A stretch of DNA of 64,000 bases from Roseobacter ponti. Lineage in GTDB: Bacteria; Pseudomonadota; Alphaproteobacteria; Rhodobacterales; Rhodobacteraceae. Positions 1-64,000 of the stretch are shown here, piece after piece. Made by a program: the position numbers and the translations under genes. The stretch spans positions 682,001-746,000 of the forward strand of contig NZ_CP048788.1 of NCBI RefSeq assembly GCF_012932215.1, read 5' to 3'. Below the pieces are notes generated by a model, which did no database searches, was not told the DNA's origin, and saw only the letters and a program-made list of their open reading frames with translations. The first letter of the stretch is position 1. Each line of letters begins with the position of its first letter.

Positions 1-8
1 CGTCCATA

Positions 9-1007
9 GTGCAGGCAAAGCCGGATATTTCGGGTCGGGCGGACGCAGATGCCGGGAAGCTGTCAGGGCTTGAAAGCGTTTCTGTCATCGTCCCGTCATT
101 CGACAGGGAAAACGATCCGCTCGAGTATCTCAATGCCTGTCGCGAGGCGATGAAGGGCATCGTCGATCCGGTTGAATTTATAATTGTGGGAGGTGCTGAA
201 ACGCGCGAGGCGGTTCAGGCGGCTCAGGACGCAGGCTTTGACTGGTCTGATCTCTTTGCTTTTGAAGCAAGCTCCGCCGGTGGCGAAGACTGGAGCCTGA
301 AACTTGCGGTTTCACGGTCGAGAGGCGACCTGATCCTGACACTGCCCGGATGGCATGCGCCTTCCGCCGATACCATCCGCGCACTGTTTGACGGGCTGGC
401 AGGGCATGATCTTGTAATCGGCGTCAGCGAAAACGCGCATCACCGGGGCCTGCGCCGGTGGGTTCTGAAACGCGCGATCAAAGTATTTTTCGGCCACGAC
501 TACAGCGACCTTTTCTGCCGCCTCCGACTTGGCAGGCGCGCGGTATTCCGCGAGGCTACAGATCTTGGAATCCGACAGCATTTCCTGCCACTTATCGCGG
601 AATGGCGAGGCTTCAGGGTGGCCGAGCGACAGGTACCTGCTGAGGATTCCCGTCTGCCGCAAAGGTCGGTCTGGCAGCCTGGCTTGAAGCGCCACTTCGT
701 TGCGACGGCGGACTTTCTGATGCTGTTCATTCTGATGAGATTTCTCGACCGGCCGCTCCGCTTTTTCAGCGCGATCGGCGGCCCGCTTTTTCTGATCGGT
801 TTCTTTGTGACCGGCTATCTCATCATCGAACGCCTGCTGGGCCTCACGTCGCTGGCCGACCGTCCGGCATTTGTTATCGGCGTGCTTTTCATTGTCCTCG
901 GGGTGCAGATCATCGCGATCGGTCTGATCGGGGAAATCATCGTCTATACTTCGATGCGGCGGCGCAAGGTTGATGAAATCGAAAAGCTTGTGCGATCAGA
1001 CGAATGA
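9..1007 (+). CDS. GT2-like membrane glycosyltransferase with degenerate active site
   Basis: This 332-residue protein has the layout of the polyprenyl-phosphate sugar transferases of family GT2: a nucleotide-sugar-binding fold beginning with SVIVPSF near residues 24-31 and two C-terminal membrane segments at about 255-275 and 285-315, ending in a basic cytoplasmic tail. In the family the strand around residues 108-118 carries a DxD metal site; here it reads LTLPGWHAP and has no acidic pair. The GTG start overlaps an upstream TAG by one base, which suggests coupling to a gene left of the window. It begins a run of + strand glycan genes. The fold assignment is fairly firm; whether it still transfers sugar is uncertain. 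Confidence 0.75.
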   Translation: MQAKPDISGRADADAGKLSGLESVSVIVPSFDRENDPLEYLNACREAMKGIVDPVEFIIVGGAETREAVQAAQDAGFDWSDLFAFEASSAGGEDWSLKLAVSRSRGDLILTLPGWHAPSADTIRALFDGLAGHDLVIGVSENAHHRGLRRWVLKRAIKVFFGHDYSDLFCRLRLGRRAVFREATDLGIRQHFLPLIAEWRGFRVAERQVPAEDSRLPQRSVWQPGLKRHFVATADFLMLFILMRFLDRPLRFFSAIGGPLFLIGFFVTGYLIIERLLGLTSLADRPAFVIGVLFIVLGVQIIAIGLIGEIIVYTSMRRRKVDEIEKLVRSDE

Positions 1008-1134
1008 ATACTGAAAAACCAGGATCACCCGCGATCAGGACAAAGCCCGCGCATGGCGCCCCATGTGATCCGGCCGAGGATTCAGGGCTGTGCCGTGCTC
1101 CCGCGTTCTTCACGGCCCGCCCGAAAGGCTGTTG

Positions 1135-2772
1135 ATGTCCGGCAATGATCTGCACCGTGATGCCCAAGCGCCTGAAACGGGGTCCGCGCTGGCCCTGATC
1201 CCGGCGACTGTCGCTGTCTTTCTGCTCGCCGCTGCAACGCGCCTTTTACATCTGTCCGCCGAGCCTCATTTCGATGAACTTTATCATGTGCTCGCGGCGC
1301 GTGGGCTGATTGAGTACGGTGAACCTCGTATTCTGGGCGGCCTCTATGAACGGGCGCTCGGTTACACAGGAATGATCGCCATTGTTTTCACAGTCTTCGG
1401 CGAGAGCCTCGAAGCCGGGCGCCTGACGTCGGTCCTGTTCGGGTCCGCGCTGGTTGCCGGGATTTTTGTCTGGGTACGGCACCTTGCCGGCCGGACCGCC
1501 GGGTTGGTTTCCGCCGCAATGGCGATCTTATGGCCGACCGGAATCGAAGTGTCGCAGATGATCAGGTTTTATGCGCCGTTCGGGCTTGTTGCCTTTCTCG
1601 GCTTTGTCGCTGTTTACACGGCTGTGTATGAGGCCCGTGCGATCCGGACGAAGATCCTGCTGGCATCCCTTGCCGTCATCCTCTTTGTACTCGCCCTCAG
1701 GCTTCAGGAGATCATGATCATCGGACTTGTTGGTCTGGGGGTCTGGGTCTTCCTTTTCTTAGCACTGCCAGCGATCCTGGCGCACCGGTACCAGAACGTG
1801 ATCCTGCTGGCATTGCTGGGCGGTTTTGGTGCGGCAGCGGCGCTGATGTGGCAGGCGGGCCTTCCGGATTACTATCTGACAAAGTTCCGCTGGGCGCCCG
1901 AGTGGGTCGCTCATCGCCGGAACGAGGAACTGTACTACTCCCGTTTGCTGTACTACGAGTTTCCGCTGCTGTGGCCGTGGATGCCGTTTGCCGCGATGAT
2001 TGCTATCGCACGCTTCCCGCGGCCGGGGGTGTTCTGCGTGGTGATATTCGGCATCAGCCTGTTGCTGCATTCGCTCGCAGGGATGAAATCCGGACGCTAT
2101 ATTTACTATGTCATGCCGTTGATGTTTGCGGTCTTTGGCATGGCAGCAGCCGTCATCGTTCCTGCAGTTCACCGGATGCTGAAACGCGCTGTTCGTTCAG
2201 GATCTGACGTAGTGCAACGTCGGTTATCAGGTTCTGCGATCACATGGGGGCCTATCGCTGTGGCGGGCGTCTTTGCCCTCGCGTTTCTTCCGGCACCGGG
2301 GATGTTGACGGGTGGGGACAAAGACCAGAAACCGTGGCAGGCCGCGGCCGAGACGGTCCGGCCCTGGATCGACCAGGCAGATGTGGTTGCAAGCAATCAG
2401 GAGCTCTATGCGCTCTATTTTCTGGGGCGCGCAGATCTGACCGTCAGTTCTTCACGACTGTCCGAGCTTTCCGACAGATCGGAGTTCTCGACCGATTTCC
2501 GCACGGGTCTTCCCGTGATAAGTGACCCTGCCTCGATCAGGGCCGTTCTGTCGTGCACACCGACTGGTCTGTTCATCATCAGCGGAGGCCAACGGGCAGA
2601 ATTAAAGTCCTCTTTCACCGCAGTCGCCGACGCCCTGGCGCCGGATACGACGCTCCGATCCTTTGATATCCGCGCCCGACCTCAGGTGGATGCATTCTAC
2701 TGGGAGACGATGACCACAGACGCGGAGCGCTGCGCTGACATAACAGGCCTGTTTAACAAAGACCGCGGGTAA
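1135..2772 (+). CDS. GT-C fold (family 39-like) membrane glycosyltransferase
   Basis: A polytopic protein of 545 residues with about ten membrane segments. The first external loop carries FDE at residues 46-48, the position of the catalytic acidic residue in ArnT/PMT-type GT-C enzymes that use polyprenyl-phosphate sugars. A soluble C-terminal domain follows from about residue 410. The ATG at 1135 is preferred over an earlier GTG at 1090 because AAAGG lies just upstream of it. The gene follows a GT2-like polyprenyl-phosphate transferase, a common donor-maker/acceptor pairing, so it probably adds a lipid-linked sugar to a glycan, lipid or protein at the periplasmic face. The substrate cannot be read from sequence. 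Confidence 0.75.
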   Translation: MSGNDLHRDAQAPETGSALALIPATVAVFLLAAATRLLHLSAEPHFDELYHVLAARGLIEYGEPRILGGLYERALGYTGMIAIVFTVFGESLEAGRLTSVLFGSALVAGIFVWVRHLAGRTAGLVSAAMAILWPTGIEVSQMIRFYAPFGLVAFLGFVAVYTAVYEARAIRTKILLASLAVILFVLALRLQEIMIIGLVGLGVWVFLFLALPAILAHRYQNVILLALLGGFGAAAALMWQAGLPDYYLTKFRWAPEWVAHRRNEELYYSRLLYYEFPLLWPWMPFAAMIAIARFPRPGVFCVVIFGISLLLHSLAGMKSGRYIYYVMPLMFAVFGMAAAVIVPAVHRMLKRAVRSGSDVVQRRLSGSAITWGPIAVAGVFALAFLPAPGMLTGGDKDQKPWQAAAETVRPWIDQADVVASNQELYALYFLGRADLTVSSSRLSELSDRSEFSTDFRTGLPVISDPASIRAVLSCTPTGLFIISGGQRAELKSSFTAVADALAPDTTLRSFDIRARPQVDAFYWETMTTDAERCADITGLFNKDRG

Positions 2773-2865
2773 CAGCACCGAACCGCGCTGCCGGCGCCGG
2801 TTCCGGGTATGGCGTTAAATTAGATTGTTCCAATACGCCCCGTATCGGGTCACAGTATCGCGATT

Positions 2866-4395
2866 GTGGGAAGTGAACCAGGAAACGATACGCTGCAAAT
2901 GCCCGTCCATGTCGCAGTTGCCTGCGACACTGCTTATGCTATGCCACTTGCGGTCCTGATCGCTTCGATCTGCGCAACCGCCGGCAAAGCGCCGATCGTC
3001 ATCCACATCATTCATCCGGGCATCGATGTGCGTCTGAGAAAGCGGGTCGAACGGTCACTGACTGCGGGTGATGTATCGATCAGCTGGCTGCCGATCGCGC
3101 CTGAACGGCTGGAGCAGTTTTCCGCGACAATAGCAGGTTTCGACCATATATCGATCGCCGCCTATTACCGGCTGTTACTGCCTGAACTTCTGCCTTCTGC
3201 CATGGGGAGGGTTCTGTATCTGGATTGTGACCTCGTTGTGATGGAGGATCTGGCAGATCTCTGGGCCTGTTCTCTGAAGGGGGCATTATTCGCGGCGGTG
3301 CCAGAGCTGTCCGTGCGCGCATCCCGGGCGGCATCTCCTGAAGGCATTTATCGGCCAGCCTGCGTCGGGATGTCGCCTGACCAGAAACTATTCAATTCCG
3401 GTGTCATGCTGATCGATCTTGCGCGCTGGCGGGCTGAGGTTGTGGCTCACCGTTGCTTTTCATACATCAAAGCTGCTCAGTCGGTTTCGCGCTGGCACGA
3501 TCAGGAAGCGCTTAACGTTGTCGCCCGGGGCGACTGGACTGCACTTGACGCCCGCTGGAATGTTACGATGCATGCCTTCAGCAAGGCTGCGGATATGACA
3601 AACACCGGGAGACATACCGCAAATCCGGCGATCATCCATTATAACACATCGCGAAAACCGTGGATGGCAGGTTTTCGGGGTGGCTTTCTCAGACAGTTTG
3701 AGGACTATCTCGAGCAGACTGACTGGCGAGGAACAAAGCCGTCTCCCTTATCCGTGCATCGCCGGATTTTTGCGCGTGCCCGCCGAATGCTCAGCAAAGC
3801 CCGGAGGAAATGCAGGAGCCATGCGGCCGGCATGGCAGCTTCGCGTCGCCGGTGGCTCAGCCGCATCAGGCGATATCCTGTTTCATGGCGTCAGAGCGAA
3901 AACGACATTCGGCTCTTTATCCGGAGCACTGAGGCTGAACTCGACTTCGATCTGGCGGCACAGGCGGGATCATCCGGTATTGCACAGTTATTCCACGTTG
4001 CCGGAACCGGCACGGGCGGTCAGGACAATTTGAGGCATCTGCTCGAAATCTACGGCCGGGGAGGGTGGTGCATTGTTCTGCCGGCCTGTGCGGATCTGAG
4101 TAAGACAGACTGGTTGCGGTTTCGCGAGATGCTGCGGGAGAAGGGCTGCAACGCCTGCCTGATGCGATGGGGGCAGGGCTCAGCGGAACTGCGCAGATCG
4201 CAGGGCTATGCCTGGGACGCTTTCTTTCACAGGGTCGTTGCCGGACCGGTGCTGTTTGATCCGGCCACTCCCCCTGAGACTGCGGTTGCGGCATCGCGCG
4301 TCGCATTTTTCCGGCTATCTGAAGATGCCGCAATCGGAGAAGACTGCACGATTATCGCAGATGCGGAAACCGCTGAAGACCTGATCAGGCTCTGA
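2866..4395 (+). CDS. Family 8 glycosyltransferase with unassigned C-terminal domain
   Basis: Residues 13-270 match the GT8 (LgtC/glycogenin-type) retaining glycosyltransferase fold: an N-terminal strand HVAVACD, the metal-binding DCD at 120-122 within YLDCDLVV, NSGVMLIDL, and the HYNTSRKPW motif near 260 that corresponds to the family's HxGxxKPW. Residues 290-509 form a basic linker (RRIFARARRMLSKARRK) and a second domain that I do not recognise. The GTG at 2866 has no good ribosome binding site; the in-frame ATG at 2899 is an alternative start preceded by AGGAAA. The gene lies in the glycan locus and ends tail to tail with the GMC oxidoreductase gene. Confidence 0.8.
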   Translation: MGSEPGNDTLQMPVHVAVACDTAYAMPLAVLIASICATAGKAPIVIHIIHPGIDVRLRKRVERSLTAGDVSISWLPIAPERLEQFSATIAGFDHISIAAYYRLLLPELLPSAMGRVLYLDCDLVVMEDLADLWACSLKGALFAAVPELSVRASRAASPEGIYRPACVGMSPDQKLFNSGVMLIDLARWRAEVVAHRCFSYIKAAQSVSRWHDQEALNVVARGDWTALDARWNVTMHAFSKAADMTNTGRHTANPAIIHYNTSRKPWMAGFRGGFLRQFEDYLEQTDWRGTKPSPLSVHRRIFARARRMLSKARRKCRSHAAGMAASRRRWLSRIRRYPVSWRQSENDIRLFIRSTEAELDFDLAAQAGSSGIAQLFHVAGTGTGGQDNLRHLLEIYGRGGWCIVLPACADLSKTDWLRFREMLREKGCNACLMRWGQGSAELRRSQGYAWDAFFHRVVAGPVLFDPATPPETAVAASRVAFFRLSEDAAIGEDCTIIADAETAEDLIRL

Positions 4396-4422
4396 GGAAG
4401 ACCGTCGATTCCGGACGGACAG

Positions 4423-6021
4423 TCAGCGGGGCTGCGATCTGAGATGATCTGCAAGGCGTATCGCCAGTGCCACGATTGTCAGGGTGGGATTGGCATAGCC
4501 CGCGGTCGGGAAGACCGAGCTGCCCGCGATAAAGAGATTACGCATGCCATGCACACGGCAATCCGGATCAACGACACCCTGTGCGGGATCCTCGTGCATT
4601 CGGGTGGTTCCGATATGGTGTTTGCCACCGACCATGCTGGCAGGCCACCCGTTCTCCAGCCGGCTGTCATCCACAACAAGCTTTCCGGCTCCGGACCGGG
4701 CCATTGCCGCGCCTAAGCTGTCGATGAGGTGAGAGAGGCCGCGTTTGTCATCCTCCCGGATGCGCCAGTCGACCTGTACCCGTTGCATTCCAAAGGCGTC
4801 CCTTGCAGGGCCGAGCAGGACGCGACTGTCCCGGACCGGGGTTGTCTCAATAACGGTGCGGACGCTCATAACGTGCTTTGGAACGACCTTGTGGCTGACT
4901 GACTGAGCAAGGTTTCGCGTGACCTGGGCTGCACCTTTCACGGCCTGTGTGACATGAGACGCCAGGCGTCCGTCGGACAGGTCATAGTGACGCAGGACTT
5001 CTATCAGGAAATTGGCGGATCGCATGGCCGGCGCGTAATACTGCGGCCCTGTTTTATGAGCAGGCCGTCGGATCAGATAGGCTGCGGCCCCGTTCAGCTG
5101 CTCGCGCTTCTGGACGGCTTCAGGCAGACGGAAAGCACCATGTCCTCCGGTGATGTCGCCCTGGCTGTCATAGTTTTCTATGACGCACCAGTTGCGATCA
5201 AACGCCGGGCCGGACGGTTCAAAGTGGCCCACGGTGAAATATGGGTGATCGGCAAAGTAACGACCAACCAGATCGTGGCGATTGCCGATGCCGGCTCTCT
5301 CCGTTCTGTTCGAGGCGAGCATGACACGCGCGTTCTCGATGCCACCGAGAGCCAGGACATATGTCCGCGCGGCGAATTCGATCTTCCGCCCGTTGAAGGT
5401 GCGTGCCTTTATCGTCTGAACTTCATTCCCGTTCGGCGAAGACACGATTTCGACCGCATTGGCATTGCGCCACACGGTAACGTTGTCGGACGCCTCCAGC
5501 GCCGCGCCATAGGTTTGCGCAAAATCCTTCCGGCGGCTGAACTGATAAATGATCGTCTCGATCACTTCGGGGTCCAGCGGGAGGTCGCAGAGACCTTCCC
5601 GTGACAGAGCGGACGGTTCATAGCGATAAGGTCCGAGCGAGACAGTCCTGTGAGCGCGTTCATAGTATGGATCCAGCTCCGCCCTGCTCAGAGGCCAGCC
5701 GCTGTTGTCGATCCATTCCCGTTTTTCAAAGTCGAGCGTGTCGAGGGGGCGGCACTGACCTCCCCACCGCGTGGTTGAGCCGCCAAACCGGCGCAGGCGC
5801 GACTTTGCGACAGAGAAATTCGGCATGCCGATATTCTCGCCGCGATAGAGCATTTGCGGGCGGTGCCGGAAAGGGGTGTCGCCGCTTTCAACCAGCGCCA
5901 CAGACTGCGGTGTACCGTTCAGTTCCAGCGCCAGAGCGATGCCGGCTGCACCCGCTCCGACAATGCAGATGTCACAATCAACGCGACCTCCCGGATGGCT
6001 GCGCGCATCAATGCCTGCCAA
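4423..6021 (-). CDS. GMC-family FAD-dependent oxidoreductase
   Basis: The protein carries the FAD-binding Rossmann motif VGAGAAGIALALE near the N terminus and the GMC C-terminal domain with HHIGTTRMHEDP and the terminal ANPTLTIVALAIRLADHL block. Members oxidise alcohol groups of sugars, choline or other polyols; here the substrate is probably a glycan or sugar, judged only from context. It is the last gene of a five-gene minus-strand operon. I place the start at the TTG at 6021 because a strong AGGAG sits 7 bases upstream; it overlaps the preceding stop by 14 bases. An ATG at 6069 and a TTG at 6081 are in-frame alternatives with poorer ribosome binding sites. Confidence 0.8.
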   Translation of the reverse strand: MAGIDARSHPGGRVDCDICIVGAGAAGIALALELNGTPQSVALVESGDTPFRHRPQMLYRGENIGMPNFSVAKSRLRRFGGSTTRWGGQCRPLDTLDFEKREWIDNSGWPLSRAELDPYYERAHRTVSLGPYRYEPSALSREGLCDLPLDPEVIETIIYQFSRRKDFAQTYGAALEASDNVTVWRNANAVEIVSSPNGNEVQTIKARTFNGRKIEFAARTYVLALGGIENARVMLASNRTERAGIGNRHDLVGRYFADHPYFTVGHFEPSGPAFDRNWCVIENYDSQGDITGGHGAFRLPEAVQKREQLNGAAAYLIRRPAHKTGPQYYAPAMRSANFLIEVLRHYDLSDGRLASHVTQAVKGAAQVTRNLAQSVSHKVVPKHVMSVRTVIETTPVRDSRVLLGPARDAFGMQRVQVDWRIREDDKRGLSHLIDSLGAAMARSGAGKLVVDDSRLENGWPASMVGGKHHIGTTRMHEDPAQGVVDPDCRVHGMRNLFIAGSSVFPTAGYANPTLTIVALAIRLADHLRSQPR

Positions 6022-7585
6022 GGCCCTGCTCCTGATGTGATGCGAACAGGGGCTTTCCGCGGAAATCATCCGGCTGCTCAAGTTCCAGCAGAGAAAAGAC
6101 TGTCGGCGCCAGATCCATGATATGTGCGCCGCTCAGGCCTGCGCCCTTTCCGACGGACGCACCTGCCGCGATCAGGAACCCTTCGGGCCGGTGATTGCCG
6201 CTACGGGCCTGCGGGTGCCTGCCTGGCGTAGGCCAGGCGATCTCACCGTACTGAGATGACGTTATCCGGTGGTGCTTTGCCGCCGAAGACGGCGCCCAGC
6301 GGACCATGATATCCGGGAGGGTGTTTGCGATCTCAGCATCTTCGCCGAACAGTGTTGTGGCCCTGATCGTCTCCGCGACAAGCGGTTCGCCGCTGTCGGC
6401 ATCTGCATAAGTGAGTAAACCGGCTTCTATCTTTTGCAGCAGGGCCTCGAATTCTTCTCCCGGCTCCACAATGCCACCACTTTCGCGGCCTTTCAGGTTT
6501 ACCCTGACATAGCCGTCGAGATCGCTGAAGGCACTGAATGCCCGCGTCCGCGTCCAGTCAATGTTGCTGGTACGCCAGAAGAGGGTGAGCCAGTCCTGCA
6601 GGATGCGCGGAAGCCGGGTCTTGACCTTAGCCCGGAAGGATGTCGGAACGAGGATCCGCAAACGGTCCACCCAGCGCTTGTTATGGGCAGAGGCGGCCGC
6701 GCCCGGAGCGTTGTCTTCCACCACTCTGCTGAGCATTTCGCGCATAACTTCAGAACGCGACACGTTGACCCCCATGCCGTGAAGCGAGAAGACCATCGCC
6801 GTTGCATCCCCGCCTGCCTGCTCAAGCATATCGCCGATCCCGCGATCAATTGCGATATAGACCTGGCGCAGCGCGTCTTTGTGCTCCGCTTTCTGCTCGG
6901 GCGTCAGAGTGCCGGAGATATTGGTTTCGTCCCACAGCTGGTGCCCCGCGCGGTGGGTGGCCGCAAGGCAAACGATAAAGAGATCCCAGTCCTCGCGCTT
7001 CATAAGATCAACCGAGACCTGGCTGACCAGCTCAGTGGTGTTTATGCACTGATCGCGTACATTTATCATTTCCGCGTAGCTCAGCAGTCGCGATTCCTCG
7101 GCATCAAAGGGCGGTTTGCCGTATTCACGTTCGATATTCCGCAACAGGTCGGGAGGTTGCGATGCCGGTTTTTCAAGCAGTTCATGGGTCGCCCAGCCTG
7201 AAATCTCCGTGCCGGGAAACGTCTCAGGAGCGTAGGTCAGAGGCACATCAAGTGCGATAACCCTGCGGCCCTTCCGGGCTGCGCTGCGCCAGAAGGGATC
7301 AAGCGGTAACCAGTCTTTGCCTGGCCGGTCATGCTTCATCTGTTCCGGGCGCCATTGCAGATAGTGGTAAAGTCCGTGATCAGCCGGAGACGAACTGGTG
7401 TAGAAACTGGGCCAGGGCGAGCCGACTAGCCACCTGGCCGTTGATGCAAGGCGTCCGCTGCTGCCTCTGCCTGCAAGGCTCGCCATGTTTGGAAGCGCAC
7501 CTTCTGCCATCCACTCTTCTATGAGTGAGTATTCAGCAGCATCAAGTCCGATCATGATCACCGGGGCCCGATCAGTATCCGTCAT
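6008..7585 (-). CDS. Alkaline phosphatase superfamily protein (nucleotide pyrophosphatase/phosphodiesterase type)
   Basis: This 525-residue protein has the AlkP-superfamily layout of type I phosphodiesterases: an N-terminal strand with the first metal ligand (MIGLDAAEYSL), a nucleophile region (SPWPSFYTSSSPADHG), and later AATHRAGHQLWD and FSLHGMGVN blocks. In most relatives the last two read TDxxxH and SDHG, so one metal aspartate is changed to leucine. No signal peptide or membrane segment is seen, so it should be cytoplasmic. Its start overlaps the upstream GT2 gene by four bases (ATGA). It may process a nucleotide-sugar or phospho-glycan intermediate; that role is inferred from context only. 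Confidence 0.75.
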   Translation of the reverse strand: MTDTDRAPVIMIGLDAAEYSLIEEWMAEGALPNMASLAGRGSSGRLASTARWLVGSPWPSFYTSSSPADHGLYHYLQWRPEQMKHDRPGKDWLPLDPFWRSAARKGRRVIALDVPLTYAPETFPGTEISGWATHELLEKPASQPPDLLRNIEREYGKPPFDAEESRLLSYAEMINVRDQCINTTELVSQVSVDLMKREDWDLFIVCLAATHRAGHQLWDETNISGTLTPEQKAEHKDALRQVYIAIDRGIGDMLEQAGGDATAMVFSLHGMGVNVSRSEVMREMLSRVVEDNAPGAAASAHNKRWVDRLRILVPTSFRAKVKTRLPRILQDWLTLFWRTSNIDWTRTRAFSAFSDLDGYVRVNLKGRESGGIVEPGEEFEALLQKIEAGLLTYADADSGEPLVAETIRATTLFGEDAEIANTLPDIMVRWAPSSAAKHHRITSSQYGEIAWPTPGRHPQARSGNHRPEGFLIAAGASVGKGAGLSGAHIMDLAPTVFSLLELEQPDDFRGKPLFASHQEQGLGRH

Positions 7586-8523
7586 GTTTTGCCGTCTCCA
7601 TATGCAACGGGGTTGAATGTCTCAGCGCGGCACCCGGCACGAAAACCGAGGCTCCAGGCCGCCAGCCCGACCATCAGGACAGGCGAAAACAATGCGAGCT
7701 GCGCTGCTTCGAGCGGATGATTGCGAAATGTCCGCTGAGCCAGCCAGCCCAGCCGTCTGAGCATAACCGCCGGGATGGCCCATGTGTGTCGCCCTAGCGC
7801 CCGCTGGGCTTGTGTAAGTTCCAGCATGAGCCGCCCGCGCGCCTGGCCAAACCGGAACTGATGGTGCCACAGGCTGCGCCATGTCGCACGTCCCTGATGT
7901 GCGACGCAGGCCGCAGGCGTGAAAAAAATCGCGTCCTTCCACTGCCGGTTCACGGCATAGCAGAACAGGACATCTTCGCCGCAGGCTTCCTGTGTCGCGG
8001 GAAACCCTCCGACCTGCTCGAAATCCCGGCGTGAGATGGCGATGTTACAGCTTGCGACGATCTTGTGCCTTTCAGCAGGCTGATGGGGGGACTGTCCTGC
8101 GAACTGCATCATATTATCGATAACGCTGATCGGGTGCCAGTGCCGGGCCTGGCCAACGGCGCCGGCAGCGAGGTGCATCTGCTGCTGCAGAGGCCGCAGT
8201 AATTCGCGCAGCCAGTCAGCCTGTGCGACGCAGTCGGCGTCAATGAAGGCCAGCCATCTGGCCCTGGACCTGCTGGCACCAAGGTTGCGCGCTTCGCCCG
8301 GTAACAGGCCGCCCGGATCGCGCAGGATGTGGACTTGTTCATAGCGACCGCCTGCTGCCAGCACCGCGTCGTCTGCTGCAGAATCCACAACGATGATCTC
8401 GAAACTGCCGGAATAATCCTGTTGCAAAAGGCTGCGAAGGCAGGCGTCCAGCTCCTTTGCGTGGCCACGGCACGGAATAACAACCGACACAGAGAGCGGC
8501 TGTTCGGTACCCGGCGCCGTCAT
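7582..8523 (-). CDS. Family 2 glycosyltransferase
   Basis: A 313-residue GT2 enzyme: SVSVVIPCRGH at the N terminus, the metal-binding IDADC near residue 93, and GEDVLFCYAV, which contains the conserved ED base-region motif. A hydrophobic segment near the C terminus (ALFSPVLMVGLAAWSLGF) may anchor it to the inner membrane. It overlaps its neighbours on both sides by four bases, so translation of the operon is probably coupled. The product is expected to add one sugar residue to the glycan made by this locus. Confidence 0.82.
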   Translation of the reverse strand: MTAPGTEQPLSVSVVIPCRGHAKELDACLRSLLQQDYSGSFEIIVVDSAADDAVLAAGGRYEQVHILRDPGGLLPGEARNLGASRSRARWLAFIDADCVAQADWLRELLRPLQQQMHLAAGAVGQARHWHPISVIDNMMQFAGQSPHQPAERHKIVASCNIAISRRDFEQVGGFPATQEACGEDVLFCYAVNRQWKDAIFFTPAACVAHQGRATWRSLWHHQFRFGQARGRLMLELTQAQRALGRHTWAIPAVMLRRLGWLAQRTFRNHPLEAAQLALFSPVLMVGLAAWSLGFRAGCRAETFNPVAYGDGKT

Positions 8524-9605
8524 GCGACAAATCTTCGTGCGAGGCGCCAGTAACCGTCGAGGAGGAGACTGAAACCATGTGCGAGCGACTTCTGTGTGCG
8601 GCTGGTCAGAAAACCGGGAGCAAGCGGCAATGGACCCCCCGAAAGCAGATCACGGTCGCCGCGTACTCTTCTGCTCTGGATCCACCCCCGGCGCCTGAGG
8701 ATTTCACGCCGGTTCTGAACCTGCCAGATCCAGGCCTTCCCCCATGCGCGGGGTTTGCCCATGCCGATTGCTGAAACCAGCGATGCCAGCTCATATAGCA
8801 CCAGCGCCGGCGCCAGGAGCAGTATGGTCCGCCAGCGGTAGTGAAGAAAAATCGTCAGCAAACGGTGGCGCATCGAGAAATATGCCCGATGCTCGGGGTA
8901 TGTGCCCTTCCCGCGGAAGGACAGACCAGGCGTCCCGTCGCCGCGTTCATGCAGGACCTCTGCACCCGCCTCGCACCAGATCTGATGTCCCAGAGCTCTC
9001 ATGCGCAGTGAAAACTCGAGGTCTTCGAAGTAAAAGAACATCATGGGCTCGAACCCACCGGCTGCAAGCACCTCGTCGCGCGCGACAAGCATGCAGGCGC
9101 CGATGCACCCGTCGACAGGTCCTGATGTCGCCGGGGTGTCCGCGAGCGTCCGGTAGGCGTTGCACAACCCAAGGGTGCCCACAAAGTGCGCGGTCGCGCC
9201 ATCAGCCTGAACGATGTTCTTTTCCGGCTGCAGGCGAATGCGGGGGCACACGACCTGTGATTTCGATGTGCGCATCGCGTCCAGCATCGCGGTGACAGAG
9301 CCCGGCTGCACGTAGATGTCGTGATCCAGCATCAGGACAACGGGCGTATCGAGCGCCTCAAGACCGGCATTTCGTGCTTTGGACAGGCCTGCGTTCTGCC
9401 CCATCGCAAGTATCTCGACCTCCGGAAACACCTCCTGCACCTTCTGATCGCTGCCGTCTTCTGATGCATTGTCGACGACCAGGACCCGTGAGAAACGCTG
9501 TTCCTGCTCTGCCAGCGCGCGTATGACACGCAGGATCCGGTCGCCGCTGTTAAAATTGATCGCAAGGACTGCGACGTCAGATCTGGTATCAATCAGTCCC
9601 GTCAT
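8520..9605 (-). CDS. Family 2 (rhamnosyltransferase-like) glycosyltransferase
   Basis: A GT2 enzyme of 361 residues. It starts with VAVLAINFNSGDRILR, carries the metal site MLDHDIY and the YFEDLEFSLRMR motif typical of the rhamnosyltransferase-like subgroup, and has one or two C-terminal hydrophobic segments. I use the ATG at 9605 because it overlaps the preceding gene's TGA by four bases and begins the conserved domain; the frame stays open further upstream but only through the body of the neighbouring gene. Position and spacing place it as the second gene of the minus-strand glycan operon. Confidence 0.82.
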   Translation of the reverse strand: MTGLIDTRSDVAVLAINFNSGDRILRVIRALAEQEQRFSRVLVVDNASEDGSDQKVQEVFPEVEILAMGQNAGLSKARNAGLEALDTPVVLMLDHDIYVQPGSVTAMLDAMRTSKSQVVCPRIRLQPEKNIVQADGATAHFVGTLGLCNAYRTLADTPATSGPVDGCIGACMLVARDEVLAAGGFEPMMFFYFEDLEFSLRMRALGHQIWCEAGAEVLHERGDGTPGLSFRGKGTYPEHRAYFSMRHRLLTIFLHYRWRTILLLAPALVLYELASLVSAIGMGKPRAWGKAWIWQVQNRREILRRRGWIQSRRVRGDRDLLSGGPLPLAPGFLTSRTQKSLAHGFSLLLDGYWRLARRFVA

Positions 9606-10777
9606 CGCGCGGCCAGCAGTTTTGTGTAAACAGCTTCGATGCGGGCGGCGGCCTGCTCCCAGCTCAGCTCCGTCCGTGCAATTTCCTGGGCGCGCTGTCC
9701 CAGCTTCCGACGCAGTCCGGAATCCCTGATGAGCCGCTCTATGCAACGTGCCATTGCATCAATGCTTCCGTCGGGCACGATCAGCGCGCTCTCTTCGTTT
9801 TTGATATGTTTGGCCGAGCCTTCAAAGCTTACAATGGCACAGCCCGCGGCCATATAGTTCAGCAGCTTCTGGGGCAGGCCGGCGCAGTCGATCCGCGGAT
9901 TTACTGCAATCGCGCATTTCGCGAGGCTGTCGCCGAGGTCTGACAAAGCGACGGAACGGAACTCGATGGCATCAGATATGTTCAGGGCGTCCGCCTGTGC
10001 CCTGTAGGGCGCGAAGTCAGACCCGCTCAGCATAACCAGTCGCACATCCGGCACACGCGTCCGCACAAGCGCAAAGGCCTCAAGCAGGTTTTCGATCCCC
10101 TGATAAGGTGCGAAATTACCGGCAAACACAATTGTCGGCTGATCCGCAGGGGTGATCTCATTTGAAGCGAAAAGTTCGCGCTCCACACCGTTGGGTATGC
10201 AGGTGATATCCGCCTGCGACAGTTTTCCCTGCTGCAGAATGGCCTGCTCGATTTCACCTGAAACCGTGATCAGATGATCTGCCATCCCGGGCAGTATCCG
10301 GTCAAACACGCGCCCGACCCGGCGCACAAGAGTTGATGGCAATGACGTGCGATAGAAGGGCAGCTCACTGCCCAGCAGCGCGTGAACATCAAAGACGAGC
10401 GGCAGACCACGCCTGCGCGCCGCCATCTGTGACACCAGCAGGCCCTCGACATGATGCGCGTGGATCATGTCGTATCGTACCCCGGCGGTGGCATTGTAAA
10501 GGCGCCAGGCCAGTTGCGGATCAAGCAGGGCCAGCTTGGTCGGGCTCGGACCGGGCGCAGTCCGTGCGTATCGCTTCGAGCCACGGATACGGATGATATT
10601 AAGCCCGTCATCGGGCCGGTCTCCGCCGTAATGATAGGTAAAGACGTCCACCTTGTGACCGCGCCCGGTAAGGCTGCGTGCCATGCGCTCGATGCGGATC
10701 GGCGTGCCACGGTCGAGCGGGAACGGGCATGCGGCGACCATCGCAATGCGAAACGATCTGGAGCTTTCATCCAGCAC
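9602..10777 (-). CDS. Family 4 glycosyltransferase
   Basis: A 391-residue GT-B enzyme. The N-terminal half has the acceptor-side Rossmann domain with PFPLDRGTPIRIERMARSL, and the C-terminal half has TIVFAGNFAPYQGIENLLEA and the donor-binding region around SFEGSAKHIKNEESALIVPD, which holds the EX7E-like acidic pair. It is the first gene of the minus-strand glycan operon; its start faces the divergent flippase gene across a 181-base intergenic region with inverted repeats. It probably transfers an activated sugar in the cytoplasm to the lipid-linked glycan. Confidence 0.83.
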   Translation of the reverse strand: MLDESSRSFRIAMVAACPFPLDRGTPIRIERMARSLTGRGHKVDVFTYHYGGDRPDDGLNIIRIRGSKRYARTAPGPSPTKLALLDPQLAWRLYNATAGVRYDMIHAHHVEGLLVSQMAARRRGLPLVFDVHALLGSELPFYRTSLPSTLVRRVGRVFDRILPGMADHLITVSGEIEQAILQQGKLSQADITCIPNGVERELFASNEITPADQPTIVFAGNFAPYQGIENLLEAFALVRTRVPDVRLVMLSGSDFAPYRAQADALNISDAIEFRSVALSDLGDSLAKCAIAVNPRIDCAGLPQKLLNYMAAGCAIVSFEGSAKHIKNEESALIVPDGSIDAMARCIERLIRDSGLRRKLGQRAQEIARTELSWEQAAARIEAVYTKLLAAR

Positions 10778-10821
10778 TCACTCCTGGCCTCCTTCGCTCA
10801 GCCGGTCCGGTACCGGTACAT

Positions 10822-10885
10822 GATTAACAAACCTGAGATTTTTCCCGATCATACAGCTAATAGATCCGGCATGGCTATGTTAATC
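10822..10885. promoter_or_regulatory. Inverted repeat in the divergent glycan-locus promoter region
   Basis: GATTAACA at 10822-10829 and its exact reverse complement TGTTAATC at 10878-10885 flank 48 bases between the GT4 operon and the flippase gene. A self-complementary GTACCGGTAC lies just left at 10810-10819. These could be operator half-sites for the divergent promoters; no regulator gene is adjacent, so the role is open. Confidence 0.3.
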
Positions 10886-10958
10886 AGGAAAGCATGATTC
10901 AGCGCTGCGTCCTTTTTCACAGACAGGCCGTGCACTGCGCGTGAAAAGGACTGCGGTG

Positions 10959-12236
10959 ATGACAATGCGCCCGACCCTTCAGCTCCCTGTGCCCGGCTTT
11001 TTCCGCGATCTCGGGATTATGTCTGTTGTCCGGCTGAGCGGCGGCTTTCTGCTGTTTGCGACCCAGGTGATGCTGGCGCGCTGGATGAGCACGGATGATT
11101 TCGGCATCTTCAGCTTTGCATGGATGTGGGTGGCGATCCTCTCGACCGTTGCGGGCTTTGGCTACGTCGCGGCGAGTGTTCGTTTTCTGGCGAGATACAA
11201 TGATCAGCATATGGCGGGGATGGCCCATGGTATAATCCGCCATTCGCGACAGGTTGTGCTGATCTCCGCAGGGGTGGTTTCGCTCATCGCCTGGGCGGCA
11301 TTCGAGCTGCTTCTGGAGAACTCGCCCTATCTGCCCGGCCTGCGTATAGCGCTCTTTGCGGTTCCGGTTCTTACCCTGCTCAATATCGATTCCGCTGTTG
11401 CCCGTGCGATGGGATGGATGGGCATGTCCACTATTGCAGAGCAGATCGGGCGCCCTCTGGTCCTGCTGGCGGCCGGCGCCGTGCTTGCTCATCTTTACGG
11501 GGTCACCACCAGCGGCACCTATATCGCAGCCTGCCTTGCGGCATACCTCATTGTTACTTCTGTGCAGAATGTTGTCGTCCGGAGGCGCATTGCCCGCGCG
11601 CTTCCGGAGGTGCCGCCGCTTTACGAACGCCGCAGATGGAACAGCGTCGCCTTTCTGCTCTTCTGGTTAAGCCTTTCGCAGATGCTGCGCATCAATGGCG
11701 ATGGTATTGTTGTCGGCCTTGTCCTGGGGACTGAACAGGTTGCTCTTTATGTGACAGCCGTGCGGACCGCGACGCTTGCCGGCTTTGTGCTGGTTATAAC
11801 AAATATGGTGTCACAGCCCCGTCTTTCCGCTCTCATGGGCAGGAAGGATGATGAGGAGCTGAGGCGGTTTTATCGTACCGCCCGGCTTGCGACGCTTGCC
11901 GCTGTTATCGCCATTGCCCTGGCCCTCAGCGTTTTGGGCAAGCCGGTCCTTGGGCTTTTCGGGCCGCAGTATGTCGCCGCTTATCCGGCGCTGCTCATTC
12001 TGCTGGGAGGTCATGTGGTGGCGGCTTATTTCGGCCCGGCGATGTCGCTTCTGACCATGGGAGATGAGCAGAAAGCAGTGGCACTGATCAGCACAGCAGG
12101 GGCAATCCTGAATATATTGCTGACGCTCTTTCTGGCCTCTCATTATGGTATCGCCGGCGCCGCCTGCAGCAGCGCGGGAACTGCGGTTCTGACCGCCTTT
12201 CTGATGGCGCGCATAGCGGAGCGCCGAATACTCTGA
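10959..12236 (+). CDS. Polysaccharide flippase of the MOP superfamily (Wzx-like)
   Basis: A 425-residue integral membrane protein with about 12-14 predicted membrane segments and the N-terminal pattern of oligosaccharide flippases (LGIMSVVRLSGGFLLFATQ; RWMSTDDFGIFSFAW). Such proteins move lipid-linked oligosaccharides from the inner to the outer leaflet of the cytoplasmic membrane. The ATG at 10959 follows AAAAGGA by eight bases and is preferred to the GTG at 10941. It is transcribed away from the glycosyltransferase operon and should export that operon's product. Confidence 0.82.
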   Translation: MTMRPTLQLPVPGFFRDLGIMSVVRLSGGFLLFATQVMLARWMSTDDFGIFSFAWMWVAILSTVAGFGYVAASVRFLARYNDQHMAGMAHGIIRHSRQVVLISAGVVSLIAWAAFELLLENSPYLPGLRIALFAVPVLTLLNIDSAVARAMGWMGMSTIAEQIGRPLVLLAAGAVLAHLYGVTTSGTYIAACLAAYLIVTSVQNVVVRRRIARALPEVPPLYERRRWNSVAFLLFWLSLSQMLRINGDGIVVGLVLGTEQVALYVTAVRTATLAGFVLVITNMVSQPRLSALMGRKDDEELRRFYRTARLATLAAVIAIALALSVLGKPVLGLFGPQYVAAYPALLILLGGHVVAAYFGPAMSLLTMGDEQKAVALISTAGAILNILLTLFLASHYGIAGAACSSAGTAVLTAFLMARIAERRIL

Positions 12237-12407
12237 TCGGCATGTACGGAGAAAAGCAGGCAACCGGCTCACAAAAGCTAAGCCGTGAACTGAACCATCC
12301 CCTGATCTTTGCCAGGCAGTCGACTGCGACCCTTCTCCGGTGCATTAGAACTTGCCGGAAGGCTTCAAACGTTATCAGTATGAAGCGCCAGTAGTCTGAA
12401 ACGTCTG

Positions 12408-13259
12408 ATGCAAAAATTAAACACAGTGTCCAGAGTTGCCCGTGAACCGCTTGTGCGCTTTTTGCTGCTGGGTGCTCTGCTGTTTCTGGCTTTTGAGTTT
12501 ATTGCACCGGCTGAGGAGACCATGACTCCGGGGCTCACAATCACGATTAACGAGGCCGACATCGAACAGATGCGCGAGAGGTTTGAAGCTGTCTGGACGC
12601 GTCCGCCCGACAACGATGAAACCGACCGGCTGATCGATGCCCGTATCCGTGAGGAGATATTTGTGCGGGAGGCGCTTCTTCTTTCACTTGATCAGGACGA
12701 CACGATCATCCGACAGCGGTTATACCAGAAGATGGAGTTCCTTCTTCAGTCTGTCGCTGAGATCCGGGAGCCGGGTGAAGATGAGGTGCGCGCATACTTT
12801 GAGCGCAACAAAGCGCAGTATTCGACCGGCCCGCAATATGCTTTTCAGCAGGTCTACCTGGGGCAGGCCGGTGACGCGGACCCGAACCCCGGCGAGCTTC
12901 TTGTGATGCTGAACGACGGGGCGGATTACAGTCTGGCCGGGCAAAGTTCATTGCTGCCCGGTGCACTGGAACTGTCAACGGAAAGGGAGATCACTGCGCG
13001 GTTCGGCGAGGGATTTGCCGGATCTCTTGCGCAGCTTCCGACAGGTGACTGGGTCGGGCCGGTTACATCCGGATACGGGCTTCATCTTGTCAGAATTACG
13101 CACCGCAAAGAACCTGTAGCACCTGAGCTGAAAAGTGTTCGCCCGCAGGTCATAGCAGACTGGCGCCGGGACGATCTTGAGGCGTCGATGACAGATATGT
13201 TCAAGGCGCTTGCTGAGAAATACACTATTGAAGTGGACGCGCCGGAGGCCGCGCAGTGA
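12408..13259 (+). CDS. Membrane-anchored PpiC-type peptidylprolyl isomerase
   Basis: The 283-residue protein has a basic N terminus, one membrane anchor at about 20-36 (FLLLGALLFLAFEFI), a SurA-like helical region and a parvulin-type domain at about 135-230 (YAFQQVYL ... GPVTSGYGLHLVRI). The parvulin core is shorter than usual, with a reduced loop around residues 165-180, so isomerase activity may be weak and a chaperone role is possible. Its stop overlaps the start of the HupE-like gene by four bases, so it may help that protein or another envelope protein fold. Confidence 0.78.
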   Translation: MQKLNTVSRVAREPLVRFLLLGALLFLAFEFIAPAEETMTPGLTITINEADIEQMRERFEAVWTRPPDNDETDRLIDARIREEIFVREALLLSLDQDDTIIRQRLYQKMEFLLQSVAEIREPGEDEVRAYFERNKAQYSTGPQYAFQQVYLGQAGDADPNPGELLVMLNDGADYSLAGQSSLLPGALELSTEREITARFGEGFAGSLAQLPTGDWVGPVTSGYGLHLVRITHRKEPVAPELKSVRPQVIADWRRDDLEASMTDMFKALAEKYTIEVDAPEAAQ

Positions 13260-14275
13260 GGGCGGCAATGCAGGTGTTGTTTGTCCTGTTTGTCCTGATC
13301 ATGCACACGGGCCCCGCTGCGGCGCATGCCCTGCAACCGGGGTATCTTGAGATCACACAGATGTCCGACGCGGGGTTTCGGATCGTCTGGAAAAAACCCG
13401 ATGTAGCGGGTCGTCCGATGTCCATTCACGTACGACTGCCTGCGGCTTGTGACATGGCTTCGCCGCCACCGCCGAGCTATGACGGGAGGGTCTGGAGCAG
13501 TATCTGGCTGACGACCTGCGCGGGCGGCCTTGATGGCCAGCCGGTTGTCATAGAAGGTCTGGAGACCACGCGGACGGATGTGCTTGTGCGCTACCGGCCG
13601 GCGTCAGGCCCGGTGCGCAGCGAGCGCCTGACCCCGCAGAAGACCGGGTTTGTCATCCCCGCGAACCCTTCTGCCCTGTCGGTGCTGCGCAGCTATATAC
13701 CACTGGGGGTCGAGCATATTCTGGGCGGCATTGATCATTTGCTTTTCGTCTTTGCACTGCTCCTGATTATCCGTGACCGGTGGCGTCTGTTGTTTGCCAT
13801 CACCGCGTTTACTGTCGCACACAGCATCACAATGGCTGCGGCGACGCTGAAATGGGTGTCGTTGCCCGGACCGCCGGTCGAGGCTGTGATTGCCCTCTCA
13901 ATCATGTTTCTCGCCTCGGAAATCCTGCAGCAGAAACGGGATCAGGAGCGCCTGTCAGAGCGTTATCCCTGGGCCGTTTCTTTCAGCTTCGGCCTGCTTC
14001 ACGGGTTCGGTTTTGCGGGCGCGCTGGCGGACATCGGTCTGCCACAAACAGATATCCCGCTTGCGCTGCTGGCATTTAACACTGGCGTAGAACTGGGACA
14101 GCTCATATTTGTTGCGGCTGTTTTATGCGTGGCGATGCTGTTGCGGTGCGTCTGGCCGGCAATGGTCTGCAGGGCCCGCGCTCCGAATTCCGCATTTCTT
14201 GTGGGCTCAGCCTATTTTATCGGGGCGCTTTCCGCATTCTGGTTCATTGAACGCGTGACAGGGTTTTTTGCGTAA
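13256..14275 (+). CDS. HupE/UreJ-family membrane protein
   Basis: The protein has a signal peptide ending at about AAAHA, an extracytoplasmic N-terminal domain of about 130 residues beginning LQPGYLEI, and about six membrane helices carrying the family motifs GGIDHLLFVFALLLI, AFTVAHSITM and SFGLLHGFGFAGAL. HupE/UreJ proteins are thought to handle nickel or cobalt for hydrogenase or urease, but long forms with this N-terminal domain are widespread in genomes without those enzymes. None is in this window. Translational overlap with the PpiC gene suggests one functional unit. The start is GTG at 13256; the ATG at 13268 is an alternative. Confidence 0.8.
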   Translation: MRAAMQVLFVLFVLIMHTGPAAAHALQPGYLEITQMSDAGFRIVWKKPDVAGRPMSIHVRLPAACDMASPPPPSYDGRVWSSIWLTTCAGGLDGQPVVIEGLETTRTDVLVRYRPASGPVRSERLTPQKTGFVIPANPSALSVLRSYIPLGVEHILGGIDHLLFVFALLLIIRDRWRLLFAITAFTVAHSITMAAATLKWVSLPGPPVEAVIALSIMFLASEILQQKRDQERLSERYPWAVSFSFGLLHGFGFAGALADIGLPQTDIPLALLAFNTGVELGQLIFVAAVLCVAMLLRCVWPAMVCRARAPNSAFLVGSAYFIGALSAFWFIERVTGFFA

Positions 14276-14313
14276 CGCCTGCGCCCGGGTTGCGGACCGT
14301 GCGCCGGAAAGTC

Positions 14314-14338
14314 GCCCGTCCGCCGGACCGGGGCGGGC
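14314..14338. terminator. Possible bidirectional terminator hairpin
   Basis: GCCCGTCC at 14314-14321 can pair with GGGCGGGC at 14331-14338 (one T-G wobble) around a nine-base loop. It lies between the convergent HupE-like and small membrane protein genes. There is no T tract, so termination is only a suggestion. Confidence 0.3.
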
Positions 14339-14350
14339 ATCGCTGCCGGT

Positions 14351-14866
14351 CTAACCGGCTTTATCGGACAGCGCTTTCAGAACAGATTGGTGGCCGAGCC
14401 CGCGCGCCATTTCCATCACTGTCACAAATGAGAAAATCAGAATTGCGAGCCACATCTGAACAACGAGGAAATGGGCCCAGCTGAAGGTCTGCAACTCGGC
14501 GGCAACCCCGCTTTCAATGTCAGAGGCGTGGCGACCGGCCGAAATGACACGCTCCAGAACATGCAGGCATGTGGTGGCAAGGAAAACCAACAAAGCCTTC
14601 CAGGAAATCAGCGCAAGCCGTGTGGAAGAGCTGAAACGATCAAAAAATGGCAGGAACTCTGCGAGGAGGACACCTTTCGAGATCAACAGGGCGCCGACGC
14701 AGGCCGAGACATAAGATACCGGTACAATGCCGTCGCTCTTTGCGAGAAGGTCAATTGTCGCCACCAGAGCACTGAGACCGACGCCAAAGAAAACAAGAGG
14801 CGGCAGCATCTGGCGAAGTTCATGTAAGACCTTTGCCCCGAAAGAGCTTTTTGCGCTGTCGGTCAC
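14351..14866 (-). CDS. Conserved hypothetical four-helix membrane protein
   Basis: A 171-residue protein with four hydrophobic segments at about 22-40, 48-68, 85-103 and 138-160 and no recognised catalytic motif. Its ATG overlaps the stop of the DUF3604 gene by four bases, so the two are almost certainly co-transcribed and translationally coupled. I do not recognise the family. A role in the membrane together with the secreted DUF3604 protein is an inference from gene order. Confidence 0.65.
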   Translation of the reverse strand: MTDSAKSSFGAKVLHELRQMLPPLVFFGVGLSALVATIDLLAKSDGIVPVSYVSACVGALLISKGVLLAEFLPFFDRFSSSTRLALISWKALLVFLATTCLHVLERVISAGRHASDIESGVAAELQTFSWAHFLVVQMWLAILIFSFVTVMEMARGLGHQSVLKALSDKAG

Positions 14867-16812
14867 TGACCCGGTTCGTACCAGATGGGCGCGGCATAAC
14901 CGCGTTCCTGGATGACGACACGCACCTCATCGGCAAGATCGAGGCCATAGAATGCCGCATCGTAGGCAGGCCACCGCGGCGTCGGTATCTCGATGACCCG
15001 GGCATAGTAAAACGCGCGCAGATCAGGGTCGAAATCCGGGTCGGTCCAGACCGTAATCAGCTCCGGTTCGCCGATCTCATTGGTAAAGGTCGCGGCAGGG
15101 ACATTGACCGTGTTGCCCACGGTGGGAACTTTTCCGTCGCTGTCGGGCTGTCGGGTATCCATGTCACTCCAGACCACGTCATGGACCTTTTCCTGTGTTG
15201 CGCCCTGCGCATCGACCCAGCCTTTCACGATCTGGATCCGGTCAAGGTTGGCGCCGATCGGATCTTTCAATGCCGCGACAAGGAAGGTCGGGGCGTCACC
15301 CTCCGGGCCGGGAAGCAGGTCTGCGCCCATGGGCACGCCCTTGGTGTATCCCACATGGGCCGGCAGCCGGCTCAGGGCGTCATCTTCTTCAAACTCCCAG
15401 CCGCCAAAAAAACGGATCGCCATGCGCGTGCCGGTGGTGGCATATGTTTCGCGCCGTTCCATCGCATCAAAAATGGCTTCCCGCGTGTTGTCGGTGGCCC
15501 AGACCGCGGCAAGCCCGGCGGCGGCAACTTCCCATTCCATAATCGTGGCCACATCGGTTTTCATAAACGGGTTAGACGTCCGTTCCGGCGAGGGCTCCAT
15601 GCTGGAGACTTTACCAAAGAAGTTCTCTTCTTCGACCGCGGCAAGCCCTGTGTGCGCGTCGGTTGAACCGATCACCCCGAATTTGTACGGGTTCACGCCC
15701 AGTTTTTCCTGCAGCACCAGCCCGTTTTTGAAGGCTTCACGTGCATATTCATACTGCAGCATGTCATCAGATTTAGGGGCGGAAACGTTAAGGTTTCCTT
15801 TGTCCCATGTCTCGAAGTCTGCGAATTCATCGTTTGGCGAGAGGAAGGGATGCGCCTCGCCATCGCCTTTGATCTGTGTAATTTCGTAAAGCGGTTCCCA
15901 TTTGGCACGCGTCTGCGCATAGGCTTCATCGACCGGCTGTCCGTCGTAGGACTCTACGACCGGAAACATGATGCCGTTGGACAGGTTGCCGTTATGCGCA
16001 ATCGCCAGAATATCGCCCCCGGTCTTTTCTTCGTAGGCTTCCATCCATTTCCACAGATCGCGGGGATTGTTGCTGCCAAGCGGGGCCAGGGTCACGTAGG
16101 GCAGGACCTGCAGCGCAAAGTCGCCCCCGTCGCGATAGACGATATTTCGGTGCATGTTGCTGCCGGGAGGGACCTGCGATGTCCATTCATAGCCGATGAA
16201 CGCGGTAAATGTTCCCGGATCGTTTGCATCGTCAGCTGATTTGACGATCTGCTCCCACGTTGATTTATATGCCGGAGAGCCGGGGAGTGACAAAATTTCT
16301 TCGGGGAAAGTGCCCGCGGAGAACTGTGTCACGATATCAATCGCTGCCTCGGCACCTTTTCCGGCCTGGATCAGATCGTACCATTTCCTGCCTGTCGGAT
16401 TGGCCAGCATCGCGGGTTCCCCGGCGAGCAGCTTGGGGAAAAAGCCCATGTTGTCGGAGTGGTCCGCGACGACGAGAAAATCCAGCGCGCGGGACAGGCG
16501 GACCTGCTGGCCGGTTGACGCGGTGATCTCATTACCCTTCGCAAAGTGGTAGGCATCCGCCGGGCTGAGCCGGGCGCCCGCAGCGCCGGCGTCCATAGAT
16601 ATCTCAGTGTGCAGGTGCGTGTCGCCAAAGAGCGGACGGTCCGGAAAATTACGACCGGCATAGGGCGAATAGGCTCTGCCCGGGAACGCGCCCTCCAGCT
16701 TGGACGCATCAGGCGTTCCGGCATCGCCTGTGGCCGTCTGAGCACTGACGGGCAGGGACGCCGTCAGAATGAGCGCCAATGCCGTACCTGCTAGTTTCGC
16801 AGCTCGTCTCAT
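14863..16812 (-). CDS. Secreted DUF3604 domain protein
   Basis: The mature protein of about 625 residues follows a signal peptide (AKLAGTALALILTASLPVSA) and matches the DUF3604 family from end to end: LFGDTHLHTEISMDA, VVADHSDNMGFFP, FIGYEWTS, AIAHNGNLSNG and GVIGSTDAHTG. The spaced His and Asp residues look like a PHP/amidohydrolase-type metal site, so a periplasmic metallohydrolase is likely; no reaction is established. The ATG at 16812 is supported by AGGAGAG six bases upstream. It is followed directly by a small membrane protein gene. The 403 bases upstream (16813-17215) hold no gene that I can support. Confidence 0.82.
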   Translation of the reverse strand: MRRAAKLAGTALALILTASLPVSAQTATGDAGTPDASKLEGAFPGRAYSPYAGRNFPDRPLFGDTHLHTEISMDAGAAGARLSPADAYHFAKGNEITASTGQQVRLSRALDFLVVADHSDNMGFFPKLLAGEPAMLANPTGRKWYDLIQAGKGAEAAIDIVTQFSAGTFPEEILSLPGSPAYKSTWEQIVKSADDANDPGTFTAFIGYEWTSQVPPGSNMHRNIVYRDGGDFALQVLPYVTLAPLGSNNPRDLWKWMEAYEEKTGGDILAIAHNGNLSNGIMFPVVESYDGQPVDEAYAQTRAKWEPLYEITQIKGDGEAHPFLSPNDEFADFETWDKGNLNVSAPKSDDMLQYEYAREAFKNGLVLQEKLGVNPYKFGVIGSTDAHTGLAAVEEENFFGKVSSMEPSPERTSNPFMKTDVATIMEWEVAAAGLAAVWATDNTREAIFDAMERRETYATTGTRMAIRFFGGWEFEEDDALSRLPAHVGYTKGVPMGADLLPGPEGDAPTFLVAALKDPIGANLDRIQIVKGWVDAQGATQEKVHDVVWSDMDTRQPDSDGKVPTVGNTVNVPAATFTNEIGEPELITVWTDPDFDPDLRAFYYARVIEIPTPRWPAYDAAFYGLDLADEVRVVIQERGYAAPIWYEPGQ

Positions 16813-17215
16813 CGGGTCTCTCCTCATATGCAGCTTTGCAGATCTGCCAGGACCTGGAGAACGATAGGATGGCCCGCGGCTCTGAGTCAAAGGTTTTGCC
16901 GTCCTGTCAGAGAGTGTCCGATGACAGCAGCGCGGCTATTCTGCTGCGCCGGTCAGCGGGCAGGTCAGCCTGTTTTCAGATCGCCTGCGCACTTTGTGAA
17001 AGGTGTTTCAGGCTGTATGACAGGGTCACCCGGCCAGAATGCCCGTGCCTTTGTTACCTGGCGCTGGCGACTGGCAGACACGGGCAGCCGGAAACGCCGG
17101 TGGTCAGGCAACCCGACTATTGGCAACCGAACTACGGGCAATCCGGGATATTCCTGCGGCCACAAATTTTGTGCAAACGGCTTCGGGAAACCGGTCGGGG
17201 CAAAGTTCTTTCTGT

Positions 17216-17623
17216 TCAGGACTGCTCGGTGGCGGGGTCCACCATCTCTATCAGCTGGATCAGGTTCCCGCATGTATCGTCAAAAACCGCCATACGAACT
17301 GACCCTGCGTCCAGCGGCTCCTGAACGAAACTCACGCCCGCACCGACCAGTCGCTTCCACTCAGCGTCGAGTGATCCCACCTGGAACGAATGCGCCGGAA
17401 TGCCATCTGCAACCAGTGCGTCCTTATACGGTTTAACCGCCCGGTGATCACCGGGCTCCAGAAGCAACTCTGTTCCCTCCGGGTCTTCGCGGGATACGAC
17501 GGTGAGCCATCGGTTTTCGCCCAGGGGAATATTGTTTTTGACCCGGAAGCCCAGTACGTCGGTGTAGAATTTCTCTGCCCTGTCCTGGTCCTCGACGAAT
17601 ATGCTCGTGACATAAATTCTCAT
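17216..17623 (-). CDS. VOC-superfamily (glyoxalase/dioxygenase fold) protein
   Basis: A 135-residue protein with one vicinal-oxygen-chelate repeat pair: IFVEDQDRAEKFYTDVLGF at the N terminus and SVRMAVFDDTCGNLIQLIEM at the C terminus. The usual first metal His after the initial strand is absent (YVTSIFVED), while the C-terminal Glu is kept. Relatives include glyoxalases, resistance proteins and ring-cleaving enzymes; the substrate cannot be told. It stands next to a decayed locus and appears intact. Confidence 0.78.
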   Translation of the reverse strand: MRIYVTSIFVEDQDRAEKFYTDVLGFRVKNNIPLGENRWLTVVSREDPEGTELLLEPGDHRAVKPYKDALVADGIPAHSFQVGSLDAEWKRLVGAGVSFVQEPLDAGSVRMAVFDDTCGNLIQLIEMVDPATEQS

Positions 17624-17733
17624 GCTGTTCGGATGCTTTCTGTCGGACTGATCGGGGCAACACTCCTGCAGGACATTGCCTGTACCGGCTTTTATCAGGG
17701 GAATGCTGCTGAGAACAGTTTCCGGACGACCAG

Positions 17734-18095
17734 TCAGGCGGCCTTGCCGGTGAAATCCGCCTCCATTTCAAGATTGATCAGGCGGTCCATGTTCAGCTCA
17801 TAGGGATTGTTCGCGAGGTTCATGTCGGCGTGACAGGACAGCATGCCCGCTTCGATCCGGCGGATGCCGGAATTGTGACCCGGCCCGAGACTCAGAGGTG
17901 TGCCAGCGGCCATAATGTGTTCCCAGAGCCTGTTTCCCGCCGATACGTCACGCAGGAAAATCCCGTAGCCCAGGTCGCTCGACCAGCCGGTGCGCGAAAT
18001 GATCAGCGGGACACCGTCACGGTCGCCATCCGGCAGCGTAGAGGTGAATTCGCGCTCACCCCCGGCCAGCAGATTGTTATGGGTCAGCGCCCGAT
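17734..18095 (-). pseudogene. C-terminal remnant of a GcvT/DmdA-family enzyme
   Basis: The minus strand reads an uninterrupted stretch of about 118 codons with the signature of the aminomethyltransferase/DMSP-demethylase superfamily: ISRTGWSSDLGYGIFLRD, then RRIEAGMLSCHADMNLANNP, then INLEMEADFTGKAA and a stop. Full-length relatives of about 370 residues have more than 200 residues before this part and about 80 after it; both are missing. There is no start codon with a ribosome binding site. The reading frame has good superfamily identity, so it is a truncated gene rather than chance. DMSP demethylation as the former role is an inference from motif and neighbours; a sarcosine- or glycine-type GcvT relative is the alternative. 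Confidence 0.7.
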
Positions 18096-18310
18096 CCTGT
18101 CACCGCCCGGCCCTTAGCTGCTTCGATATCGATGATCAGCAGGTCACGGCCTGATAATGCCACGGCCCCGGTCGCCATCTCCGACAGTGCTGTATCGACC
18201 AGAAGGACCTTTGCCTCGCCATGCTCCAGAATGTAAGCGATCGTTGTGGCATCGAGCCGCGTGTTGTTGGCGTTCAGAACAGCGCCGAACATCGGCACCG
18301 CCAGCGCACA
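18077..18310 (-). pseudogene. Fragment of an AMP-forming acyl-CoA ligase
   Basis: About 75 codons resemble the N-terminal part of acyl-CoA synthetases of the FadD/DmdB type: [35 protein letters not shown] and [11 protein letters not shown]. The AMP-binding P-loop, the catalytic core and the C-terminal domain (over 400 residues) are all absent. It is fused in frame behind an enoyl-CoA hydratase remnant and runs out into the DmdA/GcvT-like fragment. It is a deletion product; methylmercaptopropionate-CoA ligase is a possible ancestor, but other fatty acyl ligases fit as well. Confidence 0.65.
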
Positions 18311-18349
18311 TTCCGGCCTCTTGTACATCATTCTCCCGGTCCGGTCAGG

Positions 18350-18912
18350 CATCAGTTCTTTACGAGCGAACGTACCGATGCCCGCCACGATATCTTTCGC
18401 CATCATATTTTCCGCCAGTGTGCGCGGCACGTTGCGTGACAAAGCGACCATCGGGGTCGAGCAGAAGAGCCCGATGTTGGCCCCGGAAGTTGCGAATGCC
18501 GCATCATCGGCGGCCACGGCCAGATCACAGGAGGCTACAAGCTGACAGCCCGCCACAGTGGCGATGTCGCAACCTCGGCAATCACCGGCTGCGGCAGGCG
18601 CACAACGCGCAGCATCATCGCCGGCCATTTAGCGAAGAGGTCCTGAAAATACCGGAACACCCCGTCGTCGTCAGCACGGTGTGCGGTGATTTCCTTGAGG
18701 TTGTGGCCGGCGCAGAAGTGGCCGCGGCTGCTGCGCAGAAGGACCACTTTGACGCTGCAATCGGCGGCAATCGCGTCCGGCTTTGAAGAGAATGCGGCCG
18801 GCATCGCCTCTGACAGGGCGTTGATGAATCCGGGTGAATTCAGGGTCAGGACAGCGATGCCGTTACGATCAGAACGCAGGATAAGGGTGTCGTTTTGCGA
18901 TGTACCGTCCAT
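18350..18912 (-). pseudogene. Frameshifted, internally deleted enoyl-CoA hydratase/isomerase
   Basis: The 5' part (from 18912) encodes a crotonase N terminus with VVLLRSSRGHFCAGHNLKE, including the oxyanion-hole region, up to [11 protein letters not shown]. The frame then shifts at about 18570, and the matching continuation, [20 protein letters not shown] and [13 protein letters not shown], is in another frame. After that the sequence jumps to what looks like the crotonase C terminus ([19 protein letters not shown]), so about 100 residues are missing. Two independent lesions make this a pseudogene. It is the 5' end of a three-part decayed gene cluster. Confidence 0.75.
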
Positions 18913-18965
18913 GATTAACGCCAGCGTGCCCCCGGCCTTTTCCCGGCGGCGAAAGGCCGGCCGGT

Positions 18966-19430
18966 TCAGATCTGAAGGTCAAGGCGCGGTTTCCAGAAAG
19001 GCCGGAAGAGCTCAATCTTGGGGCAGCGGTTCATCACCACTTTGAGACCGGCGTCTTCGGCCATTTTCGCGGCGGCATCGTCATAGACATCAATCTGCCC
19101 CCAGAGCACTTTGGCACCGATGGCAATCGCCTGTTCGGCAATGGCGTAAAACTCTTCTTTCGGGCGGAACACCTCGACCATATCAACAGGCCGGTTGATT
19201 TCTTGGAGCGAGTGATACACCGGTATGCCCCGGATCTCAGTCAGCTTCGGGTTCGGATTCACCGGGATCATATCATACCCCGTTTCATGCAGCACGCGCA
19301 GGACCCCGTAGCTGAATTTGGTCTTGTCTGCGCTGGCCCCGACCATCGCGATGGTTTTCACGGACTTCAGAATGTCCGCGAGGTACTTCGGGTCATAATC
19401 ACACCGTTCGTCCAGTGCGGTCGCTGGCAT
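18966..19430 (-). CDS. CoA-binding domain protein (YccU-like)
   Basis: A 154-residue protein consisting of one CoA-binding Rossmann domain like the N terminus of succinyl-CoA synthetase alpha: TIAMVGASADKTKFSYGVLR, GYDMIPVNPN, VDMVEVFRP and KVLWGQIDVYDDAAAKMAEDAG, ending with MNRCPKIE. The YccU group binds CoA or acyl-CoA but has no established reaction. It lies three bases downstream of the ferredoxin gene, as third gene of the methanethiol oxidase operon, and just upstream of remnants of CoA-dependent enzymes, which fits a former acyl-CoA pathway. Confidence 0.82.
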   Translation of the reverse strand: MPATALDERCDYDPKYLADILKSVKTIAMVGASADKTKFSYGVLRVLHETGYDMIPVNPNPKLTEIRGIPVYHSLQEINRPVDMVEVFRPKEEFYAIAEQAIAIGAKVLWGQIDVYDDAAAKMAEDAGLKVVMNRCPKIELFRPFWKPRLDLQI

Positions 19431-19433
19431 GGT

Positions 19434-19847
19434 TCAGGTCTCCTTATTCTGCCTCTGGCCCACCGCTTCGCGGCCTGAGGGCGCGGGCGCGGCGATCCCG
19501 GCCTTGAGCTCATGCGGCTCAAGCGGGTCGAGGAAGGGGTTGCGGTAGAGCTTGTCGTGGCTTTCGACGCCGATCTCCAGGGTGCAGTCGGTAACGGCAC
19601 GCGCAACGCAGAGCAGGACGTAACCGTTGTTGATCTGGCGGTTGTTCAGCGCCACCTGGCGGCGCTGATCCACCTCACCTGCCGTCAGCAGCGCGGCACA
19701 GGTGATGCAGCCGCCGTATTTGCAGCCATAGGGCAGATCGACGCCCTGTTCACGCAGCGTCTCAAGCAGCGGGCGGCGGGCCTCGACCTTGTAAGTCGCT
19801 CCTGCGCGATTGGCGATTGTGATGGTGCGCGTCCCGCTCACAACCAT
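19434..19847 (-). CDS. Plant-type 2Fe-2S ferredoxin
   Basis: A ferredoxin-fold domain of about 95 residues with the cluster ligands in YGCKYGGCITCAA (C-x4-C-x2-C) and the fourth cysteine in YVLLCVARAV, followed by a C-terminal extension of about 40 residues rich in Pro and Ala. It is a one-electron carrier in the cytoplasm. The ATG at 19847 overlaps the 3' end of the methanethiol oxidase-like gene by ten bases, so the two are coupled. It may serve an oxygenase or reductase of sulfur or acyl metabolism; the partner is not evident in the window. Confidence 0.83.
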   Translation of the reverse strand: MVVSGTRTITIANRAGATYKVEARRPLLETLREQGVDLPYGCKYGGCITCAALLTAGEVDQRRQVALNNRQINNGYVLLCVARAVTDCTLEIGVESHDKLYRNPFLDPLEPHELKAGIAAPAPSGREAVGQRQNKET

Positions 19848-21193
19848 ATATCGCTCGTACAATCGCCACCGGGATAGCGGGTTTCGTGGCAGCGGCTGGG
19901 CCCGTTCGGCTCCTTGCCGAAATTGACGATGAAATCCTCATTGATCTTCATCCCGCCGTTTTCGACATCGCAGTCGATCATCACCATGACACCGCCCTGT
20001 GTGCGGATCTCGGGATAGAACTGGTTGTCCCACGTACTGAACAGGGACGTGGTGACATAGAGCCGCCTGCCATCGAGCGACAGCTGATACATCTGGGGCC
20101 CGCCCGCGACCTTTACGCCGTTGACCTCGGGCGCGCGGCCCAGCAGCCCGCCCATCCACACCTGTCCGGTCAGAACCGGATTGTGCGGGTCGGTGATGTC
20201 ATACTGGCGCATGTCGCCATGCAGCCAGTTGTTGAGATAGAGATATCTGTCGTCCATCGACACAAGAATGGCGCTCATCACGCCCGGCACAGGGATCGGC
20301 CATTCGGGGTGGGGCTCATTTTCGATGTCGATGATCTTTTCCCACTCCCACCTGCCCGCATCAGACTTCCAGAAATGGATCACGTTGGCCGACAGGGCGG
20401 CACCGCAAAAGCCGTGACTGCTGTCGGGATTATGGTGGAACTTGACCTCCAGCGGGATCAGCCCGTCCTCGCCCAGATAAAGGGTCTCGACCGGCCTGCG
20501 CGCCTCGAAATCCCAGATGTGCAGGCGGCGGCCATATTTCAGGTGACCGACTTCTTCGAGGTCAAAACCGGGCATGAAGGTATTGGGTGCGGCCCATTCC
20601 GAGGACACCATGACGTTGTGCCGCGGCTGATACCAGAAATCATAGCTGAAGGGGATGTCGCCCATGGTCTTTTCCCAGCGACCGACAATCTCGAAATCCT
20701 TATTGAGATGCAGGTAGCCGCCGGGTGCCTCACCCTTTGCGTCACCGAGGAAAGAGATGATGATCTCGGATCCGAGGCAATGCACGGTGTGCGGGCCGCT
20801 GAGGTTCGTCTTTGATCTGATCTCCGCGCCGTCGATCACTTTGTGCAGGCGCGGCGCGCGCGGATCGGTCGCCGTGTCGATCACATGAATGTTGTTGGAC
20901 CGCACACCGGGCACCAGCAGATATTTGCGGCTCATGCCGGCGTCGTCATGACAGGACGAACAGGCATTCCAGCCCATGTGGTGCAGCTCGTCTCCGATCC
21001 CGGGCATCTCAAGGCGATGGATCACCTGGCTGTAGGTGGGGCTGTCCGGATCCGCATCCACTGTTGCGAGATAGTCCGGTTTCTGAATCCCCGTGCCTGT
21101 GTAAATGGCGATTGTGTAGAGCAGTTTTTCGCGTGGGGCTTTGATGGCCTCTGCAGGGCTGGCATAGCCCGGGCCGCAGCATGCACCGTCCAT
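19838..21193 (-). CDS. mtoX: SBP56-family selenium-binding protein / methanethiol oxidase
   Basis: The 451-residue protein matches the selenium-binding protein 56 family over its whole length: LLYTIAIYTGTGIQKPDYLA, HHMGWNACSSCHDD with the CxxC, SGPHTVHCLG, EVKFHHNPDSSHGFCGAALS and MYQLSLDGRRLYVTTSLFS. Bacterial members (MtoX) oxidise methanethiol to formaldehyde, hydrogen sulfide and hydrogen peroxide. No signal peptide is visible, whereas some characterised MtoX proteins are exported. The start has a strong GGGAGGA. It leads an operon with a ferredoxin and a CoA-binding protein and is divergent from an IclR regulator. The enzyme name is by family; the symbol is a best guess. Confidence 0.82.
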   Translation of the reverse strand: MDGACCGPGYASPAEAIKAPREKLLYTIAIYTGTGIQKPDYLATVDADPDSPTYSQVIHRLEMPGIGDELHHMGWNACSSCHDDAGMSRKYLLVPGVRSNNIHVIDTATDPRAPRLHKVIDGAEIRSKTNLSGPHTVHCLGSEIIISFLGDAKGEAPGGYLHLNKDFEIVGRWEKTMGDIPFSYDFWYQPRHNVMVSSEWAAPNTFMPGFDLEEVGHLKYGRRLHIWDFEARRPVETLYLGEDGLIPLEVKFHHNPDSSHGFCGAALSANVIHFWKSDAGRWEWEKIIDIENEPHPEWPIPVPGVMSAILVSMDDRYLYLNNWLHGDMRQYDITDPHNPVLTGQVWMGGLLGRAPEVNGVKVAGGPQMYQLSLDGRRLYVTTSLFSTWDNQFYPEIRTQGGVMVMIDCDVENGGMKINEDFIVNFGKEPNGPSRCHETRYPGGDCTSDIWL

Positions 21194-21225
21194 AATTGCG
21201 TTCCTCCCTTGCGATCACATGTTAT

Positions 21226-21252
21226 TTCTCGTAATTCGAGAACAAGATTCTC
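21226..21252. promoter_or_regulatory. Palindromic operator between methanethiol oxidase and IclR genes
   Basis: A perfect inverted repeat TTCTCGTAATTCGAGAA spans 21226-21242, and its right arm forms a second perfect inverted repeat, GAGAA-N5-TTCTC, ending at 21252. Three alternating half-sites thus sit in the 74-base gap between two divergent starts, 33 bases from the oxidase ATG and 16 from the IclR ATG. IclR-family proteins bind such short inverted repeats, so it is the likely operator for both genes. Confidence 0.6.
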
Positions 21253-21267
21253 ACAAGGTAAAAATTT

Positions 21268-22035
21268 ATGCACCTCGAACGGCTCACCTGCATTCTTGAA
21301 ATTGTAGGACAGAAGGGAGAGGCGACGGTGGCCGAGATCTGTACCCATTCTGACCTGCCAAAGCCTTCGGCCTACAGGCTTGTGCAGGACCTGGTGAGCG
21401 CTGGCCTTGTGGAACCCGTCGGGCGCGGCCGGTTTACGATCGGCACGCGGCTGAAGGCGATCACGAACAGCGATCATTCTGACCGCGCGCTGCTGGAGCT
21501 GATCAGACCAACTCTGAAGCAGGCCGCGACCGGTGTGGGTGCAGCATTCTTTTTGTCGCGGCTGCGTGGAAAATCCGTCGAAATCGTTCATGTGGAGACG
21601 CCGGACACGGGTGTGTCCTATCTCCATCCCGGTCTCGGCCGGCGCCCGCTGCACGCCTGCTCCTGTTCGAAGGCCGTTGCCGCCTTTTCGCCGGACCTGT
21701 TCGTGACCGGCGAAATGGAAGGTCATTTGCGCGCCTATACGGAATTTACGCTGACAGATGTGCAGGACCTCGAAGCCGAGTTCAAAGTGATCCGCCAGCG
21801 CGGTTTTGCAGAATGCGTGGAAGAGATCGAGCGCGGCATGTGTTCGGTCGCGGCCCCGCTTGCGCCGGACGGGCCGGGGGCCATGATGTCCATCGGGGCG
21901 ACAGGCTCCGTGCGGGTCTTCACGCCTGCGTTCCGCGCGGATCTCGGATCCCGGATTGTACAGATCGCCCGGGAGATTTCCGTAAGCCTGGGCTGGGAAA
22001 CCGTTCAGGATGCCAGAGTTAATGACGCGTCCTGA
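21268..22035 (+). CDS. IclR-family transcriptional regulator
   Basis: A 255-residue regulator with the N-terminal winged helix at about residues 4-65 (LTCILEIVGQKGEATVAEIC, then PKPSAYRLVQDLVSAGLVE) and the C-terminal IclR effector domain (HACSCSKAVAAF, GFAECVEEIERGMCSVAAPL). IclR proteins sense small organic acids or aromatics and often control the adjacent operon. The divergent methanethiol oxidase operon and the inverted repeats between the two starts make that operon the likely target, together with self-control. The ligand is unknown. No gene is seen in 22036-22253. Confidence 0.86.
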   Translation: MHLERLTCILEIVGQKGEATVAEICTHSDLPKPSAYRLVQDLVSAGLVEPVGRGRFTIGTRLKAITNSDHSDRALLELIRPTLKQAATGVGAAFFLSRLRGKSVEIVHVETPDTGVSYLHPGLGRRPLHACSCSKAVAAFSPDLFVTGEMEGHLRAYTEFTLTDVQDLEAEFKVIRQRGFAECVEEIERGMCSVAAPLAPDGPGAMMSIGATGSVRVFTPAFRADLGSRIVQIAREISVSLGWETVQDARVNDAS

Positions 22036-22253
22036 CGTTCACCCCTCACGCAGGTCTCAGGCTCAAAGCGCGTGCCATGATGAACGGAACAGACCCGTTC
22101 CGGGCACTCGCTCCGTGGGAATAAGTGTCTCAGATGCAGACCGAAGAGGCCGGTTACGGGTGCCGCCAACCTGATTTCTGTGGCCTGTGTAAATCACCAT
22201 CCCGGCTGCTGTGATGTTTCGGCCGCGTGACGGAACCGTGGTATTGCAGAAGA

Positions 22254-23261
22254 TCAGAGTTCGGCTCTCGCGACCGGCAGTATTGTTCCCTCGATCAGCT
22301 CCATCAGGTCACCGAAATACCCGCCGCTCCGCGCCGGGCGCGTCGGATCTGAGGTGATGGCAATCGTCAGCGCTAGCTGCGGAACCACACAGATGATCTG
22401 TCCGCCATACCCGCGTGCCAGCGCGTAGTCGTTCCCGCCTGAGGCCCCCAGAAACCAGCCGTATCCGTAACGCAGGCCGGACCATGGCGAACGCGTGACG
22501 GGTTGAAAGGAAGCATCAACCCAACCGGGGCTCAGCACCTGTGTGCCCTCCCATAATCCGTTGCGGCGGTACATCTCGCCAAACCGCACCATGGCTGGCA
22601 GGCTCATCGACATCTCGTTGCCACCGAGATAGCGGCCCTGAGGATCGCGGGTCCATGCGGGGATATCAATGCCCAGCGGTTCGGCGATCCGCTGGCGGGC
22701 AAGGGTCAGCAGGCTCTTGTCTGATACTTCCGACAATACGGCACCAAGCACATGAAAAGACCCTGTCGAATAAAGCATGCGACTGCCCGGCTGCGCGACA
22801 AAGGGGCGTGACAGCGCATTGCTGACCCAGTTGGCGCTGCTGACCCAGCCGCCGTAATTTGCACCCGATGTCCGTTCGAGACCGGCCTGCATCGTTACAA
22901 GGTCTTCAACAGTAAGCTCCGCAACGCGCGGGTCGGCGCCGCCTGGGATCAGCCCCAGCGCAAGTTCAGCCAGCGTGGCCTGAGGTGACGGGATTTCTCC
23001 ACGATCAACTGCGGCTCCGGTCAGCGCCGCCACGATCGTTTTCGAGACTGATTTGACGGGGACAGAGCGCCCCATCGGCGGACCCCGGAAGACCTCTGAC
23101 ACAACCGGCGCGCCATGCTGATGAACGAGCACTGCGTGGCATTGCTCAAGCGCACCCGCTTTGCCGGCGACCGTATCCCAGCCTGACGCCTGCGCACGCA
23201 GCGGGGCGGGTATGAGCGCGGCTGCGCCCGCGATGACGGAACGACGGCTGATCTGGCGCAC
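22254..23261 (-). CDS. Beta-lactamase-fold serine hydrolase, Tat-exported
   Basis: The 335-residue product has a class C beta-lactamase/esterase fold: the nucleophile motif SVSK (SxxK), the Tyr motif in LYSTGSFHVLG, and RGYGGQ near the C terminus in place of KTG. I choose the GTG at 23261 because GGGGGAG lies six bases upstream and the protein then begins with a twin-arginine-type signal (SRRSVIAGAAALIPAPLRAQ); the frame is open to 23396 but the added residues do not look like protein. Such exported hydrolases act on peptides or esters. No operon partner. Confidence 0.78.
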   Translation of the reverse strand: MRQISRRSVIAGAAALIPAPLRAQASGWDTVAGKAGALEQCHAVLVHQHGAPVVSEVFRGPPMGRSVPVKSVSKTIVAALTGAAVDRGEIPSPQATLAELALGLIPGGADPRVAELTVEDLVTMQAGLERTSGANYGGWVSSANWVSNALSRPFVAQPGSRMLYSTGSFHVLGAVLSEVSDKSLLTLARQRIAEPLGIDIPAWTRDPQGRYLGGNEMSMSLPAMVRFGEMYRRNGLWEGTQVLSPGWVDASFQPVTRSPWSGLRYGYGWFLGASGGNDYALARGYGGQIICVVPQLALTIAITSDPTRPARSGGYFGDLMELIEGTILPVARAEL

Positions 23262-23509
23262 TGGTATCTCCCCCTGAACCGGCCAGAAGGTAGTGCAGAC
23301 CGCGCAGGTGGCAATTGGCATCAGGACGGTACGTTGCCGCAAAATTGCGCTCCCGGACAGAATGCCATGCCTTTCACTGCAATTGTGTCGCGACATTTGC
23401 CCGAATTGGGGTGATACTGACCGAACAGCGGCACAGGCCTGCGTGACCTTTGGTGTGTTGACGCTACCTTCAGATCTTCGGTCATATTTTCATACGGGTG
23501 GTGACACAA

Positions 23510-24613
23510 ATGATGTCTTTCCTGAAACAGCTGGTGATCTGCGCTTGTCTGATTGCAGCCGTTGCATCCTTCTGGCATTTCCGGAACGGTTTGTTTTACC
23601 TGGGTGGTATGTCGTCAGCGGACACCCCGGCGGGACAGCAGCGGCAGGGGCGGACAGAAGGCACGCCGGTGATCGTTGCCTTCACAGAAATCATTCAGGA
23701 TGATCGCACATTGTCGGCTATCGGCACGGGTTTTGCCCTGCGTGCCATTACGCTGCGCGCACCGGCCAGTGGCGAAATCATTCAGTTCAACATCGAGGCC
23801 GGGCGCAGGTTTGCCGAAGGCGACACGCTGATGCAGCTTGAGGACGCGGATGAACGCTTTGCCGTGGCCCTCGCCGAAGCTCGTTTTTCCCGCGCCAGAG
23901 ATGAGCGCGACAGATATCTGCGCCTGCAGGACAGCGGGGTTGCAACGAATGTGCGGCTCGAACAGGTGCAGACCGATTTTCAGGTTGCCGGAATAGAACT
24001 GGACCGCGCCCGGGATGATCTCGACAACAGAGTGTTGCGCGCGCCCTTTGATGGCATCGCGGGTCTGGCCTCGGTTGAGGTCGGGGACAGGATCACCGTG
24101 GATGACCCGATTGCCAGTTTTGATGACCGAAGTCGCATCCTGCTGGAATTCGATCTGCCCGAGGCGCTTCTGGGTCGGGTGTCGATCGGGCTTGGCGTGT
24201 CGGCGACCACACCCTCGGTGCCGGACCGCAGTTTTGGCGGCAGGATCAGTTCCATTGACAGCCGTGTGGATGCCGCGACCCGGACCAACCGTGTTCGGGC
24301 AACGATTGATAATTCCGCCGATCTGCTGCGCTCCGGCGCATCCTTTGCGCTGATGCTCAATCTGCCGGGCGACAGCTTCCCTGCGGTGCCCGAACTGGCG
24401 CTGCAGTTCTCAGAGGGAGCATTGCATGTCTGGCGTGTGACGGATGGTGCAGCCGAAAGGGTAGGGGTTCGCCTTGTCCGGCGTCGCGCGGGGCTGGTGA
24501 TTGTCGACGGACCGCTGAGCGCAGGCGATCCTGTTGTCGTTGAGGGTACGCAAAGGCTGCGCGGCGGGAGTGCGGTTCAGGTGCTGAATGATGACGAGGA
24601 ACCGAGCTCATGA
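23510..24613 (+). CDS. RND efflux periplasmic adaptor (membrane fusion protein)
   Basis: A 367-residue adaptor with an N-terminal membrane anchor (LVICACLIAAVASFW), a biotinyl-lipoyl-like half (TLRAPASGEIIQFNIEAGRR), a short coiled-coil hairpin (about residues 110-150), the second lipoyl half (VLRAPFDGIAGLASVEVGDR) and beta-barrel and membrane-proximal domains. It links an inner membrane RND pump to an outer membrane channel, none of which is in the window. Its stop overlaps the pump gene by four bases. In-frame starts are GTG at 23498 and ATG at 23510 or 23513. Confidence 0.87.
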   Translation: MMSFLKQLVICACLIAAVASFWHFRNGLFYLGGMSSADTPAGQQRQGRTEGTPVIVAFTEIIQDDRTLSAIGTGFALRAITLRAPASGEIIQFNIEAGRRFAEGDTLMQLEDADERFAVALAEARFSRARDERDRYLRLQDSGVATNVRLEQVQTDFQVAGIELDRARDDLDNRVLRAPFDGIAGLASVEVGDRITVDDPIASFDDRSRILLEFDLPEALLGRVSIGLGVSATTPSVPDRSFGGRISSIDSRVDAATRTNRVRATIDNSADLLRSGASFALMLNLPGDSFPAVPELALQFSEGALHVWRVTDGAAERVGVRLVRRRAGLVIVDGPLSAGDPVVVEGTQRLRGGSAVQVLNDDEEPSS

Positions 24614-27600
24614 AGTTCGCAGGCAGGGGGATCAGTGATCTCAGCGTGCGCCGCCCGTATCTCGCGGCCGTTTTCAGCCTGCTGATTGTGCTTGCCGGGA
24701 TCGGCGCCCTGTGGGGCATTGAGGTCCGCGAACTGCCGGACGTGGACCGGCCGGTCGTCTCTGTCCGCGCAAACTATCCGGGCGCGTCGCCGACCACGGT
24801 GGATGCCGAAGTCGCTTCGCTGGTCGAGGGTGCTGTGGCGCGGGTTGCCGGGGTCAGATCGGTGCGTACCTCGTCTGAGGAAGGCAACTTTCGCATGCGT
24901 GTCGAGTTCAGCCCGGGACGGAATCTGGACAGTGCGTCGAACGATGTGCGCGAGGCCGTAGCACGGGTGGAAAACCGTCTGCCCGACGGGGTCGAAGATC
25001 TGTTCGTGGTGAAATCAGAACAGGATGCCAACCCGATTATCGACATCGCCGTCTGGAGCAATCGTCGCACCATAGACGATCTGACACGCCTTGTTGAAGA
25101 CGCGATTGCGACCGAATTCACGGCCCTTGACGGTGTGGCAGAGGTTGTTCTTTTCGGGGCCCGCGAAAGGGTTCTGCGGGTTGAGGTGCGGCCCGACAGG
25201 CTGGCCGCTTTCGGGATGTCGATCGGGGAGGTGGCCGATGTGCTGCGCGCCGCGCAATTCGACGTGCCCGTGGGCAGCTTCGGGTCGGGCGCACTGGAGG
25301 TGCTGGTGCGCGCGGATGCGACGGTCTCCAACCCTGAACGGATCGAGGATCTGGTTCTGCGCGACACTGTACGCCTGGGCGATGTGGCGACCGTGTTTTT
25401 CGGGCTGGCGACCGCCGACAGTGTCGCGCGCCTGGATGGCCGCATGATCGTGAGCCTCGGCATTGTGCGACAGGCGCAGTCGAATACGGTGCGCATCTCA
25501 AACCAGATGGCTGATGCGGTTGACCGGCTTCAGCTGCGGTTTCCCGATCTGGGGTTTCAGATCACCAATGACGACGCTGTGTTTATCAAAGGTTCCATTG
25601 TTGAGGTGATCAAGACACTGGCTCTCGCGCTTGTTATTGTTATTGCAGTGATGTGGGTGTTCTTCGGGCATCTGGCCGCCACACTCATTCCTGCCGTTAC
25701 AATCCCCGTGGCCCTGATCGGCTCCGTCGCGGGCATCTGGCTTCTGGGCTATTCGATCAATCTGATTACGCTGCTGGCAATGGTTCTGGCGACCGGCCTT
25801 GTCGTCGATGACGCCATCGTGGTGACCGAAAACATCCAGCGCCGCAGACAGGAAGGCATGGGGCCCAGAGCCGCCGCCGTTGTGGGCGCGGGGCAGGTCT
25901 TTTTCGCGGTGATCGCGACAACGGTGACGCTGATCGCAGTATTCGTTCCGATCTCCTTTCTGCCGGGAGAAGCGGGGCGGCTTTTTACCGAGTTCGGGTT
26001 CGTGCTGGCCTTTACCGTCATCATCTCTTCTTTCGTCGCCCTGACCATCTGCCCGATGCTTGCCTCGCTGGGAGACCCGCTGGGCAGGAGCGGCGGGGTG
26101 TTCGAACGTCCGGGGCGGTGGCTTGCACAGGGGTATGCGACGCTTGTGGGCCCGATGATCCGCGCACCACTGGTGACCATCGTGGCCGCGAGCCTTCTCG
26201 CGGGCGGCGCATTGCTGGTGTATGATGATCTGGGTGAGGAACTGGTGCCAGCGGAAGATCGCGGCAGGGTATCAGTCTGGATACAGGGGCCCGACGGGAC
26301 CAGCCTCGATTATACCGACGCTCAGGTCATTCAGGTTGAGCAAATTCTGCAACCCTATGTCGATGCGGGCGTGGCCGAAGCGTTGTATTCAATCACCGGA
26401 CGCTATGATCTCAACCGCGGGGCAATCAGCATGGGGCTGATCCCGTGGGAGGACCGGGATATCAGTCAGGCGGACATAGAAGCTGAGATCGGATCAAAAC
26501 TTGCCATGATCCCAGGCGCGCAAAGCCGGATCCGGGGCGGCAACAGTCTTGGTCTGCGCGGATCTTCCGGCGGCGGCCTCAGCGTGGCCCTCACCGGGCC
26601 GAATTATCCTGAAATCGCGGCCGCAGCGGATGCCTTTTCGCGGGATCTCGCAGAGGTTGAGGGGCTGTCGGGCGTGCGCATTCAGTATCAGGCCACGCAA
26701 CCGCAGCTGAGCATCGGCGTGGACCGTGCGCGTGCCTCGGACCTGCGCGTGCCGATGTCGACGCTGTCGGATACTCTGCGGGCGCTCGTCGATGAAGATG
26801 AAATCGCCGAGCTGACCATCAATGATCAGGCAGTGCCCGTGCTGCTGCAATCGGCGGCGGGTGCGGTGCGTGACCCGGTTGACCTGATGAGCCTTTATGT
26901 CCGTTCGGACGAGGATGAGCTGATCCCGCTCAACCAGATCGTGACCCTGGAAGAAAGAGGCGTCGCAGCCGAACTGGATCGCCACGCACAACGCCGCGCC
27001 ATCGAGATCGACACATCCGTTTCGCCGGACGTCAGCCTGCGCGATGTGATCGACGACGTCCGCGTGCTGTCACAGGAAAAACTGCCCGACGGGATCGGCC
27101 TGATCTTTCTTGGCGAAGCCGCGTCGCTGGATGAAACGTCATCTGCCCTGATGGCCACTTATATCATCGCATTACTTGTCGTCTTTCTGGTGTTGCTGGC
27201 GCAGTTTGAGAGCCTGACCAGCGCGATTGTCGTCATGCTGACCGTGCCCTTCGGTGTCTGTGCGGCGGTCTATGCGATGCTGCTGGCCGGGATCACGATC
27301 AACATCTACAGCCAGATCGGCGTTCTCGTCCTGATCGGTGTGATGGCCAAGAACGGCATCCTTCTGGTCGAATTCGCCAATCAGCTGCGTGACGCAGGCA
27401 GTTCTGTGGTGGAGGCGGCGCTGGAGGCCGCCCGGGTTCGGTTGCGCGCGATTTCCATGACGCTCATCTGCACCGTGATGTCCGGCCTGCCCCTGATCCT
27501 TGGCAGCGGACCGGGCGCCGAGGCGCGCGAAGCGATTGGCTGGGTTATCGTCGGAGGGCTGGGGCTTGCTGCGGTTTTCACGTTGTTCCTGACCCCGGCA

Positions 27601-27690
27601 GCTTATGTCCTTGTCAGCGGGTTCACATCTTCGCGCGCCTCGGGTGCGCAGGCTCTTGAAAAAGAACTGGCCGCTCTCGAAAAATCCTGA
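24610..27690 (+). CDS. RND efflux pump inner-membrane permease (AcrB family)
   Basis: The 1026-residue protein has the standard RND layout: a first membrane helix, a large periplasmic loop with the porter domain, helices 2-6, a second periplasmic loop and helices 7-12. Helix 4 carries the proton-relay pair in ATGLVVDDAIVVTEN, and the duplicated helix bundle ends with GVMAKNGILLVEFANQLRD. It lies in the HAE1 (drug/hydrophobe) group by these motifs, not the heavy-metal group. With the preceding adaptor it forms a two-gene operon. 27691-28123 downstream holds no supported gene and becomes AT-rich. Confidence 0.9.
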   Translation: MKFAGRGISDLSVRRPYLAAVFSLLIVLAGIGALWGIEVRELPDVDRPVVSVRANYPGASPTTVDAEVASLVEGAVARVAGVRSVRTSSEEGNFRMRVEFSPGRNLDSASNDVREAVARVENRLPDGVEDLFVVKSEQDANPIIDIAVWSNRRTIDDLTRLVEDAIATEFTALDGVAEVVLFGARERVLRVEVRPDRLAAFGMSIGEVADVLRAAQFDVPVGSFGSGALEVLVRADATVSNPERIEDLVLRDTVRLGDVATVFFGLATADSVARLDGRMIVSLGIVRQAQSNTVRISNQMADAVDRLQLRFPDLGFQITNDDAVFIKGSIVEVIKTLALALVIVIAVMWVFFGHLAATLIPAVTIPVALIGSVAGIWLLGYSINLITLLAMVLATGLVVDDAIVVTENIQRRRQEGMGPRAAAVVGAGQVFFAVIATTVTLIAVFVPISFLPGEAGRLFTEFGFVLAFTVIISSFVALTICPMLASLGDPLGRSGGVFERPGRWLAQGYATLVGPMIRAPLVTIVAASLLAGGALLVYDDLGEELVPAEDRGRVSVWIQGPDGTSLDYTDAQVIQVEQILQPYVDAGVAEALYSITGRYDLNRGAISMGLIPWEDRDISQADIEAEIGSKLAMIPGAQSRIRGGNSLGLRGSSGGGLSVALTGPNYPEIAAAADAFSRDLAEVEGLSGVRIQYQATQPQLSIGVDRARASDLRVPMSTLSDTLRALVDEDEIAELTINDQAVPVLLQSAAGAVRDPVDLMSLYVRSDEDELIPLNQIVTLEERGVAAELDRHAQRRAIEIDTSVSPDVSLRDVIDDVRVLSQEKLPDGIGLIFLGEAASLDETSSALMATYIIALLVVFLVLLAQFESLTSAIVVMLTVPFGVCAAVYAMLLAGITINIYSQIGVLVLIGVMAKNGILLVEFANQLRDAGSSVVEAALEAARVRLRAISMTLICTVMSGLPLILGSGPGAEAREAIGWVIVGGLGLAAVFTLFLTPAAYVLVSGFTSSRASGAQALEKELAALEKS

Positions 27691-27891
27691 AACCGGAGCA
27701 GGGCCTGATGCGAAAGCATTGCTATATAAAACCGGACGGCTGTGCGCTGCGGAGCAACCTGAGAGTCTGTGCATCGACGCTGCGGAAGAGGCCTCTGTCA
27801 GGACGTGGCAATCAGGCCCGGCAGGACTGTTACAGTTTTCACACTGCCGGCCTACGACTGATCTGATCGATTAAAATAAATCGTAATGATA

Positions 27892-28723
27892 ATAATTTAA
27901 TGTAATGAAGACGTCATAACAAGGCCGGGAACGGCCGCTAGTAAGATGTTGCAACCAAGTAGAAATGTCACTGGGTTTGCAAAGCAGAAGTGTCACCACA
28001 GAGCGCGACGGGAGCAAGGCCTGGCAACCCGGAGACCTCAATCATCGCAGGCCTCAAAAGCCTTGCGAGTTAATGGCGGGCGGCCATATTTTTATCAGTA
28101 TACTCTGAAATTGAGGCACGCATTTGGATCATGCAACACAAGCACCGGAGCGGGTTCTGGAGGCTCTTAAACGGTTTGGAGTGTCAGAGAACGTGTTGGC
28201 CTCTGTCACTTCTCAATCGCAGATTGTCTCGGACTTGGGTATCTGGGGGGACGATTGGAACGAGTTCTATGAACTGCTCAGCGAGGTTTATGGAACCGAC
28301 AATTTGATTCCCCATGAGTGTGTTCCGAGCGAATTTGCTTGGCAGAAGACATTGAAGGGATGGCTTCCCTGGGTGGCTCAAAAAGATGCAGTTCAGACGA
28401 AATCTCTTTCAACATTTGAGCTGGACTGCGTCATGCGAGGACATCCTGATCCGTGGGCAACAGATGCCAATCCCTGAAACAAGTCAGCCTTCAGCTGCCC
28501 GTTCAGCCCGCCGTCGCTCATAATACGCTTCCATCTTTGAGGGCCGTCCTGGCGGGCGGCGGCCTGTCTTTCAGCACGGCGCTTGTTGAGGATAGCAGCC
28601 TGGCGCGTCAGAAGACGTGACACTGCCTGATTTTGGCGAAACGAACGCAGAAAACTCAAAGCACATCATTCTGACCGGGCCGATAAGATCGATGCCCGCT
28701 TTGCGAATATGATAATTTAATGT
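27892..28723. repeat. Direct repeats flanking an AT-rich island
   Basis: The 12-base ATAATTTAATGT occurs at 27892-27903 and again at 28712-28723, bounding about 0.8 kb that is visibly richer in A+T than the rest of the window and contains a small unrelated gene. Both copies lie in AT-rich sequence, so chance is possible; they may also mark the ends of an inserted segment. No transposase or integrase is present. Confidence 0.35.
28124..28477 (+). CDS. Hypothetical small acidic protein (DUF1493-like layout)
   Basis: A 117-residue soluble protein with a TTG start, an N-terminal helix (PERVLEALKRFGVSE) and SQIVSDLGIWGDDWNEFYELL, a pattern seen in DUF1493-type proteins of unknown function, often linked to effector or immunity gene islands. 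I cannot confirm the family. Codon use is less GC-rich at third positions than the neighbours and the gene lies inside an AT-rich island bounded by short direct repeats, so it was probably acquired by transfer. No clear ribosome binding site. 28478-28871 on its 3' side holds only a short unsupported minus-strand frame (28393-28659). Confidence 0.5.
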   Translation: MDHATQAPERVLEALKRFGVSENVLASVTSQSQIVSDLGIWGDDWNEFYELLSEVYGTDNLIPHECVPSEFAWQKTLKGWLPWVAQKDAVQTKSLSTFELDCVMRGHPDPWATDANP

Positions 28724-28871
28724 CAACCTCCAATCCGGGTCCGGCCATAAAGCCGGATGCAAAACGATTTTGTGGATGCGCGGATTATGCAGGTGCGGGT
28801 GGCTTTCTGATCTGCGTTATTCCCAGCGTGCCCCGGGGGGGGCATCAGATATCGCACAAGGTCGCTCCGGG

Positions 28872-30074
28872 TCATTCCTGCGGGTCCGGCTGCACCCTTC
28901 GCGGCCTGGCGAGCAGCGGGCCGTAGATGACTGCAAATCCTCCGAAAGCTGCCAGCCAGAGGATGCCGGACAAACTGCTCAGATCGAGCCGGGGTGAACT
29001 GGCCACCCGCGCCAGAACGGAGCCGAATAAACACAGGTAAATGATCACGGTGCCCCGGTCGGCGGTCAGTTCTTTTCCCGTATGGCCCAGCGTCGCCCGT
29101 GTCATCACCGCCAGTGTCATTGACCCGATCGCGCCCGACATCCACAGATGCTGGGCCGCAACGGTTGTGTCCTGGTCTGTTGCCAGCCTGATGCCGAGTG
29201 CTGCGGCACCGGCAGGAATAAAGGCGTAAGAGACATGCAGCACCCAGACAAGCGGTTCAGTCAGTGTCTGATGTCCCTGCCAGCGCAGGAGACGCACGAG
29301 ATGCAGAAGGCCAAACACCAGAAGACACGACGCGGTGTAAGAGCCGGAAGGCCGTGCGACCCAAAGAGCCAGGATGAGCACGCTCGCCAGAAGAACCAGT
29401 TTGTCATACTTCTGCATCGGCGGTGAAGGCCGCGCTGTCCTGCCGGTGCGTGCCAGCCAGTTCCGGGTGAACGACGGAATGATCCGGCCACCGATCAGCG
29501 CGATTATCATCACCGCAGTTGCGAGGCCCAGCCGAAGCCCGTAGCCCTGCGCCGGATATGCGCCTGTCATTGCCTCAAGGTGAAAGATGCCATTGGCCAG
29601 AATGAAAAGGACCAGCAGCGCCAGGACGACAAGGTTTCGCCAGTGCCTGCCAGCGATGATCTCGCGCAGGACTACGACAAGCAGCGCCAGAGGAAAGCTC
29701 AGATCTGCGGCCATAGTGATGACGCCCGGAAGCAGAGCCGACCAGAAGATCACCAGGCGTCCCGAGACCCAGAGCGCAAAGAGCGTGACAAGGGGCCAGC
29801 CGACCATGGGCAGTCGCCCGGTCCAGTTCGGCACCGCGGTCAGCAGAAACCCCGCCAGAACGGCACCCAGATATCCGAAAAGAAATTCATGCGCATGCCA
29901 GGAAACAGGGTCAAAACGTGTGGGCAGGGTGATCGCACCAGACAGAGCCGTTAACCAGAGCAGCATCGCCAGCACGGCCCAGATTGCGCCTGAGAGGAAA
30001 AAAGGTCTGAAGCCGAAACTGAAGAGCGCGGTGCGCTGACCTCTTTGTGATTGTCCGGCCCGGGCAGGTGTCAT
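28872..30074 (-). CDS. nnrS: NnrS family heme-copper membrane protein
   Basis: A polytopic protein of about 400 residues and 12 membrane segments with NnrS motifs: LFSFGFRPFFLSGAIWA, WHAHEFLFGYLGAVLAGFLLTAVPNWTG (residues split here by family convention), GGRIIPSFTRNWL and MTRATLGHTG. NnrS binds heme and copper and relieves nitrosative stress during NO metabolism. The ATG at 30074 lies one base after the stop of the preceding small membrane gene; a longer frame to 30113 would overlap it. It is the last gene of the nor operon and is likely under NnrR control through the norC promoter. Confidence 0.85.
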   Translation of the reverse strand: MTPARAGQSQRGQRTALFSFGFRPFFLSGAIWAVLAMLLWLTALSGAITLPTRFDPVSWHAHEFLFGYLGAVLAGFLLTAVPNWTGRLPMVGWPLVTLFALWVSGRLVIFWSALLPGVITMAADLSFPLALLVVVLREIIAGRHWRNLVVLALLVLFILANGIFHLEAMTGAYPAQGYGLRLGLATAVMIIALIGGRIIPSFTRNWLARTGRTARPSPPMQKYDKLVLLASVLILALWVARPSGSYTASCLLVFGLLHLVRLLRWQGHQTLTEPLVWVLHVSYAFIPAGAAALGIRLATDQDTTVAAQHLWMSGAIGSMTLAVMTRATLGHTGKELTADRGTVIIYLCLFGSVLARVASSPRLDLSSLSGILWLAAFGGFAVIYGPLLARPRRVQPDPQE

Positions 30075-30075
30075 C

Positions 30076-30324
30076 TCAGGCGCCTGTTTTCTGCTGATCT
30101 GCGTCGGCTGCATCCATCAGCCGGCGGATGTGGCGGGCAAAATACCAGGTCGCAGGCAGAGCGAGAACGCAGCCCAGACCAACCGACCAGGACGTCGTTG
30201 CCACAGGCCCGCCCACCCAGCTGAAGATCAGTGAGGCGAAAAAGACGTTAACCGCAGCGGCCCCGGCTCCGAAGGGGTAAAGTGCTGCTGCGATCTGTGT
30301 CGTGGACCAGCCTTCGCCGGTCAT
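30076..30324 (-). CDS. Small two-helix membrane protein of the nor operon
   Basis: An 82-residue protein with hydrophobic segments at about 12-36 and 45-62 and a charged C-terminal tail (RHIRRLMDAADADQQ). Its ATG overlaps the stop of the 58-residue gene before it, and its stop is one base before nnrS. Related denitrifiers carry small membrane genes at this place (NorF-, NnrT- or NnrU-type), but the sequence is not enough for me to assign one. Role in NO reductase assembly or NO response is inferred from position. Confidence 0.65.
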   Translation of the reverse strand: MTGEGWSTTQIAAALYPFGAGAAAVNVFFASLIFSWVGGPVATTSWSVGLGCVLALPATWYFARHIRRLMDAADADQQKTGA

Positions 30325-30497
30325 CTGCGCGCCACAAGACGGTGTACCGCCACCATCGCGACAATCAGCGCGAGGCAGGCGAGCGCGTACCAGAACTCGG
30401 CCGTGGCCGACTGGGCCTGCGGGACAGGACGGTCAAAGCCGTCGGCGCTCAGAGACGTTGCCATGAGGCTCGTGAACAAAAAAGTTATCCAGCGCAT
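30321..30497 (-). CDS. 58-residue exported or membrane-anchored protein after norD
   Basis: Reading the minus strand one base after the norD stop gives an ATG frame of 58 codons: an N-terminal signal or helix (RWITFLFTSLMATSLSA), a short polar middle (DGFDRPVPQAQSATAEF) and a C-terminal helix (YALACLALIVAMVAVHRL) with a basic end. The stop overlaps the next ATG (ATGA). Tight coupling on both sides supports a real gene. It may be the NnrT-type small protein reported after norD in Rhodobacter; that identity is tentative. Confidence 0.6.
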   Translation of the reverse strand: MRWITFLFTSLMATSLSADGFDRPVPQAQSATAEFWYALACLALIVAMVAVHRLVARR

Positions 30498-30498
30498 A

Positions 30499-32382
30499 TC
30501 AGGTCTCCTGCGTCAGGGTGCGGTAGATGTCGGGCAGTGCCCGGGTCAGGCGTTCCGGATCGGGCAGCAGGGTAAAACCGCCACGGCCAAAGATGCGGGC
30601 GAACCAGTCCTGTCCGTCTGCATCGATGATAATGCCATGCAGGCTCTGCCCGGCGTTCCGGGCCTCGCGCACAGCCATGTGGCTGTCTTCGATCCCATGC
30701 TGGCCTTCATAGTGATCAAGATCGTTAGGCTTGCCGTCGGTCAGGACGATCAGCAGTTTCCGCGCGCATGGTTCTTCGGCCAGTTGTGCGCTGACATGGC
30801 GGATCGCGGCACCCAGCCGGGTGTAGTGGCCGGGTCTGAGTGCGCCGATGCTTCGGGTGATGTCGGACGACATCGGATCGTCAAAGGCCTTGCACCGTGT
30901 CATAAAAACGCGGTCCCGGCGCAGCGAAGAAAAGCCCCATATCCCGAGCCTGTCTCCTGCCGCGTCGATGCCTCCCGCGAGGGCCGCCATTGCTTCGCGT
31001 GCCACCCCGATGACCGATGTGTCACCGATGGCGGCTTCGGTGGAGCGCGATGTATCGATCAGAAAGGCGACTGACAGATCCCGTTCGGTCTGTCTTGCGG
31101 ATTGCCAGATGCGGTCTGATCCGCGGCCGGTCGCCAGAAGATCGGCGCGCGTGGTCAGCAGTGCATCAAGATCAAGCTCAGATCCCTCCAGCTGCCGTGG
31201 CTGCAGAATGCGGCGCGGGCGCAACGCCTCAAACTGCCTGCGCACCTCGCGCAGGCGGCGCGCGTCCGGGGCAAAGAGGTCCGCGCCGGGTTCTGCCGAC
31301 GCATCCAGAACGCGACAGTGATCCGGCATATAGCTGCGGCTGCGGTGGTTCCATTCGGGATAGGTGAATTTTCCTGCAAGTGCTTCGTGATCAGCGTCTG
31401 CGGGAGACAGATCAAGATGCAGCCGCAGACGGGTCGCGGCTTTGCGATCCTGTCGGGACAGGGTGATCTCGTCATGATCGTCGGCGGCTTTCTGAGCGTT
31501 TTCTTCGTCATCATCGTCAATGCTGCGGTTGATGTTCATCGATTCCACCCATGACAGGATGGATTCGAAGCGATGGATGATGAGGCTGTCCTTGCGGCTG
31601 TGCTGATCCTGATCTTTGCGCCGGCCCGGTTTGCGGTTCGAAGAGGCGGCATTCGGGGGCGGCGTCGCCGCATCCGCAGGCCCATCTCCGGCGGCATTGC
31701 CGGAGCCGGGTGGGGCAAAGCACAACCAGACCGGCACCGGTGCAAAAGGCATATAGCCGCGCGGGGCCGGACCTGCGGGCAGGGTCGGCTCAAGACCGCG
31801 CAACTGATCGCAGACGGCGACCTCCATTGCGGCTTCCACGGCCGGGCGTGCAACGTCGGGGCGCGCGGACAGACAGAACTGTATCATCTGAGCAAAGGCG
31901 TCCCGCAGCCCCGGGCAGGCGCTGTCGGCCTTGCCAGCCGCGGCCGCATTGGCGCGAAGCAGGGCGCAGTCACGAGCAGGTCCGTCTCCGCTGAGGTCGA
32001 TTGTCGTGACATCCGTTGTCGCGGCCAGCGCAGTGAGCCAGAAATAAGCGGCACGGTTCAGTACAGGGTCGGGGAAGACCGCAATGACAGGCGGCAATGC
32101 AAGGCATTCGCCGTCGAAGCGGGCCAGCCATTCACGATCTCTGTCCGCGCCCAGTCTGCGCCGGACCGATCGCCGGTGCCGGACCACTGTCGCCGTAGCC
32201 TCGCTCAGTTCGACGCCCGGCGCGCCACCAAGAGACCGGAACAGCACAGCGAGGCTCGGACGGACCGAGGACAGTGCTATGGCTGCGTCGGGGTAAAGGA
32301 CCTCTGCGCCGATCCCGCAGGCCAGATCGTGCCAGATGTTTCCGACAGTTTCTTCAGGCTCCATGAGATCAAGGAGACGCAT
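30499..32382 (-). CDS. norD: Nitric oxide reductase activation protein NorD
   Basis: The 627-residue protein ends in a von Willebrand factor A domain (about 430-620) with the MIDAS motif DTSRSTEA and LLIVLTDGKPNDLDHYEG, the usual NorD arrangement. The N-terminal 400 residues are the variable NorD region, with a low-complexity basic and acidic linker around 245-300. NorD works with the AAA+ protein NorQ to insert or activate the non-heme iron in NO reductase. It starts five bases after norQ and is followed one base after its stop by a small membrane gene. Confidence 0.9.
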   Translation of the reverse strand: MRLLDLMEPEETVGNIWHDLACGIGAEVLYPDAAIALSSVRPSLAVLFRSLGGAPGVELSEATATVVRHRRSVRRRLGADRDREWLARFDGECLALPPVIAVFPDPVLNRAAYFWLTALAATTDVTTIDLSGDGPARDCALLRANAAAAGKADSACPGLRDAFAQMIQFCLSARPDVARPAVEAAMEVAVCDQLRGLEPTLPAGPAPRGYMPFAPVPVWLCFAPPGSGNAAGDGPADAATPPPNAASSNRKPGRRKDQDQHSRKDSLIIHRFESILSWVESMNINRSIDDDDEENAQKAADDHDEITLSRQDRKAATRLRLHLDLSPADADHEALAGKFTYPEWNHRSRSYMPDHCRVLDASAEPGADLFAPDARRLREVRRQFEALRPRRILQPRQLEGSELDLDALLTTRADLLATGRGSDRIWQSARQTERDLSVAFLIDTSRSTEAAIGDTSVIGVAREAMAALAGGIDAAGDRLGIWGFSSLRRDRVFMTRCKAFDDPMSSDITRSIGALRPGHYTRLGAAIRHVSAQLAEEPCARKLLIVLTDGKPNDLDHYEGQHGIEDSHMAVREARNAGQSLHGIIIDADGQDWFARIFGRGGFTLLPDPERLTRALPDIYRTLTQET

Positions 32383-32387
32383 GTTCT

Positions 32388-33182
32388 TTATCCGTAGATT
32401 GTTGCGATCAGATCGCGCAGTGCCAGCTGCACATCGGGCTCATCGCTGAGCGGCTCGATAACCGCCGCCTCAAGGGCCTGATCCACGCCCGTGCCACCTG
32501 TCATCAGCGTTGCCGCATAGATCAGTAGTCGGGTCGAGACGCCTTCTTCGAGATCCATGCCCGACAAGCGCCTGATGTGCCCGGCCAGCCGCACCAGGGG
32601 CACGACACGATCCCGCGCCAGACCACTTTCGGCGGCCACGACGGCAATCTCGGTCTCCGGGTCGGGGAAATCGAAAGACACCGACAGGAAACGCTGTCGC
32701 GTAGAGGGTTTCAGCCGTTTCAGCACGTTCTGATAGCCCGGGTTATAGGAGGCCACCAGCATGAAGTCTTTCGGCGCAAGCAGTTCCTCTCCGGTGCGGT
32801 CGATCATCAGCGTGCGCCGGGTGTCCGTCAGCGGGTGCAGCACGACAGTCACGTCTTTGCGCGCCTCAACCACCTCATCAAGATAGCAGATCCCGCCCTC
32901 GCGCACGGCGCGCGTCAGCGGCCCGTCCGTCCAGACCGTCTCGCCCCCTTTGAGCAGGTAGCGCCCGATCAGGTCCGCTGCCGACAGATCATCATGGCAT
33001 GCGACAGTGTGGAGCGGTTTGCCCAGACGCGCGGCCATGTGTTCGACAAACCGGGTTTTCCCGCAGCCGGTCGGCCCCTTCAGAAGAAGGGGCAGACCGT
33101 TTTTATGGGCCGTCCTGAAGAGCTCGCATTCGCCGCCCGCAGGCTGGTAAAACGGCAGATCCGGAGTGCTTGCGATATTCAT
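32388..33182 (-). CDS. norQ: NorQ, MoxR/CbbQ-type AAA+ ATPase for NO reductase
   Basis: A 264-residue AAA+ protein with Walker A GPTGCGKTRFVEHMA, Walker B ICYLDEVVEARKDV, and the sensor region DFMLVASYNPGYQNVLK. This is the NirQ/NorQ/CbbQ group, which remodels metalloenzymes with a VWA partner. Immediate neighbours norB (three bases upstream) and norD make the target NO reductase. It is cytoplasmic. Confidence 0.92.
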   Translation of the reverse strand: MNIASTPDLPFYQPAGGECELFRTAHKNGLPLLLKGPTGCGKTRFVEHMAARLGKPLHTVACHDDLSAADLIGRYLLKGGETVWTDGPLTRAVREGGICYLDEVVEARKDVTVVLHPLTDTRRTLMIDRTGEELLAPKDFMLVASYNPGYQNVLKRLKPSTRQRFLSVSFDFPDPETEIAVVAAESGLARDRVVPLVRLAGHIRRLSGMDLEEGVSTRLLIYAATLMTGGTGVDQALEAAVIEPLSDEPDVQLALRDLIATIYG

Positions 33183-33185
33183 TTC

Positions 33186-34535
33186 TCACTCTCCCGGTAC
33201 CGGATTGGCAGGTCCGGGTTCGATGACCTCGGATTTGCGGATCACCAGCATGGAGTAGATGAACAGCAGCGCCCCGATCACCACCGCAAAACCAGCGCCA
33301 AACCGCATCAGGTAAAAGACCGACAGGCTGTCCTGGACATCCATGTAATAGTCCCCCACCACCCGTTGCATGTGGGTCTGGATGGTGCCGGCGAAAGTCA
33401 GCACGAAGGTCATAAATGCCATGCCGCCCGTCATCAGCCAGAAACTCGCCATGTTAAGCACCTGGTTATAGGGCATGCGGCCGCGCAGGATCGGCATCGC
33501 ATAAGAGAAGAGCGCGAGGTTGAGCGCGACGTAGGCACCGTAGAAAGCGAGGTGTCCGTGCGCGGCGGTAATCTGTGTGCCGTGGCTGTAAAAGTTCACC
33601 CCGTGCAGCGTGTGCAGAAAGCCCCAGACACCCGCCCCGAAGAAGGCGACGGTGGATGACCCCAGCGACCACAGCAGAGCGGCCTTGTTGGGATGGTTCT
33701 TTCGTCCCTTCCAGACCATGACAAAGGCAAAGCTCATCATCAGAAAGAACGGGATTACTTCGAATGTCGAAAAGATCGAGCCGACCCACTGCCAGTATCC
33801 GGGCAGGCCGATCCAGTAAAAGTGGTGTCCTGTGCCGAGAATGCCCGAGAACAGCGCCGTGGCGACGATGACGTAAAGCCATTTTTCGACAACTTCGCGG
33901 TCAACACCGGTGAGCTTCAGTAACAAAAAGGCAAGGATCGCCGCCATGACCAGTTCCCAGGTCGCTTCGACCCAGAGATGCACAACGAACCACCAGTACA
34001 TTTTATCCAGCGACAGGTTGTCGGGGTTGATGAAGGCGAAAATCCACAGCAGCGACAGCAGCCAAAGGCCCATCAGCAGCACATTCGTGATGGCCGTTTT
34101 CTTACCCGACAGAACGGTCATCGACACGTTCAGCAGAAAGATCAGCGCGGCAACGAGGATGCCGAACTTCACCCAGAGCGGCTGTTCAAGAAACTCGCGT
34201 CCGCCGTGGATGCCGGCAAGGTAGGATCCGACCGCCCCCAGCGTGCCCACCAGCAGAATGATGAGCTGGATATAGGCCAGTTTCGGCGACCAGATCTCGC
34301 GTTCGGATTCCTCCGGGATCAGGAAATAGGCGGCACCAAAAAAGCCCAGCAGCAGCCAGACGATCAGAGCGTTGGTATGGATCATCCGGATGATATTGAA
34401 CGGCAGAAGTTCAGACAGGAAATTGGGCGAGACATAGATCCAGCCTGCCAGCAATCCGCCCAGCACCTGAATGCCGAAAAGGGCCATCGCGGCCAGGATG
34501 TACCAGTAAGCCACTTTCTGAGACTGATATTTCAT
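33186..34535 (-). CDS. norB: Nitric oxide reductase catalytic subunit NorB
   Basis: A 449-residue heme-copper-oxidase-fold membrane protein with 12 helices. Visible ligands include the low-spin heme His in RMIHTNALIVWLLLGFFG, the active-site region VHLWVEATWELVMAA with the first FeB His and the conserved Glu residues, the His pair in GTGHHFYWIGLPGYW, and the heme b3 region HGHLAFYGAY. It reduces two NO to N2O using electrons from NorC, facing the periplasm. It follows norC by 12 bases and its length is typical of the cytochrome c-dependent enzyme (cNor). Confidence 0.95.
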   Translation of the reverse strand: MKYQSQKVAYWYILAAMALFGIQVLGGLLAGWIYVSPNFLSELLPFNIIRMIHTNALIVWLLLGFFGAAYFLIPEESEREIWSPKLAYIQLIILLVGTLGAVGSYLAGIHGGREFLEQPLWVKFGILVAALIFLLNVSMTVLSGKKTAITNVLLMGLWLLSLLWIFAFINPDNLSLDKMYWWFVVHLWVEATWELVMAAILAFLLLKLTGVDREVVEKWLYVIVATALFSGILGTGHHFYWIGLPGYWQWVGSIFSTFEVIPFFLMMSFAFVMVWKGRKNHPNKAALLWSLGSSTVAFFGAGVWGFLHTLHGVNFYSHGTQITAAHGHLAFYGAYVALNLALFSYAMPILRGRMPYNQVLNMASFWLMTGGMAFMTFVLTFAGTIQTHMQRVVGDYYMDVQDSLSVFYLMRFGAGFAVVIGALLFIYSMLVIRKSEVIEPGPANPVPGE

Positions 34536-34547
34536 TGTCTTTCCTCC

Positions 34548-35000
34548 CTAACCTGCTTCATTGGGCGGCCAGCCCTGTGTGTCGGTCTGATCTGCCCACC
34601 GCAGGAACTCCGCGAGGCCGCGAATGTCCTCGTCAGACAGCTCATAGCGCGGCATCTGCCGGCGGCCTTCGATGCCGCTGGGCTGTGCTTCGATCCAGCC
34701 CTTGAGGGTCTCAAAGGCGTCTTCAGGATCATCGAGAACATCCCATCGGGTCATCACATTGCCGACCTCGGGCGCAAAATACGCACCCTCTCCGTGCAGG
34801 CTGTGACAGTTGATGCAGGAGTTTTCCTCCCAGATGTGTTTGCCATGACGGACCGCGTCGCTCAGTGGCATTCCGGCTGTCGACGTGGCGACAACATACC
34901 TGTGCGAGTGAACTGTCATCCCGATGAAGACCACGACGAAAAACACCGAGCCTCCGTAGAAGATGTTGCGCGCCCGTGATTTCGTCAGAAATTCAGCCAT
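34548..35000 (-). CDS. norC: Nitric oxide reductase cytochrome c subunit NorC
   Basis: The 150-residue protein has one N-terminal membrane anchor (IFYGGSVFFVVVFIGMTV), the heme c motif CINCH near residue 61 and a distal methionine in RRQMPRYELSDEDI. It passes electrons from soluble carriers such as pseudoazurin to NorB. It is the first gene of the norCBQD operon; an NnrR-type box is centred 66 bases upstream of its start, in the region shared with the divergent DUF1858 gene. Confidence 0.95.
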   Translation of the reverse strand: MAEFLTKSRARNIFYGGSVFFVVVFIGMTVHSHRYVVATSTAGMPLSDAVRHGKHIWEENSCINCHSLHGEGAYFAPEVGNVMTRWDVLDDPEDAFETLKGWIEAQPSGIEGRRQMPRYELSDEDIRGLAEFLRWADQTDTQGWPPNEAG

Positions 35001-35059
35001 ACTCAGGCCTCCTTGAATGCGGGATAGCCTCTTTCTAGAGATGCCGGAGGATCGGAAGT

Positions 35060-35073
35060 TTGTGCTGGCACAA
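35060..35073. promoter_or_regulatory. NnrR/FNR-type box between norC and DUF1858 gene
   Basis: TTGTGCTGGCACAA fits the TTG-N8-CAA consensus for NnrR/Dnr-type regulators and is itself a perfect palindrome. It is the only such match in the divergent intergenic region, about 59 bases from the norC start and 47 from the DUF1858 start, and can activate both. Confidence 0.7.
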
Positions 35074-35120
35074 CCTTTGGCGCGATTGCGCGGTGTATAA
35101 CGTTCGGGAAAGGAGACATC

Positions 35121-35333
35121 ATGTCTTGTCCGCGCCTGAGCGTTCCGGATCTGCCGCTGGATGAACTGATGACCCGGTGGCCCGGCACGGTGCGGGTCTT
35201 TTTAAGGCACAGGATGCTCTGCGTGGGCTGCATGGTCAGCCCGTTTCATACCATCACCGATGCCTGCAGAGAGTATCACCTGAACGAAGACGCGTTTCTG
35301 ACCGAACTGATGGAAGCCGCCGGCCTGATGTAG
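35121..35333 (+). CDS. DUF1858 domain protein
   Basis: A 70-residue protein made of one DUF1858 domain: LPLDELMTRWPGTVRVFLRH then CVGCMVSPFHTITDACREY, with the CxxC pair typical of the ScdA/Ric-like N-terminal domain. Such domains are found beside iron-sulfur repair and denitrification genes and may bind a metal or a redox ligand; the reaction is unknown. AAAGGAG sits upstream of the ATG. It is divergent from norC, shares its NnrR box, and runs convergently into nnrR. Confidence 0.75.
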   Translation: MSCPRLSVPDLPLDELMTRWPGTVRVFLRHRMLCVGCMVSPFHTITDACREYHLNEDAFLTELMEAAGLM

Positions 35334-35339
35334 TTCGGG

Positions 35340-36056
35340 CTATCTCTGGCTCAGCACCACCAGCGCGTGGGCATCCCGCACCGTGATCCGTTTGCGCCGG
35401 CTGTGCACCAGCCCGTCTTTCTCCCAGGCGGACAAAAGCCGGCTGACCGTGTGCAGGGTCGTCGCCGTCAGCTCTGAGAGATCCTGGCGGGTGATCGGAA
35501 AGTCTATCTCAATGCCGTCAGACACCCTGCGCCCGGTCTGACTGATCAGCCTGAGGATTGCACTGGCAACGCGCTGTTCCACCTGCTGTGTCGCCATCTC
35601 GACGATGCGGTCGTTCATCTCTCCGACGCGGTGCCCGACGGTTTTATACGTTTCGGTTGCAAAGCCGTCGTAGTCAGACACAAAACCGTCCCACAGCCGG
35701 GTCGGCCAGCTCAGCGCCAGTGTCTCGGACGCGGTGACGGCCGTCGCGGGATAGTTTTCCCGCCCGAGGGCGCGCGCGATACCTATGAGCTGACCGGCGG
35801 GCACATGAAGTGCCGTCACCTGCTCTCCGGTCGGAGCGATGCGAACCACCCGGACATACCCGTCCAGAAGCATATAAAACCGGTCGGCCGGAACGCCTTC
35901 CTCGAAGATAGCGACCCCGGGGTCGAACCTCAGCGACGTTGCCTGATCCAGAATGGTTCTGATCTCCCGCCGGTCCAGCTTTGAGAACGGCGGCAGATGG
36001 GTCAGCAGGCTCTCATCCAGCCGGGGAAATATCTTGCGCGCGGGCGGGCTATTCAT
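35340..36056 (-). CDS. nnrR: NnrR/Dnr-type Crp-Fnr regulator of denitrification
   Basis: A 238-residue Crp/Fnr regulator: cyclic-nucleotide-binding-like sensor (VAIFEEGVPADRFYMLLDGYV), dimer helix, and a winged helix with ITRQDLSELTATTLHTVSRLLS. The N terminus has no iron-sulfur cysteine cluster, which separates it from FnrL and fits NO-sensing NnrR/Dnr proteins, thought to use heme. The recognition helix matches the TTG-N8-CAA boxes found on both sides of the gene. The ATG at 36056 starts the family-like part; the longer open frame to 36149 would run over the box. It lies between nor and nir operons. Confidence 0.88.
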   Translation of the reverse strand: MNSPPARKIFPRLDESLLTHLPPFSKLDRREIRTILDQATSLRFDPGVAIFEEGVPADRFYMLLDGYVRVVRIAPTGEQVTALHVPAGQLIGIARALGRENYPATAVTASETLALSWPTRLWDGFVSDYDGFATETYKTVGHRVGEMNDRIVEMATQQVEQRVASAILRLISQTGRRVSDGIEIDFPITRQDLSELTATTLHTVSRLLSAWEKDGLVHSRRKRITVRDAHALVVLSQR

Positions 36057-36135
36057 GCACCGACCCTGCCACACCTGCACGGGCAAGGCCATGGTATTGC
36101 GCCCGTCCTGCGCCTCCCCGGTTTCGGCCAGACGT

Positions 36136-36149
36136 TTGCGCCAGCGCAA
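36136..36149. promoter_or_regulatory. NnrR/FNR-type box between nnrR and pseudoazurin-nirK genes
   Basis: TTGCGCCAGCGCAA matches TTG-N8-CAA and is nearly palindromic (only the central CA pair breaks symmetry). It lies 66 bases before the pseudoazurin ATG and 79 bases before the nnrR ATG, so it can drive the paz-nirK-nirV operon and may allow autoregulation. Confidence 0.7.
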
Positions 36150-36215
36150 ATCAGATCACCCGCAAAGGCGTAAACCTGAAGCCGGAAATCAAAATAATCA
36201 GAAAGGAACAGGATC

Positions 36216-36647
36216 ATGATCCGAACGCTCGCAACCGGCCTTGCTATGGTCACCCTGCTGGGGGGCGCTGCCTGTGCCGAAACCTTTGAAATTCAGATGC
36301 TGAACAAAGGGTCCGACGGGGAGCGCATGGTGTTTGAGCCGGCCTTCGTTCAGGCCGCGCCCGGCGATACAATCAGGTTCGTCGCAACCGACAAGGGACA
36401 TAATGCCGAGGTCAGCAAGGATATGCTGCCCGAGGGCGCCGTGCCGTTCAAAGGCAAAATCAATGAGGAAGTCGAAGTCACTCTCGACGTCGAAGGCGTC
36501 TATGGTGTGATCTGCAAGCCGCACTATGCCATGGGCATGGTGATGACCATCGCCGTCGGTGATGTGCAGGCCCCTGAGGGCTTTCTCGAGGGCCGGGTGC
36601 CGAAGAAAGCGAAAGAACGCTTTGAGGCGCAGCTCGGCAATCTCTGA
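36216..36647 (+). CDS. paz: Pseudoazurin
   Basis: A 143-residue blue copper protein with a cleaved signal ([17 protein letters not shown]) and the four type 1 copper ligands: His in DKGHNAEV, and Cys, His and Met in [12 protein letters not shown]. It carries electrons in the periplasm to NirK, and possibly to NorC. It is the first gene of the nirK operon, 58 bases upstream of nirK, behind an NnrR box. Confidence 0.93.
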
Positions 36648-36705
36648 AAATTTCCAACCGCGCGGGTCAGAGACCATGCGCGGCAACCAACCTCACGGAG
36701 GAACC

Positions 36706-37923
36706 ATGACCAGTTTCAATAACTCAGCAAAAATAAAGACCAGCCGCCGCAACGTCCTGCGCGGAAGCGTTCTGGCAGGCGCTGCGGCGATCACCGGCGG
36801 CAGCGCTCTGGCAAAAGCACGGATGCCGAAGGTCGATGCAATCAATGCGACATCCCGCAACCTGTACAGGGCGGCGGGCAGTCAGGCGGCGGAGAGCACT
36901 GCAAAACCAGCCGATCTGTCCGGCTACACCCGCGTCAGGCAGGAACTCGTAGCTCCCCCCTTTGCGCCGCAGCATGAACAGGTGGCAACGGGCGGGCCGA
37001 AGATCATCGAAGTCACCATGGAGACCACGGAAAAGCTGATGGTCGTCGATGAGGACACCGGTGCATCCGTCTGGGCGCTGACCTATAACGGCTCTGTTCC
37101 CGGGCCGCTGATCATATGTCACGAGGGTGACATGGTCGAACTGACCCTGCGCAACCCCGTCGACAGCGTGATGGAACACAACATTGACTTTCACGCGTCG
37201 ACCGGTGCGCTCGGGGGCGGTGGCCTGACCCATGTGTATCCCGGGGAAGAGACCGTGCTGCGCTGGAAGGCGACCAAGCCGGGTTGCTTTACCTACCATT
37301 GTGCGCCGGGTGGTGCGATGATCCCGTATCACGTCTGTCATGGTATGAACGGTGCTGTTATGGTGCTGCCGCGCGACGGGCTGAAGGACAAAGACGGCAA
37401 CCCGCTGAAGTACGACTCGATCGCCTATATCGGCGAGCAGGATTATTATCTGCCCAAAGATGAAAACGGCGACTACAGGTCATATGAAGCCGCCGGAGAC
37501 GACTATTCCGACAGCCTTGATGCAATGCGCACGCTGGTGCCGACGCATCAGGTCTTCAACGGCAGTGTTGGCGCGCTCACGGGCGATAATGCCCTTAGGG
37601 CCAAAGTGGGTGAGACTGTCCTGATGGTGCATAATTCGTGCAACGTGGACAGCCGCCCGCACCTGATCGGCGGACACGGCAACTATGTCTGGGAGACCTC
37701 TTTCACCGATCCTGCGCTCACCGGTGTTGAGACATGGTTTGTGCGTGGCGGATGTGCGGCGGCGGCGATGTACACCTTTGAGCAGCCGGGCGTCTATGCC
37801 TACGTCAATCACAACCTCATCATCGGCGTTCTGCTGGGGGCGACCGCTCACTTCGTGGTCGAAGGCGAATGGGACAATAATCTGATGGAACAGGTTGTTG
37901 CGCCCCGTGATTTCGCGACCTGA
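36706..37923 (+). CDS. nirK: Copper-containing nitrite reductase NirK
   Basis: The 405-residue protein has a twin-arginine signal ([16 protein letters not shown]), two cupredoxin domains and intact copper sites. Type 1 ligands: His in EHNIDFHAS, then Cys and His in YHCAP ... YHVCHGMNG with the Met. Type 2 ligands: the His in NIDFHA, YHCAP region and YVNHNLIIG; the catalytic Asp (NIDFH) and His ([14 protein letters not shown]) are present. It reduces nitrite to NO in the periplasm. The ATG at 36706 has CGGAGGAA eight bases upstream. A Cys-rich variant ([14 protein letters not shown]) is slightly unusual. Confidence 0.96.
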
Positions 37924-37939
37924 CATAGGAAGATAAAAA

Positions 37940-38674
37940 ATGATCGCCGCCGCACGCATCGGACAGCCCTTCAGGACAGCCGCAGTGTTGTCCGGGCTTG
38001 CCGTTGTGGCGGCGATTGCCGTCGGGGCCATGCTCTTCGCGCGTGGCCCCGAACCTGCTTATCTGCCCGATATGGTCAGCACACCGATTACGCTGTTGAG
38101 CGGTAAAGAAATCTATGCGCAGCGTTTCGAGGTTACGGTGGCCGAGTGGAACACCTGCGTCGCGGAGGGTGGCTGCTCGCTCAGATTGCGCGTCCGGGCC
38201 GGACAGGATCCGACGACAACGCCTGCAACCGGGCTCAGCTATGTCGATGCCGGTGAATACCTCGCATGGATCAACCGCAGGACGGGCCTTGATTTCCGGT
38301 TGCCGACCGCTTCAGAGTGGCGCGAGATGGCGGCATCAGTGCTGCCGGAAGCGCCCGATCCGGTGTTTACTGATCCGGCTCTGACCTGGGCCTCAGCCTA
38401 TCTGATCGAGGGGAACGCGCCCCGGGCGCTGAAACCCCGGGGCAGTTTCTCGACCTCACCCGAGGGTGTCGCCGATCTGGATGGCAGCGTCTGGGAGTGG
38501 ACGCAGGAGTGTTATTCCGGGGAGGCGGCCGCCAGATGCCCGGCCTTCTTTGTCGGGGGCGAACATGTGGCCGCGATGTCCTATCTTATCCGCGACCCTG
38601 CCCGTGGCGGCTGTGCAGTTGGCTCACCGCCTGCGCACCTGGGGATGCGCCTTGTGTCTGACAGCCCTGTCTGA
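37940..38674 (+). CDS. nirV: NirV, formylglycine-generating-enzyme-fold protein
   Basis: A 244-residue protein with an N-terminal membrane anchor or signal (AAVLSGLAVVAAIAVGAML) and an FGE-sulfatase (SUMF1-like) domain: RFEVTVAEWNTCV, LSYVDAGEYLAWINRRTG, FRLPTASEWREMA, DLDGSVWEWTQECY and the terminal GMRLV. NirV accompanies nirK in many alphaproteobacteria and probably helps mature the reductase; no reaction is proved. It is third in the paz-nirK-nirV operon, 16 bases after nirK. Confidence 0.9.
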   Translation: MIAAARIGQPFRTAAVLSGLAVVAAIAVGAMLFARGPEPAYLPDMVSTPITLLSGKEIYAQRFEVTVAEWNTCVAEGGCSLRLRVRAGQDPTTTPATGLSYVDAGEYLAWINRRTGLDFRLPTASEWREMAASVLPEAPDPVFTDPALTWASAYLIEGNAPRALKPRGSFSTSPEGVADLDGSVWEWTQECYSGEAAARCPAFFVGGEHVAAMSYLIRDPARGGCAVGSPPAHLGMRLVSDSPV

Positions 38675-38679
38675 GCGCT

Positions 38680-38874
38680 TTACGGGCACGCGCAGGGGAG
38701 GGCGTCAGACAAAAGCTCCCTGCACTTGTTACATATCGTCCCGTTCGCAGGGGTACCGTAGTCGACCCCGTGCCAGCTGAGGATAATACCGCAGCCTGAT
38801 CCGACGCTGGTTTGCGCACCACACGGCGCTGCAGTCACGACGCTACCCGGTTCAGCAAAGCGTCTGCGGACCAT
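38680..38874 (-). CDS. Possible 64-residue cysteine-containing protein after the amidase gene
   Basis: A minus-strand frame starts with ATG eight bases after the amidase stop and encodes 64 residues with seven cysteines or so clustered toward the end (ICNKCRELLSDALPCACP). Operon-like position speaks for it; the weak ribosome binding site and lack of any recognised family speak against it. It runs convergently to within six bases of nirV. Treat as doubtful. Confidence 0.3.
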   Translation of the reverse strand: MVRRRFAEPGSVVTAAPCGAQTSVGSGCGIILSWHGVDYGTPANGTICNKCRELLSDALPCACP

Positions 38875-38882
38875 GCCGTCAT

Positions 38883-39683
38883 CTACGCTCCGACGATGTC
38901 CGGGCCGAGCAGTTTGCGGTCTGTCAGATAAGGCAGTCTTGCCTGCGCGACCGCGACCTTTTCCGGATGCAGGACGGCACTGATCACTCCGGCCTCTGCC
39001 CCGGCGCGCGCGAGTTCCTGCCCGTCAGGGGAAGCGATCAGGCTCTGGCCCAGAAACGCAAGCCCGTGCTCTGTACCGGCACTGTTGGCATAGGCGAGAT
39101 ATATCCCGTTTTCAAAGGCCCGGGTCGGGATCATTTTCTGAGCGACCCACGCCCATTGCGCCCCAAGTGCTGTGGGCACCAGCAGCAGTTCCGCTCCCGC
39201 AGACGCCACATGCCGGACGGTTTCAGGAAATTCCGCGTCATAGCAGATCAGCGTGGCAATCTTTAAGCCACGATAGGTGAACACTTCGCACCCCTTGCCG
39301 GGGGAAAAGTGATCGCGTTCAAAGCCGGGCGGAATGACCAGCTTGCGGTGGCCGCCGAGACGCATGCCATCCGGGCCGAAACACTGTGCGGCGTTAAAAA
39401 CAGCCCCGCCATCCGCCTCGGGAAATCCGTAGTGAATGGCAAGCCCGTGCTCTTTTGCCATGGCGCTGATGGACTGAGCAACCGGGCCGTCGGCGGGTTC
39501 GGCTCTGTGTACGACCTGCGCCCCGATATTGTAGCCGGTCGCGAAAAGTTCCGGCAGGAGCAGCAGATCTGCACCGCCTGTCGCCACGTCCGGCAGAATA
39601 CCGGCAAGCCAGTCGAGGCGCTCTTTGGGTGTGCCGGGTTCGGCCGGGGCCTGTCCGACCGCAAGAGTGAAGGTGCGCCTCAT
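38883..39683 (-). CDS. Nitrilase-superfamily carbon-nitrogen hydrolase
   Basis: The 266-residue enzyme shows the Glu-Lys-Cys triad of the superfamily: Glu in LLLPELFATGYN, Lys in GGHRKLVIPPGFERD, and Cys in LICYDAEFPETVR, with a C-terminal LAYANSAGTEHGL segment. Members hydrolyse amides such as N-carbamoyl compounds or omega-amides. It is two bases downstream of an M24-fold gene, so the pair may degrade one compound; the substrate is unknown. Cytoplasmic. Confidence 0.85.
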   Translation of the reverse strand: MRRTFTLAVGQAPAEPGTPKERLDWLAGILPDVATGGADLLLLPELFATGYNIGAQVVHRAEPADGPVAQSISAMAKEHGLAIHYGFPEADGGAVFNAAQCFGPDGMRLGGHRKLVIPPGFERDHFSPGKGCEVFTYRGLKIATLICYDAEFPETVRHVASAGAELLLVPTALGAQWAWVAQKMIPTRAFENGIYLAYANSAGTEHGLAFLGQSLIASPDGQELARAGAEAGVISAVLHPEKVAVAQARLPYLTDRKLLGPDIVGA

Positions 39684-39685
39684 GG

Positions 39686-40843
39686 TCAGTCTTCTGTGAC
39701 CAGCAGTTCACGCGGATAGTCTGTGAGGTATTCGCACCCGGTTTCAGTCACCACGACTGAATCGCCGATGCGACCGGCGGTGACACCGTCAATTGAAATA
39801 CCCCCGTCCACGGCAAAGGTCATGCCGGGCTGCAGGATCGTGGTATCACCGGCTTTGAGCTCAGGGGCCTCCAGATATGCCACGCCGATGGACCGCCCGG
39901 TGCGGTACCCGGTTTCATACCCGCGCGCGGCATAGACGTCATTGGCGGCGGCTGCGACCTGCTGCGCCTCGACACCGGGCCGGATTGCCGCGATTGCCGC
40001 CTGCTGCGCCTCGATTGCGGCAAGCTGAACGCGGGCGGCATCGTCACGGACCTCACCAATGTGGAACATGCGGTCAAAGCCCAGTTTGTACTGTTTGAAC
40101 TGCGCCATATTGCAAAAGCAGAAATAGACCGGATCAGACCGCTCATAGGCTTTCACCGAGGCGCGGCGATGGACCATGGAGGTATCCCTGCCGCTTTGCA
40201 GGATCTGCAGATTATGGATCATCGGAGAGACGAACCGGTCCCAGCCTTTATCCGTCAGAAATCCGGCGGCCCGGCGGGTGCCTGCATCAATCACGGCCAG
40301 CGCACTTTCATATTCCTGTGCGCCTTCGCGCAGACTGCCGTGGGCGGCTGCCATCATCGCCGCTGCAATCTGACCTGCTTCTTTCATCACCTGGATTTCC
40401 AGAGGCGATTTGATCATCCGGATCGCACCAAGCACCGGCGAGATATCCCTGACCGGCACATCGGGGTATGTCTCATCAAGATAATTGCGCACGATCGCCG
40501 GGATGCCGGCACGCTCGACCCACAACTCTTCGGGGTGGTTGCCCAGAGCACCGGCCAGCGCCCGGCCCCAAGTCTGCTGCCCGATATCCTCCCAGGTGCG
40601 CACGTCCTCGACCCAGGTCATCGCACCAACCATCTCGCTTTCCATCAGAGGCGTGATCACCACAGGTGCGTCATCGGCATACACGACCAGCATCGTCGGT
40701 CGCCCAAACTCGATACCCAGATAACCCCAGAAGCCGGCCAGATACGCTATTGAGCTTTCATCTGTGAACACCGCGCGCTGAATACCGGCGGCTTTCATAT
40801 GCGTCCGGAGGGTTCGGGTTCGGGTTCTGGCTTCGTCGAGCAT
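39686..40843 (-). CDS. M24-fold (creatinase/Xaa-Pro-like) protein without full metal site
   Basis: A 385-residue protein with the creatinase N-terminal domain (AVFTDESSIAYLAGFWGYLG) and the pita-bread C-terminal domain (about 150-385). The positions that bind the two metals in M24 peptidases are mostly altered: the DxG strand reads FCFCNMAQF, the HGxG region reads GRSIGVAYLEAP, the EPG strand reads VDGG and the final Glu is replaced in GRIGDSVVV. Creatinase-type members act without metal, so it may be a C-N hydrolase rather than a peptidase. ATG at 40843. Partner of the downstream amidase. Confidence 0.78.
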   Translation of the reverse strand: MLDEARTRTRTLRTHMKAAGIQRAVFTDESSIAYLAGFWGYLGIEFGRPTMLVVYADDAPVVITPLMESEMVGAMTWVEDVRTWEDIGQQTWGRALAGALGNHPEELWVERAGIPAIVRNYLDETYPDVPVRDISPVLGAIRMIKSPLEIQVMKEAGQIAAAMMAAAHGSLREGAQEYESALAVIDAGTRRAAGFLTDKGWDRFVSPMIHNLQILQSGRDTSMVHRRASVKAYERSDPVYFCFCNMAQFKQYKLGFDRMFHIGEVRDDAARVQLAAIEAQQAAIAAIRPGVEAQQVAAAANDVYAARGYETGYRTGRSIGVAYLEAPELKAGDTTILQPGMTFAVDGGISIDGVTAGRIGDSVVVTETGCEYLTDYPRELLVTED

Positions 40844-41090
40844 GATAAAAGTCCGGAGCTGATCTGCGTTGCTCCCAGAAGGCATACCCGGCGAAAAATG
40901 TCGAATATAATGTCACCGACCGGGTTTTTCGGCACAGGCTTCGCCGTGCCCTGTGGTCCGGGTACTGCCGGCAGGATGCGCAGCGGCTGCCGGCCTTCTG
41001 AAAGCCGGTTTGCTCAGGGCGCACTCTTGAATTCTGACGCTGTGGCTGTCACGGCTGTAACCCACACATTGCAGGGGATTTATCGCACAT

Positions 41091-42719
41091 ATGCCACAGG
41101 TCTTTTCAGTGATGCGGATCAGCGCGCTGCTTTTCTCCTTATGTCTCTCGGGCAGCCTCGTCGCCGGACCGGTTGAAGATGAAATTGAGAAACTGTCGGC
41201 CTCATTCCGGGGTGGCGATGGCGGTCATTCTGCTGATGCGCGGCTCGACAGTGCGGTATTGATCCCTGCGTTTTATGCGGGCCGCGGTCATGCGCCCGCC
41301 TGGTACGGAACAACCAGCGGAGATCAGCTTTTTGCGGAACTGAACCGTGGATTAGCCCAGGGTTTCCGGCCGGTCGATTTCAATCTGGCATGGCTTTACG
41401 AATTATCCGATGCCGCCCGGTCGGGCAGGCCGGAGGACATCGCGGCATTTGAACTTGTGGCCACCGATGCGGCGATAAAGCTGATCCACCACGTCTTTTT
41501 CGGAAAGGTCGACCCTGCGGCCATTGACAGCGACTGGAACTTTTCGAGACCGGTCATCCGGCAGGAGCCGGCAGCCGTTCTGAACGAATTCATCAATGGC
41601 GCAGGGTTCAGTGCTCTGATGGCGCGTGTTGATGTCGATGCCCTGCAGTACCGGCAACTGATTGACGCGCTGGAGCAGTACAGAGACATCGCAAACAGCG
41701 GCGGATGGCCTTCTGTACCGGATCAGACGGTGCTGAAACCGGGCATGACGGATCCCGCGGTTGCGGTTCTGCGCGCGCGGTTACTGCGCGAGGGGGCGGT
41801 ACGTGAGGCGGCGGCCATAACGTCAGTCAGCGCCGGGGCCGGCGGGGCTGCCTTTTACGACGCCGGGCTTGTTGAAGCCGTCAAAGCATTTCAGGGGCGG
41901 CATGGGCTCGACGCTGACGGGGTGGTCGGGCCGAGGTCATTTTTGTCTCTGAACCGGACGGCCGCCGACCGCGTGAACCAGCTCAGGCTCAGCCTTGAGC
42001 GCGCGCGCTGGCTGATGCGGGACCTCGGGGATGAGTTTGTGCTGGTCAATATCGCGGGTGCCCGCACCTATTACGTCACCTCGGACGATACCATCTGGAG
42101 CACGCGTTCAGTCACCGGATCGGCTTACCGGAAAACGCCGGTTTTCCGGGATGAAATCCGGTATATGGAATTCAATCCCACCTGGACTGTGCCCGCCTCG
42201 ATTTTCCGCAATGACAAGCTGCCCCGGATCCGCAAAGACCCGGGATACCTGGCGCGCAACAACTATACTGTGGTGCGCAGCGACGACCGCAGCCCCGTGG
42301 ATGCCGCCGCGGTGAACTGGGCGGAGGATAATCCCGGCGTGACTCTCGTGCAGCAACCCGGGCCGCAGAATGCACTTGGTCTGGTGAAATTCATGTTTCC
42401 CAATGAACATGCCGTCTATCTGCATGATACCAACGAACGCGGCCTTTTTGACCGCAACGAGCGCAATATGAGCTCCGGATGCGTAAGGCTCGAATATCCG
42501 TTCGAGTTTGCCAGTCTGCTGATGGAAAGCGATCCTGACTGGAGCCTCGCGCGGATGAATGCCATTCTCGAAAGTGGTAAAACCACGCGGATCGATCTTC
42601 GTGAGCCGGTGCCGGTTCTGCTGACATACTGGACGGCGTGGGTCGAGGACGGCAGCGTGCATTTTCGCGAAGATCCTTATGACCGTGACGCCGCCGTTCT
42701 GGACGCCCTGAACCGGTAA
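41091..42719 (+). CDS. YcbB-type L,D-transpeptidase
   Basis: A 542-residue exported protein: signal peptide (VMRISALLFSLCLSGSLVAG), a scaffold domain, a peptidoglycan-binding domain at about 225-290 (AVKAFQGRHGLDADGVVGPRS) and a YkuD catalytic domain at about 310-490 with HDTNERGLF and the SSGCVRLE motif holding the nucleophile Cys. It makes 3-3 cross-links in peptidoglycan or attaches proteins to it. The start may be ATG 41091 or ATG 41112; the second places the signal better. Monocistronic; 40844-41090 upstream has no gene. Confidence 0.88.
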   Translation: MPQVFSVMRISALLFSLCLSGSLVAGPVEDEIEKLSASFRGGDGGHSADARLDSAVLIPAFYAGRGHAPAWYGTTSGDQLFAELNRGLAQGFRPVDFNLAWLYELSDAARSGRPEDIAAFELVATDAAIKLIHHVFFGKVDPAAIDSDWNFSRPVIRQEPAAVLNEFINGAGFSALMARVDVDALQYRQLIDALEQYRDIANSGGWPSVPDQTVLKPGMTDPAVAVLRARLLREGAVREAAAITSVSAGAGGAAFYDAGLVEAVKAFQGRHGLDADGVVGPRSFLSLNRTAADRVNQLRLSLERARWLMRDLGDEFVLVNIAGARTYYVTSDDTIWSTRSVTGSAYRKTPVFRDEIRYMEFNPTWTVPASIFRNDKLPRIRKDPGYLARNNYTVVRSDDRSPVDAAAVNWAEDNPGVTLVQQPGPQNALGLVKFMFPNEHAVYLHDTNERGLFDRNERNMSSGCVRLEYPFEFASLLMESDPDWSLARMNAILESGKTTRIDLREPVPVLLTYWTAWVEDGSVHFREDPYDRDAAVLDALNR

Positions 42720-42796
42720 ACCGGATCACGATCTCTCATGGGCAAGAGCCCCGGCCACATCTGAAACCGTTTGTGTGTCAGCAGTCTGTCAGCCGG

Positions 42797-43846
42797 TCAG
42801 AAAACCTCCGGCGCCCGGGCCAGCGGGCCCCAGGTTGCGGGATCATCGAGACCCACGCTCGACCAGGCCTCCTGCAGGACCCGCGATTCCGAAGACCGTG
42901 TGCGCGGCAGATCATCCAGTATGTCGAACCAGGGCAGCTTGCTCTCCATGCCGGAATGGACCGATGGCGCAAAGTTTTCCGGCGTGTCGAGGCTGGACGT
43001 GTGCATCACCAGATACGCAGTCTCGCGCGGCCGGACCAGCCTGTAGGTCAGGCCGGCACCGCAGTCCGGGCAGAATCCGCGTTGCGCTATAGGCGATGAT
43101 GCAAAGCAACGGGGTTCAGCATTGGTGAACCGGACGGCAGAGGCGGGAAAAGCCGCCCATGCGTTCACCGCCGACCCGGAGAACTTCTTGCAGCAGTTGC
43201 AATGGCAGTATCCGGTGCTGATCGGCGGGGCGGTGATTTCGTACCGGATGGCGCCGCACAGACAGCCGCCCGTGATCAGTGTACCCGCAAGTTCATCATC
43301 GCCGAAGTCGAGAAAACCCGCCGTTTTGCCCGGTCCGGAGCGTGTCATGAAAACATGGATCGGCGTGTCTGTCTCTTTGAGGCGTTTGTGTCCGCAGTCT
43401 TCCAGCGGGAGATCAACTTTGCCTTTGATCTGGGCCATCACTTCGCCCGAGACAGCGATGCCGCCCGGTTCGGCCATTGCTTCAAGCCGTGCGGCGGTAT
43501 TGACGCCTTCGCCCAGAAGATCCGCGCCGCGGACCACCACATCACCAAGCGACACGCCGACCCGGAGCACGAAAAAATCGCCCGTATCTGACCGGTGCGC
43601 TTCGAGTGCGGCGGCTCTCTGAATACCTGCGGCGCAGTTGACCGCTTCGATGATGCTGGAAAATTCGGCGAGGAAACCGTCACCGGTGGATTTAAAGACC
43701 CGGCCCCGGTTGGCTTCGACCTGCATGCCGATCACATCGCGGCTGAAATGCTCCAAGCGTGTCAGTGTTCCGCTTTCGTCGCGTGACACAAGCCCTGCAA
43801 AGCCCACGATATCAATGGCGAGGATGGCCGCCAGTCTGCGTTCCAT
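42797..43846 (-). CDS. Class III nucleotide cyclase fused to a GFA/CENP-V zinc domain
   Basis: Residues 1-165 form a class III adenylate/guanylate cyclase domain with the metal aspartates in LAIDIVGFAGL and KSTGDGFLAEF and the transition-state motif GVNTAARLE, all intact. Residues 190-320 form a glutathione-dependent formaldehyde-activating (GFA, CENP-V-like) domain with zinc cysteines in GGCLCGAIRYE, YCHCNCCKKFSG and GFCPDCGAGL. The cyclase half would make cAMP or cGMP; the GFA half binds zinc and possibly a glutathione adduct. The join is in one unbroken frame. ATG at 43846 precedes MERRLAAIL, the usual cyclase start. Confidence 0.82.
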   Translation of the reverse strand: MERRLAAILAIDIVGFAGLVSRDESGTLTRLEHFSRDVIGMQVEANRGRVFKSTGDGFLAEFSSIIEAVNCAAGIQRAAALEAHRSDTGDFFVLRVGVSLGDVVVRGADLLGEGVNTAARLEAMAEPGGIAVSGEVMAQIKGKVDLPLEDCGHKRLKETDTPIHVFMTRSGPGKTAGFLDFGDDELAGTLITGGCLCGAIRYEITAPPISTGYCHCNCCKKFSGSAVNAWAAFPASAVRFTNAEPRCFASSPIAQRGFCPDCGAGLTYRLVRPRETAYLVMHTSSLDTPENFAPSVHSGMESKLPWFDILDDLPRTRSSESRVLQEAWSSVGLDDPATWGPLARAPEVF

Positions 43847-43972
43847 GTGCGGTCCTTTGAGCTGCTGGCCCCCCCTCTGGGGCACCGCATCTCATTAACA
43901 TGGATCGCGTCATAATTATATTCCGGCGGAGATCTGCACCCCCGCCGGAATGAACCTGATGGTCCGCTTCGT

Positions 43973-44563
43973 TCAGAACTGCCAGGAGGCGCGCAGTGAA
44001 ATAGAATCCGCTTCGGCGTCAAAACCGGTGACGCCGGTCAGGTCGTCAAAGTTATGTTTCAGGTATTCGCCGGTCAGGATGAATTGCGGGGTAAGTTTGT
44101 AGGACAGGCCAACCCCGTAGAAATCTCCGCCCTCGCTGCCGAACGACGTGTCCACATCCGCGTATCCGAGCGTTCCGAACAGCAGCACGCTGCCGAAGTC
44201 ATAGCCGCCGCGCAGCTTTGCACGCCAGACGGAATCGACGGTTTCACCGAGGGCCACGCCGGCATCATCCAGATCGACATCGGTCCAGTCATAATCCAGC
44301 TCGCCGCCCAGAACCCACCGGCCGAAATCGTAGTTATAGCCGGCATGCAGACCGTATGCGGTATCATCGCCGCCCAGTTCGTTCGCAAGGTTGCTGCCAC
44401 CTATGTCAAGATTGCCGACCTGGACACCGGCATAAAAACCTGTCCAGTCGCCGCCGGTGCTGATCACCGGGGCGGGGGCGATCGGGGCGGCGACAGGTGC
44501 CGGTTCTGTCAGGCTGCCGGCAAACGCGGGAGGGGCCATCACAGCGACCGCAGATGCGATCAC
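43973..44563 (-). CDS. Outer membrane beta-barrel protein with disrupted signal peptide
   Basis: About 196 residues encode an OmpA/Omp25-type eight-strand barrel: DWTGFYAGVQVGNLD, GLHAGYNYDFGRWVLGGELD and a C-terminal SLRASWQF ending in Phe. The natural start is clear: GAGGA then ATG at 44592, reading MSMKSTKI, but that frame stops after ten codons. The barrel frame resumes one base out of register (VIASAVAVMAPPAFA), with a stop just upstream. A single-base deletion in the signal peptide, or a sequencing error, explains this. From the GTG at 44563 the signal lacks its basic n-region. 44593-44918 beyond holds no gene. Confidence 0.7.
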   Translation of the reverse strand: MIASAVAVMAPPAFAGSLTEPAPVAAPIAPAPVISTGGDWTGFYAGVQVGNLDIGGSNLANELGGDDTAYGLHAGYNYDFGRWVLGGELDYDWTDVDLDDAGVALGETVDSVWRAKLRGGYDFGSVLLFGTLGYADVDTSFGSEGGDFYGVGLSYKLTPQFILTGEYLKHNFDDLTGVTGFDAEADSISLRASWQF

Positions 44564-44918
44564 CGTCGAATTTTAGTTGATTTCATGCTCATCGTGTCGT
44601 CCTCAAAAGATTTTTTTACCTTGCCTCGTTATGCGGCTCGAGGCTGCCCGATGCCAGGACGGACAGTTAATTTCAACCGGAGAATGTGTTTGTCCGGCCA
44701 CATCTCTTTGCGTGTCGCGCCGCTCTGTTCCGGAAAGTCACCGGACCCGGTGGGGCAGGAACTTCTCTTTGTGCGAACCCAATGCCGGCGGCAATACATC
44801 CCGAGCAGGCCCGGGACCTGCTCTGGTGCAGGGGGCCATCGCCAAAGACTGCGCCACTCACTTGCGCGTACCCGGTTGCTGCGCGAAAACTGAACACAAA
44901 GATAAAGGCGCACGTTCA

Positions 44919-45857
44919 ATGATCTCCCTCTATGCAGCAATCTGGCGCGTCAGCGGGCGGCGGCAGATCTTACTGATCGTTCTGTCCGTTGCGATTGCGG
45001 CGCTGGCGGCAGCCCCCCTTAAATTCCAGCAGGAAATTGTGAACCTGCTGACGGAAGCGTCGTTTGATACGTCAGAGCTTTTCCTGCTGGGCGCCGGGAT
45101 GATGGGTGTCATCATGCTGAGCCTCGGGCTTAAATGGCTGATGGGTTACCGGTCGCAGCTGCTGGGCGAAGATGTGATCCGCCTGATCCGTAAAAGACTT
45201 CTGACCGATGCCGCAGCGAAGCAGAGTATGCACCGCGATATCCTTACCGGCACCCTGTCGACCGCAATATCAAGCGAGGCAGAGGAGCTTGGAAAGTTCA
45301 CCGGCAGCGCGTTTTCGGAGCCTGTGATGCAGTTTGGCACGCTGATCAGTGTGGTCGGTTTTGTTGCTTCCACACAGCCGGGACTGGGCATCCTTGCACT
45401 TGCGATGATCGCGCCTCAGATCGCCATCGTCCTTTTTACGCAGCGCAGAGTGAACATGCTGCTTGCCGGCCGCGTGAGGCTCCTGCGGCGCGCCACCAAC
45501 AAAATCACGGCCAGCGATATCAGTGCTGTCGAAGCATCGGTGCTGGAAGATTTTGACAGTATTTACGGTGCGCGGCGTTCAATGTTCAGATGGAAACTTT
45601 CGACTAAATTTGTCCTCAGTCTGATCAACGCAGCGGGTACGGTTTCCGTGTTCATGCTTGGCGGTCTGTTTATCTTACGGGGACAGACGGATGTCGGCAC
45701 AGTGGTGGCGGCGACGATGGGGCTCAGCAGGCTGCAGGGTCCGACGACGTTTCTGATTTCGTTCTACCGGCAGGTCAGCGCGAACCGGGTCAAATTTGAG
45801 CTTCTGCGCGATATGTCTCTCTATGCAGGCCAGCCGGTCCGTGAGCCGCAGAGCTGA
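44919..45857 (+). CDS. Stand-alone ABC transporter membrane domain
   Basis: A 312-residue protein with six membrane segments in the type 1 exporter pattern: GRRQILLIVLSVAIAALAAA, ELFLLGAGMMGVIMLSLGL, then TQPGLGILALAMIAPQIAIVL and later SVFMLGGLFILRG. The ATPase domain that normally follows in the same polypeptide is missing; the protein ends with REPQS shortly after helix 6. No separate ATPase gene is adjacent. The ATG at 44919 begins the hydrophobic domain; earlier in-frame sequence does not look coding. Either the gene is 3' truncated or it works with an ATPase encoded elsewhere. Confidence 0.72.
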   Translation: MISLYAAIWRVSGRRQILLIVLSVAIAALAAAPLKFQQEIVNLLTEASFDTSELFLLGAGMMGVIMLSLGLKWLMGYRSQLLGEDVIRLIRKRLLTDAAAKQSMHRDILTGTLSTAISSEAEELGKFTGSAFSEPVMQFGTLISVVGFVASTQPGLGILALAMIAPQIAIVLFTQRRVNMLLAGRVRLLRRATNKITASDISAVEASVLEDFDSIYGARRSMFRWKLSTKFVLSLINAAGTVSVFMLGGLFILRGQTDVGTVVAATMGLSRLQGPTTFLISFYRQVSANRVKFELLRDMSLYAGQPVREPQS

Positions 45858-45889
45858 CCGGCATCACAGGCCTGATTTTCACAGTGTCG

Positions 45890-46798
45890 TCAGGGCCATT
45901 CATAGGTGACAAGCCGGGATGATCTGCCATCATCTGTCAGAACAAAGAGCCTGTCAGCCCCGGAACTCAGAGCAACACCTTCGGCGTTTTTCAGCAGTTT
46001 TGGTTTGTGCTTTTTGCTGCCGGGCAGGTCAAAGCGCCGAACCTCCTGCGTGTCCGGGTTCATCCTGAACAGTGATCTGCCGGTGTCGCTGACGATCAGG
46101 ATGTCCCCTGTGGTTCCGTCGATCGTCAGCCCCGACAGATCCATCTCGTCGTCGCGCGCGTGCGGAGAGGAAAAGCCTGCGTCGCGCCCGAGGATCCACC
46201 ACTGAAGAAGCCTGGTAAAGTCCGCACTGATTTCGAGCAGCAGGCGCGGCTCTGTCTCATTTGCGATAAATATGTGGCCGCTGACCGGGTGAACCGCGAT
46301 GCCTTCGAACCCTTTATTTTTCGGCGCGGCACTAAGGTGCTGCCGGACGGCATCGATACCGGCCAGGTCTCTCATCTCTGCCGTTCTGATCCGCCGGCCA
46401 CTGGCCGGATCAATGACAGCAACCGATCGTGCTCCCTCCTCAAGAACCAGAAGGACACCGTCGGGCATAACCGCGATGCCTTCGGGATCCCGGACCGGAA
46501 AGTCAGGATTGATGCGGTCGACGACACTCCCCTCATCATCCAGGACAAATATGGCACCTGTGTTGTCGCTCACTGCATAAAAGCGGGTGCCGTCGAGGCT
46601 CCGGGCGAGGCCGGACGGTTCTGTGAACTGCTCTGAGGCGTCATAGATTTTCTGCGAGTCCATCAGGCGAAGCGCTTCACCGTCAGACGCCCTGGCCCAG
46701 GATACGAGGAGGCAAACGAAAAGTACCGGCAGGAAGTGCAGAGCCGCGCCGCGCCGGTACTTTTTATGCATCGGCGGGTGTTGCCGGTCGCTCTTCAT
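45890..46798 (-). CDS. SdiA-regulated-domain (YjiK-like) beta-propeller protein
   Basis: A 302-residue exported protein: signal peptide (ALHFLPVLFVCLLVSWARA) and a propeller with repeated strands such as EPSGLARSLDGTRFYAVSD, DPEGIAVMPDGVLLVLEEG and NKGFEGIAVHPVSGHIFIANE. This matches the SdiA-regulated/YjiK family, whose role is not settled. The start at 46798 follows GAGAGA; an ATG at 46771 is an alternative that trims the n-region. It is convergent with the lone ABC membrane gene. Confidence 0.78.
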   Translation of the reverse strand: MKSDRQHPPMHKKYRRGAALHFLPVLFVCLLVSWARASDGEALRLMDSQKIYDASEQFTEPSGLARSLDGTRFYAVSDNTGAIFVLDDEGSVVDRINPDFPVRDPEGIAVMPDGVLLVLEEGARSVAVIDPASGRRIRTAEMRDLAGIDAVRQHLSAAPKNKGFEGIAVHPVSGHIFIANETEPRLLLEISADFTRLLQWWILGRDAGFSSPHARDDEMDLSGLTIDGTTGDILIVSDTGRSLFRMNPDTQEVRRFDLPGSKKHKPKLLKNAEGVALSSGADRLFVLTDDGRSSRLVTYEWP

Positions 46799-47014
46799 TG
46801 CGGGTCTCTCTCATCAGCATTGCTCTGCCGGGCTCTGAACCCGCGCCGTCACAACCGAACCACCACCGGGGTGACACCCCTGACGAGATGCGCCAGCGCC
46901 GCAGTCAGATCCGGGTTCAGCCTGCATTATTGACATTTCGTTCCTGAAAAGGAACGTGTAACGCACCGGTGAACCCGGTTTATGATACGTCTCTGCCCCG
47001 GAAAGTCCCGTGAA

Positions 47015-47770
47015 ATGAAATTGCGCATAGTCCTTTTTTCGGTTTTTGCCTGTGCTGTGCCGATGATCGCACAGGCGCAGATGCTGCCGGGGACGGAGTC
47101 GATGGCCATGCCCGCGCAGGTCGATATCACTGCCGGCGGCTGGGGACAGATCCGGGACCTGGATGAGCTCATTACTTTCGGAATGTACGTCCTGACCACC
47201 GTAATATTGACCTGGGCAATCGTCTTTCACCCGGTCCGTCAGGCATCGCGACGGACCCTTGATGATCTGCTGATGCCGCGGCTCTTTTTCCTCTACGCGC
47301 TGATCGGCATGGCGGTCGGTTTTCTTGTGATACAGCACGGGTACATCATCGGGTTTGTCGTGTTCGGTATCGGCGCATTGCTGAGATTCCGCTCTAACCT
47401 GGAAGATCCTGTCGACACGGTGGAGATGATCCTTGTGACTGTGATCGGTCTGGCCATCGGGCTGGACCTGCCGGTTATGGCTATTCTGCTGGCCATCGTG
47501 GCCTGGGTGTTCATCTGGATCGGCGGGCGCACGAAAGGTGTTGAGGTGTCGCTGAAAGCAGACAGCGAGCCGGATGTGATGGAGGCATTCCGGCTGCTCA
47601 AGGAGGCAACGTCGGGGCCGGGCTGGAAAGTCATTCACCAGAAACATGTCGCAGGCAAAACCGGAATAACTGTGGTTTATCAGGTTTCAGGCAGCCTGTC
47701 TGAACAGGAAATTGAGACCCTGCTCACAGATGCTGTCCCTGCGGGGACAGAATGTAAGATCAGGCTCTGA
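47015..47770 (+). CDS. Inner membrane protein of unknown function (DUF4956-like)
   Basis: The protein has a signal-like first segment (IVLFSVFACAVPMIAQAQ), then five membrane helices from about 45 to 165 and a cytoplasmic C-terminal domain of about 80 residues. The core FGIGALLRFRSNLEDPVDTV and TVIGLAIGLDLPV resembles MgtC/DUF4956-type proteins, where the charged FRS/ED loop lies between helices. Function unknown. The ATG at 47015 is chosen for the signal; an ATG at 46982 is in frame. It stands alone and runs convergently into the broken PLD gene. Confidence 0.6.
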   Translation: MKLRIVLFSVFACAVPMIAQAQMLPGTESMAMPAQVDITAGGWGQIRDLDELITFGMYVLTTVILTWAIVFHPVRQASRRTLDDLLMPRLFFLYALIGMAVGFLVIQHGYIIGFVVFGIGALLRFRSNLEDPVDTVEMILVTVIGLAIGLDLPVMAILLAIVAWVFIWIGGRTKGVEVSLKADSEPDVMEAFRLLKEATSGPGWKVIHQKHVAGKTGITVVYQVSGSLSEQEIETLLTDAVPAGTECKIRL

Positions 47771-47801
47771 GCGTCTGCGGGCGGGTTGTCGTCACGCCCG
47801 T

Positions 47802-49076
47802 TTAAAGCTCGCCGTCGCGGGGCAGAAGGGCAAAAAACCAGTCTTCGATGCGCTGCATAAAGGACGCGGCCGGCTCCGCGTTCAGCACCACATCGTCGCC
47901 GACCCATATCAGCATGTTGTCCGCTGTCAGTTCGAGTCGCCAGGCGTTGGATGTGCCGAGATCCGGCGCGGTGAGATCTCTGATCGCCCTGTTCACGCGG
48001 CGGTCCCGCACAATCAGCCCCACCTCGGTATTGAGACGCAGCGACCTGGGGTCGATGTTGGCGCTCCCGATCATGACGGTATCGGTGTCGATGATCAGAT
48101 ATTTCGCGTGCAGCGCCAGCCGTTTGTCTTCCACCGGCGCGGTGATATAGCGTTTACGGCTCGGGGCGTCGGCGCGCAGTTCATGCAGGCTGACACCTGA
48201 GGACATCAGTGCACGGATGTGCTCGCGATACGCACTGTGACCCGCGAGATGATTGTTGGACCGGACAGAATTTGTCAGGATCGTCACTGTCACGCCGCGC
48301 TCAACCGCAGTTTTCAGTGCATCCGTGACCGTCGGGGACGGGATCAGACGGGCCGTCATGATAGTGATGTCGCGCCGTGCGCCTGCAATAAGCTGCAGGA
48401 TGCGGTTTGCCACCTGAACGGGCCGGTCCGACGGTGCCGCCGCACTCTCAGCGGGCGGTGTATCTGCGATAAGCTCTGCCCGCCCGGTACAGGAGCTGCG
48501 CAGAGCGCGTCGCCATGCGAAAGCTCGCTCCTGCTCTGTCTCAGCAGGGAAAAGGGAGCGCGAAACCTGCCACGGAGCGTCGCTTTCATGGGATGTGGGG
48601 GCCACCCTGGCCTGCGCAATCCTGTCCACCAGGAACGACCAGTTATCGTTTCAGCAGGCGTCGAAAACCTGAGATGATTTCCGGGCGACCGGTCCGCCGA
48701 CCAGCAATTCCATATCCCGGAAATTACCGCCGCCGCTAAGGCCGAAGTATTCATCGGCGATGTTACGTCCGCCGATAATGGCAACCTGATTGTCGACCAT
48801 CATGGTCTTGTTGTGCATGCCGTGGTCAACACGGCTGAATTCGCCGAGGTTCAGGATCTGCCAGTCGCCTGCCCGGATTTCTTCAATCTCAGCTCAGACG
48901 CCGGTCTGCGCGGGTGCGCGGCTGGTTTCATCGGCAATCTCTACGGGTTGCAGTGCGGAGCAACCCAGGAGCAGTGACAGCGACAGAAGCCCCGCAAGCG
49001 CGCGCACAGCTCTGACCGTCGCCAGGGCCGTTGCGATCCGACCGCTGGTCGCGGGCAGGGTGGGCGTTCGGATCAC
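47802..49076 (-). pseudogene. Phospholipase D-family lipoprotein with two in-frame stops
   Basis: One reading frame from 49076 to 47802 encodes a lipoprotein signal (LAGLLSLSLLLGCSALQP), then TGA at 48896-48894, then GEFSRVDHGMHNKTMMVDNQ with the first HKD motif and IIGGRNIADEYF, then a second TGA at 48653-48651 in the place of Trp in FDACWNDNW, then the second HKD motif LHAKYLIIDTDTVMIGSANI. Relatives of this cardiolipin synthase-like family are longer; roughly 90-130 residues between the lipobox and the first HKD appear deleted. Both active-site motifs remain recognisable, so loss is recent. The 3' piece (47802-48629) is open from a GTG. Confidence 0.8.
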
Positions 49077-49684
49077 TCGATGCCAAAGATAACGTTGTAT
49101 TCCACCAAAGCATTACTGCGGTTGATGACCTCAACCACGTGATCACCACTCTGCCAGAGCTGGCCGCGATACTCCTGGCCGGCGTTCATGAGCCCGAGCA
49201 GTTCGGAGCCGTCCGGATTGCGGATGACATAGTCAAGCGTGCCGTTCCGGGGGGCCACGCGCACAAAAAGATACTGCTCGTTTGCAGCGCCGAGAACATA
49301 TTGCCGCGTGGCGCCGGGAGCGAGTGTCCCGGTCAGTTCCGCGCCGGTTGTGCCGGCGTCAAAGGCAACCCGCTGTGTTTGTGTCGCGCCGTCAGCCCCG
49401 GCCATCGCGCCGCCGCCGTCATCCATGGCCTCCACCGCCGCAAAATCACCGATCGCACCATCGCTGTAAGCGATGCACCGCCAGAGCGTTCCGCCCGCAT
49501 CCCGCAGCATTACGAGCGTGCCGGCCTCGGAAAACTCGGAACTCTCAATCGTGCCGGACTGCCCGTCAGGCCCTCCGACGCCGCGCAGGTGGTCAATACA
49601 TGCATCGTCTGCATCGGACATTGCAGCAGCGGATGTGCCGGTAATAACTGCGGACAGTGAAATGATAGTTATTAGAGTTTTCAT
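49073..49684 (-). CDS. Secreted hypothetical protein with pre-peptidase-like C-terminal domain
   Basis: A 203-residue protein with a signal peptide (TLITIISLSAVITGTSAAA), two cysteines in the N-terminal half (DACIDHL, LWRCIAY) and a C-terminal beta-sandwich (ELTGTLAPGATRQYVLGAAN ... GDHVVEVINRSN) that resembles bacterial pre-peptidase C-terminal or inhibitor-like domains. No catalytic motif is seen. AAGGAAAAAG precedes the ATG. It overlaps the start of the broken PLD gene by four bases, so both formed an operon. Confidence 0.7.
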   Translation of the reverse strand: MKTLITIISLSAVITGTSAAAMSDADDACIDHLRGVGGPDGQSGTIESSEFSEAGTLVMLRDAGGTLWRCIAYSDGAIGDFAAVEAMDDGGGAMAGADGATQTQRVAFDAGTTGAELTGTLAPGATRQYVLGAANEQYLFVRVAPRNGTLDYVIRNPDGSELLGLMNAGQEYRGQLWQSGDHVVEVINRSNALVEYNVIFGIE

Positions 49685-49856
49685 GTGCTTTTTCCTTCGC
49701 TTCCCGTCGGAAAACTACCGCATTGAAGTCGCGCCTACAATTTCCAAAAGCAACACCCTAACCAGCCGCTGTTAAAGAACAATATGTTCCGGACAAAGCG
49801 TGACAGGACCGAAAAAATCTGTTTCTGTTACTGTGCCGGTCTTAAGGAGACAGTAA

Positions 49857-50030
49857 ATGCAATTCGATCTCGCTCACGCACTCGTATCCGCGATCATTAT
49901 TCTCGGGGTTATCTTTGCACTGCGCAAATTCGGATACGAGCATGAAAAAGGCAAATGGAGCTGGCCGATATTTTTCGGTGTGTTCGTCGCCATGGCGATC
50001 CTGAATCTGATATGGCCATACGGCAGCTGA
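49857..50030 (+). CDS. 57-residue two-helix membrane protein
   Basis: Directly readable from the sequence: AAGGAGA eight bases before the ATG, then 57 codons giving a first helix (ALVSAIIILGVIFAL), a basic loop (RKFGYEHEKGKWSW) and a second helix (PIFFGVFVAMAILNLIW), then TGA. The strong ribosome binding site and clean amphipathic layout support a real small protein. No family is recognised. It stands alone between two minus-strand genes. Confidence 0.65.
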   Translation: MQFDLAHALVSAIIILGVIFALRKFGYEHEKGKWSWPIFFGVFVAMAILNLIWPYGS

Positions 50031-50085
50031 CGGGATGAAGACGGCGCCGCTTTCATGACAAACGCCGCGCCGCCGGGTTTGCGTT

Positions 50086-50379
50086 TCAGCAGTCTCCTGC
50101 AGGCAGCATATTGATCGACGAATAGCGTCCGTCCGAAGTCGTGATCTCGGCGCAGGCACCGGTGCTGCGATTGAACCAGTAGGACGTCAGTCCTTCGGAC
50201 CGGATGAGCTCATACCCGAGGTTCTGAATACCCATTTCGGCCTGGCCTGCTTTGGCGCCCTCGAAGGCTGACAGATCGGAACTGCTGCCCACTGCGGGCG
50301 TGCCTGCTGATCCTGTGTCCTCGACACATCCGGCCAGCGGAAGAGCAATGACGGTTGCAGCAAAAATGATTTTTTTCAT
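50086..50379 (-). CDS. Small hypothetical lipoprotein
   Basis: A 97-residue protein with a lipobox (FAATVIALPLAGC) giving an acylated Cys near residue 18, and a short domain with two further cysteines (GACAEITTSDGRYSSI and the C-terminal DC) that could form a disulfide. AAGGAAAA precedes the ATG. Function unknown; probably outer or inner membrane anchored in the periplasm. Confidence 0.65.
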   Translation of the reverse strand: MKKIIFAATVIALPLAGCVEDTGSAGTPAVGSSSDLSAFEGAKAGQAEMGIQNLGYELIRSEGLTSYWFNRSTGACAEITTSDGRYSSINMLPAGDC

Positions 50380-50541
50380 GAGTTTTCCTTTTGGTTCTTT
50401 CTTTCACGGGCAGCGCACCAGATGATGAAACAGTTTACAGAACAAAGGCCCGCACCAGTTAAAGAGAATGAGCACCGGTGAGTAAAGAATTTTCAGGAAA
50501 TATGAGCAGGCCCCGGATCGTATCCGAAGGGCATCAGATCC

Positions 50542-51297
50542 TTGTCTGAGTCCCTGCAGAATGACGCCGGCAGCACCGGTGGGAGGCTCTTGTGGCTTGA
50601 TATCGCGCGAACAGCGGCGCTGCTCGGGATGGTCGTTTTTCATTTTTTCCACGATCTGGAGATCTTCGGGATACTGCCGCGCGGCACCACAGTCACAGGG
50701 GGATGGGACGTTTTTTCCAGCCTCGTTGCCGGATCATTCCTTTTTATCGCCGGGATCAGCTTCCGGCTCGCGCATGGCGGTGGCGTAAGGTGGCGCAGCT
50801 TTCTGCGACGGTTCGTGGTTCTGTGCCTTGCCGCAGCGCTGGTGTCGCTAGCGACCTTTGTTGTGTTTCCTGAAAACTTCATCAGGTTCGGCATTCTGCA
50901 CTGCATCGCTTTGTCGGGCGTGCTGGGGCTTTTGTGTCTGCGGCTGCCTGCTGTGGTCAACGCCGGTCTTGCCATCGTCTTTATGATGGCGCCGGACCAT
51001 CTGCGCTCCGATCTTTTTAATGCGGATCTTCTGCTCTGGACAGGCCTTGCGACGGCGACCCCGCCGGCACTCGATTATATTCCCGTGTTGCCCTGGTCGG
51101 GCTTGTTTCTGGCAGGGCTGGCAGCCGCGCAGATGCTGCGACCGGGCAGACACCGGCCAGGTGTCGCGCTTTCTGCACCATATGCGAAAGGGGCGGCTTT
51201 TCTTGCCTGGCCGGGCCGGCACAGCCTGACCATTTACCTGTTGCATCAACCGATCCTGCTGGGTCTAATCTGGACAGGTGTGACGCTGGTGTCCTGA
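50542..51297 (+). CDS. DUF1624 / heparan-alpha-glucosaminide N-acetyltransferase-like membrane protein
   Basis: A 251-residue membrane protein with about seven helices and the family start RLLWLDIARTAALLGMVVFH, followed by FLFIAGISFRLAHG, FGILHCIALSGVLGLL and PGRHSLTIYLLHQPILLGL. The His residues in the helix loops are the family's candidate acyl-transfer sites. It may move acetyl groups across the membrane to a glycan or other periplasmic target. The start is a TTG at 50542; no in-frame ATG or GTG precedes the conserved part. It is 50 bases upstream of a set of three secreted-protein genes and may be co-transcribed. Confidence 0.78.
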   Translation: MSESLQNDAGSTGGRLLWLDIARTAALLGMVVFHFFHDLEIFGILPRGTTVTGGWDVFSSLVAGSFLFIAGISFRLAHGGGVRWRSFLRRFVVLCLAAALVSLATFVVFPENFIRFGILHCIALSGVLGLLCLRLPAVVNAGLAIVFMMAPDHLRSDLFNADLLLWTGLATATPPALDYIPVLPWSGLFLAGLAAAQMLRPGRHRPGVALSAPYAKGAAFLAWPGRHSLTIYLLHQPILLGLIWTGVTLVS

Positions 51298-51347
51298 ACC
51301 GGGACTGTCCGCAGGTGTTGCCGCCTGAACTGGAAAGTGAGGACCAA

Positions 51348-51995
51348 ATGAGATTTCTGACCGCAATACTGGTGATCGTGATGAGCACCTCTCTGGCTGC
51401 CGCGCAGGATTTTACCGCCCGCTCCGGAGGCCCGTCTGAGAACGAGATGATGGTGCGCAATGTCGGTGATGCACCCGATGGCATGGCCTTTTTCCGTCCG
51501 GTTCTGAGCGGTGTGCTCTATCGCGGCGGCTTCTCGGGCGGGGACAAGGCCCGGACGGGGCTTGGTTCATCGCAGCGCCAGGAGCTGTGCGAGGACGGAT
51601 TTTCCCAGGCATTCTATGCTGATTTCGGCAAAAACACCGACTACTCCGCCGCATCCTGTGCAAAGGGGCAGATGAGCTATGCTGCGGCCCGTTCATCACG
51701 ACCGGCCAGCGTGATGAAGGCGGTGCATGATGTGATCAAAGCGCCCGGAAAAGGGCCGGTGCTGGTGCACTGCATGTGGGGTGTACATTCTTCGGGTGCG
51801 CTTTCGGCCATGGCGCTGGTGCAGTTCTGCGGCTGGTCTGAGGACCGCGCCAAAGCCTACTGGAACGAGGCGCGCAACGGGGCCCCCTGTTCAGGTGGTT
51901 GTGACAAGTGGATCGATGGCAAGTTTGAGCGCTTTAAGGTGGATGCTTCACTGAATATCTCCGCTGCCGAACAACAGGCGATCTGCCCCAGATGA
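51348..51995 (+). CDS. Secreted Cys-phosphatase-like protein with altered signature
   Basis: A 215-residue protein with a signal peptide (FLTAILVIVMSTSLAAAQ). The region FFRPVLSGVLYRGGFSGGD recalls the N-terminal strand of dual-specificity phosphatases, and the loop VLVHCMWGVHSSGALSAMAL corresponds to the HCx5R phosphate-binding loop, with Ser where the Arg should be. Several further cysteines (PCSGGC, QQAICPR) could form disulfides outside the cytoplasm. It could bind phosphorylated targets without cleaving them, or use a changed mechanism. GAGGA precedes the ATG at 51348; its stop overlaps the next gene (ATGA). Confidence 0.65.
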   Translation: MRFLTAILVIVMSTSLAAAQDFTARSGGPSENEMMVRNVGDAPDGMAFFRPVLSGVLYRGGFSGGDKARTGLGSSQRQELCEDGFSQAFYADFGKNTDYSAASCAKGQMSYAAARSSRPASVMKAVHDVIKAPGKGPVLVHCMWGVHSSGALSAMALVQFCGWSEDRAKAYWNEARNGAPCSGGCDKWIDGKFERFKVDASLNISAAEQQAICPR

Positions 51996-53452
51996 GTGTT
52001 CCGGGACCGCGCCGCATCCGATCCGTACTCAGTTCCGCGGCTCTTGTCATTGCGTCTTTGCAGGTCGCTCAGGCCGGCGATCAGGTGCAGGGCGATGAGA
52101 CCCGCTTTGAGACGCCTGCCGGCACGATTGAGCGCTGCGTGAAAATTGCGCCTGTCCCGCAGGGGACGTATTCAAAAAGTGACCGCAAGACCGAAAGCGA
52201 CTATTGCAGCATCGATTTTTATGCCCCTGCGGTTGCTCTGTGTCCCAAGACCTGGAGCACCAGCCCCGGCATGATGATCTATGATGTCGCATCGGGCCCC
52301 TATGCCAGTGATCGTGCCGCGTTTGAACGCAACGCCTGCAAGGAGGGTAAATCCGCCAGAAACCTCGCCGGAGATACGCTTGCAAAATACAAGGTCACGA
52401 TGAATCAGAGCGGCACGAGCGGTACGTTTTCGCCGTCGCCACTGCTCTATTATCACTTCTCGCGCTACTTCGGCACGGAGGTGCTGGTGCCGGTGGCGGT
52501 CTGGCGCACGATGGACAGCACGCTGCACGCCGCCGAAGTTGCACGCCCCGGGCTTGCGATCTCAGGGCATAACCGATCTGCGCGGATGAACCATGAGGGC
52601 TGGCGCTATCTGGTCGCGGCCGACGAAAAACCTCAAAGCTATACGCCCGTTGATGATCTTTTTACAGCGGACAGGACACAGATTTACGGTGTGCTGCTCA
52701 ACAGCCCCGGCCACCGTTATGGCTCGGAGATTAACGGCACCCGGAAATCCGGATGGGGCAAGGGCCAGAACAACGATTTTCAGAAAACACCGGCCTTTCT
52801 CGCTTTGCGCTCGCCGGCGCCGCTGCCTCAGGCCATTGCCGATGGTCTGTCTGAGGGCCGCAAAGATCCGCAGATAAGCAAAGATCTCGGTCCGGACGTG
52901 ACGCCCGCGCAGATGGCGTTCTGGATGCGCGAGATATCCGAAATCGTCCTGCTGGATTTCATCTTCAGTCAGCAGGACCGTGTCGGCAACATTGATTTTA
53001 CACCCTATTATTACTGGGTCGAAGGCGACGATCTGAAACATAAAAAGGCAAAACATCACGAACCGGGCGACGGGTCGGTGCCGCAGGCGGCCATCCTGCT
53101 GCGACGCACCAACCTGAACGACAATGATGCCGGCGGACGGGTGCAATATGCGAATTTCGCCAAGAGCACGAAGATGCTGGAAAAGTTCCGGCATTTCGAT
53201 GCAGGGGTTTATCGCCGTCTGATGGCGCTGAACACCGATCTGGCGGCACAGGGGCCGGTCTATCAGTGGACGGAGAACAGCTTCGGGCTTACCGACCGTC
53301 AGGTGCAGCAGGTCGTGAAAAACACCCAACTGGCGACGGATATTCTGCGCGCCACATGTGACAGGGGAGAGCTGATTTTTGACCTTGATCCGCGCATGTT
53401 TCTCGCAAAGGGTTCGGTGACCCCGCAAGAGGTGTCCTGTGACGGCAATTAG
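51992..53452 (+). CDS. Secreted protein with kinase-like (FAM20/PI4K-like) motifs
   Basis: A 486-residue exported protein (signal SVLSSAALVIASLQVAQA) with six cysteines. No named family is recognised, but the middle and end follow an atypical kinase pattern: a strand with AKYKVTMNQ (possible Lys), a helix and strand YYHFSRYFGTEVLVPVAVW, then LLDFIFSQQDRVGNIDF, which has the D-R-x-x-N of the catalytic loop, and later RRTNLNDNDAGGR with an acidic metal-site-like DND. This order resembles secreted FAM20-type and PI4K-type kinases. The kinase reading is an inference; structure prediction would decide. It is translationally coupled to a phosphatase-like gene and overlaps a metallophosphoesterase gene. 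Confidence 0.6.
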   Translation: MSVPGPRRIRSVLSSAALVIASLQVAQAGDQVQGDETRFETPAGTIERCVKIAPVPQGTYSKSDRKTESDYCSIDFYAPAVALCPKTWSTSPGMMIYDVASGPYASDRAAFERNACKEGKSARNLAGDTLAKYKVTMNQSGTSGTFSPSPLLYYHFSRYFGTEVLVPVAVWRTMDSTLHAAEVARPGLAISGHNRSARMNHEGWRYLVAADEKPQSYTPVDDLFTADRTQIYGVLLNSPGHRYGSEINGTRKSGWGKGQNNDFQKTPAFLALRSPAPLPQAIADGLSEGRKDPQISKDLGPDVTPAQMAFWMREISEIVLLDFIFSQQDRVGNIDFTPYYYWVEGDDLKHKKAKHHEPGDGSVPQAAILLRRTNLNDNDAGGRVQYANFAKSTKMLEKFRHFDAGVYRRLMALNTDLAAQGPVYQWTENSFGLTDRQVQQVVKNTQLATDILRATCDRGELIFDLDPRMFLAKGSVTPQEVSCDGN

Positions 53453-54413
53453 AACTGCTCTTATCGCCGCACTGCTGTTTCTGTTCAGTATTGTCCCGGC
53501 TCTGGCCGACGGGCTTCGTGTCGCGGTCATCTCGGATCTGAACGGATCTTACGGGTCCGTGGTATATAACCCCCGTGTCAGCGCGGCAGTTGAGCGGATC
53601 ATTGCGCTTGAGCCCGATCTCGTACTGTTGACCGGTGATATGGTGGCAGGGCAGCGCCGGCCGCATCTGAGTGAGGCAGAGGTTCGCGCGATGTGGCGCG
53701 CGTTTCACGGAGTCGTCAGCGTCCCGCTGGCACGTGCGGGCATTCCTCTTGCCGTAACGCCGGGCAATCACGATGCATCAGGATATTCCGGGTTTGAGCA
53801 GGAACGCCGCATCTATGCAGACGAGTGGCGGAACCGGGTTCCTGAGGTTCAGTTTGTGCCCGGCGGCGCGTATCCGTTTCACTATGCCTTCAACATGGCC
53901 GGTGTGCAGTTCATATCGCTGGACGCAACGGTGGTCGGAAGTCTTGACCCTGCGCAGCGGGCATGGCTCGGCGCGCTCGGGACAGACGATATCTCAGCCC
54001 GCATTGTCTTCAGCCATCTGCCGCTGTGGCCCTTTGCACAGGGTCGGGAAACGCAGATTATCGGCGATGCTGCCGTGGCGCGGTTTTTTCAGGACCAGCA
54101 GATTGATCTGCATCTGTCAGGGCACCATCACGCATTCTACCCGGGATCAGAAGGCGGGGTCGCCTATGTCTCGCAGGCCTGCCTCGGTTCAGGGCCGCGC
54201 GCGCTGATCGGAGAAAGCGCAAAGTCATCGCCGGGATTCACGCTGATCGACATCTCCGCAACGGGAAACATCCAGGTGTCAGCATTCGAGGGCCGTGCGT
54301 TTGACGCGCCGGTCGATTTCACGACGCTGCCGCGCCGGATCAGCTCGCCCGACGCGGTGCTGACACGGCTTGACCTCGCGCCGACCCAAAAGGTGAGTGT
54401 GTCCGGAAGGTAA
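53439..54413 (+). CDS. Secreted calcineurin-fold metallophosphoesterase
   Basis: A 324-residue protein with a signal peptide (LIAALLFLFSIVPALADG) and all five metallophosphoesterase blocks: VISDLNG (Asn where DxH is usual), LLTGDMVAG, VTPGNHDASG, FSHLPLWP and LSGHHHAFYPG. It hydrolyses phosphomonoesters or diesters in the periplasm. The start overlaps the kinase-like gene by 14 bases, so the three secreted-protein genes form one coupled unit. The DxN change in block 1 is uncommon and may alter metal preference. Confidence 0.82.
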   Translation: MTAIRTALIAALLFLFSIVPALADGLRVAVISDLNGSYGSVVYNPRVSAAVERIIALEPDLVLLTGDMVAGQRRPHLSEAEVRAMWRAFHGVVSVPLARAGIPLAVTPGNHDASGYSGFEQERRIYADEWRNRVPEVQFVPGGAYPFHYAFNMAGVQFISLDATVVGSLDPAQRAWLGALGTDDISARIVFSHLPLWPFAQGRETQIIGDAAVARFFQDQQIDLHLSGHHHAFYPGSEGGVAYVSQACLGSGPRALIGESAKSSPGFTLIDISATGNIQVSAFEGRAFDAPVDFTTLPRRISSPDAVLTRLDLAPTQKVSVSGR

Positions 54414-54420
54414 GACGTCA

Positions 54421-56148
54421 GTGGCTGTCCTGAACAGGCACAGGGTCGGTGTTGTGTGCCGGTTTCGGTCGATAGTCTGCGCAGACAAGCCCTCCCCTGA
54501 GTCCGACGGACGCCGGCAGATCGCAGCGCACCGGGGCAGGCTTGTCAAACTGATGGGCGATGGCAGCCTTGTGGAGTTCGCTTCGGTGATCGACGCAGTG
54601 CAATGCGCCATCGATGTCCAGGAGGCTCTTGCCGGGGAAGCGTCAGACATCATCCTGCGCATCGGCATACACCTGGGCGATGTGATCATTGAGGGTGAGG
54701 ATGTTTACGGCACCGGCGTGAACATCGCAGCGCGGCTTGAAGGCTGTGCGTATCCGGGCGGTATCTGTATTTCTTCCCTCGTTTTCGAGAGCCTGAGCGC
54801 GTAGTTAAAGCAGAGCTTTTCAGATGCCGGTGCACAGCATCTCAAGAACATCGCGCAGCCGGTTCATGCCTTTGAGTGGTCGCCGGAGGGCGCGGCCAGG
54901 GCACCGTCTGCGGTTACGCCTGCCGCACAGCCTGCGCAGGAGAAGCCTTCTGTCGCCGTCCTGCCCTTTACCAATATGAGTGGGGATCCCGACCAGCAGT
55001 TTTTAAGCGACGGGATCGCCGAGGATATCATCACCGGCCTTTCCCGGTTCAGGACGCTGTTTGTGACGGGGCGCAATTCTTCGTTCCGGTTCCGGCAGCC
55101 GGATCTGACCGAGCAGGAGATCGCCTCGCGGCCAGGCGTGCAGTATCTGGTTGAAGGCAGCGTGCGCCGCGCCGGGAACAGAATTCGGGTCTCCGTACAG
55201 CTCATCGCGGCAGACACCGGCAAACATATCTGGGCCGATCGCTATGACCGCGATTTCGAGGACCTCTGTGCCGTTCAGGACGAAGTGACCCGGAGCATCA
55301 TCGCGGTGCTGCCGGGACGCGTGCAGCACGACGTGGCCGACAGGCTCAGCCGGAAACCGACCGCGTGCATGAAGGCCTGTGAACTGCTGCTGAAAGGCAA
55401 AGCCCTGCGCGACGGGCTGAATGCCGCAGACAATGCCTCTGCGCGGACGTATTTTGCAAAAGCACTGCAGCTCGATCCGGATTATGCGCGCGTTTACATG
55501 TACCTGGCCGATACATACGTTGTCGATCTGTGGCTGGGTCTGGCGGACCCGGATGCGCCCGCACATGCGCTGGAGATTGCGCGGAAGGGGGCAGCGCCGG
55601 ACAACAGGGATGTCAATATTCAGGATCAGCCCGGCTATGCTTACCTCTGCGCCGGTCAGTGGGATCAGGCGGATGCACAGTTCAGCAAAACTCTCCCGAT
55701 GATCGTGAATGAGGCGGACTCCATGGCCTGGTGCGGTTACGGGTTTCTGTTGCTCGGTCAGCACGCCCGGGCCGGAAAGATCGTTGCTGAAGCGATGCGG
55801 CTTGATCCGCTGCACCCGCCGGCACCGGACCGGATCATGGGGCAGCTCCGGTTTTTCAGCGGCGATTATGACGCCGCCCTCGGTCATTTGATCGGGGAGG
55901 CGCGCCTGAACTCGCTGGCCGACGCGTTTCTGACCGCGGCCTGTGCACATGCCCGGCCCAGAAAAGAGGCAAAAGACGCTCTGCGTGCTTTCATCACTCA
56001 TCGCCGCCAGGAACTTGCAGGCCGCGGGATAGCCGCCGTGGATGAGACTTTTGCAACGATGGCCTCAGGCTTCGGTACGATGTGGCGGCGCAGGTCTGAC
56101 TGGCAGATGCCTGCGTCGGGGCTGCGTAAAGCCGGAATGACGGATTGA
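54421..56148 (+). pseudogene. Class III cyclase-TPR protein interrupted by an amber stop
   Basis: A cyclase domain is readable from HRGRLVKLMGDGSLVEFAS through GTGVNIAARLEGC, but the first 40-50 residues, with the first metal Asp, are unrecognisable. TAG at 54802-54804 then interrupts the frame, which continues without shift as LKQSFSDAGAQHLKNIAQP, then KPSVAVLPFTNMSGDPDQQF, the standard cyclase-TPR linker, and about 300 residues of TPR-like repeats to 56148. The TAG fits a CAG-to-TAG change. The 3' part is open from an ATG at 54976 and might be expressed alone. Loss of both N terminus and continuity makes this a pseudogene. Confidence 0.78.
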
Positions 56149-56240
56149 ACCAGTGCGGGGGAGCGGCAGAAACACGGCGGACTGCCGGTTTCCAAATCCC
56201 CTTGCCGCTTTAGATTAAAGAGTTCTGGAACGAGCCCCCT

Positions 56241-57265
56241 GTGCCGCGTCGTTACGAAGATATCTATCCGTCGATGCCCCTTATGGACAGCGACGCGCAG
56301 GAGCATGTGTCCGCGGCGGCGCCGATGTTTGTGCGGTGTTTTCAGGCCCCGCCGGATGAGATGCCCGAAGATATATTTGCCGAACATCACCTGCTGCTTG
56401 ATCTGCAGGAGCGTGCGCACCGGGTGCAGAACAGGCGCGACGGCGAACTGCATGATCTCATCTTTCACAAGGATAAAATCGTTGTCACACCGGCCGGCAT
56501 GCGATCAGGCTGGCGCCGGTTCGATACATCGGATGTCATCGTTGTTACGCCTGATCCGGTGAAAGTTGAGAAATTCGCCCGGTCGGAACTTGGCATTCTG
56601 CCTGACCCGCAACGGTTCCGGGATTTTCCCGTGTTTCATGAACCGGAGCTTTGCGCGGCCGGCGTAATGCTGCGCGACGCGCTGGAAGATGATGATATGA
56701 CCTCCGGTGCGATGTTTGAGGCCATGAGCCGTACCGTGACCTTTGAAAACGAAGGTGCAGAGCTGACCGGCACGCTCTATCTTCCCGAGGGCCACGATGG
56801 TTCCGCTCTGCCGGCTGTTGTGGTGACCGGCGCATGGACCTCTGTCGAAGAACAGATGCCCGCGGTTTATGCCCGCGAGATGGTGGAGCGCGGCTTTGCT
56901 GCCGTTACCTTTGACTTTAGCGGATGAGGTAAATCCGGGGATCTGCCGGATCGTGTCCGCTGTGGTGAAAGCCCGGCGGCCAAAACCGCGGACATCCGGG
57001 CGGCTTTTGAGTTTGTCGCGACCCTTTCCGAAGTGGACCCGGCGCAGATCCGCGGGCTCGGCAACTTCGCCTCTGCGGGGTACATCGTTGACGCCGTCGC
57101 CGGAAACGATCTGGTGCAGCGCACTGGCCTCGTCGCCCCCTGGCTGCAGGATGCAGAAATCTTTGAGGCGGTCTGTGGGGCCGGGAGGGCGAGGAGAGCC
57201 TGATTTATCTCTCCCGCGCGGCAGAAGCCGCAGGCGGTGAGATCATCCCCGCCGCGGGACCTTAG
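56241..57265 (+). pseudogene. Mosaic remnant: AraC-type sensor domain joined to alpha/beta hydrolase
   Basis: Residues 1-150 look like the sensor half of an AraC-family regulator (HHLLLDLQERAHRVQNRRDG, HDLIFHKDKIVVTPAG) without any helix-turn-helix domain. The frame continues directly into an alpha/beta hydrolase (TFENEGAELTGTLYLPEG, VVVTGAWTSVEEQMPAVYAR). TGA at 56925-56927 replaces Trp in FDFSGWGKSGD; the frame goes on with KTADIRAAFEFVATL and VAPWLQDAEIFEAV, shifts near 57178, continues as EGEESLIYLSRAAEAAGGEI, and meets TAG at 57263-57265. A deletion must have fused the two genes before the later lesions. Confidence 0.75.
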
Positions 57266-57283
57266 GGAGCCTCCGGCGTACCG

Positions 57284-57784
57284 ATGCCCAAAGGCGGCTA
57301 CTATCACGAGCCCGCCCTCGTTGTCGGTACCCCGTCCGCGGCGGGCCACCCGGAAGAGTCGAGGATCATCACGCTCGTCTCATCAATCCCGCTTGCTGTT
57401 GACCGCGCAGCCTATGATCTGGCTGAGGCGGCCTTCGTGCCGCAGGTCGTGATCAAATACACATCTCTCCGGGACGGTGCGCCGGCGACTATGAAACCGG
57501 CGGCGCTGATGGAGGCCTGGGGTGGCATCATTCCGGGATTTGATGCGACATGGTATGAGCTGGGCGACGTTACTGTCACCATCGACGGCGACACCGCCAC
57601 TGCAAGTGCCTTTGTGGATAGTCGCCACTGGATCGGAGACAGGCTGTGGCGGCCTGTCGGCACCTATATCCGGGATCTTACGATGATCGGATCGGGCTGG
57701 CGCGTCACTCGTATGGAGTTCGATATGACAGGCGAAACCGGGGACCGTGCTCCTGCCGCCGAGGCCATGGAACGCGCCAGATAA
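57284..57784 (+). CDS. SnoaL/NTF2-like protein with hydrolase-derived N terminus
   Basis: From about residue 30 the 166-residue protein is an NTF2-like (SnoaL) domain: SIPLAVDRAAYDLAEAAFVP, EAWGGIIPGFDATWYELGDV, ASAFVDSRHWIGDRLWRPVG. Relatives begin near ITLVYSIP. The first 28 residues (MPKGGYYHEP...) instead match the hydrolase remnant upstream and are in the same frame, so a deletion fused the 3' end of the hydrolase to this gene. Whether it is expressed is uncertain, as no ribosome binding site of its own is clear. NTF2-like domains bind small hydrophobic ligands or act as isomerases. Confidence 0.6.
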   Translation: MPKGGYYHEPALVVGTPSAAGHPEESRIITLVSSIPLAVDRAAYDLAEAAFVPQVVIKYTSLRDGAPATMKPAALMEAWGGIIPGFDATWYELGDVTVTIDGDTATASAFVDSRHWIGDRLWRPVGTYIRDLTMIGSGWRVTRMEFDMTGETGDRAPAAEAMERAR

Positions 57785-57901
57785 ACGCCTTGATCGCACG
57801 CACGCCTGCTTTCGAGAAGAGTGCAGGCTCCGTGGTGTCTGCCGGCTCTGGCCGGAAACGCAACTGATCCTGCCGCACTCGGGCTTTCTGTTCGGGCGAT
57901 C

Positions 57902-59053
57902 CTAAAATCGCTGCCCGACGCTGATGTAAAGAAGCTGTTCGCCCCGTTCGTTCGTGGCGAGGTCAATTGCATAATCCAGCGGAAAGGTTTTGGACAGACG
58001 GATGCGCAGACCAACACCGGCGGCGGCTCTGAAGTCTCCGCCGGCAGCATCGCCGAGATCATCGCCGACGGAACCGGCTCCGGCAAAGCCAACGAGGCCT
58101 ATCCGGCCCGTCAGCCGCCCGCGGTATTCAGCCTGAAAAGAGATCAGCGCGTCATCCAGGAACTCCGTCGAGACGTAGCCCCGGAAATTATCCGTGGTCC
58201 CCAGAGAACAGCTGTCAAAAAACGGGGCACCGTCGCTGGTCTGGCAGGCGACCGCACGCGCCGCAACCACGCTCGCCGACCCCCAGGACCAGTACCGGGT
58301 CCCTGAAACAATCGCTTTCGTATAGGCATCGCGCCCAAGGTCGATGAACATGCCCCGGGTGATCGTGCCGGTGATCTTCGACCCGGTGGTGGGGTAGATC
58401 GTATCGTCGCGGGTGTCGTATTCCCCGAACCCGCTGACCCGTGCGATATCAAGGCTGGCATCTGCCGTTGAAACCGAGGACAGAATGGCCCCTGCCCCTG
58501 GGTTCAGTCTGTATTCTCCGTATGCGACTGTTCCGCCGAAGCGGTAGTTTTTGACGGGGCTGTAAGCGAGTTCAAAGCTGACGCCGCTGATTGTCTGGCT
58601 GACCGGCACCGGGGTTCCGAAGGGGTAGAGATCAAAGTTCAGATCGGCGTCCGCCACCACGAGTTTCGCCAGCCAGCGGTCATCGTCCCAGGACAGATTC
58701 AGCCCGAAGCCATATCCCTCACTGCCGTTGGAGGACCGGAACCCACCGAAGGCCAGGGTGGAGGCATCTGATAAGCGGTCATTTTTGAAAAGATAGGCAC
58801 CGCCGAGGGCCAGGCCGGTTCCCAGCGACGGGTTATCGAAGGGCACGGGAGCGACGATGAATGAGCCTGACCGGAAACCCACGCCTTCGCGTTGCGTGCT
58901 GCTCATGACATCTGCGGGCTGATCGAAAGGCTTGTTCTGCGCCTGTGAGGCCGAAGGTGAGACGAGTACAAGGAAGCCGGCGAGCAGGGCGGTTGTTGTG
59001 CGCGCGCCCGTACCAGCGGACTTTGCTACAGGCGCCGGCAGATTTATTTTCAT
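57902..59053 (-). CDS. BamA/Omp85-type outer membrane barrel protein (D15-like, without POTRA)
   Basis: A 383-residue protein with a signal peptide (TTALLAGFLVLVSPSASQAQ) and a 16-strand-type surface-antigen D15 barrel: VPFDNPSLGTGLALGGAYLF, GYGFGLNLSWDDDRWLAKLV, YDTRDDTIYPTTGSKITG, VGFAGAGSVGDDL and a terminal LLYISVGQRF ending in Phe. No POTRA repeats are present, so it is not BamA itself; short forms like this are of unknown role, some linked to lipid or metal transport. AGGAAAGGG precedes the ATG at 59053. Confidence 0.82.
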   Translation of the reverse strand: MKINLPAPVAKSAGTGARTTTALLAGFLVLVSPSASQAQNKPFDQPADVMSSTQREGVGFRSGSFIVAPVPFDNPSLGTGLALGGAYLFKNDRLSDASTLAFGGFRSSNGSEGYGFGLNLSWDDDRWLAKLVVADADLNFDLYPFGTPVPVSQTISGVSFELAYSPVKNYRFGGTVAYGEYRLNPGAGAILSSVSTADASLDIARVSGFGEYDTRDDTIYPTTGSKITGTITRGMFIDLGRDAYTKAIVSGTRYWSWGSASVVAARAVACQTSDGAPFFDSCSLGTTDNFRGYVSTEFLDDALISFQAEYRGRLTGRIGLVGFAGAGSVGDDLGDAAGGDFRAAAGVGLRIRLSKTFPLDYAIDLATNERGEQLLYISVGQRF

Positions 59054-59230
59054 CCCTTTCCTCCTTTTCTGTCGCGCCCTGACGCATCGGGCAGCGTGCC
59101 GGAAAACACATACCGCTTTGTTATCGCGGCGCCTGAATTTTTCACGCATCGCCTGTGGCCTGTGTCGACCTGCTTCTCTCCGGAGTTCTCCTGACTGCGG
59201 GTCTCCTGTGATTCAGACCACGCTGCTCAT

Positions 59231-59977
59231 TCAGAAGCGGTACGTCGCGCCGAAGACAGGTCCGGATTGTGAAAAGCTGAAATTCTGCGTGCCGGTGTCG
59301 TGATCGATGTCGAGATAGCGGTATCCGCCGACAAGACTCCAGCTGTCGGTAATCGCGTATTGCGCAGTGATCAGCGCCTGCCATGAAGTGCTGTTGCTTC
59401 GAAAACCGCCATAATCGAGGAACGAGACAACGGTCCACTGGTCTGACAGCTGGTAAGAAAACCGGGCCGCAACGACCGGATCAGTCCAGCTGTTGTCGAC
59501 CTGTGCTGAGCGCCCCGCAAGAGCACCGGGCAGCAGGGTAAGGGTGGTATCTGTTTCAAACCACCGGAGGCCGGCGCCGAGATCAAGAGACATTCCTGAA
59601 TCTTCATAGGTGCGATACAGCGCATAAGCGTTCAAAACTGTGGTCCGGATATCTGCATCAAGGCCGCTGAAATTAGTGCCGGGCGTGGTTTGCGAAAACG
59701 CAAGGGTTGTGGTGGCAATATCAGTGATCAGGCTCCAGCGATCATAGCGTGCTTCCACAGATCCCATGAAAGCAAAGTCGAGATTTTCCAGGGCATCACT
59801 GAAACTCAGCGTAGCGCCGATTGAGCCTGCCGGCGTGGTAATCGTCGTGCTTGTTTCGGCGCCCCAGAGATAGAACGTTCCTGAGAACTGCCAGGCATCC
59901 TCAGCATGGGTTATAGCGGGTGTCATGGTAAGCATGCCTGAGGTGCACAGGGCTGCTGTCAGGGTCTTGGGTGTCAT
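59231..59977 (-). CDS. Outer membrane beta-barrel protein, unknown function
   Basis: A 248-residue exported protein (signal ALCTSGMLTMTPAITHA) with alternating strands through its length (WQFSGTFYLWGAETSTTI, VEARYDRWSLITDIATTTL, WSLVGGYRYLDIDHDTG) and a C-terminal GPVFGATYRF typical of outer membrane insertion by BAM. No pore-loop or enzyme motif is recognised. It lies upstream of the D15-like gene on the same strand with a 177-base gap, so they may be co-transcribed. Confidence 0.72.
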   Translation of the reverse strand: MTPKTLTAALCTSGMLTMTPAITHAEDAWQFSGTFYLWGAETSTTITTPAGSIGATLSFSDALENLDFAFMGSVEARYDRWSLITDIATTTLAFSQTTPGTNFSGLDADIRTTVLNAYALYRTYEDSGMSLDLGAGLRWFETDTTLTLLPGALAGRSAQVDNSWTDPVVAARFSYQLSDQWTVVSFLDYGGFRSNSTSWQALITAQYAITDSWSLVGGYRYLDIDHDTGTQNFSFSQSGPVFGATYRF

Positions 59978-60738
59978 CTGTCTGTTCCGTAGTTAAGTGC
60001 CGGGAGTTTCGGCTATGGCGCACAGGCGGCGAAGGCGGAATTGCATTACGTTATTCTAATACTATTCTGACCGAAGAACCATACGTACCTGAATGCCGTG
60101 GCACTGCTCTTGGATGCATAAAGTATCATTGTGATAGTAAAATAGTTGAGTGCGGGGCATCCGGAATCAGGGGGGCGGGAATCGTCCGGCCCGAGGGCGC
60201 GCCATAGAAAAGACACAGTTGGGTGGGTGGAACCTGAGTGATTCCTGCCGGAATATGTGGGACTATCGGTGGTTGGTCCCGGTGCTGCCAGGCCGGGTGA
60301 CATCGCTGACTGGAGAGGTCCGGCGGCGCTGATCGTTTTCAGGGCCACCGACGCCCTGAAGGGATCAGCATTGCAGCAATCCGCATGTCGTAACAGGCAG
60401 GTTATACTGGCAGAGAGAAGCCTCATCAGAAGGACCGGTACCTCGCAATGTGGCAGCGTCGGGTTGTGGCAGATCGGCCTGATCAGCCCGATGCTGCAGT
60501 CGCCGCAGGGTTGTTGGACACACCTCGAAAAATCGGGCGGATCCTGTGATCTGATTCATGCAGCCGCAGAAATTTCAGAGATTTAAACCGCGATCAAAAG
60601 TGCCATTGTCGTTAGGTGGGAAACAATAGCCGGCGGAGTACTACCCTGAATTGTAGGCGCTTGACCGCTTCCGGACACCGTGCAACAAAAATCTGACTTT
60701 AATAATTTCATTCCATTGCCGAGTATAAAATAGCTACG
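59978..60738. other. Long intergenic region before the secretion operon
   Basis: About 760 bases hold no reading frame with protein character on either strand. The right end is AT-rich and contains GTATAAAAT at 60723-60731, close to the ATG of the secretion ATPase, which could be a promoter element. The rest may be upstream control sequence or a decayed gene that I cannot identify. Confidence 0.45.
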
Positions 60739-62427
60739 ATGAACCTGCGCTTTTACGGAATAATCGGTGCTGTCGCTGTGTTCAGCGTCTTTACCAATGC
60801 GCTGATGCTGACAGGGCCGCTGTTTATGCTGCAGGTCTATGACCGTGTGCTTGCGTCCCGGTCAGAAGAAACGCTGGTGGCGCTGTTCTCGCTGGTGGCG
60901 GGGCTCTATCTGCTCTACGCGCTTTTCGAGTACGCCCGCAGCCGCGCGATCGCGCGAGTGGGTGCGCAGGTGCAGTCCGAACTTGCACCCTCGGTGCTGC
61001 GCGCGCTGCTTGAACAGTCCGCACTTAAAAAGAAACCTGTGCCCGGCACTATTCAGGATCTTGATGCCGTGCGCAGCTTCCTCGGTTCACCTGTTCTGCT
61101 GGCGCTTTTTGATCTGCCCTGGACGCCGCTCTTTATTGCGGCGATTTTTCTGTTTCATCCGTTGCTGGGGTGGCTTGCCGTCGCCGGCGGCGGTGTGCTG
61201 GTGGTCGTGGCGTTGCTGAACCAGTTTCTGACGGCCCGCAAAACCGAGCAGGGCAATGCGCTGACCGGATCGGCTCAGGGGTTTGCGCGCAGCATTACGG
61301 ACCGCAGTGAATACGTCTGGGCACAGGGGATGCAGTCGGCTGTGCTGGCCCGCTTTCAGCGTGCGCAGGACGAGGCCCTTACTCAATCCATGGGGGCCAA
61401 TGACTGGACCGGTTCATTTTCGTCTTTCACCAAAGCGTTCCGCCTGTTTCTGCAATCGGCGATGCTGGCGCTGGGCGGCTGGCTGGTCCTGCAGCAGCAG
61501 CTGACACCCGGTGCGATGATCGCAGGCTCGATACTGCTCGGCAGAGCACTCGCGCCGATCGACATGGCGATCGGTCAGTGGCCTATGGTGCAGCGTGCCC
61601 GTCGCGGATGGCGGGATGTAAAGATCCTGCTGGCCGAGCGGCCGGCACCTGAACCCACGACCGAACTGCCGCAGCCTGAGGCGCATCTGTCGCTGCGTGA
61701 TGTGACGGTTATCTTCCGGCCGGGTGATCCGGCGATCCTCAGTCAGGTCAGTCTTGACGTAAAGCCGGGCGGCGCGCTTGGCGTGATCGGTCGCAGCGGG
61801 TCGGGCAAAAGTACTCTCGCGCGTGTTCTCGCGGGGCTGCTGACACCGGTGCAGGGAGAGGTCCGCCTCGGCGGTGCCAGCCTGTCACACTACGGGCCTG
61901 AAACGCTGGGCCGGCACGTCGGCTATCTGCCCCAGGATATCCAGCTCTTCGAGGCTTCCATCGCGGAGAATATCGCGCAGCTTGATCTCGAACCTGACGC
62001 CGGCCGGATCGTGGCCGCCGCACAGAAAGCGCGGGTACACGATATCATCCTGTCGCTGCCGGAAGGCTATGATACGATCATCGGTCCTGCCAGCACGCAG
62101 CTTTCCGGTGGGCAGAAACAACGCCTGGCTCTGGCACGTGCGCTGTATCGTGACCCGGTCCTGCTGATCCTTGATGAGCCGAATTCGGCGCTGGATGCTG
62201 AAGGCTCGAATGCACTTAACGAAGCTATCGCCGTGATGAAGAGAGAGGGCAGGAGCGTCATCATCATGACCCACCGCCCGACGGCCATTCAGTCCTGCGA
62301 CGAACTGCTGGTGCTGGAGCGGGGTAAGGTCACGGCCTACGGTCCGCGCGACGAGATCATCAGGTCGATGATGACCAATGCGGAACGGGTAAAAAAATCC
62401 ATGAAGATCGGAGCGGTCGGTGAGTAA
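60739..62427 (+). CDS. Type I secretion system permease/ATPase (PrtD/AprD type)
   Basis: A 562-residue half-size ABC exporter: membrane domain at about 1-300 with FTNALMLTGPLFMLQVYDRV at the start, and a nucleotide-binding domain at about 315-550 with Walker A GRSGSGKSTLA, Q-loop YLPQDIQLFE, signature LSGGQKQRLALARAL, Walker B LLILDEPNSALD and the switch His in IIMTHRPTA. The PrtD/AprD group exports RTX-type proteins in one step to the outside with an HlyD-type adaptor and TolC. It overlaps the adaptor gene by eight bases. No substrate or TolC gene is in the window. Confidence 0.9.
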   Translation: MNLRFYGIIGAVAVFSVFTNALMLTGPLFMLQVYDRVLASRSEETLVALFSLVAGLYLLYALFEYARSRAIARVGAQVQSELAPSVLRALLEQSALKKKPVPGTIQDLDAVRSFLGSPVLLALFDLPWTPLFIAAIFLFHPLLGWLAVAGGGVLVVVALLNQFLTARKTEQGNALTGSAQGFARSITDRSEYVWAQGMQSAVLARFQRAQDEALTQSMGANDWTGSFSSFTKAFRLFLQSAMLALGGWLVLQQQLTPGAMIAGSILLGRALAPIDMAIGQWPMVQRARRGWRDVKILLAERPAPEPTTELPQPEAHLSLRDVTVIFRPGDPAILSQVSLDVKPGGALGVIGRSGSGKSTLARVLAGLLTPVQGEVRLGGASLSHYGPETLGRHVGYLPQDIQLFEASIAENIAQLDLEPDAGRIVAAAQKARVHDIILSLPEGYDTIIGPASTQLSGGQKQRLALARALYRDPVLLILDEPNSALDAEGSNALNEAIAVMKREGRSVIIMTHRPTAIQSCDELLVLERGKVTAYGPRDEIIRSMMTNAERVKKSMKIGAVGE

Positions 62428-63715
62428 GCGCTGGAGTGCAAAGTGGCCCCTGATCACCGGCGCCGTATCGGTCGTCATTCTGCTCGGGGGCATGGGGTAC
62501 TGGTCTGTGAATACTGAAATCGCGGGCGCGGTGATCGCCAATGGCAGGCTGCAGGTCGAAAATGACAGCCAGGTCGTACAGCATCCGGATGGCGGTGTGG
62601 TACAGGATATTCTGGTGCGGGACGGGGACAGGGTTGCCGCAGGCGATACGCTGATCCGGCTGGACGATGTCTTTCTGCGCACCGAACTGGTCGTGATTGA
62701 GGGCCAGCTTGCCGAAATATATGTCCGCAAGGCGCGCCTGCAGAGCGAACGCGACGGCGCGACTGATCTGAGCTACGGGCCGGCGCCGGAATTTGTTCTT
62801 ATCTCCCGCCAGGAAGTGGAGGACCAGAAAGCCGGCCAGCTCGATCTTTTTCGGGCGCGCATTGAATCGAACGACCGGAACAGACTGCAGATCCGCCGTC
62901 AGCAACGTCAGGTCGAGGATAAGATCGACAGCCTGCAGGCGCAGGTGACTGCTGTCGAAACCCAGGCCGGTCTCATCGGTCGCGAAATTAAAGATGTTGA
63001 AACGCTGGTCGAAAAGGGGCTTGTGCAGGTTCCGCGGCTTCTGGAGCTGCAGCGGTCTGCGGCCGAGCTTGAAGGGCGCAGCGGTTCTCTGCGCGGACAG
63101 ATCGCCGAGTCGCGAACCCGTATTTCGACGCTTGAACTTGAGCTGCTGCGCCTCGATGACGAGCGCCGGGAAGGCGCGATCACACAGTTGCGCGATCTGG
63201 AAGTCAACGAGCGTGAACTTACCGAAAGGCGCATCGCTCTGCTGGAACGCATGGGCCGGCTGAGCATCGTGGCACCGGTCAGCGGTGTGGTCTTCGGCTC
63301 TCAGGTTTTCGCCGAACGGGCCGTGATCCGTGCTGCTGATCCGCTGCTTTACCTGGTGCCCAGCGATCAGCCTCTGCACATCTCCGCAAAGATTGAGCCG
63401 ACCGATATTGATCAGATTTTTCCGGGCCAGGAAGTAGCACTGATTTTCTCGTCTTTCAGCCGTCGCACAACGCCGGAAGGGTCGGGCGTGATCTCTGTTG
63501 TCTCGGCGGATGCGACGACTGATGAGACCACCGGCATGCCCTTTTACGAGGCCGTTGTGTCGATTGATGACGCCTCCATGGAGGCTCTGAGCGGGCTGGA
63601 TCTTATCCCTGGTATGCCCGTTGAAACGTACATCAAAACCGATCTGCGGACGCCCATGTCCTATATGGTGCAGCCGCTAGCGATCTATTTCAAGCGTGCT
63701 TTCCGGGAAGAATAA
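62420..63715 (+). CDS. Type I secretion HlyD-family periplasmic adaptor (PrtE/AprE type)
   Basis: A 431-residue adaptor with a cytoplasmic stub, one membrane helix (WPLITGAVSVVILLGGMGYW), a lipoyl half (VVQHPDGGVVQDILVRDGDR), a long coiled coil at about 90-280 with many charged heptads, the second lipoyl half (LSIVAPVSGVVFGSQVFAE) and the HlyD C-terminal beta domain ending IDLIPGMPVETYIKTDLRTP-like. It bridges the ABC exporter to the outer membrane channel. The GTG start lies inside the ATPase gene. A hairpin follows the stop. Confidence 0.9.
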   Translation: MSKRWSAKWPLITGAVSVVILLGGMGYWSVNTEIAGAVIANGRLQVENDSQVVQHPDGGVVQDILVRDGDRVAAGDTLIRLDDVFLRTELVVIEGQLAEIYVRKARLQSERDGATDLSYGPAPEFVLISRQEVEDQKAGQLDLFRARIESNDRNRLQIRRQQRQVEDKIDSLQAQVTAVETQAGLIGREIKDVETLVEKGLVQVPRLLELQRSAAELEGRSGSLRGQIAESRTRISTLELELLRLDDERREGAITQLRDLEVNERELTERRIALLERMGRLSIVAPVSGVVFGSQVFAERAVIRAADPLLYLVPSDQPLHISAKIEPTDIDQIFPGQEVALIFSSFSRRTTPEGSGVISVVSADATTDETTGMPFYEAVVSIDDASMEALSGLDLIPGMPVETYIKTDLRTPMSYMVQPLAIYFKRAFREE

Positions 63716-63733
63716 CCCGTTTGCATGACGGGT
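63715..63733 (+). terminator. Hairpin after the adaptor gene
   Basis: ACCCGT at 63715-63720 and ACGGGT at 63728-63733 form a perfect six-pair stem with a seven-base loop directly at the stop codon of the adaptor gene. No T tract follows, so it may be a weak terminator or an mRNA 3' stabiliser. Confidence 0.4.
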
Positions 63734-63947
63734 AAACCTGCCCGTACCGACCGCTGAAAACAGTCCTCCGGCACCCTGAACCGGACCCTCAGATTACCTT
63801 CTGACGCCTGTCTCAGACGCCGCGTCACGATTCTCTGTGTGCTGTAATCCCCGGGTTATTTTCCTTACCGATTCGAAGAGCGGACAGCACGCCATAAGCG
63901 GAATTCTACCTATCCGGGATGTTCTATTAATACGAGATATCCAAAAA

Positions 63948-63972
63948 TTTACACAATGATAACTTGTGTAAA
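63948..63972. promoter_or_regulatory. Perfect dyad in AT-rich sequence at the right edge
   Basis: TTTACACAA at 63948-63956 and TTGTGTAAA at 63964-63972 are exact reverse complements separated by seven bases. The surrounding 100 bases are strongly AT-rich and promoter-like. It is a good candidate operator for a gene just beyond the window; the regulator is unknown. Confidence 0.45.
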
Positions 63973-64000
63973 AAATATAATTAAATCAAATAATTACGTT

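What the first reader, a model, noticed from the sequence alone, without database searches (positions are those of the whole stretch)
51348..54413. Coupled operon of three secreted proteins: phosphatase-like, kinase-like and metallophosphoesterase
Seen: three genes with signal peptides overlap by 4 and 14 bases. The first has an HCx5R-like loop, the second has an ordered set of atypical kinase motifs (strand Lys, helix and strand, DRVGN loop, DND), the third has complete metallophosphoesterase blocks. Cysteines are abundant, as in exported proteins. Known: FAM20-type secreted kinases exist and phosphorylate extracytoplasmic targets, but periplasmic phosphorylation systems are scarcely described in bacteria. 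Inference: this may be a self-contained periplasmic phosphorylation/dephosphorylation module, possibly acting with the DUF1624 acyltransferase upstream on a glycan or protein.
Basis: partly seen in the sequence, partly recalled or inferred. Interest (0 to 1): 0.75.

Follow-up and report, generated by a model that had tools for sequence, protein, structure and literature searches.

The report
Bacterial FAM20-like secreted kinase gene module
A bacterium carries a conserved set of genes for proteins that look exported, built around one predicted to be shaped like the animal FAM20 secreted kinases, which hints at phosphorylation chemistry outside the cytoplasm.

Summary
The trio is real: A (51348-51995), B (51992-53452) and C (53439-54413) overlap by 4 and 14 bases and have signal-like N-termini. 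B has no Pfam or NCBIfam match, but its AlphaFold model (pLDDT 87.9) finds Fam20 structures as the first 25 PDB matches (best E 3.5e-4). DRxxN and DND are invariant in 32 of 32 sequences.

Three corrections. A has a phosphatase-like fold, but the Arg of HCx5R is Ser/Ala in 26 of 26. B lacks a counterpart of the loop Glu that Fam20C needs, so activity is unproven. The unit is larger: a weakly DUF4956-like membrane protein M and a propeller P accompany it in 24 and 20 of 27 loci; in the window they lie at 45890-47770. All 13 genomes with strong M have B. The acyltransferase is near in 9 of 27.

Best reading: an extracytoplasmic phosphorylation module, donor and substrate unknown. A glycan role is plausible: two distant B relatives adjoin polysaccharide-type genes, and papers place CotH and DUF4956 genes beside pel. 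B is not a FAM20 family member by sequence.

The parts
51348..51995 (+). A: DSP/PTP-fold protein with signal-like N-terminus and an Arg-less P-loop
   Evidence: Foldseek first hits STYX and TpbA; weak PF00102/PF00782/PF13350 matches below cut-off; in 25 of 27 B loci
51768..51797 (+). P-loop of A, HCMWGVHSSG (residues 141-150)
   Evidence: H141-H147 and S149-G150 invariant, Arg position S/A in 26 of 26; HMMER aligns it to PTP loops, best E 0.0086
51992..53452 (+). B: FAM20-like kinase fold, signal-like N-terminus
   Evidence: AF2 pLDDT 87.9, pTM 0.87; first 25 Foldseek rows are Fam20 proteins
52391..52393 (+). K134 of B, in the strand before the alpha-C-like helix
   Evidence: 32 of 32; strand 128-135 in the model
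52976..52990 (+). catalytic-loop-like D329-R-V-G-N333 of B
   Evidence: D329, R330, N333 invariant in 32 of 32; kept in a 29% identical relative
53120..53128 (+). metal-loop-like D377-N378-D379 of B
   Evidence: invariant in 32 of 32; kept in the 29% relative
53439..54413 (+). C: calcineurin-like metallophosphoesterase with signal-like N-terminus, block I D-x-N
   Evidence: PF00149 E 6.2e-17; eleven block residues checked, invariant in 25 of 25; in 26 of 27 B loci
46982..47770 (+). M: DUF4956-like membrane protein (likely start 47015, by eye)
   Evidence: 12 of 15 members match PF16316 at E <= 0.1, best 1.1e-4; window copy only E 0.08-0.14; in 24 of 27 B loci
45890..46798 (-). P: SdiA-regulated / phytase-like propeller, signal-like N-terminus by eye
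   Evidence: PF06977 E 7.8e-25, PF13449 E 2.1e-16; in 20 of 27 B loci
50542..51297 (+). D: HGSNAT_cat (DUF1624) acyltransferase, optional neighbour
   Evidence: PF07786 E 9.5e-68; in 9 of 27 B loci

Best explanation
A-B-C-M-P is an extracytoplasmic phosphorylation module. B is exported and uses a FAM20-like kinase fold to transfer phosphate to an exported substrate, most likely a glycan or an envelope protein (inferred). C, a metallophosphoesterase, and perhaps P remove or turn over phosphate esters (inferred from family). A is a DSP-fold protein that keeps the Cys but lacks the phosphate-gripping Arg; it more likely binds or regulates than acts as an ordinary phosphatase (inferred). M ties the exported proteins to the inner membrane, as DUF4956 proteins may do beside CotH kinases (inferred). 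Shown by computation: gene order, conservation, co-occurrence, predicted fold. Not shown: ATP binding, catalysis, substrate, localisation.
For: Fold of B nearest Fam20: 4 of 4 Foldseek matches at E <= 0.001 and the first 25 of 50 listed rows are Fam20 proteins; the next kinase fold, CtkA, is at E 1.3. Active-site-like residues invariant in 32 of 32, with DR..N and DND kept at 29% identity in another family of the same class. A 25, C 26, M 24, P 20 of 27 loci. In samples of 295 genomes with the same handles, 14 have B at >= 59% identity and 13 of these have strong M on the same contig within 5 kb; no genome without B has strong M (two weak hits, E 1.2e-5 and 3.8e-4; hypergeometric 9e-22, which ignores kinship). 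Papers: a CotH-like kinase, a polyphosphate polymerase, DUF4956 and DUF4832 lie beside pel genes in streptococci and clostridia (PMC7112168, passages); S. intermedius mutants of the CotH-like gene SIR_1594 and of SIR_1592, a four-TM/ACT protein, had changed Pel and reduced aggregation (PMC12345266, passages; that SIR_1592 is the DUF4956 gene is my inference).
Against: From residue 135 to 160 of B no column is acidic in more than 7 of 32 (residue 161 is acidic in 27 of 32, but Gly in the window), whereas Fam20C needs E306 and pairs K285 with E311 (PMC4421793, passages). No match of B to Fam20, CotH or HipA profiles. TM-scores are modest (0.36-0.43 by query). The periplasm is thought to hold little ATP (recalled). 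A's Arg is missing. M's DUF4956 assignment is below Pfam's cut-off, and 2 of 15 members match DUF456, with a better best E-value (3.9e-5). In 14 control genomes CotH and DUF4956 coincide in two, and each occurs once without the other. The glycan link rests on neighbours of two distant relatives and on other phyla.
Confidence: 0.55

Rival explanations
1. B is a pseudokinase and A a pseudophosphatase: together they form an exported phospho-ligand-binding sensor or scaffold that regulates C, M or P, with no phosphotransfer by B.
For: B has no counterpart of the Glu that Fam20C needs and that the pseudokinase Fam20A has lost; A lacks the P-loop Arg in 26 of 26 and its best fold match is STYX, a phosphatase-like interacting protein.
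Against: K134, D329, R330, N333, D377, N378 and D379 are all invariant in 32 of 32, and DR..N and DND persist at 29% identity, more than I would expect of a dead site; N333 could stand in for the missing Glu as a metal ligand (inferred).
Confidence: 0.25
2. B uses the kinase fold for another transfer (for example AMPylation or glutamylation, as SelO and SidJ do), modifying an exported target.
For: Kinase-fold proteins with such activities are known (titles in the reference list of PMC7948968; start of the abstract of PMC6858067).
Against: No residue pattern specific to those proteins was looked for in B; the nearest fold is Fam20, and neither SelO nor SidJ is named among the 50 listed matches.
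Confidence: 0.08
3. The set is a phosphate-scavenging cassette in which C and P hydrolyse organic phosphates and B and A bind them.
For: C and P match phosphoesterase-like families.
Against: Does not explain a kinase fold with invariant active-site-like residues, nor M. No phosphate transporter was among the neighbour families that were run through Pfam; other neighbours were not annotated.
Confidence: 0.1

Closest known systems
Fam20 secreted kinases (Fam20A/B/C, PF06702)
   Same: Predicted fold, signal-like N-terminus, conserved cysteines, DR and DN motifs in the places of the catalytic and metal Asp (match by eye; the Fam20 letters are recalled and come from no call).
   Different: No match to PF06702; no counterpart of E306 and E311; six conserved Cys rather than four disulfides; bacterial operon with DSP-like and metallophosphoesterase proteins.
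CotH - polyphosphate polymerase - DUF4956 - DUF4832 set beside Gram-positive pel operons
   Same: A secreted kinase-type protein paired with a DUF4956-type membrane protein, linked to exopolysaccharide (PMC7112168, PMC12345266, passages).
   Different: B does not match CotH; CotH in 0 of 120 family genomes, own included; no VTC match in the own genome; A, C and P are extra; M is only weakly DUF4956-like.
TpbA of Pseudomonas aeruginosa (periplasmic by recall)
   Same: DSP fold; structural ranks 2 and 4 for A; weak profile match, E 0.017.
   Different: A lacks the P-loop Arg; A is coupled to B. The TpbA-Pel paper PMC2691606 was seen only in a listing.
Legionella families near the FAM20/CotH group
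   Same: Bacterial proteins predicted to be kinases, four families clustering with FAM20/CotH (PMC9758233, passages).
   Different: Legionella proteins from a survey of effector-type kinases; no comparison with B was made here.
HipA/CtkA kinases
   Same: DR-N and DN motifs similar to those of B (by eye).
   Different: CtkA matches only at E 1.3-2.1; no HipA family match.

Membership tests
Fam20 (PF06702) | Sequence match to the family profile | tested here: not met
   No match at E <= 10 for B nor at E <= 1 for any of 32 sequences; none in the own genome (where no control genome rang)
Fam20 (PF06702) | Fam20 kinase fold | tested here: met
   Predicted model only: first 25 of 50 listed PDB matches, E 3.5e-4 to 3.3e-2
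Fam20 (PF06702) | Catalytic Asp (D458) and metal Asp (D478) | tested here: inconclusive
   D329 and D377 invariant in 32 of 32 and in the right order; no residue-level superposition could be made
Fam20 (PF06702) | Essential Glu in the K-beta3/K-alpha3 loop (E306) and ion-pair Glu (E311) | tested here: not met
   No column from 130 to 160 acidic in more than 7 of 32; residue 161 acidic in 27 of 32 but Gly in the window; requirement from PMC4421793. By sequence and predicted strand/helix order, not by superposition
Fam20 (PF06702) | Four conserved disulfides | tested here: not met
   Six conserved Cys, three pairs at most; four disulfides in PMC5865150
Fam20 (PF06702) | Phosphotransfer to secreted protein or glycan | not testable with these tools
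   Needs an assay
CotH (PF08757) | Sequence match to the family profile | tested here: not met
   No match for B; 0 of 120 genomes of the family, own included (three control genomes rang)
Dual-specificity / tyrosine phosphatases (A) | HCx5R P-loop | tested here: not met
   Cys+6 is S or A in 26 of 26 and A in the 37% relative
Dual-specificity / tyrosine phosphatases (A) | DSP fold | tested here: met
   47 Foldseek matches at E <= 0.001; the 50 listed are named as phosphatases or phosphatase-like, except a few chains of axonemal/microtubule structures; five models pLDDT 84.7 to 57.4
Calcineurin-like metallophosphoesterases (C) | PF00149 match with metal-ligand blocks | tested here: met
   E 6.2e-17, over cut-off; block I D-x-N
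DUF4956 (M) | PF16316 match above cut-off | tested here: not met
   Window copy 12.3-13.1 bits and L041 copy 21.2 bits against 30.6; best E among 15 members 1.1e-4, scores of the others not shown; own genome none

The most novel reading that the evidence does not exclude
The set is a new type of extracytoplasmic phosphorylation machine in which the DUF4956-like membrane protein hands a phosphoryl donor across the inner membrane to a FAM20-fold kinase, so that the kinase needs no free periplasmic ATP, and the Arg-less DSP-fold protein reads the phosphorylated product. If DUF4956 does the same for CotH kinases, one principle would cover both.
Probability: 0.1. Interest if true: 0.85.

Novelty: new variant of a known kind. 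Interest (0 to 1): 0.62.

Why it matters
As far as I know, few kinases acting outside the bacterial cytoplasm have been characterised, and how they obtain a phosphoryl donor is open. A small, tightly co-inherited gene set in Roseobacter-type bacteria, with a predicted kinase fold of the animal FAM20 type, makes both questions testable. If the pairing of a secreted FAM20/CotH-type fold with a DUF4956-type membrane protein holds in unrelated bacteria, it gives a concrete hypothesis for what DUF4956 does.

Tried and rejected
Sequence searches of B in Pfam, NCBIfam, PADLOC and the PDB gave nothing usable; five families matched one of 32 sequences each (best E 0.017) and are taken as chance, as are a surface protein at E 0.39 and two kinases at E 1.1 and 2 that align to the C-terminal part of B. 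B in plasmids and phages: no match (records near the window's genome may be left out there). CotH, VTC and DUF4956 proper: no match in the own genome. The one PF06702 hit, 1 of 249 genomes, is below cut-off and reads like a HipA-type protein by eye; no control genome rang, so that search had no positive control. K2 beside the distant B (L091:5176-6339) looks kinase-like by eye, but Pfam, PDB and profile comparison gave no support and 0 of 58 genomes matched; the output itself says that an empty answer shows nothing. The defence reading found no PADLOC match. In one search the L011 row had wrong coordinates, so that alignment is not used. The first neighbour count was superseded.

Rows left out: alignment A1 of B holds the window, 26 of 27 loci and 5 loci; A2 of A holds the window, 23 of the 25 loci with A and 2; A3 of C the window and 24 of the 26 loci with C. 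Loci were not aligned.

Not done: superposition of B on Fam20 (no coordinates), models of M, P or C, a search for A, C or P in genomes without B.

Odds: on re-checking, the DUF456 matches of M and the control genomes in which CotH and DUF4956 part company lowered the novel case from 0.12 to 0.10.
Full report
What is there. Three genes lie in one operon: A 51348-51995, B 51992-53452 and C 53439-54413 on the + strand, overlapping by 4 and 14 bases. All three start with a hydrophobic stretch, and this is kept in relatives (31 of 32 B, 25 of 26 A, 25 of 25 C pass a simple test; internal windows pass in 50 of 640, 114 of 520 and 27 of 500, so the test is weakest for A). Export is therefore likely; no dedicated signal-peptide program was available.

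B, distribution. No Pfam or NCBIfam family matched B at E <= 10, and no PDB sequence matched meaningfully. Relatives were found in 17 of 295 genomes of the same family: 14 at 59% identity or more, one at 48%, one at 40%, one as broken pieces. In the public genome collection 27 loci encode one; the named ones are genera that I know as Rhodobacteraceae/Roseobacter group (recalled). Six pairs of loci look like the same locus in both sets (same match values), and L030 and L042 come from one strain. In 341 genomes of the order 20 had it; of the 8 genomes of the window's own genus listed there 2 had it, so it is patchy. In 385 genomes of the class only the window's own had it; in 200 of the phylum one more did, from another family of the same class; among 51 genomes centred on that one, none besides itself.

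B, fold. AlphaFold2 on 27 sequences gave pLDDT 87.9 and pTM 0.87. Foldseek against the PDB listed 50 of 159 matches: the first 25 are all Fam20 proteins (Fam20A, Fam20C, Hydra Fam20, and the Golgi casein kinase 4kqb/4kqa; 4kqb is C. elegans Fam20C according to PMC7948968), E 3.5e-4 to 3.3e-2, probability 0.97-1.00. The next kinase folds are CtkA at E 1.3-2.1 and PI3K at 2.2. TM-scores are 0.36-0.43 by query length, so the core is shared but not the whole protein. No CotH structure is named among the 50 listed.

B, residues. In 32 aligned sequences (relatives 38-71% identical to the window protein) K86, K134, D329, R330, N333, D377, N378 and D379 are invariant. The DR..N and DND motifs stand also in a 29% identical relative from another family. 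But no column from 135 to 160 is acidic in more than 7 of 32; residue 161 is acidic in 27 of 32, yet Gly in the window. In Fam20C, E306 in the loop before the corresponding helix coordinates the metal and is indispensable, and E311 pairs with K285; Fam20A has Gln in place of E306 and is a pseudokinase (PMC4421793 and PMC5413348, passages). B therefore either uses another metal ligand, for which N333 is my candidate (inference), or is not a kinase.

A. The model (best of five pLDDT 84.7, the others 76.6 to 57.4) matches dual-specificity phosphatases: 47 matches at E <= 0.001, first STYX, then TpbA of Pseudomonas aeruginosa, periplasmic by recall. Its loop is HCMWGVH[S/A]SG. HMMER aligns it to PTP loops (best E 0.0086) with S in the place of the Arg, and the position is S in 16 and A in 10 of 26. 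The 37% identical relative has HCWYGLHASG. The loop thus lacks the Arg in every sequence seen, and ordinary phosphatase action is doubtful.

C. PF00149 at E 6.2e-17; a purple acid phosphatase is the nearest PDB sequence, E 0.008. The eleven block residues checked are invariant in 25 of 25, with block I as D-x-N.

The unit is larger. By tblastn in the 27 loci: A 25, C 26, M 24, P 20, D 9. One locus (L021) is cut by its contig end within C, and L027 ends before P. M follows C on the same strand in 15 of the 24, lies before A in 7, and is inverted behind C in 2; P follows M in all 20. In the window P (-) and M (+) are divergent at 45890-47770, about 3.6 kb before A with other genes between. M's relatives match DUF4956 weakly (12 of 15 at E <= 0.1, best 1.1e-4, below Pfam's cut-off as far as scores are shown); 2 of 15 match DUF456 (best 3.9e-5) and 2 MgtC (best 1.2e-3). 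P matches SdiA-regulated (E 7.8e-25) and phytase-like (E 2.1e-16) families.

Co-inheritance. In 295 genomes with the same handles, M was found strongly (E <= 1e-58) in 13. All 13 have B, on the same contig within 5 kb; the only genome with B at 59% or more and no M is G040. Two more genomes have weak M hits (E 1.2e-5, 3.8e-4) without B. The hypergeometric value, 9e-22, ignores kinship.

Distant relatives. In the other family (L091) A and B are again adjacent on one strand (the listed ORFs overlap by 19 bases, but a Met 28 codons into B is a likelier start by eye); C, M and P gave no hit there. In L071 (48%) B and C, without A, lie beside a glycosyltransferase 2 / polysaccharide deacetylase protein and a DUF3131 protein; in L070 (38%) B, without A or C, lies near relatives of the same two. 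In L044 (42%) B stands without A, C, M or P beside sugar-phosphate genes (gene names by eye). So A-B and B-C each occur without the third gene, and B alone.

Literature. In streptococci and clostridia a CotH-like kinase, a polyphosphate polymerase, DUF4956 and DUF4832 genes lie next to pel genes (PMC7112168, passages). In Streptococcus intermedius, mutants of the CotH-like SIR_1594 and of SIR_1592, a four-TM/ACT protein, had changed Pel levels and reduced aggregation (PMC12345266, passages; that SIR_1592 is the DUF4956 gene is my inference). In 14 control genomes CotH rang in B. subtilis, C. glutamicum and M. acetivorans, DUF4956 and VTC each in B. ihuae, C. glutamicum and M. acetivorans: CotH and DUF4956 coincide in two and part in two, so this small sample gives only slight support. 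The window's genome has no match to any of the three (same calls).

Print. A survey of Legionella kinases calls FAM20 a eukaryotic- or Metazoa-specific cluster, but also places four new Legionella families with the FAM20/CotH group (PMC9758233, passages), so bacterial proteins of this neighbourhood have been predicted before. Searches for bacterial or periplasmic Fam20-type kinases (0 papers, 20 of 44, 15 of 26 and 25 of 1,431 listed) showed no title describing this gene set; most subscription papers are not in that library, so absence from print is not established.

Mechanism. Most likely B phosphorylates an exported glycan or envelope protein, C and perhaps P process phosphate esters, A binds or regulates, and M connects the system to the inner membrane. 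Predicted fold, conservation and linkage are computed; catalysis, donor, substrate and localisation are inferred. The chief rival is a pseudokinase/pseudophosphatase sensor. Fam20 membership fails on three tested features (profile match, Glu residues, disulfides), but 'works like a Fam20-fold kinase' is not excluded by these.

Noticed in passing
L091:5176-6339 (+): Beside the most distant A-B pair lies a divergently oriented protein of 387 aa with signal-like N-terminus whose motifs look like a second FAM20-type kinase by eye (an EIAAF helix, a DR..GGN loop, a DNG loop); no database match.
   Followed up: partly
window 49073-49684 (-) and 50086-50379 (-): A 203 aa protein and a 97 aa lipoprotein have relatives in 12 and 9 of the 31 neighbourhoods, window included, beside other small lipoproteins; possible substrates, or simply a common set in these bacteria.
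   Followed up: no
G726, G849 and the Marivita loci L030/L042: Some genomes carry two full-length copies of B; in G849 they lie about 30 kb apart.
   Followed up: no
L069 (G013), about 6000-7000: B and C survive only as broken pieces, with a transposase-like gene about 3 kb away (by eye), which suggests that the set is also lost.
   Followed up: partly
window 47802-48629 (-): A PLD-like protein (PF13091, E 2.1e-24) sits between M and A; relatives are in 2 other loci (cluster 17).
   Followed up: no
L071:117-6177 and L070:8650-13499: DUF3131 proteins and polysaccharide deacetylase / glycosyltransferase-type genes lie beside two distant B relatives; in L070 the deacetylase match is weak (E 0.0068).
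   Followed up: partly
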